In this document: in pieces, positions 1-56,480 of the stretch
How positions within the stretch are numbered: position 1 is the stretch's first letter
Layout: each line of letters starts with the position of its first letter
The notes under the pieces: generated by a model
The model's input: only the letters and a program-made list of their open reading frames with translations
Told to the model about the DNA's origin: nothing
The model's database searches: none
Source: an uncultured Bacteroidales bacterium
GTDB lineage: Bacteria > Bacteroidota > Bacteroidia > Bacteroidales > Paludibacteraceae
Length of the DNA: 56,480 nucleotides
Assembly (NCBI GenBank): GCA_902798965.1
Contig: CADBYS010000018.1
Span: 1-56,480, forward strand
Direction: 5' to 3'
Position numbers and translations under genes: made by a program

Positions 1-55
1 AAGAGGCTAAACATCTTGTGAAATTTATACAAGAACACATATAAATATCTTTACC

Positions 56-1621
56 ATGGCATACATTGATAAATATGGTGTTGAGTTCTCCGATGACCGC
101 AAGACATTAGTCCGTTGCCCGGTAAGTTTTTGCGGAGGTTATGTAATACCCAACAATATTATAAACATCGGAAATGGCGCTTTTGGTGGATGTAATAGCA
201 TGACATCTGTGACTATTCCCAATGGGATTAAAAATATTGGAGAAAAGGCTTTCTTCAATTGTAATAGTTTGCAGTCTGTGGTTGTCCCTGATAGTGTTGT
301 ATGCATTGGGAATTCTGTTTTCGAAAAATGTGGTCTTTTAGCCTCTGTAATAATTCCTAATGGCATAACGAGTATTGGCGATTGTGCTTTCAAGGGTTGC
401 GTCAGCTTGGTATCTATTAAGATTCCCGATAGCGTTTTATGTATTGGTGACAAAGCTTTCTATGGTTGTTGGTGCTTGACATCTGTAACTATAGGCAATG
501 GTGTTACAAGAATTGGAAAGGAAGCTTTTACGGAATGTTGCCGTCTAAAATCGATAACAATCCCTGATGGCGTTATAAGTATTGAAGAACGCACTTTCTA
601 TGGATGCTGGGAACTAACCGCTGTGACTATAGGCAAAAATGTTTCCTGCATTGGGGAGAGGGCTTTCTACGATTGCCACAACTTAATTGCCATCACTATT
701 CCGAACAGTGTAACAAGTATTGGTCGCTCTGCTTTCTCTTGTTGCTACAACTTGACCTCTGTAACAATTCTCAATAGTGTCACAAGCATTGGAGAATGGG
801 CATTTCATGGCTGTGACTTAAATGAAATATATGTCTCTCTTGGTCAAGAGGAACGTTTTTGCAAGATGGAAGGTTTGAAAGATTTTGCCGATGTTATCCG
901 AAAAACGTCAGAGCACCATATGGCATCTGGTGAGCGCAAGAGAACATGGGAGGAGTGCCTGCAAGATTGGAGCGATTATTTGAATCGCATGAGAGACTAT
1001 TCTAATCCTTTAAATAAAAGCATTTTAAGCTCTATAGAAAATGGATTAGAACCGTCTATATTCCCTCCTGTCGGAATATGTTTAACGGTAGATGAATATA
1101 ATTATTTTTTGCGAGAGAAAAGAGATATTAAAGAAATATACGGGTGGTGCGAAAGCGGCAAGAAGATACACGACTGCGTGCGTTTGTTTACCAAATATGG
1201 CCAGAGAATAGGACCAGATACGCCAAGAAAAGGATTTTATAAAGTAGTAGACGTGAATTCTGATGAGGTGAAATGTTTATATAATTATCGCAGATATACA
1301 ACCTTTTATGATGAAATAATTACAATCAAACTACACCCATTCTATAATAACGTGTCAGAAGGTCCAAAGGCTGTTCAATTAATGGTTGATGATATCATTG
1401 AGGTAAAAGATGTGCTGTTAGTTGATTCTGTATATGAGGGAAAACGAGATAAGGCATATAAAGTGATTTGGGACTTTGTTGAAAGAGCAGAGCGTTTTAT
1501 TCCGGAACACGATGGTTATAGTCTTTCTTATTCTCAGTATGGCGGATACAACGATTTCGATGACGATACAATCAACTCTGCGTTTGAGGGAGATCCGGAA
1601 ATGACGTGGAATGTTGATTAG
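56..1621 (+). CDS. BspA-type leucine-rich repeat protein (LRR_5 family)
   Basis: The first half (about residues 20-270) is a run of roughly ten 23-residue repeats with the pattern IPxxVxxIGxxAFxxC, which is the LRR_5 repeat of BspA-like proteins. Such proteins usually mediate binding to host or other surfaces or partner proteins. No signal peptide is visible: the N-terminus MAYIDKYGVEFSDD is polar, so a cytoplasmic location or a non-classical route must be considered. The second half (about residues 280-521) has no repeats, is rich in aromatic and charged residues and is not recognised. The gene starts 55 bases into the window, so its upstream context is missing. A string TATCTTTA lies only a few bases before the start codon and is too close to be its promoter. 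The family call is confident; the function is not. Confidence 0.8.
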   Translation: MAYIDKYGVEFSDDRKTLVRCPVSFCGGYVIPNNIINIGNGAFGGCNSMTSVTIPNGIKNIGEKAFFNCNSLQSVVVPDSVVCIGNSVFEKCGLLASVIIPNGITSIGDCAFKGCVSLVSIKIPDSVLCIGDKAFYGCWCLTSVTIGNGVTRIGKEAFTECCRLKSITIPDGVISIEERTFYGCWELTAVTIGKNVSCIGERAFYDCHNLIAITIPNSVTSIGRSAFSCCYNLTSVTILNSVTSIGEWAFHGCDLNEIYVSLGQEERFCKMEGLKDFADVIRKTSEHHMASGERKRTWEECLQDWSDYLNRMRDYSNPLNKSILSSIENGLEPSIFPPVGICLTVDEYNYFLREKRDIKEIYGWCESGKKIHDCVRLFTKYGQRIGPDTPRKGFYKVVDVNSDEVKCLYNYRRYTTFYDEIITIKLHPFYNNVSEGPKAVQLMVDDIIEVKDVLLVDSVYEGKRDKAYKVIWDFVERAERFIPEHDGYSLSYSQYGGYNDFDDDTINSAFEGDPEMTWNVD

Positions 1622-1640
1622 ATCATTCCTGGGCATTATA

Positions 1641-1662
1641 AAATCGTAAAATTGCATAACTT
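1641..1662. repeat. 22-nt direct repeat, copy 1
   Basis: Twenty-two bases beginning AAATCGTAAAATTGCATAAC are identical to 2431-2452. This copy lies just before the start of the zinc-ribbon protein gene and the other just after its end, so the gene is bracketed by the repeat. The second copy continues into TAACTTTG, a -7-like hexamer context. Confidence 0.75.
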
Positions 1663-1676
1663 AAAAACGTATTACT

Positions 1677-2393
1677 ATGCATCCGGCAATTTCTAAAATA
1701 TTGATTTGCCCTTTCTGCAAGGGAGAGAAACCCATATTAGAACCTTTGTTCGGTCATAGCCTTGGTGGAACACTATGGAGTGACACGAAAACCATATATC
1801 CCGCGATGCCCGAAATATCTATGGTGCAGCGATGCCCGCATTGCGGGAAATATTATTTTGCCTTTAATGTAGAAAGCAAAGAAGGCGATGCAGACTCAGA
1901 TGATCAAGGGAACCTGACATATGAACAAATAAAAGAGGCTGTCAACCAATATGACCAAATCGTATTGGAGCAGGAAGATGAGATAACTCTTCGACTTCTG
2001 TTTGTGCAGATATACAACGATACCTTCCAACGCGAAGATGTTGTGCACGATGCACAGCCGACTGCCGACGACAAGGCGCTACAGCGCAAGCAAGTGCTGC
2101 GATTGGAGCAGATATGGGATAATGCCGAAGATCTGCTACGTGCCGAACTATACCGTGAGATAGCCGAGTTTGAGCAAGCTACAAAGATCCTGGACGCACT
2201 GACGATAGATATGCCTTTCACAGAATACATGGCGTCAAGAATCCGACAATTGGCTGAATCCGGACAAACGTACGCTTTCCGGATCACATACAAACTGACA
2301 GAAGAAGATTTTAGGGATGCGGAACACCAAGAATCGGAATCATACATACCAGATCCATCGCCAAAGCATATAGATGAAGATAGTCCGTTTTGA
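1677..2393 (+). CDS. Hypothetical protein with two CPxC zinc-ribbon-like motifs
   Basis: The 238-residue protein carries CPFC near residue 13 and CPHC near residue 57. Together they could form one four-cysteine zinc ribbon interrupted by a loop. The rest is predicted mostly helical and acidic, with a charged C-terminus (SPDPSPKHIDEDSPF-like). No signal peptide or membrane segment is seen. It sits 55 bases after the LRR gene on the same strand and is bracketed by a 22-nt direct repeat. I do not recognise a family and assign no function. The ORF is well formed and its frame is not contradicted by a better opposing ORF. Confidence 0.65.
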   Translation: MHPAISKILICPFCKGEKPILEPLFGHSLGGTLWSDTKTIYPAMPEISMVQRCPHCGKYYFAFNVESKEGDADSDDQGNLTYEQIKEAVNQYDQIVLEQEDEITLRLLFVQIYNDTFQREDVVHDAQPTADDKALQRKQVLRLEQIWDNAEDLLRAELYREIAEFEQATKILDALTIDMPFTEYMASRIRQLAESGQTYAFRITYKLTEEDFRDAEHQESESYIPDPSPKHIDEDSPF

Positions 2394-2430
2394 GGGAATA
2401 GTAGGAGCAATCGCATTCTCCATGATTGCG

Positions 2431-2452
2431 AAATCGTAAAATTGCATAACTT
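2431..2452. repeat. 22-nt direct repeat, copy 2
   Basis: This is identical over 22 bases to 1641-1662. It lies about 40 bases after the stop of the zinc-ribbon protein gene. Confidence 0.75.
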
Positions 2453-2553
2453 TGTCGGTCGATGCGCTAAACAGAAACTAACAGAATTTAGCAATCTTAT
2501 CAATACAAAAATGACAAATCTATCAATAAAACATGGATGATTCCATCAATTTA

Positions 2554-2585
2554 CTTGCATAAGTCATTTATTTTTTGTATCTTTG
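2554..2585 (+). promoter_or_regulatory. Bacteroidetes-type promoter for the DUF4143 ATPase
   Basis: CTTG at 2554-2557 (-33) and TATCTTTG at 2578-2585 (-7) are separated by 20 bases. The spacing matches the other promoters in the window. It lies inside the longest possible ORF of the next gene, which shows that the real start is downstream. Confidence 0.7.
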
Positions 2586-2632
2586 CATCGTCAATAGCAA
2601 ATAACAATTTTCAAATAACTAAAACGACAAAA

Positions 2633-3922
2633 ATGGATGTAAAAAATTATCATTCACGCGTATGTGATGCAGAGTTGCAAGAGCAATTGGAGGCATCGGG
2701 AGCTGTGCTAATTGAAGGTGCCAAGTGGTGCGGAAAGACTTATACAGCCCGTCATGCTGCTCAAAGCGCATTGTTCATGCAAGATCGCGATCAGTCAAAA
2801 CGATATAAACAAATAGCAGCCTCCACGCCTTCATTGCTATTGGAAGGCGCTACGCCCCGATTGATTGACGAGTGGGAAGAGGCTCCTGTGCTATGGGATG
2901 CCGTGCGATTTGCCGTAGATATGCGAGGAGAAGTGGGGCAGTTCATTCTGACCGGTTCGGCTGTGCCTAAAGAAAACAGCAATGTACCTGAGGAAGAGCA
3001 ACGCCTTCATAGCGGTGTGGGGCGAATAGCACCACTGAGAATGCGTACGATGTCGTTGTGGGAGTCTGACGAGTCAAATGGTGCGATCAGTCTGCAAGAA
3101 CTGTTTGACGCCCAACCGCAGATTGCTGCTCAGTCAACTCTATCTATAGAGCAACTGGCTTACGCTATTTGCCGTGGCGGATGGCCGGCAAGCATCAAAC
3201 TAAAAGAACGTGCAGCTCTTCAGACAGCAAGGAACTATGTTGAGGAGGTTATCAACTATGATGTGCATCGCGTTGACGGAGTAGATAAGAACCCGTTACG
3301 TGTGCGTAAACTATTGGAGTCTTACGCTCGTAACATATCTACTATGGCATCCAACGAAACCATCATGGCTGACGTACGTGCTACCGATCAATCAATAGCC
3401 GTAAACACATTTACCACCTATCTGTCTGCTTTGAGACGCATCTTCATTATTGACGATGTGCCGGCATGGTCACCGGCATTACGTTCAAAAACAACCATCC
3501 GCACATCTGCCAAACGACATTTTGTAGATCCTAGTATAGCGGCCGCCTTGATGCGCATAAGTCCCTTACGATTGCAAAAAGACTTTAATACATTTGGATT
3601 CATGTTTGAAGATCTTTGTGCCCGTGATCTGCGGGTATATGCCCAAGCCAATGACGGCGATGTATTCCATTACCATGACAAGAAAAACCTTGAATGTGAC
3701 CTTGTTGTGGCACTCCGGGACGGACGTTGGGCAGCTGTAGAAGTAAAAATGGGTATGCATGAGGAGGAAGATGCAGCAAAGAATCTGTTGACATTGGCTG
3801 CTGATGTTGATGAACAAAGAATGCTCAAACCGTCCTTCCTGATGGTTCTGACCGGTGGGCAATACGCCTACCGACGGGAGGACGGAGTTTATGTTGTACC
3901 TATAGGTTGCTTGAGACCGTAG
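2633..3922 (+). CDS. ATP-binding protein of the AAA + DUF4143 type
   Basis: A 429-residue protein when started at the ATG at 2633 (MDVKNYHSRV). The longer in-frame ORF from 2537 is rejected because its first codons contain the promoter at 2554-2585. A Walker A-like loop, EGAKWCGKT, lies near residue 27. A Walker B-like segment, RLIDEWEEAP, and the sensor-like ILTGSAVP follow. The C-terminal third has the DUF4143 pattern of a PD-(D/E)XK-like fold (LECDLVVALRDG ... AAVEVKMG). This family is very common in Bacteroidales and its cellular role is poorly defined; some members have been discussed as mobile or defence-associated. It appears to be monocistronic. Confidence 0.85.
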   Translation: MDVKNYHSRVCDAELQEQLEASGAVLIEGAKWCGKTYTARHAAQSALFMQDRDQSKRYKQIAASTPSLLLEGATPRLIDEWEEAPVLWDAVRFAVDMRGEVGQFILTGSAVPKENSNVPEEEQRLHSGVGRIAPLRMRTMSLWESDESNGAISLQELFDAQPQIAAQSTLSIEQLAYAICRGGWPASIKLKERAALQTARNYVEEVINYDVHRVDGVDKNPLRVRKLLESYARNISTMASNETIMADVRATDQSIAVNTFTTYLSALRRIFIIDDVPAWSPALRSKTTIRTSAKRHFVDPSIAAALMRISPLRLQKDFNTFGFMFEDLCARDLRVYAQANDGDVFHYHDKKNLECDLVVALRDGRWAAVEVKMGMHEEEDAAKNLLTLAADVDEQRMLKPSFLMVLTGGQYAYRREDGVYVVPIGCLRP

Positions 3923-4215
3923 AACGATGTTCCAGACGAACATAAATCTTTGCAGAAGATTCATTAAAAATACGATTTTTCAAGCAAGGGACAAGATATA
4001 GCACCTTCTCGCCGTAACTTTGCATCAGATTTTCGCGTTCGGCAATCGGGTCGCACGGATGACGCACGCGTCATAAAAGCGACCAATGCCTGGCACCCCA
4101 CTGCATGTTACTTGTGGGGACCCCGCTGCCTTCGCTCTTCGAAAAACCGTCATTCCATTCGACGCTTTTTCGGGGATGAAGAGTAAAGTTTAACGGCTAT
4201 TAAAATCACAAGATT
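3923..4215. other. Intergenic stretch, no gene seen
   Basis: These 293 bases between the DUF4143 ATPase and the RhuM-family pseudogene hold no convincing ORF. A -7-like TAACTTTG occurs at 4015-4022 but without a matching TTTG 20 bases upstream. The remainder is GC-richer than the flanks and contains no repeat I can define. Confidence 0.5.
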
Positions 4216-4904
4216 ATGGCAAACGAGAACAAAGCAAGTGAGATTATTCCTTACAACCCAAGCGAAGAAAATGTTGTCGTCTATCGAACGGAAGACAGGA
4301 CATTGGAATTAGATGTACAACTGAAAGATGAAACAGTATGGCTTACTCAGCAACAGATGGCATCGTTATTTAATTTACGATACCAAATGTCAGCATGCAC
4401 ATCCATAATATATACAAGGAAGGCGAGCTGAACAAAGAGGCAACTGTTAAGGATTTCTTAATAGTTCAAAACGAAGGTGGCCGTCAAGTAGCACGACGCG
4501 TGTCATACTACAACCTTGATGTCATTATCTCGGTAGGCTATCGCGTTAAGTCTCAAGCCGGCACTCGTTTCCGCCAGTGGGCAACGAAAATATTGAAAGA
4601 CTATATGTTGTGCGGCTACGTCGATGCCACGACCTTCGATATACTGGATGTGCGAGCCAAAGGCGTAATCGCCGATATCTATTCCGACAGCGATTACAAG
4701 AGTTTACGCGACATGCATAACATTTCCGCCGGCAAGCAACCTGTCACAACACACAAATGGTCAACCGTCTCCCATGACCGCTGGCTAATCATTGATGACA
4801 CGCTCTACCATTGCGGTCACTCCTTCAAAGACATGGGCAAGAAACTTTGCGCCATCACGCGGATGGGAGCATGTCCTGAAGATATATTGAAGTTAATTAG
4901 ATAA
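4216..4904 (+). pseudogene. RhuM-family (virulence protein RhuM / ORF6N-like) gene with a frameshift
   Basis: The N-terminal part (4216 to about 4380) reads VWLTQQQMASLFN, the usual start of the RhuM domain. It then runs into a foreign frame and would stop at 4431. The expected continuation (PNVSMHIHNIYKEGELNKEA) is found in another frame from about 4382 and ends at 4904. A single missing base near 4376-4381 restores one reading frame. The tail, with HDRWLIIDDTLYHCG and FKDMGKK, resembles the C-terminus of Bacteroidetes proteins that join RhuM or ORF6N domains. At about 228 residues the restored protein is also short for such fusions, suggesting an internal deletion. It is probably decayed, though a sequencing error could explain the frameshift alone. 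Confidence 0.75.
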
Positions 4905-4949
4905 TATAGAGACATTGCCTCCATTTATGGTTAGGGATAGGCTTACTCT

Positions 4950-4993
4950 AAGTGGTGCGAGGGACTTTCTACGTAAATCTCTTCGCACCACTT
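4950..4993. repeat. 11-bp perfect inverted repeat
   Basis: AAGTGGTGCGA at 4950-4960 pairs exactly with TCGCACCACTT at 4983-4993 across a 22-base loop. It lies between the RhuM-family pseudogene and the tRNA terminator. It may be a transcript-end hairpin, but no T-run follows immediately. Confidence 0.6.
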
Positions 4994-5000
4994 GCAAAAG

Positions 5001-5050
5001 AAAAACCCGATAACACATTCAAGCAAGCTTGTGTGCTCTCGGATTTTTCT
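5001..5050. terminator. Bidirectional terminator downstream of the split tRNA-Leu
   Basis: The segment begins AAAAACCCGA and ends TCTCGGATTTTTCT. Read on the minus strand it forms a stem (CCGAGAGCACACAAGC paired imperfectly with GCTTGAATGTGTTATCGG) followed by GTTTTTCTTTT, 6 bases beyond the tRNA 3' end. A-runs and T-runs flank the stem on both sides, so it could also stop transcription from the left. Confidence 0.65.
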
Positions 5051-5106
5051 TTCAGTACCGCGAGTGGGACTTGAACCCACACAGCCGTTTCGGGCCAAAG
5101 GATTTT

Positions 5107-5813
5107 CATACAAACCGAAGTTTGCTTGGACTATGTCTTAACCCTATCCTTGCGGACGTAGGTTGCGGGTATATAGTCTCTACACATTTAGGAATAATCC
5201 TTACCGGATTGTTTCCACTTAGCTCGGCGTTCTTTGCATTTATTAGGCTGCAACATTCACCGAATTAGCCCGCTTCTACTCCGAGGGTTTCCCCCCGGGC
5301 ACTCTTTACCTTGTTTTTCCCTCGATAATTTTTAGTCATTGCATGGCAGTTAGGGCATAATACCTTAAGGTTATCCAACCTTTGATCATCCTTAAGACCA
5401 TTAACATGGTGTAACTCCAGCGCGATGGGCTTCCCCATCCATTCAGAGTTACCGCAACACTCACAGCGCCTTGCTTTTATTCCCTCGTTGAGCAATCGCT
5501 CACGCAGGTGATTTGCATTGACGAATGTCGAATGTTCCACTAAGATCTCCTGTAAGGGTTGCTTTTCCCTAAGCGGACGATATTGTTCGCCTTGGTTCCA
5601 TGCTTGCCCCGTCATGTGAGATACATCGAGATTGAGTTCGCGAATCTTTCGCCTAACCATGTCGTAGTTACTTCCCGCAACTCGCAAGTTAAGAGACCTT
5701 AATACTTGCGCGTACGATAGCGAACTATTAACAGCTTGAACAAAATCTTCGTCAGTCCATTTACGTTTACTCATACATTGTACTGTTTGAACTCTCAAAA
5801 AACGTACTTTTCA
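5107..5813 (-). ncRNA. Group I self-splicing intron in tRNA-Leu(UAA)
   Basis: All landmarks read on the minus strand. P1: the 5' exon end GGACUU can pair with the internal guide GAGUUC near 5794-5789, leaving a U-G pair at the splice site. P/Q (P4): AATTCGGTGAA and AACGCCGAGCTAAG downstream of the ORF. R and S (P7): GTAGAGACTATATACC and AAGACATAGTCC. P9: CAAAC-TTCG-GTTTG. The last intron base is G, directly before the 3' exon. The S sequence AAGACATAGTCC is closer to phage-type (IA-like) introns than to the IC3 introns found at this site in cyanobacteria; that subgroup call is tentative. The intron encloses an HNH endonuclease gene in the same direction. Confidence 0.9.
5265..5774 (-). CDS. 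HNH homing endonuclease encoded within the group I intron
   Basis: The product is 169 residues when started at 5774 (MSKRKWTDEDF). A longer in-frame start at 5798 would overlap the P1/guide region and is less likely. The N-terminal part resembles the small DNA-binding domain of phage and intron HNH proteins (TDEDFVQAVNSS, SYAQVLRSLNL). The C-terminal part holds CECCGNSEW, the HNH core LELHHVNGLKDD and LKVLCPNCHAMT, giving two cysteine pairs for zinc and the catalytic histidines. All core residues are present, so the enzyme may be active. By family, it would cut intronless tRNA-Leu alleles near the insertion site and so spread the intron. It is translated from the intron strand and probably relies on the tRNA promoter. 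Confidence 0.88.
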   Translation of the reverse strand: MSKRKWTDEDFVQAVNSSLSYAQVLRSLNLRVAGSNYDMVRRKIRELNLDVSHMTGQAWNQGEQYRPLREKQPLQEILVEHSTFVNANHLRERLLNEGIKARRCECCGNSEWMGKPIALELHHVNGLKDDQRLDNLKVLCPNCHAMTKNYRGKNKVKSARGETLGVEAG

Positions 5814-5861
5814 AAGTCCTTCGTGTCTACCGATTCCACCATCGCGGCATCAAAAACGGTG

Positions 5862-5893
5862 CAAAGATACGACTTTTTTGTGAAATATGCAAA
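5862..5893 (-). promoter_or_regulatory. Promoter of the split tRNA-Leu
   Basis: Read on the minus strand, TTTG (5893-5890) and TATCTTTG (5869-5862) are 20 bases apart. The tRNA 5' end lies 13 bases beyond the -7 element. It is divergent from the pfp promoter at 5929-5960. Confidence 0.85.
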
Positions 5894-5928
5894 TTTTTTG
5901 ACAAAAATCGTAAAAAAATTTCATTTTA

Positions 5929-5960
5929 TTTGCAAATTTGCAAAATTTTTATTATCTTTG
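5929..5960 (+). promoter_or_regulatory. Promoter of the PPi-phosphofructokinase gene
   Basis: TTTG at 5929-5932 and TATCTTTG at 5953-5960 are separated by 20 bases. Transcription from here gives a leader of about 160 nt that contains the three repeats at 5989-6047. Confidence 0.85.
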
Positions 5961-5988
5961 TACGCTATTTTGGGCAAAAAGGGATAAT

Positions 5989-6105
5989 AGACCGCTTTGC
6001 TCAAAGATAAAAGACCGCGGTGCTCAAAGAACGCTAACGCTCAAAGACTGATTAGGCTTTCGACTTTGAGTGAGTGAAACGAACGGTCTTTCGACTTTCG
6101 ACTAA
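5989..6105. repeat. Short repeats in the pfp leader (GACCG/CTCAAAG type and CTTTCGA heptamers)
   Basis: Three imperfect copies stand at 5989-6007 (AGACCGCTTTGCTCAAAGA), 6012-6030 (AGACCGCGGTGCTCAAAGA) and 6030-6047. They are followed by a related reverse element GTGAAACGAACGGTCTTT and by CTTTCGACTTTCGACT heptamers. Similar sequences occur at 41521-41578, so this belongs to a dispersed family. Whether the repeats affect pfp expression cannot be told. Confidence 0.6.
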
Positions 6106-6128
6106 TTAAAACATAAATATAATACATC

Positions 6129-7790
6129 ATGACAATGCAAAAATCTCCATTACAGATTGCCCGTGGCAATTACCAACCGAAGATGCCGGTAGCTTTGTCC
6201 GGTAATGTACGTCTGGCAGAAGGTGCTGCAACGCACAGTGTGGCTGACCAGGAAGAGATCAAGAAACTGTTCCCGAACACCTATGGCCTGCCGGTTATCA
6301 CGATGGAACCGAGTGCCGAAGCTCCCGCAGCTCTGCCCGCGATGAACGTAGGCGTCATCCTGTCGGGTGGTCAAGCCCCCGGCGGTCACAACGTGATCAG
6401 TGGTCTGTTCGACGGATTGAAACACCTGAACCCCGAAAACAAGTTGTACGGCTTCCTGGGCGGTCCTTCGGGCTTGATCGAAGGCAAGTATCAGGAACTG
6501 ACGAAGGACATTATCGACGAGTACCGTAACACCGGTGGATTCGATATCATCGGTTCGGGGCGTACGAAGCTGGAAGAGACCTGGCAGTTCGACAACGGCA
6601 TAGAGGTATGCAAGAAGTTGGGCATCAAGGCCGTAGTGATCATCGGCGGTGACGACTCGAACACCAACGCTTGCGTGCTGGCTGAGTACTACCTGCAGAA
6701 GAAGTGCGGCATCCAGGTAATCGGTTGCCCGAAGACCATCGACGGCGACCTGAAGAACGAGATGATCGAGACCTCCTTCGGTTTCGACACCGCTTGCAAG
6801 GTTTACAGCGAGCTGATCGGTAACATTCAGCGTGACGCCAACTCGGCAAAGAAATACTGGCACTTCATCCGTCTGATGGGTCGTAGCGCCAGCCATATTG
6901 CCCTGGAGTGCGCTCTGCAGAGTCAACCGAACGTGTGCTTGATCTCGGAAGAGGTAGAAGCTAAGAACATGACGCTGAACGACATCGTAGAGCAGATCGT
7001 AGAGGTGATCGTTGACCGCGCCAACCACGGCCTGAACTTCGGTACGATACTGATCCCCGAAGGACTGATTGAGTTCATCCCCGCTATGCGTATCCTGATT
7101 CAGGAACTGAACGACCTGTTGGCTCAGAACGAGGAGTTCGCTTCGCTGGAGGGCGACGATGCCAAGCGCGAGTATGTTAAGTCGATGCTATCGCCTGCAA
7201 GCTGCGAGCTGTACCGTTCGCTGCCGAAGGGTATTGCACGCCAGCTGACGCTCGATCGCGATCCTCACGGAAACGTGATGGTAAGCCAGATCGAGACCGA
7301 GAAGCTGCTGATCGAGATGGTTGGCAAGCGATTGGCTCAACTGAAAGCTGCCGGCACGTACAAAGGCAAGTTCTCGGCGCTGAACCACTTCTTCGGCTAC
7401 GAAGGCCGCTGCGCTATACCTTCGAACTTCGATGCCGACTACTGCTACTCAATCGGTATAACCGCTACGCACCTTATTGCAGCCGGCAAGACCGGTTACA
7501 TGTCGCTCGTGCGTAACCTGACGAAGCCCGCAGCAGAGTGGATCGCAGGTGGTGTGCCTATCACGATGATGATGAACATGGAGAAACGTAACGGCAAGAT
7601 GAAACCGGTGATCCAGAAAGCTCTGGTTGACCTGAACGGCGCTCCGTACAGGTACTTCGCTTCGCACCGCGCCGAGTGGGCTGATGCCAACACGAGCTAC
7701 ATCTATCCGGGTCCGATTCAGTACTACGGTCCGACGGAGGTTTGCGACCAACCGACACACACCCTGAAACTGGAGCAGGAAGGGAAGTAA
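6129..7790 (+). CDS. pfp: Diphosphate--fructose-6-phosphate 1-phosphotransferase (PPi-PFK)
   Basis: Catalyses reversible phosphorylation of fructose 6-phosphate with pyrophosphate in cytoplasmic glycolysis/gluconeogenesis. The 553-residue length fits the long PPi-PFK class. Seen directly: the phosphate loop GGQAPGGHN (residues 80-88), GGDDSNTN (173-180) with aspartate where ATP-dependent PFKs have glycine, the diagnostic PPi feature, and the catalytic PKTIDGDL (201-208) with the lysine typical of PPi enzymes. A nearby in-frame ATG at 6135 is an alternative start. It has its own canonical promoter, divergent from the split tRNA. Use of PPi in glycolysis suits a saccharolytic anaerobe. Confidence 0.95.
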
Positions 7791-7840
7791 TAGTAGGGAC
7801 AAAAGGAATAAAGAAATTAACTAAAACTAATACATAGAAA

Positions 7841-10003
7841 ATGGCTAAAGTTTATAAAGCAAACGAGATTAAGAACATTGCCTTGATGGGCGGTAGCGGA
7901 TCGGGTAAGACCACCTTGATGGAAGCTATGCTCTTCGAGAGCGGAGTGATCAAACGTCGCGGCACGGTTGAGGCTCAATCGACGGTATGCGACTACTTCC
8001 CTGTAGAGAAGGAGTACGGTTATTCGGTATTCTCCACGGTATGTAACATAGAATATGCCGGCAAGAAGCTGAACATCATCGACTGCCCGGGTTCGGACGA
8101 CTTCTGCGGCGGTGCTATCAGCGCCTTGCACGTATGCGATACCGCTATCATCACGCTGACCGCCAACGGTGGTGTGGAGGTAGGTACGCAGAACAACTTC
8201 CGCATGGCTGAGAATGCCAAGAAACCAGTGGTGTTCCTGGTAAACAAGTGCGACCATGAGAATGCGAACATCGACCGTACGCTGGAAGGACTGAAGGAGA
8301 ACTTCGGCAACCATGTGGTTGTACTGCAATACCCCGTTAATCCGGGTGCAGGCTTCAATGCCGCTATCGATGTGCTGAAACGCAAGATGTTGGTATGGAA
8401 AGCCGAGGGTGGTGCTCCCGAGCTGAAAGATATCCCCGCAGACGAGCAAGCAAAGGCTGAAAGCCTCTTGGCAGAGGTTATGGAACGTGCCGCTGAGGGC
8501 AGTGACGAACTGATGGAGAAATTCTTCGATCAGGGCGAACTGAGCATCGAGGAGACGCTAGAAGGTATCCGCAGCGTATTCAAGGACGGCGGTATCCTGC
8601 CCGTCATCTGCGGATCGGCCACCCGCGACATGGGTGTTCGCCGCCTGATGGAGTTCCTGGGCGAGATGGCACCGTCGGTAGCCGACGCACCGAAACCTGT
8701 AGCCGCTGATGGCACAGAGGTTGCTCCCGACTCAGCTGCTCCGACATCGATGTTCATCTTCAAGACCTCGGTTGAGCCGCATATCGGTGACGTAAACTAC
8801 TTCAAGGTAATGCAGGGTGCAGTACATGCAGCCGACGACCTGGTGAACATGGATCGCGGCTCGAAGGAGCGCATCTCGCAGCTGTACTCGGTAGCCGGTA
8901 GCATCCGTGTTCCGGTTGACGAGGTATGTGCCGGTGATATCGCCGCTACGGTTAAGCTGAAAGATACGCGTACGGGCAACACGCTGAACGCCAAGGAGTG
9001 CGAACTGCAATATGCTCCGATCAGCTATCCTGATCCGAAGTACCGCCGTGCTATCCGCCCGAACAACGAGCAGGAAGCCGAGAAGCTGAGCGCCTTGCTG
9101 ACCCGCATGCACGAGGAGGATCCGACATGGCTTATCGAGCAGAGCAAGGAGCTGAAGCAGACCATCGTAAGCGGCCAAGGCGAGTTCCACCTGCGTACGC
9201 TGAAATGGCGCCTGGAGAACAACGACAAGATGATGGTAACCTTCGACGAACCGAAGATCCCGTATCGTGAGACGATCACGAAGGCTGCACGTGCCGACTA
9301 TCGCCACAAGAAGCAGTCGGGTGGTTCGGGTCAGTTCGGTGAGGTTCACCTGATCGTTGAGCCGTACGAGGAAGGCGTACCCGTTAAGGAGGTTTACAAG
9401 TTCGGCAACCAGGAGTACCGCATCAGCGTGAAGGATACGCAAGAGATCCCATTGGAGTGGGGCGGCAAGCTCGTGCTGATCAACTCAATCGTAGGTGGTG
9501 CTATCGATGCACGCTTCATCCCCGCAATCCTGAAGGGATTGATGGATCGTATGGAGCAAGGCCCGCTGACCGGATCGTATGCGCGTGACGTACGCGTGAT
9601 TATCTATGATGGTAAGATGCACCCGGTTGACTCGAACGAAATCTCGTTCCGTCTGGCAGGCCGTAACGCCTTTGCCGAGGCGTTCCGCAACGCCAACCCG
9701 AAGGTACTGGAGCCTATCTACGACGTAGAGGTATTCGTTCCGTCGGATATGATGGGTGACGTAATGTCGGACATCACCGGCCGTCGTGGTATGGTGCTGG
9801 GTATGCACACCGAGAAGAACTTCACCCGTCTGGCCGCTCAAGTGCCCCTGGCAGAGATGGCTTCGTACTCGACAACGCTGTCGTCGCTGACCGGCGGTCG
9901 TGCTACGTTCACGATGAAGTTCAAGGATTATGAGCTCGTACCGGGAGATGTACAGGACAAGCTGCTGAAAGCTTACCAGGAGTCGCTCAAGGACGAGGAG
10001 TAA
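7841..10003 (+). CDS. EF-G paralogue (EF-G2 type)
   Basis: A 720-residue translation-factor GTPase with P-loop GGSGSGKTT (residues 17-25), NKCD (136-139) and all later EF-G domains, including the C-terminal elongation-factor fold (GRRGMVLGM). The switch II motif reads DCPGSDD (81-87) where canonical EF-G has DTPGH, so the catalytic histidine is replaced by serine. From knowledge of the family, Bacteroides EF-G2 paralogues with this change have been described as translocating without GTP hydrolysis and helping gut fitness. I infer the same here but cannot test it. It starts 50 bases after pfp and may share its transcript. A hairpin terminator follows at 10025. Confidence 0.88.
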   Translation: MAKVYKANEIKNIALMGGSGSGKTTLMEAMLFESGVIKRRGTVEAQSTVCDYFPVEKEYGYSVFSTVCNIEYAGKKLNIIDCPGSDDFCGGAISALHVCDTAIITLTANGGVEVGTQNNFRMAENAKKPVVFLVNKCDHENANIDRTLEGLKENFGNHVVVLQYPVNPGAGFNAAIDVLKRKMLVWKAEGGAPELKDIPADEQAKAESLLAEVMERAAEGSDELMEKFFDQGELSIEETLEGIRSVFKDGGILPVICGSATRDMGVRRLMEFLGEMAPSVADAPKPVAADGTEVAPDSAAPTSMFIFKTSVEPHIGDVNYFKVMQGAVHAADDLVNMDRGSKERISQLYSVAGSIRVPVDEVCAGDIAATVKLKDTRTGNTLNAKECELQYAPISYPDPKYRRAIRPNNEQEAEKLSALLTRMHEEDPTWLIEQSKELKQTIVSGQGEFHLRTLKWRLENNDKMMVTFDEPKIPYRETITKAARADYRHKKQSGGSGQFGEVHLIVEPYEEGVPVKEVYKFGNQEYRISVKDTQEIPLEWGGKLVLINSIVGGAIDARFIPAILKGLMDRMEQGPLTGSYARDVRVIIYDGKMHPVDSNEISFRLAGRNAFAEAFRNANPKVLEPIYDVEVFVPSDMMGDVMSDITGRRGMVLGMHTEKNFTRLAAQVPLAEMASYSTTLSSLTGGRATFTMKFKDYELVPGDVQDKLLKAYQESLKDEE

Positions 10004-10024
10004 TCCGAGTGCCTATAAACAAGA

Positions 10025-10055
10025 AAGTGAGTTCCGAAAGGGACTCACTTTTCTT
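10025..10055. terminator. Bidirectional terminator between the EF-G paralogue and queC
   Basis: AAGTGAGT (10025-10032) and ACTCACTT (10043-10050) form a perfect stem extended by TCC/GGG around a GAAA loop, followed by TTCTT. The mirrored A-rich side would also serve queC arriving from the right. Confidence 0.8.
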
Positions 10056-10056
10056 A

Positions 10057-10713
10057 TTACTCTTCGTACTCGGTTGTATCCGGGATGCCGGCTTCGGCGA
10101 GTGCTTGCCGCCGTTCCTGACACGTGCCGCACTTGCCGCAATGCTTGTCGGTACCCTTGTAGCAACTCCAGGTCTTGGAATAATCGATACCGAGCTGCTT
10201 GCCGCGGCGGGCTATGTCCGCCTTGGTCCAATGCGTATAAGGCGTGAAGAGTTCGACCGCATTGTATGTTCCTTCGCGCACGGCATTGCCCATGGCATCA
10301 ACGAACTGCGGGCGGCAATCGGGATAGATAGCATGGTCGCCGCTGTGGTTAGCCATGAGTATGCGACTGAGCTGCATATCTTCCGCCATTCCGGCAGCGA
10401 TGGAGAGCATGATGCCGTTGCGGAAGGGAACAACCGTGGAGCGCATATTCACATCGTCGTAGCTCCCCTCGGGAATAGCCTCCGCGCCCTCAAGCAGCGA
10501 GGAATGGAAATATTGCTTGATGAACCCAAGCGGGATAATAACATGCTTGATGCCCAACTGCTTGCAGTGGTATGCCGCCATGGGCAGCTCCTTGCTGTTG
10601 TGGTTGCTGCCATAATCGAAACTCAGCGCCAAGGCGATGGAATCGGCATAATCGTAGAGCATGGTTACGGAATCCATGCCACCGGACAGGATGATGATAC
10701 TATCTTTGTTCAT
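10057..10713 (-). CDS. queC: 7-cyano-7-deazaguanine synthase QueC
   Basis: Converts 7-carboxy-7-deazaguanine to preQ0 with ATP and ammonia in queuosine synthesis. At 218 residues the length is normal. Visible motifs are the PP-loop SGGMDS (residues 10-15) and the zinc-binding C-terminal cysteines in CYKGTDKHCGKCGTC. The gene starts 5 bases after queF ends on the same strand, so the two form an operon for consecutive steps of the preQ1 pathway. It ends against the terminator shared with the EF-G paralogue. QueD and QueE are not in the window. Confidence 0.95.
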   Translation of the reverse strand: MNKDSIIILSGGMDSVTMLYDYADSIALALSFDYGSNHNSKELPMAAYHCKQLGIKHVIIPLGFIKQYFHSSLLEGAEAIPEGSYDDVNMRSTVVPFRNGIMLSIAAGMAEDMQLSRILMANHSGDHAIYPDCRPQFVDAMGNAVREGTYNAVELFTPYTHWTKADIARRGKQLGIDYSKTWSCYKGTDKHCGKCGTCQERRQALAEAGIPDTTEYEE

Positions 10714-10718
10714 ACCGG

Positions 10719-11204
10719 TTATCCGCGATCAAGTTTGAGGGCTGTAGTGCACTGCTCACGCAAGCGTTGCTCCTTGAGTTGCTGATGGTCGGCATCCGCA
10801 TAGTTGGCAAACGGGAAGATACGTATACCTCCACGCGGCAGGAACAAACCCGTTACCTCCAGATACTTGGGATCCATCAGCCGCACCAGATCCTTCATAA
10901 TAATATTTACACAATCCTCATGGAAATCACCATGGTTGCGGAATGAGAACAAGTATAACTTGAGCGACTTGCTCTCCACCATCTTTTCGCGCGGGATATA
11001 CGAGATGATGATCGTTGCATAATCGGGTTGCCCTGTCAAGGGGCAGAGCGTAGTGAACTCCGGGCAATGGAACGTAACGAGATACTCGTTGTCGGGGTGC
11101 TTGTTGACAAACGCCTCCAACACCTCAGGAGCATACGTGGTAGGCATCGCCGCACGCTTGTTGCCCAACAGACTCACACCTTGTAATTCTTCTTCTGTAC
11201 GCAT
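10719..11204 (-). CDS. queF: NADPH-dependent 7-cyano-7-deazaguanine reductase QueF
   Basis: Reduces preQ0 to preQ1. Started at 11204 ([14 protein letters not shown]) it has 161 residues, the size of the short unimodular QueF. The longer ORF reaching 11270 is rejected because it runs through the -7 element at 11268-11275. The active-site cysteine and aspartate are in [11 protein letters not shown] (C54 and D61), and the QueF signature with glutamate and serines follows in [20 protein letters not shown]. It is the first gene of the queF-queC operon. Confidence 0.95.
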
Positions 11205-11267
11205 ATAAATTGTATCAATAATTAATCGTATTCTTGCAAAAATCCTATAGGAATCTGCCATTCGGTG

Positions 11268-11299
11268 CAAAGGTACAACATTTTTTTGACATTTGCAAA
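11268..11299 (-). promoter_or_regulatory. Promoter of queF-queC
   Basis: On the minus strand, TTTG (11299-11296), 20 bases, then TACCTTTG (11275-11268). It decides the queF start at 11204. Confidence 0.85.
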
Positions 11300-11428
11300 T
11301 TTTTGACCGAAAATCGATGCGGAATGGTGATTTTTTTCTATTTATGCGTCAATTAAGTTCTCGAATTCGTAAAAAACGTCAATTTTCGGCTTTTTGACAA
11401 AATATGCATAAAATCGGTCAGAAAAGTA

Positions 11429-11460
11429 TTTGCGTATGTCAAAAAAAAGCAGTAATTTTG
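11429..11460 (+). promoter_or_regulatory. Promoter of the beta-glucan utilisation locus
   Basis: TTTG at 11429-11432 and TAATTTTG at 11453-11460 are 20 bases apart. The leader to the GH94 start is about 125 nt and contains the direct repeats at 11481 and 11529. Confidence 0.75.
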
Positions 11461-11480
11461 CATCGTTTTTCGTTGGGATA

Positions 11481-11538
11481 TTTAGGTCAACAATTAAAGA
11501 CTACAAAAAACTATTACGAAGAATCTTTTTTAGGTCAA
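11481..11538 (+). repeat. Direct repeat TTTAGGTCAA in the leader of the beta-glucan locus
   Basis: TTTAGGTCAA occurs at 11481-11490 and again at 11529-11538, each followed within a few bases by AATT. The copies are 48 bases apart, downstream of the predicted transcription start. This could be a protein- or RNA-level control site or chance; no known regulator is implied. Confidence 0.45.
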
Positions 11539-11590
11539 AAATTGCCCAAAATTAACCCAAAATTAACCAGAGAATAAAACACACAATATA

Positions 11591-14065
11591 ATGAGCAATC
11601 AATACGGTCATTTTGATGACGCGAACAGAGAGTACGTCATCACCAATCCCAAGACTCCGTTCCCATGGATCAATTACCTCGGCAATGAGGATTTCTTCGG
11701 TTTGATAAGCAACACCGGAGGCGGTTACAACTTCTACAAGGATGCCAAGTTCCGTCGCATCACGCGCTATCGTTACAACAGCGTACCGATGGACAGCGTG
11801 GGTCGATACTTTTATGTTAAGGATGGCGAGACAATCTGGAATCCCGGATGGAAGCCGTGCAAGACAGCGCTGGATAGCTACGAGTGCCGCCATGGCTTGA
11901 ACTATACGCGCATCACGGGCGTAAAGAATGCTGTACGCGCGAGCGTGCTGTTCTTCGTGCCGCTGGGCGTGAAAGCCGAGATCCAGCGCCTGACGCTTAC
12001 CAACCTGTCGAGCGAAAAGAAAACCCTGAAGCTATTCAGCTACGCCGAGTGGTGCTTGTGGAACGCTGCTACGGATGGCGAGAACTTCCAGCGAAATCTT
12101 TCGACCGGCGAGGTGGAGATTGAGAGAGTCGAAAGTCGAAAGTCGAAAGTCGAAAGCGGATGGACGGCGATATATCATAAGACGGAATACAAGGAGCGCA
12201 GAAACCACTATGCATACTACGCTGTGAACTGCGCGGTGAACGGTTATGATACCGACCGGGAGTCGTTCGTAGGATTGTATAACGAACTGAGCGAGCCGGA
12301 GGCTGTATTGGCAGGTAAAGCAACGGACAGCCTGGCACACGGCTGGAGCCCGATAGCCAGCCACTATATCGAGGTAGAGCTGAAGGCCGGCGAGAGCCGT
12401 GACTTCGTGTTTGTACTGGGCTACGAAGAAAATGCAGAAAATGAGAAGTTTGCCGCAAATCATAGTGAGCTGACATCGCTGGGTGAGAAAGACCATCACA
12501 TTATAAATAAGGCGCGCGCGCACGAGGTGATTGAGCGCTTTGCTACCGTGGAGGCTGTGGATGCAGCGTTTGCCGAGCTGAAGGCGTTATGGGATGAGCT
12601 GCTGAGCAAGTACCACGTAGAGAGCGAGGATGAGCGCCTGAACCGCATGGTGAACATCTGGAACCAGTACCAATGCATGATCACGTTCTGCATGAGCCGT
12701 TCGGCATCGTTCTTCGAGAGCGGTGTAGGTCGTGGCATGGGATTCCGTGACTCCAACCAGGACTTGGTAGGATTCGTTCATCAGATTCCTTCACGTGCCC
12801 GCCAACGCATCATTGATATCGCCTCGACGCAGTTCCCGGATGGTGGTTGCTACCATCAGTACCAGCCGCTGACCAAACGCGGCAACAACGACATAGGCGG
12901 TGGCTTCAACGACGACCCCATGTGGCTGATCTTCGGTACTACGGCTTATATCCGCGAGACAGGCGACTATAGCATACTCGACGAGATGGTGCCCTGGGAT
13001 AACCAACCGGGCAGCGAGGTAAGTCTGCTGGAGCACCTGCGTATCAGTTTCAACCATGTGGTTAATAACCTTGGTCCTCACGGGCTGCCGCTGATAGGTC
13101 GTGCCGACTGGAACGACTGCTTGAACCTGAACTGCTTCTCGAACGACCCGAACGAGTCGTTCCAGACCACAGGTAACAAGAACGAAGGCAGCAAGGCCGA
13201 GAGCCTGATGATTGCCGGTTTGTTCGTATTCTGCGGGCGCCAATATGTGGAGCTTTGCCAAGTACGCGGACTCGCAGAAGAGGCAAAACGTGCACAGGGA
13301 CATATCGATGCCATGTGCAAGGCGGTTGAGGAGTTCGGCTGGGATGGAGCATGGTACTTGCGTGCATACGACTACTTCGGCAACAAGGTAGGCTCGAACG
13401 AGAACGAGGAAGGCAAGATCTTCATCGAGAGCCAAGGCTGGTGCGCCATGGCACGAATCGGTGCAGAACTCGGTTTGCCGGAAAAAGCGCTGGACAGTGC
13501 GGCTCAATTGCTGGACAGCGAGCACGGAATGGTGCTGAACTGGCCCGCATACACCACCTATCATGTGGAACTGGGCGAGCAATCCACTTACCCCGCAGGC
13601 TACAAAGAGAATGGTGGCATCTTCTGCCACAACAACCCGTGGGTAATCATTGCACAGGTATTGGCAGGAAGAGGCAACGATGCATGGACATTGTACAAGA
13701 AGATTGCTCCCGCATGGATACAGGATCAAGACCTGCACAAGGTAGAGCCGTACGTATATTGCCAGATGGTAGCCGGCAAGGAAGCTGCCAAGCCCGGCGA
13801 GGGCAAGAACAGCTGGCTCACCGGTACCGCTGCATGGAACTGGCTGACCGTGTCGCAGTACATTCTGGGCATCCATCCTACCTATGAGGGACTGAAAGTT
13901 GATCCGTGCATACCGAGCGACCTGAAGGAATTCAAGGTGACTCGTAAGTGGCGCGATGCCGAGTACGTGATTACCGTTAAGAACCCCAACGGCAAGCAAC
14001 ATGCCGACAACCCGACTGTGCTGCCGTACGAGCCGGGGCGCCACGCATACGAAATAGAACTGTAA
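11591..14065 (+). CDS. Cellobiose phosphorylase (GH94)
   Basis: Cytoplasmic phosphorolysis of cellobiose to glucose 1-phosphate and glucose. The 824-residue length fits cellobiose phosphorylase better than the longer cellodextrin phosphorylases. No signal peptide is present. The N-terminal GH94 segment ([38 protein letters not shown]) is well conserved. The catalytic acid region [10 protein letters not shown] spans residues 504-513, with WND as in characterised enzymes. A heptanucleotide repeat at 12126-12156 is translated as [10 protein letters not shown] near residue 180, in the N-terminal beta domain, without breaking the frame. It is the first gene of the GH94-GH5-susC-susD-lipoprotein-symporter-GH9 set. 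Specificity for cellobiose rather than another beta-glucoside is inferred. Confidence 0.93.
12126..12156 (+). repeat. AGTCGAA heptanucleotide repeat inside the GH94 gene
   Basis: Just over four tandem copies of the 7-mer AGTCGAA are read in frame as [10 protein letters not shown]. The same unit recurs inside the AsmA-like and epimerase genes on the opposite strand, and in the pfp leader. Confidence 0.85.
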
Positions 14066-14079
14066 ACAAAATAAATGCC

Positions 14080-15327
14080 ATGAAGAAGTTATCAGCATTA
14101 ATCGTTGCTATGCTTGTGGTATGCACAGCATGCAACGCTCAGGAGAAGAAACAACGTCCGATGGACAATGAGGCTGTCAAGTTCTGCATGTCGATGGGTA
14201 TCGGCTGGAACTTGGGTAACCAGATGGATGCGCACTACGACGGGTGTTCGTATGAGACAGGATGGGGCAACAAAGCCGCTACACAACACACCTTCAACGC
14301 CTTGGCTAAGGCGGGATTTAAGTCAGTACGTATCCCTGTCACCTGGATGGGACATATAGGCAATGCGCCAACATACACCATTGAGAAAGGCTGGATGGAC
14401 CGAGTGGACGAACTCGTGCATATGGCGCACAAGGCGGGACTCATCGTGATCATCAATATCCACCACGACGGATTTGGTGCAGCAGACACCCCGAGCAAGG
14501 GGTATCACTGGATTGACCTGCCGGCAGCCGTAGCCAGCGAGGAGAGGAACCAACAGATAAAGCAGGAGCTGACGATGGTTTGGCTGCAAATTGGTAAGCG
14601 CTTTGCCAACGATGGCGAGTGGCTGGTGTTCGAGACGCTCAACGAGATACAGGACGGCGGCTGGGGCGGCGGCGCTAACCGCACGGACGGTGGCGCACAG
14701 TACCGCGTACTCAACGAGTGGAACCAGGTATGCGTCGATGCTATCCGTGCTGCCGGAGGCATGAACGAGACGCGCTACATCGGCGTACCGGGATACGTTT
14801 GTAACCCCGACCTGACAGTGGAGAATCTGGTACTGCCGACCGACGTAGTGGAGAACCGCCTGATGGTAGCTGTACATAGCTACGACCCGTGGGATTTTGC
14901 CGGCAGCGCAGCCGTACAGGAATGGGGACACACCGGTAAGGATGTTGTGCCCGGCGTAGGCGAGGAGGCTTACGTGAATATGCTCAACCGCCTATTCAAC
15001 ATGTACGTACGCAGAGGCATACCCGTATATTTCGGTGAGTTCGGCGCTGTACGCCGTGCAGGCAAGGACGATGAGCCGTTCCGCCTGTACTACTTCCGCT
15101 ACATATGCAAGGCTATGCGCGACCGCCGCATATCGGCGCTGTACTGGGACAACGGCAACTCGAAGGCCGGCAACGACGGCTTCGGCGTGATTGACCACGC
15201 TACAGGTCGCTACATTGGTAGTGGCGAGCAAGCCGTACGAGCCATGGTTGACTCGTGGGAGAACAACGACCCCAACTACACGCTGCAGTCGATATACGAC
15301 TCGGCTCCTGAGTCAAGCAGAAAGTAA
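14080..15327 (+). CDS. GH5 endo-beta-glucanase, probable surface lipoprotein
   Basis: The 415-residue protein begins with a lipoprotein-type signal (MKKLSALIVAMLVVCTAC), so it is probably anchored in the outer membrane. The GH5 fold is shown by GIGWNLGNQMDA near the start, the acid/base glutamate in ETLNEIQ (E189) and the nucleophile in YFGEFGA (E320). The look of the N-terminal motif is that of subfamily 4 (endoglucanase, xyloglucanase or lichenase), but I cannot separate these by eye. It starts 14 bases after GH94 and should supply oligosaccharides to the SusC/SusD pair encoded next. Confidence 0.9.
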   Translation: MKKLSALIVAMLVVCTACNAQEKKQRPMDNEAVKFCMSMGIGWNLGNQMDAHYDGCSYETGWGNKAATQHTFNALAKAGFKSVRIPVTWMGHIGNAPTYTIEKGWMDRVDELVHMAHKAGLIVIINIHHDGFGAADTPSKGYHWIDLPAAVASEERNQQIKQELTMVWLQIGKRFANDGEWLVFETLNEIQDGGWGGGANRTDGGAQYRVLNEWNQVCVDAIRAAGGMNETRYIGVPGYVCNPDLTVENLVLPTDVVENRLMVAVHSYDPWDFAGSAAVQEWGHTGKDVVPGVGEEAYVNMLNRLFNMYVRRGIPVYFGEFGAVRRAGKDDEPFRLYYFRYICKAMRDRRISALYWDNGNSKAGNDGFGVIDHATGRYIGSGEQAVRAMVDSWENNDPNYTLQSIYDSAPESSRK

Positions 15328-15353
15328 ACAACAATACTAACTAAATACTTTAC

Positions 15354-18300
15354 ATGATGCAAATCACATTTAAACGCACGCTATTGCTCGTGGCGCTCAT
15401 TTTGGGCACTGCGAGTATGGCGTTCGCACAGAACATTGTAACGGGTATCGTGGAAGACGCCGAAGGTCCGCTGATCGGCGCGAGCGTACTCGTGAAAGGA
15501 ACGACCCGTGGCACGATCACTGACATGGACGGTCAGTATTCGATCCAAGCCAACGTGGGCGATGTACTGGAGTTTTCGTATATGGGTTATACCCCACAGA
15601 CGATTACGGTAACTGACTTTGTGTTGAACGTGACGATGACCGAGGACACCGAGGTGCTTTCGGAAGTCGTGGTAACAGCTATGGGTATCAAGCGTGACAG
15701 GAAAGCGCTGGGATATGAAGTCGGTGAGATGAAAGGTGAAAATCTGACCAAAGCCGGTAACCCGAATGCGGCTACCTCGATGGCTGGTCGTGTAGCCGGT
15801 CTGGTTGTACAAGAGACCGCCGGCGGCGCTTCGGGTTCGACCCGCGTAGTGCTACGTGGTAATACGGAGATCACCGGTGACAACCAGCCGCTGTACGTGA
15901 TCGACGGTGTGCCTATGGATAATACCAATTACGGTGAAGCCGGAACAGCCGGAGGTTACGACTTGGGTAATGGACTGTCGTCATTGAACCCCGATGACAT
16001 CGAATCGATGTCGGTACTGAAAGGCCCGGCCGCAGCCGCCTTGTACGGTAGCCGCGCCAGCCACGGTGTGATACTGATTACCACCAAGAAAGCCAACACC
16101 GGCGATGCCAAGTGGGGCGTAGAGTACAACGGTACATTCACGCTGGACGATCAGTTGAGCAAATGGGATAACGTACAACAGGTGTACGGTATGGGCTCGA
16201 GCGGTATGTACAACGTGGATGCAGTAAGCAACACGAACAAGTCTTGGGGTCCGAAATCCGATGCCGGTCTGCTATTGCGCTACTACGACGGACAAGTGCA
16301 TCCGTTTAACATCATTCCGAACAACACAGCGCACTTCTTCGAGTTGGGTCTAACCGCTACGAACACCGCTGTTGTATCGATCAACACGGGTAAGACCGGT
16401 ATACGTTTCTCATTCTCCGATTTGCGTAACAAGGATATATTGCCGAACTCAAACATGAGTCGTGATGTATTGAACTTGCGCGCTAACACGAGTCTCGGAC
16501 CGGTGGATCTGGATTTCAACGTCAGCTTTACGCATGAGGATGTAAAGAACCGTCCGGCGTTGGGTGACGACCGCTCGAACGTAGGCAAGAACCTGATGAC
16601 ACTGTCGACCACCTACGACCAGGCATGGCTCAAGAACTACCAGACGGCAGAAGGTGAGTACTACAACTGGAACGGTAACGATGTATATAACGTCAACCCC
16701 TATTGGGAGATATACAAGAACAAGAACCAGTCGTACAAAGACCTGCTGCGTATGAACGGAAAGATTGTGTACAACATCCTTCCTCAACTGCGCGTTCAAG
16801 CTACCGTTGGTGCTGAGTTGAACCGCTTCGAGTTCTCGGACTTCAAATATCCGACTACCCCGGGTTACGAATCCGGTCGTTTGCAAAACAGCTACTTCAA
16901 CAACCGTATGTTCAATGCCGACATTATGGCTATTTACACCGACAGTTGGGGTGATTTCGATTTCACGGCAACAGCAGGTGCAAACATCTATAATGTCAAC
17001 AACAAAACCGTTGTAAACACCGGTACCGACATGGGTATCCGCGAGGTGGTTGCGATGACGAGTTTCGAAGAGCAGTCGGTAGAGGAGTCCACCTATAACA
17101 AACGTATCGTTTCGGTATTCGGCTCGATGAACTTAGGTTGGCGCCACATGTTGTACTTGGATGCCACGGTTCGTGGTGACAAGTCTTCCGCCTTGGCTAC
17201 AGGCAAGAACCTGTATGTATATCCGTCAGTGAGCGGATCGTGGGTATTCTCAGAGCTAATCAAATCCAACCACACCGTATTGCCTTACGGTAAGTTACGT
17301 TTGAGTTGGGCTGAGGTAGGTAGTGATACCGATCCGTATCAGTTAGGTCTGCGTTACACTAAATCGCAATTTGGCTATTCGGGTTACAGCATTGGTTATA
17401 TCTACGGCAATACGATGCCTAATGCGAACTTGAAGCCGACCCGTACGCGCTCTGTTGAGGCCGGTTTTGAGACCAAATGGTTCAACCAGCGTGTCAGCCT
17501 CGACTTCACGTTCTACCACCAGCTCTCACGTGACCAGATCATCGCTATGGCCGTATCTCCGACCAGTGGCTACGACTACCAGATGATCAATGCCGGTGCG
17601 ATCCTCAACCAAGGTTTTGAAATCACCTTCGGTTCGCGTCTGGTTCAGACGAAGGACTTCAGTTGGGACTTGAACCTCAACTGGTCGAAGAACATCAACA
17701 AGGTGCAAACTCTGGCTCCGGGTGTGACGGAATTGGAATTGGCCAAGGCCACCTGGTGTAACGTATATGTATCTGCCCGTGAGGGAGAAAAGTACGGTGC
17801 GATCTGCGGTCCGGCTATGCTGCGCAATGCAGAGGGTAAGGTAATCGTAGATGCTGCAACCGGTTTCCCGAAATATACCGACGACAACGTGGTTCTGGGT
17901 AATGCCCAGTGGGATTGGACCGGTGGTTTGAGCACTACGCTCAGATATAAGATGGTAAGCCTGTCGGCTTTGTTCGACGTGAAAGTAGGTGCTGATATCT
18001 TCTCGATGTCCGAGCGCTCGGCATTCGAGACCGGTAAGGCTAAAGAGACCCTGGTAGGTCGTGCCGAGTGGTATGCTTCGGAAGAAGCACGTAAAGCCGC
18101 CGGAAAGACTGCTGCCGAGTGGACACCGACCGGAGGTTACCTGGTAGATGGCGTGATTGACAACGGCGACGGTACATATAGCCCGAATACGCGTTATGTT
18201 GATCCTGAGAAATACTGGTTGGAGGTTTCACGTAAATCACCCGAACTGTTCATCTACGACAACTCCTATATCAAGTGCCGTGAGTTGACACTCACGTTGG

Positions 18301-18503
18301 ATTTCCCGAGAGAGTGGCTGGACAAGAATGGTATAGTGAAACACGTAGGCATCAGCTTCGTGGCTCGTAACCCGTTCATCATCTGGAAGAACATCAAGGA
18401 TATCGATCCGGATGCACAGTACAACACCTCCGGTCTTGGTCTGGAGTACGGCTCACTGCCCAGCCGTCGCAGCTATGGTCTTAACTTCAATATTAAGTTC
18501 TAA
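15354..18503 (+). CDS. SusC-like TonB-dependent outer-membrane receptor
   Basis: The 1049-residue protein has a signal peptide ending near AFAQN. A carboxypeptidase-D-regulatory-like domain follows (residues 25-100, with GASVLVKGTTRGTITDMDG). Next comes a TonB-box-like segment (LSEVVVTAMGIKRD), a plug domain (QPLYVIDGVPMDN, LKGPAAAALYGSRASHGV) and a long beta-barrel ending in NFNIKF. It imports oligosaccharides across the outer membrane using TonB energy, with the SusD-like lid encoded 15 bases downstream. An ATG at 15357 is an equivalent start. The substrate, cellodextrins or other beta-glucan fragments, is inferred from the neighbouring GH94, GH5 and GH9. Confidence 0.96.
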   Translation: MMQITFKRTLLLVALILGTASMAFAQNIVTGIVEDAEGPLIGASVLVKGTTRGTITDMDGQYSIQANVGDVLEFSYMGYTPQTITVTDFVLNVTMTEDTEVLSEVVVTAMGIKRDRKALGYEVGEMKGENLTKAGNPNAATSMAGRVAGLVVQETAGGASGSTRVVLRGNTEITGDNQPLYVIDGVPMDNTNYGEAGTAGGYDLGNGLSSLNPDDIESMSVLKGPAAAALYGSRASHGVILITTKKANTGDAKWGVEYNGTFTLDDQLSKWDNVQQVYGMGSSGMYNVDAVSNTNKSWGPKSDAGLLLRYYDGQVHPFNIIPNNTAHFFELGLTATNTAVVSINTGKTGIRFSFSDLRNKDILPNSNMSRDVLNLRANTSLGPVDLDFNVSFTHEDVKNRPALGDDRSNVGKNLMTLSTTYDQAWLKNYQTAEGEYYNWNGNDVYNVNPYWEIYKNKNQSYKDLLRMNGKIVYNILPQLRVQATVGAELNRFEFSDFKYPTTPGYESGRLQNSYFNNRMFNADIMAIYTDSWGDFDFTATAGANIYNVNNKTVVNTGTDMGIREVVAMTSFEEQSVEESTYNKRIVSVFGSMNLGWRHMLYLDATVRGDKSSALATGKNLYVYPSVSGSWVFSELIKSNHTVLPYGKLRLSWAEVGSDTDPYQLGLRYTKSQFGYSGYSIGYIYGNTMPNANLKPTRTRSVEAGFETKWFNQRVSLDFTFYHQLSRDQIIAMAVSPTSGYDYQMINAGAILNQGFEITFGSRLVQTKDFSWDLNLNWSKNINKVQTLAPGVTELELAKATWCNVYVSAREGEKYGAICGPAMLRNAEGKVIVDAATGFPKYTDDNVVLGNAQWDWTGGLSTTLRYKMVSLSALFDVKVGADIFSMSERSAFETGKAKETLVGRAEWYASEEARKAAGKTAAEWTPTGGYLVDGVIDNGDGTYSPNTRYVDPEKYWLEVSRKSPELFIYDNSYIKCRELTLTLDFPREWLDKNGIVKHVGISFVARNPFIIWKNIKDIDPDAQYNTSGLGLEYGSLPSRRSYGLNFNIKF

Positions 18504-18518
18504 CTCGTAAATTGACAA

Positions 18519-20261
18519 ATGAAAATAGAAAGGAAAAAGGTTATGAAAAACGTAGTTAATCGTGCCTTTAAGGCTAAGAAAAAGTTATTATATATAGCCG
18601 TAATGGCATTGGCCTTCGTTTCTTGCTCTGACAAGGTTTACGAGGAGATCAATACTGACCCCACCAAAGCGGATTATATCAATCCGGCAGCTCAGCTGAG
18701 TTATGCAGCACTGCAGATATATGGGGATATGAATTTGGTAGATGTTTATCGTTTGTATACGTATGCGTTCACACAGCACCTGATGGGTTGCTGGAACACA
18801 TCTAACTACGGCGGTCAGCACCGCTCGGATGACCAGGAGATGGGTCGCCCGTGGAACAACCTCTATCCGGCTGCACTGCGCAACCTGACGGATGGTATTT
18901 ATTACACGAAGAATGACTCGACCAGCGTGAACGTCAATGCAGCGCTGCACATCTTCCGCGTATATGTAGGCGGACTGTTAACGGACTTCTACGGTGACGT
19001 GCCGTACAGCGAGGCTGGTTTAGGTTATCTGGAAGGAATCTCGCAACCTAAATATGACACCCAAGAGGAATTGTATCGTGCTTTCTTTAAGGAACTGAAA
19101 GAGGCAGAGGCAAAGTTTGATGCCAACAAGGGTGGAATCCTCAGTGATCCTGTGTTCAATGGCAACCTGGAAGCCTGGAAGACTTTCTCGCGCTCGCTTC
19201 GCTTGCGCTACGCAATGCGTATCTCGAAAGTGTTACCGGATTTAGCAAAGGAGGAGTTCAACGCTGCTTTGGCAGATGGTGTGATGTCCGGTTCGGTCGA
19301 TGATGCTTGTGTTAAGCACATGGATGTATCCTTCAGCTTCGGTCAAGAGGCTTACAAGGACTTCCGCGGCAATGCGCTGTCGAAGTATTTCTACGGCAAC
19401 GACCCGGCTAACAACCCGACCTATATCTGCGAGACGCTGTGGAAACAGTTGTACGACAACAATGACCCGCGTACCACGCGTCTCTGCCGCTTCTATATCG
19501 ACGATTATCAGTCGGTTACTTCTCCGGAAGGACGTATAGACGTAACGGATGCACTCCTTGCAACCCAAGTTGCCAATCCGGACAAGCAACTGATCTCCAC
19601 GGTAGCTCCGGGCGATTTCTCGTGGGATGATTGGCCATCGTATACGGATATCCCCGGTAGCGATCTGGCAAACAAGATTGCTGAGATTCAGATAGCTCAT
19701 CCGGGCTATGACCCGAGTTCTAACCCGCGCTGGTTGAAAGCCAAACTGGCTAACAACTTCCTGCAATCCGACAATCCGGGTGTGCTGATGACCTATGCCG
19801 AGGTATGTTTCCTGCGCGCAGAGGCAGCCGTGCTGGGCTGGACATCCGATAACGCCAAGGATTGGTACAATGCAGGTATTCGCGCTTCGATGGATTTTCT
19901 GGCCAAGTACTATGACTGCACTGTCATCTCCGATGCCGAATATGCAACATATATAGCTCAACCGGCCATTACTTTTGCCGCTGCAGCAGACGACCAGCTC
20001 AATCAAATCAATACACAGGCATGGATTCTGCATTTGCATAACCCCGCAGAAGCTTGGGCAAACGTTCGCCGCTCGGACTATCCTGTTCTCAAGAATCCGG
20101 CCGGTGCGCATAACGCCATCATTGACGGTCCGGATATTCCTGTTCGTCTGTGCTATCCGCTTAAGGAAAAAACCTACAGCGAGAAAGCATACACCGACGC
20201 TGTCAACCGCGTACAGGGTACGTATAACTGGAATGCTCGCCTTTGGTGGGATGTAAAGTAA
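18519..20261 (+). CDS. SusD-like substrate-binding lipoprotein
   Basis: The 580-residue protein has a long positively charged N-terminus and the lipobox AFVSC near residue 36. The start may instead be the ATG at 18543 (MKNVVNRAF). The body has the SusD/RagB features: an N-terminal NTDPT segment after the cysteine, LLTDFYGDVPYSEA, TPR-like helices (YAEVCFLRAEAAVLGW) and a C-terminal RLWWD. It forms the lid over the SusC channel and binds glycan at the cell surface. It belongs to the branch sometimes modelled as SusD_2. It is followed after 33 bases of heptamer repeats by the third binding-protein gene. Confidence 0.93.
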   Translation: MKIERKKVMKNVVNRAFKAKKKLLYIAVMALAFVSCSDKVYEEINTDPTKADYINPAAQLSYAALQIYGDMNLVDVYRLYTYAFTQHLMGCWNTSNYGGQHRSDDQEMGRPWNNLYPAALRNLTDGIYYTKNDSTSVNVNAALHIFRVYVGGLLTDFYGDVPYSEAGLGYLEGISQPKYDTQEELYRAFFKELKEAEAKFDANKGGILSDPVFNGNLEAWKTFSRSLRLRYAMRISKVLPDLAKEEFNAALADGVMSGSVDDACVKHMDVSFSFGQEAYKDFRGNALSKYFYGNDPANNPTYICETLWKQLYDNNDPRTTRLCRFYIDDYQSVTSPEGRIDVTDALLATQVANPDKQLISTVAPGDFSWDDWPSYTDIPGSDLANKIAEIQIAHPGYDPSSNPRWLKAKLANNFLQSDNPGVLMTYAEVCFLRAEAAVLGWTSDNAKDWYNAGIRASMDFLAKYYDCTVISDAEYATYIAQPAITFAAAADDQLNQINTQAWILHLHNPAEAWANVRRSDYPVLKNPAGAHNAIIDGPDIPVRLCYPLKEKTYSEKAYTDAVNRVQGTYNWNARLWWDVK

Positions 20262-20294
20262 AGTGAAAAGTTAATAGTGAAAAGTGAAAAGTTT
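20262..20294 (+). repeat. AAAAGTG-type heptamers between susD-like and the next lipoprotein gene
   Basis: AGTGAAAAGTTAATAGTGAA and the bases after it form four or five degenerate 7-mers filling the entire gap up to the ATG at 20295. The repeat also lies where a ribosome-binding region would be. The unit matches the repeats at 45456-45487 and 56050-56115. Confidence 0.7.
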
Positions 20295-21287
20295 ATGAAA
20301 ACGAAGTTTTTATATATAGCGGCATTGGCTCTTCTCGTCAGTTTTACGGCCTGCGAGAATGAGACACCGTTCGACACGCAAACGGAGAATGACGATCCTA
20401 TTATACTCAAGCCATACAACGAGTCGGGTACAGGTTCGTTTACGTACGACTTAGCCACCCCTGACACTCCGCTCCTTGACTCGGCTACGGTAACTCCCTC
20501 CGCTTATACCACCGTTAACTGGTACTTGGATGGTCAACTCGTAGAAACAGGGTTGAAGATTAACAAATGTTTCCAGGTAGGTAAATATGCACTGATTATT
20601 GAAGCCGTTACTACGAAGGGCAAACGTACCGAACGCACCGGTTCTGTGACTGTTCATCCGTATGCTACCGATCCCTATGCTGCAGCACCGTCTTGGGGAC
20701 GTTACTTGGAGCCGGGAAAGGCAGCTACCTTGGAAGGACAAAATCTGGATCAGGTGACGGAAGTGATTGTTGCTTCCGACATCTTCGGCCAGAATGTCGT
20801 ATGCTCCGCAGCACCGACGTCGGCTACAGCCAATAAACTGGATTTTGTGCTGGCTGATATAGCAGAAGGCAACTACTACCTCCGCCTGAAAAATGCTGAA
20901 GGAAAAGTCTTTGGTTCGGATGCTATGGTTGTGACCAATGATCCTCCCGAACCGCCGGTATCGGCTGAGACAACAATCTGGGAAGGCCGTTGCGAGCTGA
21001 ACTGGGGTGACTCCAATGTACGGCTAACAGAAGCCGAGTTGGCACCTGCTGCAGGAAAGACGATTTGTGTTTACTACGAACGGCCTGAGGCTGAGTATTA
21101 TAACCTGCGTATTACCTCAGAATGGTGGGGAAGCAACCTCGTTGACCAGTTTGACGTAACGGCTGATACACCTAACCCGTTCACCTTCGAATACGATGAC
21201 CGTTGTCAAGGTATCGTATCCGGTGAGGGCGGGGCTGCGCTGATTGTAGGCTTCGGGGAGACTATAACCAAGGTTACATACAAATAA
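20295..21287 (+). CDS. Surface glycan-binding-type lipoprotein of the PUL
   Basis: About 330 residues when started at MKTKFLYIAA (20295); an upstream ATG at 20277 lies inside the heptamer repeat and would add six residues. The lipobox is VSFTAC. It has an Ig/TIG-like segment (residues about 120-210) and a C-terminal beta-rich domain (ELNWGDSNVRL, RITSEWWGS) that looks like a carbohydrate-binding or cellulose-binding module. Its position directly after susD is where SusE/SusF or SGBP-B proteins are found. It probably holds glycan at the cell surface. No exact family is assigned. Confidence 0.75.
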   Translation: MKTKFLYIAALALLVSFTACENETPFDTQTENDDPIILKPYNESGTGSFTYDLATPDTPLLDSATVTPSAYTTVNWYLDGQLVETGLKINKCFQVGKYALIIEAVTTKGKRTERTGSVTVHPYATDPYAAAPSWGRYLEPGKAATLEGQNLDQVTEVIVASDIFGQNVVCSAAPTSATANKLDFVLADIAEGNYYLRLKNAEGKVFGSDAMVVTNDPPEPPVSAETTIWEGRCELNWGDSNVRLTEAELAPAAGKTICVYYERPEAEYYNLRITSEWWGSNLVDQFDVTADTPNPFTFEYDDRCQGIVSGEGGAALIVGFGETITKVTYK

Positions 21288-21307
21288 CCCGTAAACAGTT
21301 CATTACT

Positions 21308-22651
21308 ATGGCTCCGTTACGAGAAAAAATAGGATATGCGCTGGGGGATGCAGCTTCCGGCGGCATTACCTGGAAAATAATGTCCATTGCCTTCCCTCTG
21401 TTCTTCACGAACGTGTTCGGTTTGACATTTGCCGACGCAGCGGCTCTGATGTTACTTGCGCGCTTGTTCGACGTAGTGACCGATCCGCTGATGGGCAGTA
21501 TAGCCGACCGTACACAATCGCGATGGGGAACGTACCGTCCCTGGTTGATCTTCGGTTCTATACCGTTCGGACTGATCTTTGCCCTGCTCCTGTTCACCCC
21601 CGACCTGGGGCCTACGGGTAAGCGTATATGGGCATACAGCTTCTACCTGCTGATGATGGCTTGCTACACGATGGTGAACGTGCCCTACGGCTCGCTACTG
21701 GGCGTGATGACCACCGATGACAACGAGAAGAATCAGTTCTCCGCCTTCCGTATGGTAGGCGCCTACGCCATGGGATTCGTCACGCTGTTCTCGTTCCCCT
21801 TCCTGCAAAAACTGATTGGCGGTACTGAGCAACACCAATATGCGGTACTGGGTGCACTGTTCGGTCTGGTGGCAGCGTTGATGACGTGCGCTTGCGGATT
21901 GCTGACCAAGGAACGACACGAACCTATCCGTGCCGAGAAATTCGAGTTCAAGCAGTTTGTTGACTTATTCCGCAACAAACCATGGATATATATGACCCTG
22001 GTGGCTTTCAGTTCGAACTTCTTCAATGGTTTCCGCTATGCCGTAGCAGGCTATATGATAACCTATTGCTTAGGCGGTGATGTGACCTTAGGTAAGTTCA
22101 TCATCAACTACACCGCCTTCATGGCATTCAGCGAGGTAACATGCATGATCTTCGGCGCGTTGAGTCCGGCTTATACCCGCAAGGTTGGCTCCAAGCGTAT
22201 GGCCTTCGTATGGGCGTCGATCATCTGCGGTGTGTTCTCCGTGGCATACTTCTTTGTGCCCATGGATCCGTCGTATCTGTGGCTGATGGTAGGGGTATCG
22301 ATTCTTACTTCAATCGGTGTAGGATTCTACTCGCCGCTCATATGGTCGATGTACGCCGATGTAGCGGATTACGCTACCGAGAAGAACGGCACGAGTTCTA
22401 CGGGTCTTATCTTCTCGTCGGGTACCATGGCGCAGAAGTTCGGCGGTGCTATCTCGGGCAGTCTGACAGCTCTGTTGCTGGGCGTAGCCGGATTGGTATC
22501 GCATCAGGATATGCTGACCGGTGAGACGATCGTTACGATCACTGACGAGCAGTCGGTTCGCACGATGATCTGGGCACTGTTCTCTCTCTTCCCCGCTGTG
22601 ATCGCGTTTATCATGGCAGGACTGGCTTATCTGTTCCCACTTAAAAAGTAA
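21308..22651 (+). CDS. GPH-family sugar:cation symporter (MFS)
   Basis: A 447-residue inner-membrane protein with about 12 hydrophobic segments. The N-terminal signature of the glycoside-pentoside-hexuronide:cation family is clear: EKIGYALGDAASG, LFDVVTDPLMGSIADRT and WGTYRPWLIFGS. It probably carries cellobiose or short cellodextrins from the periplasm to GH94 in the cytoplasm. It lies 20 bases after the binding lipoprotein and 6 bases before GH9, which supports co-transcription. Confidence 0.92.
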   Translation: MAPLREKIGYALGDAASGGITWKIMSIAFPLFFTNVFGLTFADAAALMLLARLFDVVTDPLMGSIADRTQSRWGTYRPWLIFGSIPFGLIFALLLFTPDLGPTGKRIWAYSFYLLMMACYTMVNVPYGSLLGVMTTDDNEKNQFSAFRMVGAYAMGFVTLFSFPFLQKLIGGTEQHQYAVLGALFGLVAALMTCACGLLTKERHEPIRAEKFEFKQFVDLFRNKPWIYMTLVAFSSNFFNGFRYAVAGYMITYCLGGDVTLGKFIINYTAFMAFSEVTCMIFGALSPAYTRKVGSKRMAFVWASIICGVFSVAYFFVPMDPSYLWLMVGVSILTSIGVGFYSPLIWSMYADVADYATEKNGTSSTGLIFSSGTMAQKFGGAISGSLTALLLGVAGLVSHQDMLTGETIVTITDEQSVRTMIWALFSLFPAVIAFIMAGLAYLFPLKK

Positions 22652-22657
22652 CGAACA

Positions 22658-24412
22658 ATGAAACGAATAGCAATGATTCTGACAAGTGCTTGCATCCTTC
22701 TTATGGGATGCAAGCACTCTGCACCTAATCAGGTGCGGGTTAACCAGGTAGGTTTTGCCCCTGATCAGGAGAAGACCGCCACGATAGATGTATGTTGCGC
22801 TAAGGCTGAGCCTTGTGAAGTGACGATTCTGGATGCCGAGGGGAAGGCTGTATGGAGCGGCAAAGCCTCCGAGACGATGCTCAATCCCGTATCGGGCAAG
22901 CCACGGCAGATAGTGGACTTCTCTGAACTGACGCAGGCCGGAGAATATACGCTGAAGGCCTGCAGCAAGGAGCCGATAGCTGATGCAAGGTTCGTGATAG
23001 CCGAACATCCTTACAGAGAACTGACGCGCAAGGCGCTGCGTGCGTTCTACTACCAGCGTGCATCGATGGATATCGTTGAACCGTATGCCGAGGGCTATGA
23101 GCGCAAAGCCGGGCATCCTGACGACAAGGTGCTGGTACATGCCTCAGCGGCTACCGCTGAACGTCCCGAGGGAACGGTTATCTCCTCCCCCGGCGGATGG
23201 TACGATGCAGGCGATTACAACAAGTATATCGTCAATAGCGGCTACACGATGGGCGTGTGGCTCATGGCGTACGAGATGAATCCTGAATATTTCGGCGCAC
23301 TGAACTTGAATATCCCGGAATCCGCTCAACCCGTTCCGGATATGCTGGCTGAGGCGATGTACAACATCCGCTGGATGCTTACGATGCAAGATCTGGACGG
23401 CGGCGTATATCACAAACTCACCGAAGCCAACTTCGAGGGATTCATTCGTCCGGACGAGTGCCAAAAGACGCGTTATGTGGTAATGAAAACTACGGCTGCA
23501 GCCTTGGACTTCGCTGCGACTATGGCTCTTGCAGCACGTGTGTATGCACCCTTCGACCAGGACTTCTGCGCACAAGCCAAAGAAGCGGCTATTCGCGCTT
23601 ATACGTGGGCACAGGAGCACCCCGAGGTCTATTACGACCAGCCAAAGATGAATGAGGAGTACAAGCCCGAGATTACTACCGGTGCGTACGACGACTTCGA
23701 TGTGCATGACGAGTTCTACTGGGCTGCTATCGAACTGGCTATACTTACCGGAGAAAAAGCATACAAAGCGGCCGCTACGGAGCATGCCAAAGTTATCGCA
23801 GAGGCCAATGGGCAATATACCCCTTCTGTCTGGGGCAATGTGGCAGAACTGGGTTACCTCGACTGGCTCATGCACTCCGAAGACGAGGCCAAAAACAAAA
23901 TCAATATGGAAGCCTTGTTTGAGTACCTCCAACCTTTCTTGGATGAGGCAGAGAGCATCTCTGTTCACCGCTCGCCGTATGGCAACCGCGAGAGTGACTT
24001 CTTCTGGGGTTGCAACAGTGAGGGCTGCTGCTGGCGTGGCGTGGAGTGCTTGTACGCCTACCGTCTGACCGGTGACGACAAGTACCGCAAGGCTGCCGAG
24101 CAATGCCTCAATTACATCCTCGGCCAAAATGCTACGGGCTACTGCTACGTGACAGGTTTCGGCACGAAACCAACGAGTCATCCGCATCACCGATTATCGT
24201 TCAGCCATCCGAAAGGTACGCATCCGGGATTCCTGGCAGGAGGGCCTAACCCTATGCGTCAGGATGCCGAGACCGATGGTGTGCAATACCCGAAGGATGT
24301 GCCGGCTGATGAGAGTTATCTCGACTACCAGCCGAGTTATGCCTCCAACGAAGTGACAATCAACTGGAACGTCACACTCTTTGCCCTCACGGCAGGATTG
24401 GATGCCCTCTAA
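22658..24412 (+). CDS. GH9 endoglucanase/cellulase lipoprotein
   Basis: The 584-residue protein has the lipobox LLMGC near residue 18. An N-terminal Ig-like CelD_N domain follows (NQVRVNQVGFAPDQEKTATI) and then the (alpha/alpha)6 GH9 domain. Catalytic residues are visible: the two aspartates in WYDAGDYNKY (D183, D186), and the general acid glutamate in SYASNEVTINWN (E565). It is the last gene of the beta-glucan locus. Its stop overlaps the stop of the convergent AddB-like gene (24409-24412). No carbohydrate-binding module or dockerin is present. It probably acts at the cell surface or in the periplasm on cellulose-type chains. Confidence 0.93.
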   Translation: MKRIAMILTSACILLMGCKHSAPNQVRVNQVGFAPDQEKTATIDVCCAKAEPCEVTILDAEGKAVWSGKASETMLNPVSGKPRQIVDFSELTQAGEYTLKACSKEPIADARFVIAEHPYRELTRKALRAFYYQRASMDIVEPYAEGYERKAGHPDDKVLVHASAATAERPEGTVISSPGGWYDAGDYNKYIVNSGYTMGVWLMAYEMNPEYFGALNLNIPESAQPVPDMLAEAMYNIRWMLTMQDLDGGVYHKLTEANFEGFIRPDECQKTRYVVMKTTAAALDFAATMALAARVYAPFDQDFCAQAKEAAIRAYTWAQEHPEVYYDQPKMNEEYKPEITTGAYDDFDVHDEFYWAAIELAILTGEKAYKAAATEHAKVIAEANGQYTPSVWGNVAELGYLDWLMHSEDEAKNKINMEALFEYLQPFLDEAESISVHRSPYGNRESDFFWGCNSEGCCWRGVECLYAYRLTGDDKYRKAAEQCLNYILGQNATGYCYVTGFGTKPTSHPHHRLSFSHPKGTHPGFLAGGPNPMRQDAETDGVQYPKDVPADESYLDYQPSYASNEVTINWNVTLFALTAGLDAL

Positions 24413-27243
24413 TACTGCTTCGCCTTACGTCCGCATAGGCGTAGGAAAGGACAATACGGCGAGCATTCGGGACATGGAGCGAACTCACGTTCAGCGATAA
24501 TATCACCAAGCATATCGGCAATCAATGCAGAGTACTGCTCATCATGCTGATCGTCGTAGGTGATAGGCAACTGATCGACAGCCACGCGAGTTTGCACATG
24601 CGGATCTGTCAAGTCCTGTGAGGTGAAATACAAATGTGGCTCTAAGGAGGACGCTTCGCCCCGAGCATGCATCACATAACTGTATAATAGCGTCTGACGA
24701 ACATAGTCGGCGCTATTATTGTTTGCTACACGTAGGTCTGCAAAATTGGCATTCATCTTTTTCGAATCGTACTTCCCGCACTTATAATCTACTATACGGG
24801 TTACCTCAGGGAATCCGTTCTTGCCACCTATCTGATCCATTCGATCCACTCTTCCGCCCAACGAAACAGATACGGTAGCATCGGATTTTTGCGAGACGGT
24901 AGCATCGGCATTTTGCGTCGGAATTTGCATGGTTGCATACTTCGAGCCTTCCAGAAGCAGAATGGTTAGTCCGTACCGCTCCGCATCATTGCTGTCGCGC
25001 AGCAATACATGTTCTATATACGTATCAATCACACTATTCTCGAGCACATGTTCCTCCATGCGATAGATCGGCATAGCTCCGGGATGTTTCTCTATATAGT
25101 TTGCATTAAGCCTGTCGTAAGCGACCTCCAATGCTTGCCTGCGGCAAGCGGGAGTATTGAATTTGGCTATTTGTCCCGGCTGGATTTGTACAGGATCGCC
25201 GTTGTGGCAATGACAATAATTCTCGTATAGGTAATGTATTGCTTCATGCACGAACAATCCCAACGTACGGTTGGAGAAGATAGTTTCCGGCACGTCATCC
25301 TCGCGCAAGCCGCGCATGTACTCCAGATAGAATTTGCGCTTGCAGGTATAGAAGGTATTGATTGCCGAAGGTGAGAGATATGGTGATTTGCCCGTCTTCA
25401 TACTTGCCTGCAGCCAACTGGCATCGTCCGGCACTTGGAAAGCGGATGCCGGTTGTAGCGTGTTACTTTCGGTAAGTACGTATTTATCCACTACGAACTC
25501 ATCGCTTGCGACGAGCATTTGCATCACGAAGCGCGACATGCTTTTCTTGGTCATCGCCGTTTGCGATTGGCTAAACAGGATGGTCACATCGTTTGCACGT
25601 TGCAGCAGGCGGAAGAAGTTGTAAGCATATACCGATGCGCGCTCGTCGTGCGTTTGCAAGCCGTAAGCTTTACGCAAGTAATACGGCAGGAATGATTTAT
25701 CGGGTTGGTGGGCAGGCAGTACTCCTTCCTCAACATTGAGCAGCAGCAGATGGTCGAAATCCAAGGTACGCGTTTCAAGAACACCCATTATCTGCAAGTC
25801 GGTTATCGGTTCGCCGTGGAAAGGCAAGGATATCTGCTCCATATGCCGCATGACAAGCCTGCGGAGCAGCTCAGGATTAGAGGCAACATCGCTTACTATA
25901 CCATCTTGTAAGATTGTGATAAACTGCACAAGCGTACGCCGCGATTGATAGATAGCCTCGCGCTCCAGATGCCACTGCCAGGTGCTTTGCCTATGTTTAA
26001 GCGAACGGGCAGACAATTCATCCATATACGGCAACACGCTCTGCAGCGCTGCTGTCGGATTGTCATTTTGCGCACGAAAATCCTTATCCAGTTGCTTGAT
26101 AAGGTCGCTATAGACAGCTGTGTGGCGTAACGGAAAACCTTTGGTAATATTTATCTCTTCGGGTTTGTCTTCTCCCTCGGCATACACAAGGGGAAGGCCG
26201 TAGATAACAGCCTCCAGTTGTGTCTCGTCGCAGATGACGATCGCGGTTGATTCTCCGCGTTTCTTATACGTATCCTGCAACCATTGTCCGGCATATTCCG
26301 CCTCGGCATGAGTGGATGTAACACTGATCGTGCGAATATGCCGCGGCGCTCCCCAAACGGCAATCGGCAGTGCGTTCGGGAATACCTTCATGTTCTGCCG
26401 GATGAAGGCGAACGCCTTGCTGTTGGCATGGAAATCCTCCACATAATCCCAGAAGAACAAGGCTCGTTGCTCAGCATGGAGCAGTTGCATCAGTTGTCGC
26501 TCTACGGGTAGCAGGTAGTTGAATCCGATAAAGCAGTACACCTTGCTTTGTGCGCGTTGATGCAGTTCATCCCAGTGCGTGATAACATAGCGCATGCGCT
26601 GCCCCTCGTACCCTTTGCCGGCTTGCTGCATTTGCTCACGTAACTGCATGTAGATAGAGGGCATAGCCTTCCACAAGGCAGCAAAGTGCGCTTGCACGGA
26701 TTTGGCAATGAGCGATTGACGTCCGGCCTCTCCCTTGTACAACAAATCTTCGAGCCGCTTGCGTACATCGTCATCCAACTTGTAGGTATCCAGATCGGAC
26801 AGTGTGAGCGCATTGCGGAAGAACGAGTCTATATCCTTCTCTTCCAAGCCTTGATCGATGTTGGTGAAGTCCGACAGCAACTGCCGTCCCCAGCTATAGA
26901 AGCGATCAATATCCATCGTCAGTGGCTGACCGTTATGATCGGCTGACAAGCTGTCGCTCGCCTGTTGCACGCACTCGTCGTATATACGGTGTAATCGGCA
27001 AACGGTGAATAGTTCGTCCTCCTTCCCCAGCGGACATAGGCTGTCGAACAAGTCACCTAAGGCCATCATCTCAGGCGACCACACCATATTCACATGATCG
27101 GCTGCCATCCGTTGTTGCAACTCGCTACGCATCACAACTCCTGCCCGATGCATCGGGAATACGAGCGTTACATCTTTCAATCCCTCCCATCCGAACCGCC
27201 GGATGAGTTCGTCGGAAACACTATGCAGAAAACTTGTTTTCAT
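24409..27243 (-). CDS. AddB-like PD-(D/E)XK exonuclease subunit
   Basis: A 944-residue protein with an inactive-helicase-like body. The C-terminal nuclease is marked by SPSAINTFYTCKRKFYLEYM, the GGRVDRMD motif and VDYKCGKYD. Cysteines at CPECSPYCPFLRLC, with the earlier TCKRKF cysteine, resemble the iron-sulphur staple of AddB. With the AddA-like helicase encoded 22 bases upstream it should process double-strand breaks for RecA loading. The two genes form an operon read from 30607 leftwards. The assignment to AddB rather than another RecB-like nuclease rests on the pair and the cysteine layout. Confidence 0.85.
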   Translation of the reverse strand: MKTSFLHSVSDELIRRFGWEGLKDVTLVFPMHRAGVVMRSELQQRMAADHVNMVWSPEMMALGDLFDSLCPLGKEDELFTVCRLHRIYDECVQQASDSLSADHNGQPLTMDIDRFYSWGRQLLSDFTNIDQGLEEKDIDSFFRNALTLSDLDTYKLDDDVRKRLEDLLYKGEAGRQSLIAKSVQAHFAALWKAMPSIYMQLREQMQQAGKGYEGQRMRYVITHWDELHQRAQSKVYCFIGFNYLLPVERQLMQLLHAEQRALFFWDYVEDFHANSKAFAFIRQNMKVFPNALPIAVWGAPRHIRTISVTSTHAEAEYAGQWLQDTYKKRGESTAIVICDETQLEAVIYGLPLVYAEGEDKPEEINITKGFPLRHTAVYSDLIKQLDKDFRAQNDNPTAALQSVLPYMDELSARSLKHRQSTWQWHLEREAIYQSRRTLVQFITILQDGIVSDVASNPELLRRLVMRHMEQISLPFHGEPITDLQIMGVLETRTLDFDHLLLLNVEEGVLPAHQPDKSFLPYYLRKAYGLQTHDERASVYAYNFFRLLQRANDVTILFSQSQTAMTKKSMSRFVMQMLVASDEFVVDKYVLTESNTLQPASAFQVPDDASWLQASMKTGKSPYLSPSAINTFYTCKRKFYLEYMRGLREDDVPETIFSNRTLGLFVHEAIHYLYENYCHCHNGDPVQIQPGQIAKFNTPACRRQALEVAYDRLNANYIEKHPGAMPIYRMEEHVLENSVIDTYIEHVLLRDSNDAERYGLTILLLEGSKYATMQIPTQNADATVSQKSDATVSVSLGGRVDRMDQIGGKNGFPEVTRIVDYKCGKYDSKKMNANFADLRVANNNSADYVRQTLLYSYVMHARGEASSLEPHLYFTSQDLTDPHVQTRVAVDQLPITYDDQHDEQYSALIADMLGDIIAEREFAPCPECSPYCPFLRLCGRKAKQY

Positions 27244-27265
27244 CTGTATGTAAGGATTTGATTAT

Positions 27266-30200
27266 TTATTGAGTTACTTGTATCAATTGGTTCGGGAATG
27301 CATACCACAACCAACCTTCGACGTGCTTATAGCCCATCTTCTTGAGAGCTGTCATGTAGTCGCGTACCTGGTAGATATATCCCGGGCGTTGTATGTTCGT
27401 GAACTTGTAATCAAGCACGATGGCATGGTCACCCTTAATCATCACGCGGTCGGGGCGTATGACTGCAGTCGGGGACAGGATAGCCGCCTCTCGCATCAGT
27501 TGCCACGATCCGTCGAACCAATGCTGCATCAAAGGATTGGCGAATGCGCTGTGTATAAGTTCGTTGATCTGCGCAAATTGTTCATCATTGTCAATAAGTC
27601 CCTGCTGGCGATATGAGTCGATAACCTGTCGGGCTTCATCGGCGCGAACGATATGCGCAAATATATCGTGACACAGCAGGCCGAAATCCGTTTGTGCCGT
27701 TTGGCTGTCGGCGTTGGCGGCATCGAGCATATACTGAGTGGACTCTTGCGATTGGCGGAAATACAGCAGGGAGCCATCGCTGTAAATTTGTGCGCTGACC
27801 GATTCGGCATTCATGTAATCGAACAAACCTGCTCCTCCGTGACTTTTCGCCTGATTGATATGAGGCTCGGTACCAACGGAAAAATCAAGACAGGTCTGCC
27901 CACTCTCGGCGAATGCCGACAACGCTCCACGCAGGTGGGTGTAATCGAGCAAGGATGCAGCCACGGTGGGAAAACCTTCGGCGTGCTTGACTGCATCAAT
28001 CAGCGCAAAAACAAACAGATTGTCAGCTGCACGGGTTAGAGCCACATATAGTAAGTTGTAATTATCTATGAGTTGCGCTTCATGTTCACTTTTGTATGCC
28101 AAGTAATATGGTGACTTGTCACCGGTAAGGCACAGCTTGGTATTTTGAGATACGGGGATATATGGCAAGCTGCAGCCTGAAACGCGTATGGATTCCGACC
28201 AAAGAATATCATCATGCCTGTCATGTTCGGTATACCAACCTGCATCCAGCAGGATGACTGTCTTCCCCTCCAGGCCTTTAGAACTGTGTATGGTCATCAA
28301 TCGTATGGCATCACTGCTGCTATCACCGGAAATGGATGCTTCGTGCATTGTATCATCCCAATACTGCAATAAGGTCGCCACATCGCTGCCATACGTGGCT
28401 ATGAATGCTTGCAACTGATCCATGAAGCAATTGACATACGCCACATCATCGCCCTGATAGTATCCCTGCTCGCATCCGATAAGTTGCAACAGGTGTTGCG
28501 CGCAAGCATACAAAGGTTCAAATTTGTCGATTAGACCGATGCTCTCTATCACATCATTTCCCCGATGCAACCGTATGAACTCCGCAGCGGCCTGACTGCC
28601 TGTATGCATATATCGCAACGCTTCGATAAGCAGTAGAACTATGGTACAGGACTCCAGCCGGAAGGAGTCACGTGATACCATTGGCGTACGATTAAGCAAG
28701 GGATATTTATCACCCTGTTCGCGGCAGAAATTTACCCACTGCTGTATCTCATTATTAAATCGTGCGAGCACCAATATATCCTGCGGACGTTCACCTTGGC
28801 CGAGCAGTTGCTCAATGGTGCCGCATATATCAGCCCACAGGGTTTGCTGCTGCATATTTCTCACCAGTTGTTCTACGCCCAGTTTGGTTGCCGTACGCTT
28901 TTCGTAGTATGGATAGAACCTGCAACGCACATAGCCGCCCGGATGTTTGTCGGTTCGATAGAAATCGCTTATGTTGGGCATCTGACCGCCGTTTGCTGCG
29001 GCTATTGACAATTCGCCGTACAAAGCCTGTCCTATCGGTCGGTTGTCGTCGGTGGAAACGGGTATCTGCAAGTTAGGCTGCTGTGCTACGTACTGCATCA
29101 CACCGAGGTTGAATGCTACCACATGTTCGCGGCTGCGCTGGTTGCGTATCAGCGGTTGGGTCTTTGGGTTGAAAGCATGGGTCAGTTGCGTCTTGCCCAG
29201 CCCTTCCATAATCTGCCAATTGCCGTTACGGAACCGATATATACTCTGCTTGGTATCTCCCACAATCAGAATTGTTTGCTCCGGTACGGCTACCAACTCC
29301 TGTATCAGATGCAGGAACACGCTCCATTGTAGCAGACTGGTATCCTGGAACTCATCCATCATGATATGGCGATATCGTATGCCTGCCTTCTCGAGAATAA
29401 AGTCAGCGTCTCCTGGCTGCAAGGCCTCGGCCAGCGTGATAGCCGTATCGGCGAGCAGCGCGGTGTTAGTACGGATCAGCGAGCGTTGTATGCAATCGTC
29501 CAAAGCACGCATCAGACGCATATCGTTCAGATAAGTAAGCGAACAGGTCGTTTGCCAATATACGAGTCGCATCTCATCGCACGCCTCTTGCAAGGCTCGG
29601 AGCTGAGGTTCAGCCATGATGGTTTCTCTGCCGTTGTCCGTGGCGCCTCGGAAGAGTTTGTCGTTATCCATCGATTTGGGGTCGGTGGCGGATTTGTACA
29701 TATTATCAATGGCGCTCCTGGCATCTCGCCCCTTGGTATAAGGCACCTTGGCATCCAAATCGTTTTTGGCTTGCACAGCCAAGGGCTTAAACTGCTCCAG
29801 GGCGGCTGTACGCTTGGCATATAGGGCTTTGCGGTATTCGGTTATGCGCCGCGTATCCAGATCCAAACCGCTAACCGCAGCCTGCCTACCGGCATCTGCT
29901 GCCATCTGATGCACCTGCACACTTTCTTTGTACAGCTGCAATGCAATGCGAATGAGGTTCTCACGAATATCCCAGTTCTTGCTTTCGCTTATGCACTGCT
30001 TTACATACTCATATATGGTACGTCGGTTCTCTGCAGATAGACCACAGTACGCAGTGCTTGACGAATCAGCCAGTTCGCTCGTAAGCATCATATCCACCGC
30101 CGCTGTGATGACTTGCTCAGCATCCAGATTGATTGCGAAATCAGCGGTACGGTTGATAGCTTTAGCCATTCCTCGGATAAGCTGTTGCAGAAACGAGTCT

Positions 30201-30547
30201 ATGGTAGTAACCGAGAAGTTGTCGTAGTCCTGTAATATGGCATACAGGTTCGCTTGGGCACGGGATTGCAACACCTCGTCAGAAACATCTTCTTGGCGAA
30301 TCATAAACTCCTTTACCTTGCTTAGGAACTCTTTCTCACCGCCCTGAGAGATGCCTAAAAGATAGGTAAGGATACGCTCCTTCATTTCAGCCGTAGCGGC
30401 ATTGGTAAAAGTAACCGCCAGTATATTGCGATAACTCTCACCACTCAGCAGCATGGCAATATAGTACGCTGCCAACGTGAACGTTTTGCCGGTTCCCGCC
30501 GATGCTCTGCATACAATTAACGGATGTTGTTTGTCAATAGCACTCAT
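27266..30547 (-). CDS. AddA-like UvrD/Rep helicase-nuclease
   Basis: 1093 residues when started at 30547 (MSAIDKQHPL). The longer ORF to 30586 is rejected since it includes the -7 element at 30576-30583. UvrD-type motifs in order: Walker A ASAGTGKTFTL, MDEFQDTS, GDTKQSIYRFRNGNW, MTIHSSKGLEGKTV and LYVALTRAADN. A C-terminal PD-(D/E)XK-like LDYKFTNI follows. It is the helicase subunit of the double-strand-break repair complex with the downstream AddB-like protein. Its promoter is divergent from that of the lipid kinase gene. Confidence 0.9.
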   Translation of the reverse strand: MSAIDKQHPLIVCRASAGTGKTFTLAAYYIAMLLSGESYRNILAVTFTNAATAEMKERILTYLLGISQGGEKEFLSKVKEFMIRQEDVSDEVLQSRAQANLYAILQDYDNFSVTTIDSFLQQLIRGMAKAINRTADFAINLDAEQVITAAVDMMLTSELADSSSTAYCGLSAENRRTIYEYVKQCISESKNWDIRENLIRIALQLYKESVQVHQMAADAGRQAAVSGLDLDTRRITEYRKALYAKRTAALEQFKPLAVQAKNDLDAKVPYTKGRDARSAIDNMYKSATDPKSMDNDKLFRGATDNGRETIMAEPQLRALQEACDEMRLVYWQTTCSLTYLNDMRLMRALDDCIQRSLIRTNTALLADTAITLAEALQPGDADFILEKAGIRYRHIMMDEFQDTSLLQWSVFLHLIQELVAVPEQTILIVGDTKQSIYRFRNGNWQIMEGLGKTQLTHAFNPKTQPLIRNQRSREHVVAFNLGVMQYVAQQPNLQIPVSTDDNRPIGQALYGELSIAAANGGQMPNISDFYRTDKHPGGYVRCRFYPYYEKRTATKLGVEQLVRNMQQQTLWADICGTIEQLLGQGERPQDILVLARFNNEIQQWVNFCREQGDKYPLLNRTPMVSRDSFRLESCTIVLLLIEALRYMHTGSQAAAEFIRLHRGNDVIESIGLIDKFEPLYACAQHLLQLIGCEQGYYQGDDVAYVNCFMDQLQAFIATYGSDVATLLQYWDDTMHEASISGDSSSDAIRLMTIHSSKGLEGKTVILLDAGWYTEHDRHDDILWSESIRVSGCSLPYIPVSQNTKLCLTGDKSPYYLAYKSEHEAQLIDNYNLLYVALTRAADNLFVFALIDAVKHAEGFPTVAASLLDYTHLRGALSAFAESGQTCLDFSVGTEPHINQAKSHGGAGLFDYMNAESVSAQIYSDGSLLYFRQSQESTQYMLDAANADSQTAQTDFGLLCHDIFAHIVRADEARQVIDSYRQQGLIDNDEQFAQINELIHSAFANPLMQHWFDGSWQLMREAAILSPTAVIRPDRVMIKGDHAIVLDYKFTNIQRPGYIYQVRDYMTALKKMGYKHVEGWLWYAFPNQLIQVTQ

Positions 30548-30575
30548 CTTTTCTTGATAAATTATACGATTTGCG

Positions 30576-30607
30576 CAAAGATACAAAAAAAAAATGACAT
30601 TTGCAAA
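30576..30607 (-). promoter_or_regulatory. Promoter of the AddA/AddB-like operon
   Basis: Minus strand: TTTG (30607-30604), 20 bases, TATCTTTG (30583-30576). It sets the AddA start at 30547. Confidence 0.85.
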
Positions 30608-30654
30608 TATTTCTTCAAAAAAATTTCATAATTTTGCAAAAAAATAGTGCATTA

Positions 30655-30686
30655 TTTGCAAATATGGGATTTTTTTTGTACCTTTG
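30655..30686 (+). promoter_or_regulatory. Promoter of the lipid kinase gene
   Basis: TTTG at 30655-30658, 20 bases, TACCTTTG at 30679-30686. The leader is about 60 nt. Confidence 0.85.
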
Positions 30687-30754
30687 CATGCTCTAACGGA
30701 AGAAAAAGTGCCAATATGGGTGCTTTCACACCCTTAGGCGAGTAACGTGGACAG

Positions 30755-31648
30755 ATGAAACGAATAGCATTTATCATCAACCCCATATCAGGCAATCGTA
30801 CAGCGCAACAGCTCAAAGACCGTTTGCCGGAACTGGTTCAGCGCCATTTGGATGCCTCCGTATGGTCTGCAAGCATATTGCACACGGCGTATGCCGGTCA
30901 TGCAAAGGAGTTGGCAGTGCAAATGTCGGAAGCGGGTTATGATGCAGTTGTTGCCGTTGGGGGCGACGGTACGGTTAGCGAAGTGGCAAGCGGCCTGCGC
31001 GATACCCGCACAGCGATGGGGATATTGCCTATGGGTAGCGGCAATGGGTTGGCTCGACATCTGGGCATTCCGCTGCAAACAGAATCTGCCATTAGATTAC
31101 TCAATCGGTGTACTGTACAACAAGTGGATTACGGCTTGGCGAACGAGCAACTGTTCGTATGCAGTTGCGGTACCGGGTTAGATGCTGTAGTAGCAGATCA
31201 GTTTGCCAAGAGCGGTAAACGAGGATTCGTGACGTACATACGTAATACCATACGATTGCTTTTTACGTATCATCCGCAGCAGTATCGTCTGACAGGCAAA
31301 GGCATGGATATCAACAGGCGTGCATTTCTCATCACCTTTGCCAATGCCAACCAATGGGGAAATGGAGCGCTCATCGCACCGCGAGCCGATATACAGGACG
31401 GGCTGATGGATATTATGATTATGTCGCCGCACGCTCTATGGGGGAGTTTGGGATTGGCTATACGGCTATTTGCCGGCACCATTGACCGCAGCAGGCTGAT
31501 GACAATGCATCGAGCTGATGAGGTAAACTTGATACGCGAACAAGTTGCGCCCTTCCATATCGACGGCGATCCGGTAGAAATGCCCAAAGACATCCACATA
31601 CGGATTGTTCGAGGCGGATTACGCGTGTTGGTGGCGGCTGATTGCTGA
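30755..31648 (+). CDS. Diacylglycerol/sphingosine kinase-like lipid kinase (YegS/DagK family)
   Basis: A 297-residue cytoplasmic or membrane-associated kinase. Seen directly: NPISGN near the start, the nucleotide-binding GGDGTVSEV (about residues 69-77) and GSGNGLARHLGIP (about 98-110). The C-terminal beta-sandwich ends in FHIDGDPVEM, typical of the DAGK catalytic family. It phosphorylates a lipid such as diacylglycerol or, in Bacteroidetes, possibly a sphingoid base or dihydroceramide; the substrate cannot be read from the sequence. It is monocistronic, with its own promoter and another promoter 50 bases after its end. Confidence 0.9.
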   Translation: MKRIAFIINPISGNRTAQQLKDRLPELVQRHLDASVWSASILHTAYAGHAKELAVQMSEAGYDAVVAVGGDGTVSEVASGLRDTRTAMGILPMGSGNGLARHLGIPLQTESAIRLLNRCTVQQVDYGLANEQLFVCSCGTGLDAVVADQFAKSGKRGFVTYIRNTIRLLFTYHPQQYRLTGKGMDINRRAFLITFANANQWGNGALIAPRADIQDGLMDIMIMSPHALWGSLGLAIRLFAGTIDRSRLMTMHRADEVNLIREQVAPFHIDGDPVEMPKDIHIRIVRGGLRVLVAADC

Positions 31649-31694
31649 CTCGGGTTGGAGGATATACATATTTTTGAGAAAATATGCATGCAAA

Positions 31695-31726
31695 TTTGCA
31701 AATGTCAAAATTTTTTTGTAACTTTG
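31695..31726 (+). promoter_or_regulatory. Promoter of holB
   Basis: TTTG at 31695-31698, 20 bases, TAACTTTG at 31719-31726. A second TAACTTTGCAG copy stands at 31795-31805 without a matching -33. Between them a small hairpin CCCCG-CTTCAA-CGGGG sits at 31769-31782. Confidence 0.8.
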
Positions 31727-31828
31727 CAGCCGCAAAAGTTATAACCCCTTTCCCCGTGGCGGTTTTTCCCCGCTTCAACGGGGACAACCTAGTGTAACTT
31801 TGCAGGCTGATTGGAATGGCAATTACAT

Positions 31829-32974
31829 ATGCTTCTTAAAGATGTTATAGGTCAGGACGCTGTTAAGCGTGAGATGCGTCACCTTGTGCAACAAGGGCGC
31901 ATTCCTCATGCCATGTTGCTATCCGGTGTGTCGGGAACAGGCAAACTGCCGTTGGCGCTTGCTTTTGCCCAATATATAGCATGCAAACATCGCACAGAGT
32001 CGGATGCATGCGGCGTATGTCCCACCTGTATGCAGTACAGCAAGTTGCAACACCCCGACCTGCATTTTGCTTTTCCTATCGTTAAAGTGGACAAGGGGGC
32101 TGAGGTATGCGATGATTATCTGAACGATTTCAGGTCAATGCTCTTGGCTGATCCATATTGCGATGCTGCCGACTGGACGAAGCAGATGAACGCCGAGAAG
32201 AAGCAGAGTCTGATCTACGAGCGTGAGAGCAGTGAGATACAGCGCAAGCTTTCACTCAAGTCGTTCGACGACGGCTACAAGGTGATGATTGTTTGGCAGC
32301 CGGAGAAGATGCATATTGCTTGCGCCAACAAACTGCTCAAACTGCTGGAGGAGCCACCGGCACGCACGTTATTCTTGTTTGTAAGCGAACACCCGGAGCA
32401 GATGTTGCCCACTATTATCTCCCGATTGCGGCCTTTGCCTGTGCCGCGCCTATCGGAGCAAGAGATAGTGGATGCTATCGGGAGGATGCACCCGGAGATC
32501 AGCCGGCAACAGGCGGCAGACGCTGCCCGATTGGCGGGTGGTAGTTATCGCGAAGCATTACGAATATTGGATGCCGAGGATAGTGCCAAGCAACTGTTTG
32601 CCGAGTTTCAGCAACTGATGCGCAATGCATGGCTCGTAGGCGTTAAGAAGAATTACGAGGCGCTGCAAAGCCTGAACGAGTGGTCGCAGGAGATGGCCAA
32701 ACAACCGCGCGAACGGCAAAGCGCATTCTTGCAATTCGCGCAACGGCTCATACGCGAGAACTTCATATACAACTACGGAGAAGCGGCGCTGAACTACGAG
32801 ACAAGCGAGGAGCAGAACTTCTCCGTGAAGTTCGCACCGTTCATCAACGAGCGGAATGTGGAAGAACTGACCGAACAGTTCGCACAAGCTGAAGCACAAA
32901 TAATGCAGAATGCCAACTCACGGATAGTGCTCTTTGACCTGTGCCTGCAGTGCATAGTACTTATCAAAAAATAA
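31829..32974 (+). CDS. holB: DNA polymerase III subunit delta'
   Basis: The clamp-loader subunit, 381 residues when started at MLLKDVIGQDAVK (31829); an upstream ATG at 31811 would add six residues. It shows the AAA+ clamp-loader pattern HAMLLSGVSGTGK, then CGVCPTCMQYSKLQHPDLH with a zinc-binding cysteine set, and KLLKLLEEPPARTLFLF. SRLRPLPVPRLS carries the SRC/arginine-finger-like region. A ricT-like gene follows after 60 bases, the order often found in Bacteroidetes and Firmicutes (holB, then a PSP1 protein). Confidence 0.9.
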   Translation: MLLKDVIGQDAVKREMRHLVQQGRIPHAMLLSGVSGTGKLPLALAFAQYIACKHRTESDACGVCPTCMQYSKLQHPDLHFAFPIVKVDKGAEVCDDYLNDFRSMLLADPYCDAADWTKQMNAEKKQSLIYERESSEIQRKLSLKSFDDGYKVMIVWQPEKMHIACANKLLKLLEEPPARTLFLFVSEHPEQMLPTIISRLRPLPVPRLSEQEIVDAIGRMHPEISRQQAADAARLAGGSYREALRILDAEDSAKQLFAEFQQLMRNAWLVGVKKNYEALQSLNEWSQEMAKQPRERQSAFLQFAQRLIRENFIYNYGEAALNYETSEEQNFSVKFAPFINERNVEELTEQFAQAEAQIMQNANSRIVLFDLCLQCIVLIKK

Positions 32975-33034
32975 CCGACTAAACGGTAAAGCAAAGGAAT
33001 TAATATTGACCCAATGGTAAATGATTAAACGATT

Positions 33035-34216
33035 ATGAAGCCGGAATTTGTATTAGACAACGAATCAGGACGATATACCGAAAAGTCATACCGACGTAAC
33101 TCGGCGCATATGTTGCCGGTTACCGACTATCTGTCCGACCTGCCGGAAACGATAGCCGTAACCGAGATGGTGGAAGTGCAATTCAAGAATACCCGCAAAG
33201 GTTACTACCGCAACAGCGAGCATCTGCGTCTGGAGAAAGGTATGGTAGTGGCTGTGGAAGGCAACCCCGGACATGATGTGGGCGAAGTGACGCTGGTAGG
33301 CCAACTCGTTATTCCTCAGATGCGTAAGAACCGCATTGATGTGGAGAACTTCGAGGCACGGACTATCTACCGCCTGGCTACCGAAGCGGATATCAAGCGC
33401 GCGGAAGAGGCACATGCCCTGGAACACGAAACGATGATCAAGGCACGCAAGATTGCCAAGGATATGCAGCTCGAAATGAAGATCGGCGATGTGGAGTACC
33501 AGGGCGACGGCTCAAAAGCCATCTTCTACTATATTGCCGACGGACGAGTGGATTTCCGTCAACTGATCAAGGTATATGCCGAGACTTTCCGCATCCGTAT
33601 CGAGATGAAGCAGATCGGTGCGCGACAGGAAGCCGGACGCATAGGCGGTACCGGTCCTTGTGGGCGCGAACTGTGTTGCTCCACATGGATGACGCGATTC
33701 ACATCAGTAGGAACTGGAGCAGCACGCTTGCAGAACCTGTCGCTCAATCCGCAGAAACTGGCCGGGCAATGCGCCAAACTCAAGTGCTGCCTCAACTACG
33801 AGATTCCCACCTACGAGGAAGCTGTAGGCAAACTGCCTGACCGACGCATACCGCTCGAAACGCAGCTGGCAACCTACTACGTCTTTGCCACCGATCCGCT
33901 CCGCGGTACTGTTACTTATTCTACCGACCAGCGGCAGGCCGTTAACCTCGAGATAGTCACTTCCGAACGTGCCAAAGCCATCATCGAGATGAACCGACGC
34001 GGAGAAAAACCCGCAGATCTGGGTGGTATACATACCACCATCGAAGGATCGGAAGTGGGTTATGCCAATGTAGTCGGGCAAGACGATGTTCATCGTTTCG
34101 ACCGCAAGCATGGCAAAGGCGATAACCGCAACCGCAACGACCGCAGGAACAACCATACGCATAACGATCGAAACCCACGTCAAGACAATAATCGCGACCA
34201 ACGTCGTGAACGATAG
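33035..34216 (+). CDS. ricT: PSP1-domain protein, RicT/YaaT-like
   Basis: 393 residues. The central PSP1 domain (about residues 95-250) carries GTGPCGRELCCSTWM and AKLKCCLNYE, the conserved cysteine clusters of RicT/YaaT. In Bacillus these bind an iron-sulphur cluster and act with RicA and RicF in RNA processing. The C-terminus is a low-complexity Arg/Asn/His/Asp tail (DRRNNHTHNDRNPRQDNNRD), suggesting RNA contact or disorder. The gene is 60 bases after holB and 16 bases before gldH. The role in Bacteroidetes is not established. Confidence 0.88.
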   Translation: MKPEFVLDNESGRYTEKSYRRNSAHMLPVTDYLSDLPETIAVTEMVEVQFKNTRKGYYRNSEHLRLEKGMVVAVEGNPGHDVGEVTLVGQLVIPQMRKNRIDVENFEARTIYRLATEADIKRAEEAHALEHETMIKARKIAKDMQLEMKIGDVEYQGDGSKAIFYYIADGRVDFRQLIKVYAETFRIRIEMKQIGARQEAGRIGGTGPCGRELCCSTWMTRFTSVGTGAARLQNLSLNPQKLAGQCAKLKCCLNYEIPTYEEAVGKLPDRRIPLETQLATYYVFATDPLRGTVTYSTDQRQAVNLEIVTSERAKAIIEMNRRGEKPADLGGIHTTIEGSEVGYANVVGQDDVHRFDRKHGKGDNRNRNDRRNNHTHNDRNPRQDNNRDQRRER

Positions 34217-34232
34217 CCCGCCATTTGACAAT

Positions 34233-34709
34233 ATGAAAAAAATACTCTACATAGCCCTCTGCTTGCCACTCTTGCTGGTTTCATGCAGCCATGACATAGT
34301 CAGCAGTGACTATCGTGACCTGCAGGAGGAAGGTTGGGCAATGACCGATACCGTACAGTTGTCGGTACTCGTGCCGGATTCTACGCAAGCATATGACTTG
34401 ACGCTTATCCTGCGTCACACCGATACATATAACTATCAGAACTTGTGGCTTTTCGTCAGCTCATCGGATTCGTTGTGTCCCATCCTTCGCGACACGGTTC
34501 AAGCATGCCTGGCCGATGACCGGGGACGATGGTTGGGCACGCGAGCAGGGAGGTACTTTAGCGGATTTGTGACTATGGAGAAAGAGACCACATTCCCTCA
34601 GGCAGGGTCATACACATTTTTGATTGTGCACGGTATGCGCGACTCAATTATTCAAGGCATAGCCGACATCGGCTTGGAATTACGCAAACACGATTATGGG
34701 AAAGAATAA
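34233..34709 (+). CDS. gldH: Gliding-motility-type lipoprotein GldH
   Basis: 158 residues when started at MKKILYIALC (34233); the longer ORF from 34086 lies inside ricT and is not used. The lipobox is LLVSC. The domain is the GldH type (VQLSVLVPDSTQAYDLTLIL, QNLWLFVSSSDSL). GldH occurs in non-gliding Bacteroidales too and lies beside ricT and trmB in many of them. Its role outside gliding is unclear. Its end overlaps the start of trmB by 14 bases. Confidence 0.85.
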   Translation: MKKILYIALCLPLLLVSCSHDIVSSDYRDLQEEGWAMTDTVQLSVLVPDSTQAYDLTLILRHTDTYNYQNLWLFVSSSDSLCPILRDTVQACLADDRGRWLGTRAGRYFSGFVTMEKETTFPQAGSYTFLIVHGMRDSIIQGIADIGLELRKHDYGKE

Positions 34710-35481
34710 ACTCAAGAAATTTGCCGAGATGGCTGAGATGCCCTGCGTCTTCCAATGCGGGGCAAGGGAGATGTTACAGGACTCACCCGTGCTCGCTATG
34801 CGAGGTGCGTGGTGCTCGTCGTTTTTCCACAATGATCATCCTTTGCTGCTCGAGCTCGGCTGCGGTCATGGAGATTACACGGTAGGCTTAGCGCGCGTAT
34901 ATCATGACACAAATTATATAGGCGTGGATATCAAGGGCGCACGGATGTGGCAGGGAGCCAAGCAAGCTACGCAGGAAGGACTGACCAATGTGGCGTTCCT
35001 TAGAACGAACATAGAGTTACTACCTCATTTCTTCGCCTCTGACGAAGTGGATGGCTTATGGATCACCTTCCCTGACCCGCAGATGAAGAAAGCTACCAAA
35101 CGACTCACATCCACCTGGTTCATGGAGCGTTATCGCCAACTGTTGCGCGACGGGGCGACTATCCATCTCAAGACCGACAGCCCCTTTCTCTACACCTACA
35201 CCCGCGAAATGATCCGGCTGAATCATCTGCCCTTGCTCTGCGACACCGATGACTTGTATGGGAAGCTGTCAGCAATCAGCAATCAGCAGTCAGTTCTTTT
35301 AGAAGATGCACGCCGCTTACAGACCCACTACGAGCACCAATGGCTTGAGCGCGGTCTGACCATCAAGTACCTGGCATGGCAACTGCCCAAGCAAGGAACA
35401 CTCACGGAACCTGATATCGAAATAGAAAAAGACACTTATCGTTCTTACGGTCGAAATTATGTATCCCAAGCAAATCATTGA
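34696..35481 (+). CDS. trmB: tRNA (guanine-N7-)-methyltransferase TrmB
   Basis: 261 residues. The SAM-binding motif is LELGCGHGDYTVGLA. The TrmB signature is WITFPDPQMKKATKRLTS, followed by HLKTDSPFLYTYT. It makes m7G46 in tRNA. Near residue 193 the sequence AISNQQS comes from a short 7-mer tandem repeat (35268-35297) in a surface loop. The gene overlaps gldH upstream by 14 bases and mrp downstream by 23 bases, so translation is probably coupled. Confidence 0.93.
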   Translation: MGKNKLKKFAEMAEMPCVFQCGAREMLQDSPVLAMRGAWCSSFFHNDHPLLLELGCGHGDYTVGLARVYHDTNYIGVDIKGARMWQGAKQATQEGLTNVAFLRTNIELLPHFFASDEVDGLWITFPDPQMKKATKRLTSTWFMERYRQLLRDGATIHLKTDSPFLYTYTREMIRLNHLPLLCDTDDLYGKLSAISNQQSVLLEDARRLQTHYEHQWLERGLTIKYLAWQLPKQGTLTEPDIEIEKDTYRSYGRNYVSQANH

Positions 35482-36496
35482 CGCCCTGCAACATGTCCGC
35501 TATCCGGGCAATGGCATGAATCTGATCGAAGCCGGCATGCTCGAAGATGACATCCGCATCTCCGGTCTTGAGGTATCCTTCTCGCTCATCTTCGACAAGG
35601 ATACCGACCCTTTCCAACGTTCTGTTCTGAAAGCCGCTGAGGTAGCAGTACAGACGTATGCCGAGCCTAACGCCGTGGTGCATATCCATAGCAAGTACCG
35701 CAAACAGGCACAGGCAGAAGCTGGCGCGGAAGAGCGCTCGCTACAAGCCAAGCATATCATCGCCATCCACTCCGGCAAAGGAGGAGTGGGCAAATCCACC
35801 GTGGCGGTTAACCTGGCCGTGGCACTTGCGCAAAGAGGCTTGCGGGTCGGATTGCTGGATGCGGATATTCATGGACCAAGCGTGCCCAAGATGTTCCACG
35901 TCGAGGATGCACGGCCTGTGGCGGATACCGTCAACGGTCGTGACCTGATAGTACCCATCGAGCAGTATGGCGTGAAGATGCTCTCCATTGGATTCTTTGT
36001 GGATGTGCAGTCGGCTGTAGTGTGGCGCGGAGGAATGGCTTCCAATGCCATCAAGCAACTCATCAACGATGCCGAGTGGGGCGAACTGGATTATTTCCTT
36101 ATCGATCTGCCTCCCGGCACGTCGGATATCCATCTCACACTCATCCAAACCCTGCAACTCACAGGAGCAATCGTGGTAACAACGCCACAGGATGTGGCGC
36201 TCGTAGATGCACGCAAGGGAGTGGATATGTTCCTCAATGATAAGGTGAACGTGCCCGTACTCGGACTAATAGAGAATATGTCGTACTTCACGCCGGCTGA
36301 GCTGCCCGACAACAAGTATTACATCTTCGGTCAAGGAGGTGGTAGGCGCTTGGCGGAAGAGTTGCATCTTCCTTTGCTCGGCGAAGTGCCGCTCGTGCAA
36401 TCCATCCGCGAGGGGGGAGATCAAGGCACACCTATCGTCCTGCAGCCCGGTCATCCTGCGGCACGGATCTTCGAGCGCATCGCCGAACAGTTGTAA
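35459..36496 (+). CDS. mrp: Mrp/NBP35-type iron-sulphur carrier ATPase
   Basis: 345 residues. The N-terminal MIP18/DUF59-like domain (about residues 1-90) is followed by the P-loop HSGKGGVGKSTVAVNLAVAL (about 102-121), LLDADIHGPSVPKMF and IDLPPGTSDIHLT. It is an ApbC/Mrp scaffold or carrier for Fe-S clusters. The C-terminal CxxC seen in many Mrp proteins is absent here (ENMSYFTPAELPDNKYY instead), as is common in Bacteroidetes homologues. It is the last gene of the ricT-gldH-trmB-mrp run, and its end lies 8 bases from the convergent asparaginase gene. Confidence 0.92.
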   Translation: MYPKQIIDALQHVRYPGNGMNLIEAGMLEDDIRISGLEVSFSLIFDKDTDPFQRSVLKAAEVAVQTYAEPNAVVHIHSKYRKQAQAEAGAEERSLQAKHIIAIHSGKGGVGKSTVAVNLAVALAQRGLRVGLLDADIHGPSVPKMFHVEDARPVADTVNGRDLIVPIEQYGVKMLSIGFFVDVQSAVVWRGGMASNAIKQLINDAEWGELDYFLIDLPPGTSDIHLTLIQTLQLTGAIVVTTPQDVALVDARKGVDMFLNDKVNVPVLGLIENMSYFTPAELPDNKYYIFGQGGGRRLAEELHLPLLGEVPLVQSIREGGDQGTPIVLQPGHPAARIFERIAEQL

Positions 36497-36504
36497 GGTA
36501 TTTG

Positions 36505-37542
36505 TCAATCAATAGTCATCTCTCCACAGATAGGCGTACCGAGCAGGTGTTTCACTTTCTCAGGATTATCGGGATTCTCTCCAAACAGGGTCATCATCTT
36601 TGTCAGTATGGCCTCGGTGGTAATGTCGTATCCGGATATTACACCTGCCTTAAGCAGATTCTGCGCCACTTCATATTGTCCCATATCCACCGTACCCATA
36701 GAGCATTGCGTCTTGTTGACGATTACGATGCCTTTGTCGGTGGCCTCCTTCAGGGCTTGATAGAGCCATTGGGCTGATGGAGCATTACCCGAACCATACG
36801 TTTCGAGTACCACGCCTCGCAATCCTTTCGCACCAAGCACGGCACGTACTACCGTCTCGTTGATCCCCGGAAAGAGCTTGAGAATAGCTACATCCGAACA
36901 CGTCTTCAGATGCGTAAATAGGGGCATCTTGCTTTGCGGATAGCGAATCCACTTGGTGCGGTACTGGATATGCACGCCGGCTTTAGCCAGGCAAGGATAA
37001 TTGAACGAGTCGAATGCCTCGAAATGTTCGGCGTTCTTCTTGGTAGTGCGATTGGCGCGAAACAGGCTGTCCTCGAAGAAGATGGTCACCTCAGGAACCA
37101 TCGGCTGACCATCCGCCCCTTCAGCCGCAGCAATCTCGATAGCGGTAAGCAGATTCTCCTTGGCATCCGAGCGCAGCACACCCACAGGAAGCTGGGAGCC
37201 GGTAAACACAATCGGTTTGCCCACATTCTCAAGCATGAACGACAGAGCTGAGGCTGAGTACGACATCGTATCCGTACCATGCAGAACGACAAAACCGTCG
37301 TACCGCTCGTAGTTGTCAGCCACCGCTGTAGCCATCTTTACCCAGTTGGCGGGACTGATATCCGACGAATCGATGAGGGGGGTAAACGGCAACATGTCAA
37401 TCTGCATGTTGCTCGCGAACAACTCCGGCACAAACGCCTTGAACGTATCAACATCGGCCGGATGCAGAGCACCGGTTTGCGGATTACGAACCATCGTTAT
37501 CGTTCCTCCTGTGAGTAAAACTAATACGCGTTTCATGGGCAT
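36505..37542 (-). CDS. ansA: Type I L-asparaginase
   Basis: 345 residues, cytoplasmic by the absence of a signal peptide. The first catalytic threonine is in LLTGGTITM and the second in VVLHGTDTMSYSASAL; the substrate-site segment VVLETYGSGNAP follows. It hydrolyses asparagine to aspartate and ammonia. The start may be either the first ATG (37542) or the second, two codons on. Its promoter is divergent from the response regulator gene. Confidence 0.92.
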   Translation of the reverse strand: MPMKRVLVLLTGGTITMVRNPQTGALHPADVDTFKAFVPELFASNMQIDMLPFTPLIDSSDISPANWVKMATAVADNYERYDGFVVLHGTDTMSYSASALSFMLENVGKPIVFTGSQLPVGVLRSDAKENLLTAIEIAAAEGADGQPMVPEVTIFFEDSLFRANRTTKKNAEHFEAFDSFNYPCLAKAGVHIQYRTKWIRYPQSKMPLFTHLKTCSDVAILKLFPGINETVVRAVLGAKGLRGVVLETYGSGNAPSAQWLYQALKEATDKGIVIVNKTQCSMGTVDMGQYEVAQNLLKAGVISGYDITTEAILTKMMTLFGENPDNPEKVKHLLGTPICGEMTID

Positions 37543-37603
37543 TATTTTGTTTTAATTGACCGATAAAATATGTCAGCATGTGCCATACATACGAAATCGA
37601 CTG

Positions 37604-37635
37604 CAAAGATACAACTTTTTTTTCAAATTTCCAAT
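37604..37635 (-). promoter_or_regulatory. Promoter of the asparaginase gene
   Basis: Minus strand: TTGG (37635-37632), 20 bases, TATCTTTG (37611-37604). The -33 element is weaker than usual. Confidence 0.65.
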
Positions 37636-37666
37636 AGTTTGACAATATTTTTTTATTAAAAAATGT

Positions 37667-37684
37667 TTGGCACGAATATTGTAT
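37667..37684 (+). promoter_or_regulatory. Possible sigma-54-like promoter of the response regulator gene
   Basis: TTGGCACGAATATTGTAT matches the sigma-54 form TTGGCAC-N5-TTGC except that the -12 C is T. A start about 12 bases on would leave a leader of about 38 nt. No good TTTG-N20-TAnnTTTG is found before this gene. The mismatch is at a highly conserved base, so this is only a candidate. Confidence 0.4.
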
Positions 37685-37732
37685 TGTTAAAATTGTTATA
37701 AAATACGTGAAATTTCATAAAAAACGATAAAT

Positions 37733-38449
37733 ATGGATACATTGGCAATCGATAAAATTCGTATCTTGTTATGCGAAGATGATATAACTTTGGGCAGTCT
37801 GTTGGCAGATTATCTCCGCCGGATGGACTTCGAGGTAGATCACTGCCTCAACGGGGAGGAAGGCATAGAGCATTTTCAGAAGCAACATTACGACTTATGC
37901 CTGTCGGATATCAATATGCCCCAGATGAATGGTTTTGAAATGCTGCAAACCATACGCGCCATGGGTAGCGAAGTTCCGGTAATCATCCTTACCGAGCGCA
38001 AGGCTAACGAGGATATCATTCGATCCTACGAGCTGGGTTGCGACGAGTTCTTGAACAAACCTTGTCCGATGGATATTCTGCTGTGCAAGATTCGTGCCAT
38101 CATGCGTCGTTGTATGCTGCACAAGAAGAATACGGAAACGGAGTTCAATCTTGGTAATGGTATTCTGTTTGATTCGGTACGTCAGACTCTGAACGGGGAA
38201 CATCTCTCCTCGCGCGAGAACGATCTGCTTCTGATCTTGTGTCGTCACCTCAACGAAACGGTCGACCGCAATCTTATCCTTCGTAAGTTATGGAGTCAGG
38301 AGTCGTATTTTGCCAGCAGAAGCCTGTGCGTGTATGTCAATCATCTTCGCAAGCGTCTGGCAGGTACCAACCGACGCATCCTCGGCGTGCACGGGAAGGG
38401 GTATCGACTCATTGATTCGACACTACAAGCCGATTCATTAGAGGCTTGA
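37733..38449 (+). CDS. OmpR-family response regulator (RprY-like)
   Basis: 238 residues. The receiver domain has the acidic pocket (LLCEDD), the phosphoacceptor aspartate in LCLSDINMP and the lysine in FLNKPCP. The usual LTA switch reads LTERK. The C-terminal winged-helix DNA-binding domain ends in LRKRLAGTNRRILGVHGKGYRLI. No histidine kinase is adjacent, so it is an orphan in this window; in Bacteroides the partner (RprX) is usually next to it. Its end overlaps the convergent membrane protein gene by 12 bases. Confidence 0.9.
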   Translation: MDTLAIDKIRILLCEDDITLGSLLADYLRRMDFEVDHCLNGEEGIEHFQKQHYDLCLSDINMPQMNGFEMLQTIRAMGSEVPVIILTERKANEDIIRSYELGCDEFLNKPCPMDILLCKIRAIMRRCMLHKKNTETEFNLGNGILFDSVRQTLNGEHLSSRENDLLLILCRHLNETVDRNLILRKLWSQESYFASRSLCVYVNHLRKRLAGTNRRILGVHGKGYRLIDSTLQADSLEA

Positions 38450-39355
38450 AAGGAATAATATATATAAGGTAATAGCCGCTGCCAAGTACACAAGGAGAGT
38501 GATTCCTCGGGATTCACTCTCTTTTTGTAGCAAGTACACTCCGGTAGTTGCTGCTAATGCCAAGGGCAGTAATACCAAAGCATCCTGCGTGGCAGCTACA
38601 AACAAAACAAGCGGAGCGGATACCAATCCAAGCATCACTACATGGTATAATAAGAGGCGAGCACTGACCAAGTCGTACGAGCTGCGGCGAAAAGCTGCTC
38701 CGGACATATACAAGAATGCCGCATACAACACCGACACACTAACCACTGTCAATGTCGCACTATTATACGCGAACCACTCTCTTACCACCAATACTGACCA
38801 GTCGTGCTGCTCCGACCACCCCATATATACCATCAGCGCATAGTAGATGGCAAACAATCCCGCGGCCAATAACGATGCCAATATCGTGCGCAGCGAGAAA
38901 CAGCCTTGCACCCACGCCACTATCCACAAATATACCATACACCACACCGCATCGGGCGAAAATAAAGCCGTGATACACAACAAGAGCGATACAAAAAACA
39001 AGGTACCGTTCAACTCGTTGCTTTCGGACATATCGCGAGTGAGTAGCAGGTACGACAGCAACTGTATCACGATGATTTGCGGCATATAATGCACGCGCAA
39101 GTAAGGGAAGATAGCGATGGTCAGCACATACAGCAATGCCGGAACAAGCGAGAAATGTCCTGAGGCCTTGGCGCGATAAAACAAGGTACTAAGCATGACG
39201 GCATTGGTCAGTGTCAGCATTTGCGTACACAACACCAGCCCCCACTGCTCGGGAATACGCACATAATCCACCGTCCACATGCCCAATGCGCACACCAATA
39301 GCAACAGCGCTATCGGTGTGGGCATTGTGACTATATGACGCAGGAAATATCGCAT
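38438..39355 (-). CDS. Multi-pass membrane protein, DUF6427-like
   Basis: 305 residues with about ten hydrophobic segments covering nearly the whole length (for example IALLLLVCALGMW and LLLYHVVMLGLVSAPLVLFV). No catalytic motif is visible. The pattern resembles the conserved membrane protein DUF6427 of Bacteroidetes, whose function is unknown. It overlaps the convergent response regulator gene by 12 bases. Upstream lies an octamer repeat array (39365-39404). Confidence 0.7.
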   Translation of the reverse strand: MRYFLRHIVTMPTPIALLLLVCALGMWTVDYVRIPEQWGLVLCTQMLTLTNAVMLSTLFYRAKASGHFSLVPALLYVLTIAIFPYLRVHYMPQIIVIQLLSYLLLTRDMSESNELNGTLFFVSLLLCITALFSPDAVWCMVYLWIVAWVQGCFSLRTILASLLAAGLFAIYYALMVYMGWSEQHDWSVLVVREWFAYNSATLTVVSVSVLYAAFLYMSGAAFRRSSYDLVSARLLLYHVVMLGLVSAPLVLFVAATQDALVLLPLALAATTGVYLLQKESESRGITLLVYLAAAITLYILFLSSL

Positions 39356-39364
39356 CCTTACAAT

Positions 39365-39404
39365 TTAACGGCTTAACCGTTTAACAGCTTAACGTCTTAA
39401 CGGA
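39365..39404. repeat. Five tandem octamers TTAACNNN
   Basis: Perfect 8-base spacing of TTAAC at 39365, 39373, 39381, 39389 and 39397, with three variable bases between. The array fills the gap between the M3 peptidase stop and the next start. Its unit differs from the heptamer families elsewhere. Confidence 0.85.
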
Positions 39405-39405
39405 T

Positions 39406-41499
39406 TTATTCGATAAATCCTTTTCTGCGCAGCAGGTGTTGCGGATCGGCAGCTTTGCCGCGGAACTCGAGGTAGAGCTCTTGTGCATCGCGCGTACCGC
39501 CCTGCTCCAGCAGGTGACGGAAGCGTACTGCAGTCTCGGCGTCGAACAGGTTGCCGGTCTCCTTGAAGGCGGCAAACGCATCCGCATCCAACACGGCCGA
39601 CCAGGTGTAGCTGTAGTAGCCTGCTTCGTAACCGGTGGTGAAGATATGGTTGTAGAACGTAGGACGATAGCGAACGATAATCTCGTCGATCATGCCCATC
39701 TTCCTGAGGCTCTCTGCCTCAAACGCATCCACATCCAGTCCTTCGGCACTCGTCAACTCATGGAAATCCATATCCAGGATCGAAGCCGACAGCAACTCGG
39801 TGGTTACAAAGCCCTGGTTGAACTTACCGGCTGCATTGATCTTGGCGATAAGCTCGTCAGGGATTACCTCACCTGTCTGGTAGTGGAAAGCGTAGGTCTT
39901 GAGTACCTCGGGCTCGTACGCATAGTTCTCCATGAACTGGCTGGGCAGCTCCACGAAGTCGCGCGGGGTGTTCGTGCCGCTCAGGCTCTTGTAGTGCGCC
40001 TTCGAAAGCAAGCCGTGCAGAGCGTGGCCGAACTCGTGGAACAGGGTCTCCACGTCATCCATCGACAGCAACGACGGGTTGCCGGCTGCCGGCTTGTTGA
40101 AGTTGCCCACGTTGATGATTACCGGACGGTGATCCACACCCTCGGCATCGATGTATTGCGGCAAGATCTGATTCATCCACGCACCCGGACGTTTGCCGGC
40201 ACGCGGGAAGTAATCGGTATAGAGGATTCCGATAAGTTCGCCGGCGGCATCGGTTACCTTGAATACCTCCACTTCGGGATTATATACGGGCATATCCTGC
40301 AGCGGCTCGAACTGTAAGCCATAGAGCTTGGTAGCTACGCCAAACGCACCGCGGCGTACATTACCCAGTTCAAAGTAAGGCTTGATCTCCTCTTCGTCCA
40401 AGGCATATTTGGCTTTGCGTAGTTTCTCGGCATAGAACCACCAGTCCCATGGTTGCAGTTTCTCGCCGGGATAGTCCTGGCTCAGCAGTTCTTGCAGGGC
40501 AGCAGCCTCACGCTTGGCAGCGGCCAGCGAGGGTGCCCAAACCGATTGGAGGAACGCATCCACCGTCTGATGATCTTTCGCCATGCAGTCCTTCAGAATA
40601 TAATCGGCGGGATTGTCGTAGCCGAAGAGTTTGGCACGCTCAATGCGCAGCTCCATCTCACGGATGATAACGGCCTTGTTGTCGTTGTCATTGCCATGGT
40701 TGGCGCGTGTGGTATAATCCATCAGCAGTTGCTTGCGCAGCTCGCGGTTCTCGCAGTACTGCAGTACCGGCGTGAAACTGGTACGTTTGGGTGTGAACAG
40801 CCATTCTCCCGGGTGACCGGCAGCTGTTGCCTCCTCAGCCGCAGCGGCTTTGGCACTCTCGGGCAGACCTTTCAGCTCGTCCTCGTTGGTCACGAAGCGT
40901 TGGCAACTGTTCGTCTCAGCCACCACGTTACGGCCGAACTGTAGCGACAGCAAGCCCAACTCCTCGTTGATGGCTTTCAAGCGTTCCTTCTGCTCAGCTG
41001 GCAGGTTGGCACCGTTGTCGGCAAATCCCTTGTAGGTTTCCGTGAGCAGACGCATCTGTTCCGGGGTGATGTCGAGTGATTCACGCTGGTCATATACGGC
41101 TTTGATGCGGGCAAACAAACCCTCATTCAGCGTGATGTATGCCGATAGCTCCGACATCATCGGGCTCACCTTCTCGGCTATGGCATCCATCTCGTCGTTG
41201 CCGTCAGCCTCCAGTACGTTGAAGAACACGCCGGCTACACGCTCCAGCAGCATACCGCTGCGGTCAAGTGCCTCGATAGTGTTGGCGAAGGTCGGTGCTT
41301 CCTCATTGGCGACTATTGCATCCACCTCGGCTTTGTTCTCAGCGATCGCCTGCTCAAAGGCGGGCATATAATGTTCCAACTTCACTTGGTCGAACGCCGG
41401 CACGCCAAACGGCGTAGCGGGCTGCTCCAACAAGGGGTTACTCGAATTGCATGCTAATAAACTCATAGCAATTGCTCCTAAAATAATAGTTTTTTTCAT
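39406..41499 (-). CDS. M3-family metallopeptidase lipoprotein (Dcp-like)
   Basis: 697 residues. The N-terminus MKKTIILGAIAMSLLAC is a lipoprotein signal. The zinc motif is LFHEFGHALHG (near residue 485) followed by a downstream glutamate typical of M3 peptidases. Bacteroidetes have several peptidyl-dipeptidase Dcp homologues exported as lipoproteins, which trim short peptides in the periplasm. The gene runs in the same direction as the AsmA-like gene, with a 77-base gap filled by repeats of the AACGGTCT type. Confidence 0.92.
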   Translation of the reverse strand: MKKTIILGAIAMSLLACNSSNPLLEQPATPFGVPAFDQVKLEHYMPAFEQAIAENKAEVDAIVANEEAPTFANTIEALDRSGMLLERVAGVFFNVLEADGNDEMDAIAEKVSPMMSELSAYITLNEGLFARIKAVYDQRESLDITPEQMRLLTETYKGFADNGANLPAEQKERLKAINEELGLLSLQFGRNVVAETNSCQRFVTNEDELKGLPESAKAAAAEEATAAGHPGEWLFTPKRTSFTPVLQYCENRELRKQLLMDYTTRANHGNDNDNKAVIIREMELRIERAKLFGYDNPADYILKDCMAKDHQTVDAFLQSVWAPSLAAAKREAAALQELLSQDYPGEKLQPWDWWFYAEKLRKAKYALDEEEIKPYFELGNVRRGAFGVATKLYGLQFEPLQDMPVYNPEVEVFKVTDAAGELIGILYTDYFPRAGKRPGAWMNQILPQYIDAEGVDHRPVIINVGNFNKPAAGNPSLLSMDDVETLFHEFGHALHGLLSKAHYKSLSGTNTPRDFVELPSQFMENYAYEPEVLKTYAFHYQTGEVIPDELIAKINAAGKFNQGFVTTELLSASILDMDFHELTSAEGLDVDAFEAESLRKMGMIDEIIVRYRPTFYNHIFTTGYEAGYYSYTWSAVLDADAFAAFKETGNLFDAETAVRFRHLLEQGGTRDAQELYLEFRGKAADPQHLLRRKGFIE

Positions 41500-41520
41500 A
41501 TTTTCTTCTTTTGTCTTTTT

Positions 41521-41578
41521 TCTTTCAGTGAACGTAGTGAACGGTCTTTACTCTTTTAGTGAGCGCAGCGAACGGTCT
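41521..41578. repeat. Two AGTGAnCG..GAACGGTCT repeats
   Basis: Two related units, 41521-41549 (containing CAGTGAACGTAGTGAACGG) and 41552-41578 (containing TAGTGAGCGCAGCGAACGG), stand between the M3 peptidase start and the AsmA-like stop codon. The second overlaps that stop. They match, in reverse, the GACCG repeats of the pfp leader. Confidence 0.75.
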
Positions 41579-44570
41579 ATTTAATTCTTACGTTTTTCTC
41601 CATGGATTGTTTGATGCGCTCACGCAGTTCTTTGGATTGCGTGTCGGCTTTCTGATACCACTTGGGGCGGAAGTCCTGGGCGTACTTGCACTTGGCCAGT
41701 TTGATGCTCAGGTCGTCCATCGTGCCGCTCACGTTCACGCCCAGGTAGATAGGGCTGAGCACGTTGATGTCGTAGTCGAACGACATGTTCGTGTTGTGTC
41801 GTCCACCCAGGGCAACCATATAGTTGTCCATCTGCACGCACAGCGGATACACGTCTATCTCGTTCTTGTATATCGTTATCTCCGCATTGAGCGAGTCGAT
41901 CTTGTTCTCTGTCTTCTTGTTGAACAGCAGCAGTTTGCTTATCCGCGAGAATGTCTCGCCATCCAGCACTACCAGGTCTTTGCCGGTCAGCGAAGCCGCA
42001 CCGCGCAGGGTACTCATCTTCGGCTTGTATTGGCTGTTGGTATAGGTCTCGGCAGCAAGGTGGAACTCAGCAGCTCCCTTGAAGCTGCTTAGCATGGGCA
42101 TCATCTCTTCCAGGCTCGGTATCATCGAGGTCAGTTCGTCGATATCCACGTCGATCATGTGGTAGTCAAGTCCGACATACAGGTGGTTGCGGCGCGGCGT
42201 GCGGTACATGGCTGTCAGTTGCAGCTTGGCAGCACGGCACACGAAACCTACCTCATCGAGTACCAGTGTGCCGTCGTTGATATAGATGCCGCCCTTCAGG
42301 TCTTTGGCCACCTGGTTGAAGATCTCTACCTCTTGCATATGCGTGTGCAGCGCCAGATTCACGTCTGTCGGCACTAAGAAGGGTTCGCGCTCCTTAGTCG
42401 AATCCGCCTCTTGGCTTTCGACTTTCGACTTTTGACTTTCTACTGCTTGCTCTTCGCTACCGCTGTCATCGCTGAACCATAGCATCAGCTGGTTGGCATC
42501 GCAGTGTTCGGATACGATGTTCAGCTCACCTTCCAGTATGGTGTCGTGGCGGAACCACTTGCCTAAGTTTCGTACGTAGCCCTTCAGGTTCAAGTCCGAC
42601 TGCCCCAGTTCGATGCGCGAGTTGTCGATCTCCATTAGGCGGTTGGAGTACGCGAACTCAATCGACGGTATAATCACCGGTTCGGGTAGGCGTTCGGGCA
42701 TCAGCACTTCGCCTTTCTTCAGGTTCACCTTCACGCGCGGGTTCCATTGCAGCAGCACGTTTTCGCCCTTGGGGTTGTAGCGGGCTGCGGCTTCCAGTTG
42801 CAGCTTGCCTGTTGTGGCAGCCAGTTCGTTGCCCATCTTTGCGTCCAGGGCTTGCGTGTTGATCTTCGCCTTCAGCCGCGGAGCGGATTTGTCTTTGCGT
42901 CCGCCACTAACCGACGCTTCCAGGTTCGTGGCTCCAAGTTTGGCTTGTATGTCCTTAAAGAAACCATCGAGTTTCCCGCAAGCAATCGTTGCTTGCAGTA
43001 CGGGCATCACGGTCGTATCTTTGGTGTTGTACTCGGCATAGGCGCTCAGGTTCGGCGCATCGATCGTGCCGCCCATCGAATCCATCTGTGCTACGATTGG
43101 CTTGTCGGATTGCAAACCAACGGCTGCATACAGCACGGGATCTTTGCTCAGCACGTTACCCGCTTCCAGACGTATAGCCGACTTCTGCATATGTGCCTCC
43201 AGCGGGATGGGCATCGTGAAGTCCACCTTGTCAGTCGTCAGATCCAGGCGCACCCAGTTGACCTTAGGCTTGGTGGGGTTGGCGTTGGGTATCTGAATCT
43301 TCGCTTGCGTCTTGCCCAGGTCGGCCACCATCGAATCCATCGCATAATGGATGTCGCTGAGTGTCATATCCACTCCTATTTTGCCTTTCTCCAATCGCAT
43401 ATTGCTCAGGTCGCTCAGGCGGATTCTTGCGTTGGCAGTGCCTTTGGCTTTGCCACGTAGTGTCATCTGCTTGGGCAGGAACGAACGGAAGTCCGGCAGG
43501 TTGGCATCCAGTGCCACATTGGCATCAATGAGCATATCGCTGGCTATATCATCCACTACGCCTTGCACATCCAGCTTGGTGTTCCACAGCTCGGCATGCA
43601 CCTTATTGAGGGTCACTTTGGGCATCTTTTTCTCGCCGTACTGTCCAGTAGCTGTGGCATCCAGACTGATTGCACCGCTCAGTTTGTAGTCGGCAATGGC
43701 TTTCGTCAGCGATGGCGGAACTAAGGCAAGTAGCGGCTCAATCTGCCATTCGCCGGTAGCCAGACGCACATCCATATCGATATCGTCGCCCAGGGTCACG
43801 TAACCCTCAAGACGCAAACCGAAGTCATTGACCGCCAGACGCAGACCGTCGAAAGCAAAATGCATCTTCTCCAGATCCATCGCCAGCGGGGCAATGAGTT
43901 CCAGATGCAGATTGTCGGCATACGTCTCGCCTTTCAGCGCGGCGCTTACGTGCTGCGCATCCAAAGTGAGCAGCATATCGTCCCAACTCTCGGCTTTCGC
44001 ACGTAGCTCCATAGTGCCCACAGTGGCTTGAATAGTATCCTTCGCATCCACGAAGCTGATGCCATCGGCATGCAACCGCAGCCCATCGACCTTCAGTGCC
44101 TTGAAGGGCAGGCTGAACGCCGTGGTGTCAACCTCCTCGATCGTGTCGGGTGAGGATACGAATACCTCCAGGTTGTTCGTGCCGTCCGGAGCGATGTAGA
44201 AGTTCACACGCGCACCATCCAATGTCAGTTCGTGCACATGCAGATTCTCGTTCTTCAGGAACTCCTTCACGTCCACCGTGGCAACCAGATGGCGGGCTAC
44301 TACTACGGTGTCGCTCTGTGCCCCTTCCATCGGATTGATCAGCAGCAGGCCGTCGGCACGCAACCCGAATCGCGGGAAGGTGGAGAAGAAGGTCAAGTCC
44401 ACTTCGCCGATCTCGTAGTCGCAGGTGATGAACTTGCCGGCTGCATCACGTGCTATGGGTGTCAGCTTGTCGGGCGTGAATACGATATGTACCGCAATAC
44501 ACACCGCTGCCACCACTACCAGCACCAGGCTCAGCAGCGTCCAACCGATGACTTTTAGTGCGGTTTTCAT
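41577..44570 (-). CDS. AsmA-family envelope protein
   Basis: 997 residues. One N-terminal membrane segment (VIGWTLLSLVLVVVAAVCIA) is followed by the AsmA start pattern ITCDYEIGEVDLTFFSTFPR. Long beta-repeat stretches follow, typical of AsmA/DUF748 bridge-like proteins proposed to move lipids between membranes. Near residue 715 the segment VESQKSKVESQE is encoded by a heptanucleotide repeat (42413-42443) and looks like an inserted linker. The gene shares orientation with the lipoprotein gene and ileS upstream. The family is clear; the cargo is unknown. Confidence 0.88.
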   Translation of the reverse strand: MKTALKVIGWTLLSLVLVVVAAVCIAVHIVFTPDKLTPIARDAAGKFITCDYEIGEVDLTFFSTFPRFGLRADGLLLINPMEGAQSDTVVVARHLVATVDVKEFLKNENLHVHELTLDGARVNFYIAPDGTNNLEVFVSSPDTIEEVDTTAFSLPFKALKVDGLRLHADGISFVDAKDTIQATVGTMELRAKAESWDDMLLTLDAQHVSAALKGETYADNLHLELIAPLAMDLEKMHFAFDGLRLAVNDFGLRLEGYVTLGDDIDMDVRLATGEWQIEPLLALVPPSLTKAIADYKLSGAISLDATATGQYGEKKMPKVTLNKVHAELWNTKLDVQGVVDDIASDMLIDANVALDANLPDFRSFLPKQMTLRGKAKGTANARIRLSDLSNMRLEKGKIGVDMTLSDIHYAMDSMVADLGKTQAKIQIPNANPTKPKVNWVRLDLTTDKVDFTMPIPLEAHMQKSAIRLEAGNVLSKDPVLYAAVGLQSDKPIVAQMDSMGGTIDAPNLSAYAEYNTKDTTVMPVLQATIACGKLDGFFKDIQAKLGATNLEASVSGGRKDKSAPRLKAKINTQALDAKMGNELAATTGKLQLEAAARYNPKGENVLLQWNPRVKVNLKKGEVLMPERLPEPVIIPSIEFAYSNRLMEIDNSRIELGQSDLNLKGYVRNLGKWFRHDTILEGELNIVSEHCDANQLMLWFSDDSGSEEQAVESQKSKVESQEADSTKEREPFLVPTDVNLALHTHMQEVEIFNQVAKDLKGGIYINDGTLVLDEVGFVCRAAKLQLTAMYRTPRRNHLYVGLDYHMIDVDIDELTSMIPSLEEMMPMLSSFKGAAEFHLAAETYTNSQYKPKMSTLRGAASLTGKDLVVLDGETFSRISKLLLFNKKTENKIDSLNAEITIYKNEIDVYPLCVQMDNYMVALGGRHNTNMSFDYDINVLSPIYLGVNVSGTMDDLSIKLAKCKYAQDFRPKWYQKADTQSKELRERIKQSMEKNVRIK
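42413..42443 (-). repeat. AAAGTCG/AAAGTCA heptamers inside the AsmA-like gene
   Basis: On the coding strand about four 7-mers (GAAAGTC, AAAAGTC, GAAAGTC, GAAAGCC) are read as VESQKSKVESQ. This is the same unit as in the GH94 and epimerase genes. Confidence 0.85.
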
Positions 44571-44582
44571 AGTGCGAATGAA

Positions 44583-45053
44583 TTATTTTACTTGGCTTAT
44601 CTTGGTGAACGAGTACTTGATGCTCGAGTGGTCTTTCTCGTAGTACTCCAGCGCGCCGTCTTTCAGTTTTGATACGACATATACCTTGGGAATCTCAGCA
44701 CCCTCGTTATCCATCAGGTGAATCTCGGTCAGGTTGCCGTCGCTGGTCTTGAAGTCGTACTTGAACCATCCGTTACCCGGGTGACCCAGTGCCTCGCGGG
44801 CATCCAGGATATCCTGTTCCATTACTTCGTCGGCCTCATCCCACTCGTAGCCGAGTAAGTAGGGGTTCTCGTCGGATTTCTCTGTGGTAAAGTTCACGAA
44901 GTGCTCGGTGTTGTTCTCCTGCCAGTATCCTTGCAGGTCACTGAGTTGGAACTTGGGCTCCTCGGTCGTTGAGCCGCCGCCACCTAAGAATCCGCAACTG
45001 TTCATTACCAAACCTACTACGGCAACTATTGCCAAATAATACAGTTTTTTCAT
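44583..45053 (-). CDS. Small lipoprotein of unknown function
   Basis: 156 residues. The signal peptide ends with the lipobox VMNSC, followed by a glycine-rich spacer GFLGGGGSTTEE. The rest is a compact, tryptophan- and tyrosine-containing domain (LSDLQGYWQENNTEHFVNF) that resembles small lipocalin-like lipoproteins in general shape. No family is assigned. It lies 40 bases after ileS and 12 bases before the AsmA-like gene. Confidence 0.75.
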   Translation of the reverse strand: MKKLYYLAIVAVVGLVMNSCGFLGGGGSTTEEPKFQLSDLQGYWQENNTEHFVNFTTEKSDENPYLLGYEWDEADEVMEQDILDAREALGHPGNGWFKYDFKTSDGNLTEIHLMDNEGAEIPKVYVVSKLKDGALEYYEKDHSSIKYSFTKISQVK

Positions 45054-45093
45054 ATTTGTGATGATTTTTGATCCGCCAAGATTGGCGGATGCG

Positions 45094-48000
45094 TTATGCT
45101 TTGGTTATTTTAACGATTATATTCATATCTTCGATGGCTGTTCCATCGCTGAGGTTATCCACCAGCGTGATGCTGTTAGCCAGCACCTGCGAAGCGATAT
45201 ATTCGCTGCAATGCTCCACGGCAGCGTTGATGCTGTCGTTGCGGACGATCTGCACGTCAATGCGGTCGGTTATCTCCAGGCCACTTGACTTGCGCAGGTT
45301 CTGCAACCGGTTGATCAGTTCGCGGGCTATACCTTCCTCGATAAGTTCGGGCGTGAGCTCGATATCGAGGGCGATGGTCAGCACGCCGTTGTTCACCACG
45401 AGCCAGCCCGGCATATCCTCGGTCAGGATCTCCACATCCTCGGGGAGGAGGGTATAGGTGAAAGATGAAAGGTTAAAGGTGAAAGAGCCTTCGGTTTCCA
45501 TCTTCGCAATGTCTTCCTGACTCATGGCGTTGATTGCCGCAGCCAGTTCTTTCATTTGTGCTCCGACTTTCTTACCCAGAACTTTGAACTGCGGTTTGAT
45601 CTTCTTGACGAGTTTGACTTCGGATTTATCGGCAGGCACGATGTCCAGCTCCTTCACATTCACCTCGGCGCGGATAAGGTCAGCCACGTGGTTGAGGGCT
45701 TGCAACGTGGCATCGTCCTGAACGGGGATTACGGCGCGTTGCAGCGGTTGGCGCACGTTCTTCTCGGCTTTCTTTCTTAGCGAGAGAATCATCGAAGTAG
45801 CTTGGTTAGCCAGATACATCGAGCGCTCGAGGTCGGTATTGATCATCGCCTCGTCGGCTTTTGGCCACTCGCTCAAGTGAACAGACTCACCTACCAGATC
45901 GCGATATAGGCGATCAGCGTAGAACGGGGCATTGGGTGCCATGAGCAGGGCTACGGTCTTAAGGCAGGTGTACAGCGTCTCATAGGCAGCCTGTTTGTCG
46001 GCATCCATCTCACCGCCCCAGAAACGTTTGCGGTTCAGGCGCACGTACCAGTTACTCAAGTCGTCTTGCACGAAGTCCGAGATGGCTCGTCCGGCTTTCG
46101 TCGGTTCGTAGGCATCGTAAGCGGCTGTAACCTCCTTGATGAGGGAGTTGAGTTTGGAGAGGATCCACAGGTCGATCTCAGCATATGAGCCCGATTCGTT
46201 TACGTCTCGTTTACGTGTCGTTATCGTCTCGTTATCGTCTCGTTTTCGAGTTTCCCAGTTGTCAACATTGGCGTAGAGGGCAAAGAAGGCGTAGGTATTG
46301 TAGAGGGTGCCAAAGAACTTACGGCGCACCTCGGCTACACCTTCGGGATCGAACTTAAGGTTATCCCACGGAGCAGAGTTGGTGAGCATGTACCAGCGTA
46401 CGGCATCGGCGCCATACTGATCCATAGCGCCGAAGGGATCGACGGCGTTGCCGAGGCGTTTGGACATCTTGGCACCGACTTTGTCAAGTACGAGACCGTT
46501 ACTGATCACGTTACGGAAAGCTACCTCGTTGTCAATCATCGTGTGGATGGCGTGCAGGGTAAAGAACCATCCGCGGGTCTGATCCACACCTTCGGAGATG
46601 AAGTCCGCCGTGCGGGGTTTGTCCTGATTCTCGAAGGGGTAGTGGTTCTGGGCGTACGGCATAGCGCCGGAGTCAAACCAAACATCGATGAGGTCCAGTT
46701 CGCGACGCATCGGTTTGCCGCTCGGGGAAACGAGGATGATACTATCCACGTACGGGCGGTGCAGATCGATGTTGGCGGGGGCGTAGTTCTCCGCACTGTA
46801 GTCGCCTACCTTGAAGTTTGGCCAGGGGTTGGCGGTCATGAAACCAGCCTTGACGGATTTGTCGATCTCGGCAAACAGTTCTTCGATGCTACCGATGCAG
46901 ATCTCTTCTTGACCGTCCTCGGTGCGCCATATAGGTAGCGGCGTGCCCCAGTAACGCGAACGGCTCAGGTTCCAGTCGTTGAGGTTCTCCAGCCACTTGC
47001 CGAAACGTCCTGTGCCTGTTGATTCTGGTTGCCAGTTGATGGTTTGGTTCAGGGCTATCATCTGCTCGCGGGCTGCGGTGGAGCGGATGAACCACGAGTC
47101 GAGCGGGTAATAGACAATCGGGGTGTCGGTGCGCCAGCAATGCGGGTAGTTGTGCACGTGCTTCTCGATCTTGAATACCGAGCCGGCTGCCTTCATCTGC
47201 ATGCAGAGGCGGATATCGATGTTCTCGGCTTTCAGGGCTTTCTGCTCGTCGTAGCGGTTGTCCGTCCAGAAGTTCGCCTTGTCGTAGGCATTCTTGACGA
47301 ACTGTCCTGCCCAAACGCCATAAAGTTCGGTGTTGACGAAGTTGCGGACGAACGATTCGTGGAGTTCGTCGGTGAGCCAGTATTTACCGGTGAAATCGAC
47401 CATCGGACGTGTCTCGCCGTTGCGGGTGATCAGGTAGAGTGCAGGCACTCCGGCTGCTTCGGCTACGCGCTTGTCGTCCGCACCGAAGGTCGGGGCGATA
47501 TGTACGATACCTGTACCATCCTCGGTGGTAACGTAGTCGCCGCTGATCACGCGGAAGGCATCGGCGCTGCGGTCGGTGATACGGTCTTGCTCTTTGTTGT
47601 AATCGACAGGTTTGACCCAGGGGAAGAGCTGCTCGTAATGCAGACCGACGAGGTCAGAGCCCTTGAAGCGTGCGAGGATTTCGGGATTTTCGCCCAGTTC
47701 CTTGCTGTAGGCAGAGAGTCGTGCTTCGGCGAGGATATAGATGGCTTCTTGTTCGGTGTAGGGGTTTTGACCTTTGACGGCTACGTAGTCAATCTTCGGA
47801 CCTACGCAGAGTGCGGTGTTCGACGGCAATGTCCACGGCGTAGTCGTCCACGCCAGGAAGTATATATCAAGATTGCTATCGGCAATTAGTCTTTTGTCTT
47901 TTGTCTTTTGTCTTTCGTCTAAACGGAACTGCGCGGTGCACGTGGTGTCCTTAACGTCGCGGTAGCAGCCGGGTTGGTTCAACTCGTGGGAACTGAGGCC

Positions 48001-48564
48001 GGTACCTGCCATGGGCGAGTACGGCTGGATGGTGTAGCCCTTGTACAGGTAGCCTTTCTTGTAGAGCTCTTTGAGCAGGTACCACAGGGTCTCGATGTAC
48101 TTGTTGTCGTAGGTGATATACGGATGATCCAGATCGACCCAGTAACCCATCTGCTTGGTGAGGTTCGTCCACTCTTTGGTATATTTCATCACCTCCTGAC
48201 GGCACGCGGCGTTGTACTCATCCACGCTGATCTTCTTGCCAATATCCTCCTTGGTGATGCCGAGTTTTTTCTCCACGCCAAGTTCTACGGGCAGACCGTG
48301 GGTATCCCAACCGGCCTTGCGTTGTACCTGATAACCCTGCATCGTCTTGTAGCGGCAGAAGGTATCCTTGATCGTACGAGCCAGCACGTGGTGGATACCC
48401 GGCATTCCGTTCGCCGACGGCGGACCTTCAAAAAACAAGAAAGGAGTATGCCCTTCACGAATGGCTATACTCTGCTTGAACAAATCTTCCTCTTCCCATT
48501 GCGCCAGCACCTCGCGGCTCAATCCGGGCAAATCCAACTGCTTGTATTCCGAAAAATGTTTCAT
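45094..48564 (-). CDS. ileS: Isoleucyl-tRNA synthetase
   Basis: 1156 residues, class Ia. The HIGH signature is PSANGMPGIHH (near residue 52), and the KMSKS signature is KMSKR (near residue 700). The editing domain has LAWTTTPWTLPSNTAL. Three short tandem repeats are translated within it. DERQKTKDKR (47889-47920) lies before the editing-domain TTTPWTLP. TRKRD-type repeats (46196-46250) lie before the anticodon-binding domain. SFTFNLSSFTYTL (45456-45487) is near the C-terminus. All lie in likely surface loops and keep the frame. It has its own promoter and a leader of about 190 nt. Confidence 0.96.
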   Translation of the reverse strand: MKHFSEYKQLDLPGLSREVLAQWEEEDLFKQSIAIREGHTPFLFFEGPPSANGMPGIHHVLARTIKDTFCRYKTMQGYQVQRKAGWDTHGLPVELGVEKKLGITKEDIGKKISVDEYNAACRQEVMKYTKEWTNLTKQMGYWVDLDHPYITYDNKYIETLWYLLKELYKKGYLYKGYTIQPYSPMAGTGLSSHELNQPGCYRDVKDTTCTAQFRLDERQKTKDKRLIADSNLDIYFLAWTTTPWTLPSNTALCVGPKIDYVAVKGQNPYTEQEAIYILAEARLSAYSKELGENPEILARFKGSDLVGLHYEQLFPWVKPVDYNKEQDRITDRSADAFRVISGDYVTTEDGTGIVHIAPTFGADDKRVAEAAGVPALYLITRNGETRPMVDFTGKYWLTDELHESFVRNFVNTELYGVWAGQFVKNAYDKANFWTDNRYDEQKALKAENIDIRLCMQMKAAGSVFKIEKHVHNYPHCWRTDTPIVYYPLDSWFIRSTAAREQMIALNQTINWQPESTGTGRFGKWLENLNDWNLSRSRYWGTPLPIWRTEDGQEEICIGSIEELFAEIDKSVKAGFMTANPWPNFKVGDYSAENYAPANIDLHRPYVDSIILVSPSGKPMRRELDLIDVWFDSGAMPYAQNHYPFENQDKPRTADFISEGVDQTRGWFFTLHAIHTMIDNEVAFRNVISNGLVLDKVGAKMSKRLGNAVDPFGAMDQYGADAVRWYMLTNSAPWDNLKFDPEGVAEVRRKFFGTLYNTYAFFALYANVDNWETRKRDDNETITTRKRDVNESGSYAEIDLWILSKLNSLIKEVTAAYDAYEPTKAGRAISDFVQDDLSNWYVRLNRKRFWGGEMDADKQAAYETLYTCLKTVALLMAPNAPFYADRLYRDLVGESVHLSEWPKADEAMINTDLERSMYLANQATSMILSLRKKAEKNVRQPLQRAVIPVQDDATLQALNHVADLIRAEVNVKELDIVPADKSEVKLVKKIKPQFKVLGKKVGAQMKELAAAINAMSQEDIAKMETEGSFTFNLSSFTYTLLPEDVEILTEDMPGWLVVNNGVLTIALDIELTPELIEEGIARELINRLQNLRKSSGLEITDRIDVQIVRNDSINAAVEHCSEYIASQVLANSITLVDNLSDGTAIEDMNIIVKITKA
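45456..45487 (-). repeat. CTTTCACC-type heptamers inside ileS
   Basis: About four degenerate 7-mers (CTTTCAC, CTTTAAC, CTTTCAT, CTTTCAC on the coding strand) are read as SFTFNLSSFTYT. They match the heptamers at 56050-56115. Confidence 0.75.
46196..46250 (-). repeat. CGTTATCGTCT-type repeat inside ileS
   Basis: On the given strand, copies of CGTTTACGTCT and CGTTATCGTCT, about 11 bases long, follow one another five times with small changes. They are read in ileS as TRKRDDNETITTRKRDVNE. Confidence 0.75.
47889..47920 (-). repeat. AAAGACA heptamers inside ileS
   Basis: Four tandem 7-mers (GTCTTTT three times, GTCTTTC once on the given strand) are read as DERQKTKDKR. The same unit is found inside the epimerase gene and upstream of GH130. 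Confidence 0.85.
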
Positions 48565-48871
48565 TATGTTGTTATTTATTATTCACGATTTTTTTTCTGT
48601 TCACTAATTAACCGAAATAATCGTTCGAGTGAAACGAGATAAGAATTAACCTAATTCATTGGATTCCGTGTTCGTTTGTTGGTTCATTATATTCGTTTAA
48701 TTCGCTTAATTCGTGAACGCATATAGTCCTTCGTCGCGCATAGCGCATAAAAAGCGCTGCAAATTTACAAAAACTTTTCCATTTTTGCAAATTTTAGCGC
48801 TTCAAATACTCAAAAAAGAATAAAATTCTTTCTGTTTGTGCAATCCAGTAAATAAATTTCGGCGGGCAATA
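48565..48871. other. Leader and promoter region of ileS, no gene
   Basis: 307 bases between ileS and manA. It contains the ileS promoter (48760-48791), a 9-mer array TTCGTTTAA/TTCGCTTAA/TTCGTGAA at 48690-48716 and an ACGAG/CGTTCGAGTG element at 48620-48640 that recalls the AACGG repeats. No ORF of interest and no clear riboswitch were seen. Confidence 0.5.
48760..48791 (-). promoter_or_regulatory. Promoter of ileS
   Basis: Minus strand: TTTG (48791-48788), 20 bases, TAAATTTG (48767-48760). Confidence 0.85.
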
Positions 48872-49846
48872 TTACATCGTGGCGGTCAGGAACGTGGCGT
48901 CGCCGAAGATGTACAGGACATTCTCGGAGGCGGGCACGAGCAGTGTCTCGCCCTGCTTGACGCGTATGCCGTTGATGTTCGCTTCGCCCCAGAGGCAGAC
49001 AACCACCACGAACGAATCGGTGTGCAGATCGACCTCGGCGGCTACCTGTACCACCACGCGGTTGACGGTGAAGTACGGGCAGTGAATCAGCTCGGAGTTC
49101 GGTTTGGTGGAGTCGTAACTGGTGCGGTACTCCGGCCACACGCGGTAGTCGATGGCATCTTTCGCTTGCTTGATATGCAGTTCGCGGGGTTTGCCCTGGG
49201 CATCCTTGCGGCCGAAATCATACACGCGATAGGTGATGTCGGAGGTTTCCTGTATCTCCACGAGGAAGTTACCCGCACCGATGGCGTGCAGTCGTCCGGC
49301 AGGCAGGAAGTACAAATCGCCCTGATGTGCCTCGTGCGTGGCGATGACGTCTTGCATCGGCGAGTGACCGTTCACGGGTTCGGCGGTAGCCAATTGCTCG
49401 TATTCCTCGGGCGTGATGCTGCGGTTAAGACCGGAGTAGATTTTGGAGCCCACATCAGCTTTCAGTACGTACCACATCTCCGTCTTGCCCAAGCAGCCGT
49501 GGCGCTCCATCGCCAGTTTGTCGTCGGGGTGGACTTGTACGCTCAGGTCTTGGCGGGAGTCGATGAACTTCACCAGCAGCGGAAACTGGTTGCCGAACTT
49601 CTTATAGACCCGTTCGCCGACCAGCAGACCTTTGTACTTGTCGATAAGTTCGGTGAGGTTCAAGCCGCAATCCACATCGCCGATGATGCCGCGCTCGATG
49701 GCTACGGACTCATGGCCGGGAACACTCGATATCTCCCATGACTCGCCGATGTTCGGCTGCGCGGTGAAGATACCTTTGAAAGGAGCTATCTGGTACCCGC
49801 CCCAGATCATGGTGCGGAGGTAGGGAGCAAACTTGTAGGGCTTCAT
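48872..49846 (-). CDS. manA: Class I mannose-6-phosphate isomerase
   Basis: Interconverts mannose 6-phosphate and fructose 6-phosphate. 324 residues, the short form. Metal ligands are visible in SVQVHPDDKLAM (Q104, H106), in the following KTEMWYV glutamate and in YFLPAGRLHAIG. It begins 62 bases after the epimerase gene on the same strand, and those bases are filled with TTGACGATT-type repeats. It probably feeds mannose released by the mannobiose branch into glycolysis and is likely transcribed from the epimerase promoter. Confidence 0.93.
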   Translation of the reverse strand: MKPYKFAPYLRTMIWGGYQIAPFKGIFTAQPNIGESWEISSVPGHESVAIERGIIGDVDCGLNLTELIDKYKGLLVGERVYKKFGNQFPLLVKFIDSRQDLSVQVHPDDKLAMERHGCLGKTEMWYVLKADVGSKIYSGLNRSITPEEYEQLATAEPVNGHSPMQDVIATHEAHQGDLYFLPAGRLHAIGAGNFLVEIQETSDITYRVYDFGRKDAQGKPRELHIKQAKDAIDYRVWPEYRTSYDSTKPNSELIHCPYFTVNRVVVQVAAEVDLHTDSFVVVVCLWGEANINGIRVKQGETLLVPASENVLYIFGDATFLTATM

Positions 49847-49908
49847 TATATTGACGATTTGACTATTGACGATTTACGATTGATTGACGATTGCCAATAA
49901 TTGACGAT
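49847..49908. repeat. TTGACGATT repeats between epimerase and manA
   Basis: At least five copies of TTGACGATT or close variants occupy the 62-base gap. They overlap the expected ribosome-binding region of manA. Confidence 0.75.
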
Positions 49909-51099
49909 TTAACCAAGGCGCTCGATGAGTTCAAAGCACATGCGGGAGTTGTGGTACGGGCATTTCCAGAACCCGGCTTTGTCCTCTTTGCGGTTGGGAG
50001 TGCCGTCGGGCAGGATCTCCCAGAACCACTCGCCATGCTCCTTGTCTATGAGTTTATCCAATATATATCCATATGTCCGCTCTGCTAACCGCCAGTACAT
50101 TTCCGGCTTTTGACTTTTGACTTTCGACTTTCGACTCTCTAACTTCCACATATTCACAAACCCGACCACAGCTTCGGCTTCCTCCCACCAGCTGCGCTCG
50201 CCTATAGAGCCGTCGTCGTGCAGGTCTTCCTGTGCGGCTTGCGCCAATTGGCGCACCGTCTCGTCGCAATCGATACCGAGCACATCCGCGGCTTCTTTCA
50301 ATAGCCATGAGCACTCGATGTCATGGCCTGCGCTGAACTTCGCACCGGTCGGTTGCCACTGCTCGTCAAAGAACAGTCCGAGGTGTCCACTCGGAAGGAT
50401 GACCTTGGTTTGCATGGTTTGGATCAGCGATAGCAGCGCCTCGCGCACCTCGGCAGTCGGTGAAATGCGGTAGTAGTTCGTGTAGGCTTCCAAGACATGC
50501 AGGTTCGTGTTCTGCGACTTCACGGTGTTCTCGTCCTTGTCGCTTAGGCGCATGTCGGTCAGGGGTTGCCACTTACGCGACGCGGCTTCCACATAGCCGC
50601 CATATTGGCGATCACGGCCATATTGCTCGAGTACACGGAAGAACGACTCGGCTATGGGGCGGGCTGATTCATCGCCTGTGGCGCGAATATACTCGCTGAA
50701 CGCATACAGCATAAACGCCTGGGCATAGAACTGTTTGTGCGTATCCAAGGCCTCACCCTCTGCCGTCACCGACCAGTAGCAGCCGCCATGCTCCTTGTCA
50801 ATCAAATGTGATTCAATGTACCGCCTCGCCTCTTGCGCAGCCTCAAAATATTCTTTTGTCTTTTGTCTTTCGTCTTTCGTCTTTAGCACCCTATACGCGG
50901 CCGCAAACGACCACAAGATCCGTGCATTGAGGATAGCGCCACGCGGTGCTTCGGGTACGAGCACCTCGTCGCCGGTCACTTGCCCGTAGAAGCCGCCACG
51001 TTTCTTGTCGCGCAGCCGCAGCCAGTAGGCTAATATATTTTCTTCGAGCACCTCTTGTGCCGATTGCTTGAGCTCTAATGGGGTCATATCATTTACCAT
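49909..51099 (-). CDS. AGE-family epimerase, probable cellobiose 2-epimerase
   Basis: Converts cellobiose or mannobiose to the 2-epimer at the reducing end. 396 residues, (alpha/alpha)6 barrel, cytoplasmic. Family residues are visible in RGAILNARILWSFAAAYR, KSQNTNLHVLEAYTNYYR (active-site histidine), SAGHDIECSWLLKEA (second histidine) and GEWFWEI. Two heptamer repeats are translated inside it: LKTKDERQKTKE (50852-50885) and LESRKSKVKSQK (50106-50138). In beta-mannan catabolism the product mannosyl-glucose is the substrate of GH130, whose gene lies 3.5 kb away under a nearly identical promoter. Specificity for mannobiose is inferred. Confidence 0.88.
   Translation of the reverse strand: MVNDMTPLELKQSAQEVLEENILAYWLRLRDKKRGGFYGQVTGDEVLVPEAPRGAILNARILWSFAAAYRVLKTKDERQKTKEYFEAAQEARRYIESHLIDKEHGGCYWSVTAEGEALDTHKQFYAQAFMLYAFSEYIRATGDESARPIAESFFRVLEQYGRDRQYGGYVEAASRKWQPLTDMRLSDKDENTVKSQNTNLHVLEAYTNYYRISPTAEVREALLSLIQTMQTKVILPSGHLGLFFDEQWQPTGAKFSAGHDIECSWLLKEAADVLGIDCDETVRQLAQAAQEDLHDDGSIGERSWWEEAEAVVGFVNMWKLESRKSKVKSQKPEMYWRLAERTYGYILDKLIDKEHGEWFWEILPDGTPNRKEDKAGFWKCPYHNSRMCFELIERLG
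50106..50138 (-). repeat. AAAGTCG/AAAGTCA heptamers inside the epimerase gene
   Basis: Four to five 7-mers are read as LESRKSKVKSQK near residue 323. The unit matches those in the GH94 and AsmA-like genes. Confidence 0.85.
50852..50885 (-). repeat. AAAGACA/AAAGACG heptamers inside the epimerase gene
   Basis: Five 7-mers are read as LKTKDERQKTKE near residue 75. The unit matches that in ileS and upstream of GH130. Confidence 0.85.
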
Positions 51100-51113
51100 T
51101 TTATTTCACGGTG

Positions 51114-51180
51114 CAAAGGTACAAAAAAATGTCGGTATTCACCGACACTATTTTGCTATATTCTCCCACAATACAAAAAA
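51114..51180 (-). promoter_or_regulatory. Promoter and palindromic operator of the epimerase-manA operon
   Basis: Minus strand -7 TACCTTTG (51121-51114). In place of TTTG at -33 stands TCGG, part of the inverted repeat TGTCGGTATTCACCGACA (51130-51147; 7-bp arms, 4-base centre). Upstream follow TTTTGCTATATTCT and CCACAAT. The whole block aligns without gaps to 55920-55986 before GH130 with about 58 of 67 identical bases, at the same distance from the -7. This suggests a shared regulator binding over the -33 region. Confidence 0.8.
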
Positions 51181-51522
51181 ACGGATGATACTAACTATCA
51201 ATATGAGACAGAGTAATAGACCGTATTACTGCGAGATGTAGAGTTAGTCTCATTAATCTCACCTATCTCACGCAAATATAAATTGGCTTATGGGTAGGAT
51301 TTGATCAGGACTTGATAATGAGTAAATTCTATGATTACCTCGTGCTGCTATCGTCTTACCCCTGAGTTGACCCCGATTTGGAATCGAAAGGCGATGCAGA
51401 CAATGGACTTGGGTTAGTCAAAAATTATCCAAAAATTTAATAAAAAGTTATTAAACGGAATCGAAAATGACATACCTAATAAATCCGATATACAATACAA
51501 AAAGTCACATTTCTTCAAAAGA
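51181..51522. other. Intergenic stretch without a gene
   Basis: Between the epimerase operator and the unknown membrane-anchored protein. No ORF is convincing. A segment GATTTGATCAGGACTTG near 51298-51314 resembles, in reverse complement, TAAAGTCCTGGTCAAATC at 56131-56149 (14 bases shared), hinting at another dispersed element. Confidence 0.45.
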
Positions 51523-52686
51523 TTATTGCTGAACGTTTGTACGCATGGCTAGACTAACAGCTTCACCGACAAGAGCAAAATCGGCAAGAAGATAGTGGCG
51601 TTGGTTGTTCTTGCAAACGGTGTGACCAGCTAACTCGGCTGTAAGCAAAAATCGGCTACGGAGTGCAGAATCCTCAAAAAACGTGATTGGACCAAGCGCA
51701 AAAGCCGTACCAGAGGGCGTAAGATTGAGCAGAATAATGCCAGCATCCATATTGAAACCAAGCAGACAACGCTCATCGCAATATTCTTTAATACCTGTAA
51801 CCGGTTTAAGTTGTAGGAAGTGCTGTTTCATCAATTGGTATTGTGAGCGCGCAAACGGCTCGTCAATCAAAGTGAGATAATAACAATTGACCGCAACATA
51901 CAAGCCGGACATTGGAGATTCATATTCGAAGATGCAATCTTCCGAATCCATATAGGATGGCAATAGTTCAGTTTGTTTATCCAACCATTCAGTCTGAGCT
52001 TTGGTAAGCCATTGGTCAACAGTGGATTGATACAAACCGCCGTTCTGACGCGCATAGTTGGCAAGCGCCACTATTGCAACCATCATATCAGGTACATATA
52101 TTGGTTCGCGCGGATAGGTGGGCAGATTGAGATTTGGGCTATTCAGTATGCGGCGATTCATTGTGGCGCAAATATTGTGATACAACTCATCATATCGATT
52201 ATCGCTGCTCATCTTCTTATAATTGCCTATCATCCAAGCCAAGTGGCTGATGTATGATATGTGACTGTTATTGCCTTCCAGCGATTCGAGCGGATCTTCG
52301 TAATACCAACGTAATTTGTCGTAATAGCGTATTTCCGGAGCCAAGGCGATAGTGATGAGACTATCTATGTACAGCGCATTTTCCTCTTGAGTTTCCGGAT
52401 AAAGATACGAGATGTTAACCAGTGCTTGCGTGAGCATGGATAGCGAATATATAGCCCACTCGCCTTGGAATTGCCGCCCCAAGGCTTCCGGCATAGCATT
52501 GATGAGTTCTGAAGGCGATGTGTTGATGTGCGCCAAAAGATAGTTGCGCCGTTGAAGGATATCAATTTTCTCAGAGTCAAAAGATTCAATATCCTTTGTG
52601 GCATGAGCAATCCATATCGCTTTGATAACGATAGGAAATGCGATGATAGCAAGAATGATTGACAATATTATCATTGCGCGTTTCAT
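51523..52686 (-). CDS. Membrane-anchored protein of unknown function
   Basis: 387 residues. One N-terminal hydrophobic segment (IILSIILAIIAFPIVIKAIW) is a membrane anchor or uncleaved signal. The rest is helical, with tryptophan- and tyrosine-rich segments (QGEWAIYSLSMLTQALVNIS, SYISHLAWMIGNYKKM, SMLSGLYVAVNCYYLTL-like). It ends in a segment beginning SGTAFALGPITFFEDSALRS. The spacing recalls alpha/alpha-toroid enzymes such as linalool dehydratase-isomerase-like domains, but I cannot confirm any catalytic residue. A 19-codon ORF (52690-52749, MELPDGTLSEAHMYSYVEE) ends three bases upstream and could be a leader or remnant. Base composition is AT-richer than the flanking sugar genes, as in the two genes upstream. 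Confidence 0.6.
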   Translation of the reverse strand: MKRAMIILSIILAIIAFPIVIKAIWIAHATKDIESFDSEKIDILQRRNYLLAHINTSPSELINAMPEALGRQFQGEWAIYSLSMLTQALVNISYLYPETQEENALYIDSLITIALAPEIRYYDKLRWYYEDPLESLEGNNSHISYISHLAWMIGNYKKMSSDNRYDELYHNICATMNRRILNSPNLNLPTYPREPIYVPDMMVAIVALANYARQNGGLYQSTVDQWLTKAQTEWLDKQTELLPSYMDSEDCIFEYESPMSGLYVAVNCYYLTLIDEPFARSQYQLMKQHFLQLKPVTGIKEYCDERCLLGFNMDAGIILLNLTPSGTAFALGPITFFEDSALRSRFLLTAELAGHTVCKNNQRHYLLADFALVGEAVSLAMRTNVQQ

Positions 52687-52800
52687 GTCCTATTCTTCGA
52701 CGTAAGAATACATATGGGCTTCACTCAGAGTGCCATCCGGTAACTCCATCACGCCTTTACGATGCGCGGTTGTTCATAGGCTGTATTGTTATAATTGTTG

Positions 52801-53340
52801 TTATTTTTCCCCCTTGCTGAAACATTCGCCGGTTTGGGGATTATATCTCATTTCGTATTTCTTGCGTTCAATGGTTGGATTGAGACGTTTATGCCTTGCT
52901 TTCAGCGATTTGATTAGGCTTCTGTACGTAGAGTCATCACTTGGATAACCTGTTGAAACGATGGCACAAACGACTTTCGTGTCTTTAATCTCACTGAAAT
53001 ATCCATTTGTTTCAAAATCTGTGAGCGTTGCTTCCAGTTGCTGAACAGCTGTTTCTATATCTACACCTTTCAACTCAACAAACACACATACATTCGGTTG
53101 GTTTGTCGGGTGGAAATTGAAATAGTAGTCGCATTTCTTTTGCGTCTTGTCCTGATTAAAATAATTGTCAATCTTGTATTTATCAACCTCATCCAACGAG
53201 CATGACAGCAACTCAAATCGACTTTTCTTTTCGCTCACGACAAATCGAGCCGTACATGTGCACTTTGATATATCAAGACACTCTGAGAAAGATGCGCCTT
53301 GACGGAATTTGGGGATATTTACAAAGCACTTACAACTCAT
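52801..53340 (-). CDS. PD-(D/E)XK-like small protein paired with an ATPase
   Basis: 179 residues. A cysteine-rich N-terminus (MSCKCF, CTCTARF) precedes a segment with the arrangement of a PD-(D/E)XK nuclease: D71 in KKCDYYFNF, then E89 and K91 in VFVELKG, then a helix with glutamines (AVQQLEATL). The C-terminal half has a Rossmann-like VVCAIVSTGYPS. The start codon overlaps the end of the ATPase gene by 11 bases, so the two are almost certainly translated together. Nuclease activity is inferred from three residues and the fold pattern only. Toxin or antiphage effector would be a reasonable guess from the pairing. Confidence 0.65.
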   Translation of the reverse strand: MSCKCFVNIPKFRQGASFSECLDISKCTCTARFVVSEKKSRFELLSCSLDEVDKYKIDNYFNQDKTQKKCDYYFNFHPTNQPNVCVFVELKGVDIETAVQQLEATLTDFETNGYFSEIKDTKVVCAIVSTGYPSDDSTYRSLIKSLKARHKRLNPTIERKKYEMRYNPQTGECFSKGEK

Positions 53341-54400
53341 TGTCTATATCCATTAACTCGTTGAATATATGACCTGTGATTGATGATGCGCTGTCCAAAG
53401 CATAAGCCCCTGTACTACGCATTTCATCATCATTCATGCGCACTACATTTCCGCCGTCCTTGCACCAATAAGCTGCAACATCGTCAAAGTTAATCATCAT
53501 AGCGGGATTAACTAACTTTTCGATGCGTTGTATTTGCTCTGCGTTGTTCGCTGCTTTGGATTTCTGATATACATCATTGGCATATATCAAATTATCCAAA
53601 ACAGACAAAATGTACGGGCTATGTGTCGTAATCAGAATGTTTGCTTCTGTTTGATTGAGTCGGGCAATCAAGTTGTTGACTAAGTCCACTTGCAATGTAG
53701 GGAAGAGGTTGAGTTCCGGTTCCTCAATGATTGCTGTAGCCCGGCGATACCTGCTAATACCGCTAAGGAAGACTGCCCAAAGCGGAATAATAGACTGCAT
53801 ACCGCTTGACGCTTGCTCAAAACGGATCTCTGCGCCCTCGTCATTCAATACTATCTTGTCATTGTCGCTTGTGAAATCAACTTTAATGTTCATAAAGTCA
53901 ATGGCAAGATTTTTGTTTTCTCCTTTTGCAATCTCATACCAGCTACCAAAGCGCTTAATGCTTTCAGGAATGTTAGAACCAGATTGCAGAAATGAAAAGA
54001 TGTTGTTCGTGAAAACAGACATCAGATTACGTTCAGCCGGTATATATATGGATGTATTTGCGTTAACATAATCAATAACAGGGATAGCGTCATGTTCATT
54101 ATTGGTGTTGATGCGGCGAATCAGATTGTCTTTGGTTATCGTCCAATGAGCAAAATCTGTAGTAATATCTATCAATGTAGAATCAACAAGATCAAAGTCA
54201 ATGTTGTATTTCTTAAGGCGATTTACAAATGAAGCATAGTCTCCGTCTTGTATGCCAAGAAACTCAAACTCGTAAGAAATGCTTACAAGTTTGGCCAACA
54301 CACTTTTACCTGTTGATGTGTTGCCTATTAGCACATTGTACCTTTTTGTTTGCACATGTGCATCTTTGATCGGACCGAAATTCTTAACAATTAACTCCAT
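53330..54400 (-). CDS. AAA/ABC-type ATPase (OLD/AAA_15-like)
   Basis: 356 residues when started at MELIVKNFGPIKD (54400); the ORF to 54502 covers the promoter and is rejected. Motifs: Walker A GNTSTGKS (26-33), an ABC-signature-like QASSGMQS, Walker B ATAIIEEPELNLFP and the H-loop ITTHSPYILSVL. This is the SMC/ABC-like layout used by OLD, Septu PtuA and PARIS AriA ATPases. No TOPRIM domain follows, so it is not an OLD nuclease itself. It is the first gene of a two-gene operon with the PD-(D/E)XK-like protein, which argues for a sensor-effector pair. Confidence 0.82.
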   Translation of the reverse strand: MELIVKNFGPIKDAHVQTKRYNVLIGNTSTGKSVLAKLVSISYEFEFLGIQDGDYASFVNRLKKYNIDFDLVDSTLIDITTDFAHWTITKDNLIRRINTNNEHDAIPVIDYVNANTSIYIPAERNLMSVFTNNIFSFLQSGSNIPESIKRFGSWYEIAKGENKNLAIDFMNIKVDFTSDNDKIVLNDEGAEIRFEQASSGMQSIIPLWAVFLSGISRYRRATAIIEEPELNLFPTLQVDLVNNLIARLNQTEANILITTHSPYILSVLDNLIYANDVYQKSKAANNAEQIQRIEKLVNPAMMINFDDVAAYWCKDGGNVVRMNDDEMRSTGAYALDSASSITGHIFNELMDIDNEL

Positions 54401-54458
54401 GGCTACATTTTTCCAAATTGTATCTCGTTTGAAATACTCAAACGATATAATCCGGTTG

Positions 54459-54490
54459 CAAAGATACAAAAAAAATCTGATATTTGCAAG
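54459..54490 (-). promoter_or_regulatory. Promoter of the ATPase/nuclease-like operon
   Basis: Minus strand: CTTG (54490-54487), 20 bases, TATCTTTG (54466-54459). It decides the ATPase start at 54400. Confidence 0.8.
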
Positions 54491-54589
54491 AGACGAACGC
54501 ATTTTTTATTGCGAAAGGCTGAGAAAAGTGAAAAATGTAATGTCTCGCGCGCAGGTATGTGCGAGATTGCTTTGGGGATTGCCACTGGA

Positions 54590-54629
54590 AAAAATACCCG
54601 ACGCCCACTGGATTGCGGGCGTCGCGGGT
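54590..54629 (-). terminator. Rho-independent terminator of GH130
   Basis: Read on the minus strand the stem is ACCCGCGACGCCC paired with GGGCGTCGGGT (54629-54617 and 54606-54596), followed by ATTTTTTCC. It lies 26 bases after the GH130 stop. A second hairpin, TCTCGC/GCGAGA, stands at 54543-54566. Confidence 0.85.
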
Positions 54630-54654
54630 GTATTAGGAAAATGAGGAATACTCC

Positions 54655-55872
54655 TTATTGGTTGGAGCGGTTTTTGGCCACAAGAGCTTTGATGGTTTCC
54701 ACGCTGGCCGTGGTGGTCAAGCCGTCCTCGGGGGTGTGGAGGCAGTAATCGATGAGTCGGTCAACGGTCGTGGTTGCTACATGCAGACGCGTATCCGCCG
54801 ACGCGTAGTATATGAATACTTTGCGCTCATCCTTGTCACTTGGTACTTTGTCACTTGGTACTTTGTCACTTGGTACTTCCTCTACGATCCACCCGTTGGC
54901 GAAGGCTACATTCATCACGTCGCCAACGTATTCGCTGCCCTCGGGGACGAGGAACCAGCCGCCGGGTTTGGCGATGATGCGTGTGGGGTCATCCAAAGCG
55001 GTCATGTACATGTACAGCACGTAACGCAGGCCACTGGCGGTGTTGCGTACGCCGTGGGCGAGGTGCAGCCAGCCTTGGGCGGTCTTGATCGGTGAAGGTC
55101 CTTCGCCATTCTTAACCTCATATACCGTGTGGTAGTTTCGGCCGAAGATGATCCGCTCGTTGCGCACCTCGGCGTGGGTGATGTCCTCGGTCAGCGTCCA
55201 ACCTATACCGCCGCCTTTGCCGGTGTCGATAAAGCCGTCCTGTGGGCGGGTGTACAAGGCATATTTGCCGTCCACGAACTCCGGATGCAGCACCACGTTA
55301 CGCTGCTGGCAGAGGGATTTCAAGTCGGGCAGACGTTCCCAGTTCTTCAGGTCTTTCGTGCGGGCTATGCCTGCTGCAGCGGTGGCGGCAGAGGTGTCGA
55401 ACGGCTTGGTCTCGTCGTGACGCTCTACGCAGAAGATACCATATATCCAGCCGTCCTCGTGGCGGGTCAGACGCATGTCATATACGTTCGTGGCAGGGGC
55501 GTTGCAGCCATCGGGCAAGGTGACAGGCTCATCCCAGAACCGCCAACCGTCGATGCCGTTGTCGGATTGTGCCACGGCAAAGAACGACTTGCGGTCAGCG
55601 CCTTCCACGCGGGCTACTACCGTATATTTGCCCTCGAACAGGATCGCGCCGGCGTTCAGCACCGCGTTCATCATGATGCGCTGCATCAGATAGGGGTTGG
55701 TCTGCTCGCAGAAGTCGTAGCGCCACTCCAGTGGCGTGTGCTCGGCGGTGAGGATAGGGTACTGATACTTGGTATAGATACCGTTGCCGCATTCTGCGGG
55801 GATGTTCTTGCGGCTTAACAGAGTCTCGTGGCGTTCGCGAAGCGCACGAACCTTATCGTTAAACGTTGCCAT
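54655..55872 (-). CDS. 4-O-beta-D-mannosyl-D-glucose phosphorylase (GH130)
   Basis: Phosphorolyses Man-beta-1,4-Glc to mannose 1-phosphate and glucose in the cytoplasm. 405 residues, five-bladed propeller, no signal peptide. GH130 subfamily 1 features are visible: CNAPATNVYDMRLTRHEDG with the catalytic aspartate D132, RPQDGFIDTGKGGGIGW, NGEGPSPIKTAQGWLHLAHG and GDVMNVAFANG. Near residue 335 a 15-base tandem repeat (54834-54880) is translated as VPSDK three times; this is an odd linker close to the C-terminus. It acts with the epimerase in the mannobiose branch and shares its promoter architecture. Confidence 0.93.
   Translation of the reverse strand: MATFNDKVRALRERHETLLSRKNIPAECGNGIYTKYQYPILTAEHTPLEWRYDFCEQTNPYLMQRIMMNAVLNAGAILFEGKYTVVARVEGADRKSFFAVAQSDNGIDGWRFWDEPVTLPDGCNAPATNVYDMRLTRHEDGWIYGIFCVERHDETKPFDTSAATAAAGIARTKDLKNWERLPDLKSLCQQRNVVLHPEFVDGKYALYTRPQDGFIDTGKGGGIGWTLTEDITHAEVRNERIIFGRNYHTVYEVKNGEGPSPIKTAQGWLHLAHGVRNTASGLRYVLYMYMTALDDPTRIIAKPGGWFLVPEGSEYVGDVMNVAFANGWIVEEVPSDKVPSDKVPSDKDERKVFIYYASADTRLHVATTTVDRLIDYCLHTPEDGLTTTASVETIKALVAKNRSNQ
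54834..54880 (-). repeat. 15-bp tandem repeat inside GH130 (VPSDK x3)
   Basis: CACTTGGTACTTTGT and its neighbours repeat with a perfect 15-base period about three times and give VPSDK VPSDK VPSDK in the protein. Because the period is a multiple of three, copy changes would keep the frame. Confidence 0.9.
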
Positions 55873-55919
55873 AATGGGTGTTTTTTGTCGTTAGTGATGT
55901 GTGTTTCTGAAATACGGTG

Positions 55920-55986
55920 CAAAGGTACAACAAAAAATTGGCATTCACCGACACAATTTTGCTATATTCTGCCACAATGCACAAAA
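55920..55986 (-). promoter_or_regulatory. Promoter and operator of GH130, homologous to that of the epimerase
   Basis: Minus strand -7 TACCTTTG (55927-55920). One operator arm, CACCGACA, is intact at 55946-55953. The other is degenerate (TTGGC for TCGGT). The upstream elements TTTTGCTATATTCT and CCACAAT are retained. No TTTG is present at -33. The block aligns to 51114-51180 without gaps. Confidence 0.8.
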
Positions 55987-56031
55987 AAATGTCAATGGCA
56001 GTCTGGCAGTTTCCCATTCGCCTTTTCTTCT

Positions 56032-56116
56032 TTTGTCTTTTGTCTTTTGTCTTTTCACCTTTCACCTTTCACTTTTCACTTTTCACCTTTCACCTTTCAC
56101 CTTTCACCTTTCACTT
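56032..56116. repeat. Long heptamer array upstream of GH130
   Basis: About twelve tandem 7-mers: first GTCTTTT copies, then a switch to CACCTTT and CACTTTT copies. It contains both unit types seen inside ileS and one seen inside the epimerase gene, side by side. Confidence 0.9.
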
Positions 56117-56401
56117 TCCAACATGGGGTAAAGTCCTGGTCAAATCATGGGTTTATCGTGGGTATCCTAGACTTTAGTCCTTCCCAAAGCCCAATCAAGG
56201 CCTGACCTCACCCTTACCATCCCTTGCATTTTTCTCGCATTTTTGCGAGAACTGCCACGTCGTCTGTTAGGTCAGATGTTATCTGACAGAAATTTTGTCA
56301 TGACGGTTTGACGGTTTCATTTGCTATAATCCGTCCATTTTGCCTGCTTAATATGCTGCTTTTGTGCGCTTTATGCCGAAGCCGTCAAAACCGTCAAACC
56401 G
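56117..56401. other. Hairpin-rich intergenic region
   Basis: No gene is seen. Inverted repeats follow one another: TCTCGC/GCGAGA (56233-56250), GTCAGAT/ATCTGAC (56271-56287), TGACA/TGTCA (56284-56300) and a perfect 17-bp pair TGACGGTTTGACGGTTT (56301-56317) with its reverse complement at 56388-56404. The first stem sequence also occurs at 54543-54566 on the other side of GH130. Confidence 0.7.
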
Positions 56402-56480
56402 TCATCCTACTTTTTTGTATCTGCCGTGCTCCAGTTTGATAACTTGTCCTTGTTCCTGCCATTTATCGTTCCATCTTTCA
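56402..56480 (-). CDS. C-terminal end of a gene running out of the window
   Basis: An open minus-strand frame enters from the window edge and ends at TGA (56404-56402), giving ERWNDKWQEQGQVIKLEHG and then RYKKVG. The composition is protein-like and similar endings occur in Bacteroidales mobile-element primase/VirE-type proteins, but 26 residues cannot settle this. The stop codon lies inside the outer arm of the 17-bp inverted repeat. Confidence 0.4.
   Translation of the reverse strand, partial: ERWNDKWQEQGQVIKLEHGRYKKVG

Follow-up and report, generated by a model that had tools for sequence, protein, structure and literature searches.

A group I intron with an HNH endonuclease gene in tRNA-Leu(UAA) of a Paludibacteraceae genome and its relatives in virus contigs

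RESULTS

The split tRNA-Leu(UAA) gene

We analyzed a stretch of 56,480 nucleotides (hereafter, the window) from an uncultured gut Bacteroidales bacterium, in which a tRNA gene on the minus strand is interrupted by an intron with an open reading frame (Table 1). ARAGORN identified the joined exons as an 86-nt tRNA-Leu(taa) with the intron between U34 and A35, as a previous reading of the window from its sequence alone (the sequence-only reading) had proposed. No tRNA call was obtained for the unspliced window; a tRNA-Ser call that ARAGORN made for the unspliced gene with introns allowed was rejected as a mis-call.

Table 1. Coordinates of the split tRNA-Leu(UAA) gene, its intron and the intron elements in the window
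Feature	Position	Strand	Basis
5' exon of tRNA-Leu(UAA), ending with U34; 35 nt	5814..5848	-	Joined exons in ARAGORN; uninterrupted homologues
Group I intron of 707 nt, inserted between U34 and A35	5107..5813	-	Exons in ARAGORN; RF00028 (E 5.4e-9); exact insertion relative to G564
GAGAGUUC, alternative guide-like sequence by the 5' splice site	5789..5796	-	Type found in 4/22 intron heads
HNH endonuclease gene, 169 aa + stop, putatively in the P1 loop	5265..5774	-	phrog_10822; Pfam HNH
GAGUGC, putative internal guide sequence	5299..5304	-	Invariant in 16/16 cores; with exon CUU: U-G, U-A, C-G
P2 hairpin, also HNH-coding	5281..5298	-	7/7 pairs changed on both sides
P3, 5' strand (partner 5169-5165)	5269..5273	-	2/5 pairs changed on both sides, 3 invariant
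P7, 5' strand (partner 5133-5129)	5174..5178	-	5/5 pairs invariant
P3, 3' strand	5165..5169	-	Same pairing analysis
P7, 3' strand, within AAGACAUAGUCC	5129..5133	-	Pairing analysis of 16 cores
P9 hairpin CAAAC-UUCG-GUUUG, then UAUG and the 3' splice site	5111..5124	-	Sequence; Rfam alignment
3' exon of tRNA-Leu(UAA), starting with A35	5056..5106	-	ARAGORN; 51/51 nt identical to the intron-free G564

Group I core and guide sequence

An E-value search of the window against Rfam matched Intron_gpI (RF00028) at positions 5317-5109 of the minus strand (41.5 bits), which agrees with the previous assignment to group I; the match misses the gathering threshold, at which Rfam returned no match in the window. 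Elsewhere in the genome, the sole other RF00028 match among the matches listed has an E-value of 3.8. We then scored covariation in an alignment of 16 homologous cores (13 bacterial cores and 3 from virus contigs), using a hand-drawn pairing scheme that comprised P2, P3, P4, P5, P6, P7 and P8. Standard pairs occupied 98.5% of the 591 cells, both partners had changed in 19 of the 37 pairs, and the covariation score was 0.416, compared with 0.139 after shuffling and at most 0.10 when the partners were slid by one column. This covariation speaks against a chance Rfam match. The intron accordingly contains a conserved P3-P8 core with a P7 pseudoknot, in which P7 is invariant in all cores and therefore provides no covariation evidence by itself.

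The exon CUU at the 5' splice site can pair with GAGUGC, placing U34 opposite a G, and the last base of the intron is G; both a U-G pair in P1 and a terminal G had been noted from the sequence alone, with no guide named. In introns with an ORF, GAGUGC follows the HNH gene; in seven introns that lack an ORF, its distance to the 5' splice site is 32-97 nt. A better-pairing sequence, GAG(AG)UUC, occurs near the splice site in 4 of the 22 intron heads examined, and the duplex of the proximal GAGAGUUC has a folding energy of -5.6 kcal/mol, compared with -3.9 kcal/mol for the distal GAGUGC. Because GAGUGC is invariant in all 16 cores, we take it to be the internal guide sequence, and the ORF of the ORF-bearing forms would thus lie inside the P1 loop.

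The HNH endonuclease gene

As previously read, the HNH frame is complete. It extends from the ATG at 5774 to the TAA at 5267-5265, and its last codons share bases with P2, with the guide sequence and with the P3 5' strand. Residues 2-163 matched the phage family phrog_10822 (E 2.4e-46), whereas Pfam HNH scored 20.6 bits, just below its cut-off of 21.4, and the best result of a search against solved structures was a McrA-like HNH (E 0.014). An HNH/zinc motif is present within the complete and conserved frame, as expected of an HNH homing endonuclease. The values of dN and dS were 0.082 and 1.43 between the window and G578, and 0.058 and 0.83 between G551 and G586, respectively; synonymous sites were saturated in more distant pairs. 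These comparisons indicate that the HNH frame is under purifying selection.

Among phage records, the nearest HNH was that of Dulem virus 42 (65.6%), and the 8.5 kb around that gene contained no match to the intron model R1 described below. In a tree of 30 HNH rows, the proteins of the window, its genus, the g32 copies outside introns, virus contig L132 and Dulem virus 42 formed one clade (92/89, below the mark of 95). Free-standing HNH relatives with 40-43% identity are found beside tRNA genes of Enterococcus, Pseudomonas and Rhodococcus phages; unlike the gene of the window, they are located outside introns according to their annotation.

Distribution in Paludibacteraceae

We searched the family with R1, a model built on the 16 cores, of the type A introns defined below, including those of virus contigs L129, L132 and L138 and not that of L145. 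With filters of a stricter kind, under which weak matches may be lost, R1 matched 28 of the 358 family genomes: 23 of the 178 genomes of the window's genus, three of g32 and two of g51. A tRNA-Leu match was found in 159 of the 178 genus genomes, and the identical 86-nt tRNA is uninterrupted in 14 genomes of the genus. In one of these 14, the intron-free genome G564, the tRNA gene is at the same locus as in the window, with a match of 87.7% over 1,350 bp upstream, and its exons abut exactly where the window has the additional 707 nt. The comparison of related loci that the sequence-only reading had suggested thus revealed both presence and absence of the intron, including an exact empty site. 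Four MAGs titled Paludibacteraceae, a family of the order Bacteroidales to which the host had been assigned from the sequence, carry the same HNH; their sources are red deer, yak, goat and horse. All bacterial copies examined come from genome assemblies, and those named are MAGs.

The 23 introns of the genus comprise 20 of type A and three of type B (G511, G019 and G020), which scored 182-204 and 64-78 bits, respectively, against a model that was itself built on type A. The HNH frame of type A is open in 10 of the 20 introns (G000, which is the window's own genome, G578, G529, G502, G551, G557, G586, G022, G547 and G594) and broken in five (one stop in G543, several stops in G579, split in G556, shortened in G500 and G574). 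Four others retain HNH remnants at most, in introns of 221-284 nt (G585, G486, G558 and G081), and one intron is cut by the contig end (G593). In two genomes of the sister genus g32 (G198 and G067), an ORF-less 221-nt intron is accompanied by an HNH gene located approximately 90 bp behind the tRNA and 69-70% identical to that of the window; G180, also of g32, has an ORF-less 255-nt intron close to a contig end. In G100, an HNH gene is located behind the apparent tRNA 3' end, on the opposite strand and at a contig end. Since the HNH gene stands beside the tRNA in g32 and in the intron in the window, the same endonuclease occurs both inside and just outside.

Several further observations were made at these loci. 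At L043 (2609-3471) and L093, an ORF-less tRNA-Leu intron is found with a free-standing HNH relative approximately 90 bp behind the tRNA gene. The type B introns (L118, L119 and L122, in G511, G019 and G020, respectively) belong to a second lineage of introns that occupies this tRNA-Leu site. On visual inspection, their HNH frame has an apparent TTG start, in which the first T is exon U34 and the TG forms the first two bases of the intron. Short segments copied from the T-arm region of tRNA-Leu are located behind the split gene in L041 (2723-2743, with 21 nt identical) and L042 (3788-3819), and are possibly the scar of an old integration or duplication. Behind the tRNA of the window, two overlapping plus-strand ORFs (4216-4904) resemble one interrupted gene, possibly RhuM-like.

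Virus contigs with introns at the same site

A 16-nt core motif retrieved 16 virus contigs from IMG/VR, 15 of which matched R1; L135, without an R1 match, was discarded as a chance match to the motif. A tRNA-Leu(UAA) gene split at U34/A35 was resolved in 11 of the 16, and the borders in L139 were ambiguous. A second motif retrieved 11 contigs, including three new ones (L144, L145 and L146), each with a tRNA-Leu(UAA) gene split at U34/A35. Some contigs form near-identical sets (L128/L131/L136/L142, L134/L137/L141 and L139/L140). Over all loci studied, no tRNA was assigned for L130, L131, L140, L143, L164, L172, L174/L124, L176, L181 and L192.

The highest R1 scores among the virus contigs were those of L129 (194 bits), L138 (191), L145 (187) and L132 (186), and these four contigs carry the intron at the same site, with cores in the same clade as type A. 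L132, a 166-kb contig, encodes the same HNH (69% identity) at the same P1 position as the window; at that position, L129 and L145 instead carry another ORF, which is HNH-like by eye, and the introns of L138 and L146 are ORF-less. When INPHARED phages were searched by blastn, the core of the window gave no match and the L138 intron matched four Lak phages.

Terminase (PF03237) was found in 0 of 8 virus records, and their phage nature therefore rests on their classing in IMG/VR, a structural protein in L132 and replication genes in L138. Specifically, when TAG was read as Q in the L132 record, one of the 10 proteins tested matched virion structural families and eight of 10 were without a family; a ThyX-like protein of this contig is nearest to that of a Bacteroides phage (37%). 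Weak protein matches suggest that the hosts of the virus contigs are probably Bacteroidota. A RAGATH-1 hammerhead ribozyme (71.6 bits) was also observed in L138 (9447-9521), the contig that carries the ORF-less tRNA-Leu intron.

Other Bacteroidota introns and core trees

In a sample of 395 genomes from the phylum, R1 matched 17 genomes: the window's own, six with tRNA-Leu(UAA) introns, eight with introns of tRNA-Arg type and two untyped. The six tRNA-Leu(UAA) introns (L178, L179, L180, L182, L183 and L187), from other Bacteroidota families, are ORF-less, measure 194-271 nt and have the same split point. Their cores are unlike that of the window and scored 66-83 bits, compared with 182-204 for type A of the family, a gap that is expected in part because R1 was built on type A. 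We presume that these introns are IC3-like. Other Bacteroidota also have group I introns in tRNA-Arg(UCU): ARAGORN confirmed this anticodon for L186 and L193, and it is likely for L184, L185 and L188-L191. A 212-nt group I intron in tRNA-Ile(UAU) of G432 (L085:1475-1778), over the Rfam cut-off, is located near tRNA-Leu(CAA). Two weak RF00028 matches from an order sample (L087 and L088) were dropped by eye, and R1 had no match in L087-L092.

A first core tree was constructed without the ORF-less Bacteroidota introns. A tree of 40 rows included five of the six tRNA-Leu and three of the eight tRNA-Arg introns of other Bacteroidota; six near-duplicate rows were removed, and the phages L128, L133 and L143 were excluded. 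In this tree, which gave long-branch and composition warnings, type A and nine phage rows were split (100/99) from the remaining rows, namely the ORF-less tRNA-Leu and tRNA-Arg introns of Bacteroidota, type B, Lak, G432 and G826. When the tree was repeated with 32 rows, without the long rows, type A together with L129, L132, L138 and L145 stood apart at 100/100; in a repeat with 35 rows, in which Lak and L134/L139 were retained and the bootstrap had not settled, support for the wide split decreased to 80/81. The core of the window had been described as phage-like from the sequence; indeed, its nearest cores are those in tRNA-Leu(UAA) of IMG/VR virus contigs, within the group supported at 100/100.

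The positions of the remoter rows varied. Type B and Lak were grouped at 100/100 (40 rows) and 96/92 (repeat), with a long Lak branch of unlike composition. L139 was placed outside type A in the first tree, with type A in the 40-row tree (100/99) and beside type A in the repeat (80/81). Forks within type A were mostly without resolution. Because the remoter phage rows shift and type A is poorly resolved, these trees do not establish a phage-to-host direction.

DISCUSSION

The results confirm the previous observation of a group I intron with an HNH gene in tRNA-Leu(UAA). We consider that the element is very probably a mobile group I intron that splices itself, spreads by HNH homing and belongs to a lineage common to Paludibacteraceae and phages, likely carried by the latter. 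In the proposed mechanism, exon CUU would pair with GAGUGC, and the RNA would fold and excise itself to yield a tRNA that reads UUA. If the precursor is translated before splicing, the HNH homing endonuclease would be produced; since the HNH frame extends into P2, P3 and the guide sequence, an RNA that is being translated should be unable to splice, and vice versa. The endonuclease would then cleave, close to the anticodon, those tRNA-Leu(UAA) alleles that lack the intron, and repair would copy the intron into them, with phages as the likely carriers of the lineage between tRNA-Leu(UAA) genes. As judged from the sequences compared here, self-splicing, HNH homing and arrival by phage are the most likely course of events, and we infer that the intron has been exchanged between phages and their hosts.

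The bacterial and phage introns could also be kin through transfer from bacteria to phages. The HNH tree is consistent with this, because L132 and Dulem virus 42 are nested among bacterial HNHs (92/89, below the mark), but the same phage core is associated with differing endonucleases (L129 and L145 versus L132) or with none (L138 and L146), and type A was found in only two genera of one family among the bacteria searched. In one core tree, moreover, the bacterial type A rows lie on one side of a branch (79/90), a weak argument against such a transfer. We therefore regard a bacterial source of the phage introns as rather unlikely.

Alternatively, the element might descend from an old cellular intron of the cyanobacterial IC3 type in tRNA-Leu(UAA) that gained an HNH gene, with phages having taken the intron from bacteria. 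The tRNA is the same, and ORF-less introns with the same split were found in six of the 17 R1 genomes of the phylum sample; however, these six score far from type A, even if part of that gap reflects the construction of R1, and type A with four phage cores was set apart at 100/100 in a tree that contained five of the six. Furthermore, R1 matched only 23 of the 178 genus genomes. On this evidence, an origin from an old cellular intron is improbable.

It might also be supposed that the interrupted gene is dead and that the cell relies on a different UAA tRNA. In favor of this, the completeness of the assembly is 90%, and one assembly, G529 (5% contamination), has both an intron-bearing and an uninterrupted tRNA-Leu(UAA) gene, the sole such case among the matches listed for the 23 genomes. 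However, all 40 other tRNA matches of genome G000 were typed by ARAGORN, and none has the anticodon taa, although leucine tRNAs with gag, cag, caa and tag are present; the condition raised in the sequence-only reading, that this is the only tRNA-Leu(UAA) gene, thus holds for the present assembly, with G529 as an intron-bearing genome in which a second one exists. In addition, the joined exons are identical (86/86 nt) to the uninterrupted genes of 14 genomes, and the pairing of the core is kept across relatives. A dead gene is accordingly very improbable. As a point against the preferred explanation, UUA codons are rare, with four in the three window genes counted. Finally, it is scarcely credible that the gene belongs to a phage contig or an assembly chimera, given that, although the intron and HNH are phage-like and the assembly is fragmented, the 1,350 bp upstream correspond to the locus of the intron-free G564 (87.7%) and the arrangement is repeated in several independent assemblies.

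Beyond the preferred reading of a mobile intron shared with phages, a wider one can be proposed tentatively, with not quite even confidence: the anticodon loop of tRNA-Leu(UAA) may be a homing site common to phages and their Bacteroidales hosts, where phages with their own tRNAs would breed introns and pass them to the essential tRNA of the host. This would have occurred at least two times in the genus (types A and B), with the endonuclease shifting between a place beside the tRNA and the P1 loop. The warnings on Lak in the trees and the shifting of the remoter phage rows reduce our confidence in this wider reading. A single lineage occupies one tRNA position both in virus contigs and in host chromosomes, and empty sites occur together with intact, decaying and lost endonucleases in one genus. 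This makes directly testable both the proposed cycle, in which an intron invades, decays and is lost, and the proposed phage-to-host transfer into an essential RNA.

Cyanobacterial and plastid tRNA-Leu(UAA) introns interrupt the same tRNA gene, presumably also at U34/A35; they are usually ORF-free and of type IC3. The intron of the window differs from them in its length of 707 nt, its HNH gene and its core, which is grouped with phage introns. The element probably represents a lineage other than the classic cyanobacterial intron in the same tRNA, and this lineage is shared with virus contigs, in line with the independent colonization of the site proposed by the sequence-only reading.

The known tRNA-Leu intron of Anabaena measures 250 nt, and those of Derbesia and Bryopsis span 167-206 nt (PMC2729099). 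A 2014 review tabulates tRNA group I introns for cyanobacteria and α- and β-proteobacteria, and states that most bacterial and plastid tRNA introns are inserted at 37/38 (PMC4033280). I-Ssp6803I is encoded in the tRNA-fMet intron of Synechocystis, and this intron is, like that of the window, a bacterial tRNA intron with its own homing endonuclease (PMC1995217); the Synechocystis system differs in its PD-(D/E)XK enzyme, its tRNA and its host phylum. The tRNAscan-SE 2.0 article describes 36 genomes without a normal fMet or Ile2 tRNA, with group I introns as the cause (PMC8450103). Among the papers listed in searches of open-licence literature, no title or abstract opening mentions the present element.

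With regard to phages, Hausner et al. (2014) stated that, although phages have many tRNAs, all phage introns then known interrupted protein genes, and Bacteroid* had no match in the text of that review (PMC3984707). Many group I introns of crAss-like phages were likewise described in protein genes in 2021 (PMC7886860). Devoto et al. (2019) reported tRNA introns of Lak phages, which they called 'enigmatic' and, to their knowledge, the first in phage tRNAs (PMC6784885); tRNA-Tyr(GTA) is named there for baboon Lak genomes (PMC6784885). Lak megaphages, which infect Prevotella, resemble the type A virus contigs in having introns in phage tRNAs, and our results suggest a possible class for these introns, of which one, that of Lak-B1, was examined. 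This intron matched R1 (51.5 bits, E 9e-13), and RF00028 had no match in the Lak-B1 stretch at E 0.01; it differs from that of the window in its length of 245 nt and in its tRNA, which ARAGORN read as having the anticodon CUA. Specifically, in Prevotella phage Lak-B1 (MK250020.1; L197:2372-2689), the joined exons with CUA were labeled Pyl by ARAGORN. Since the predicted code of Lak-B1 is 15, a CUA tRNA would be amber-reading, and recoding in this phage may therefore depend on splicing.
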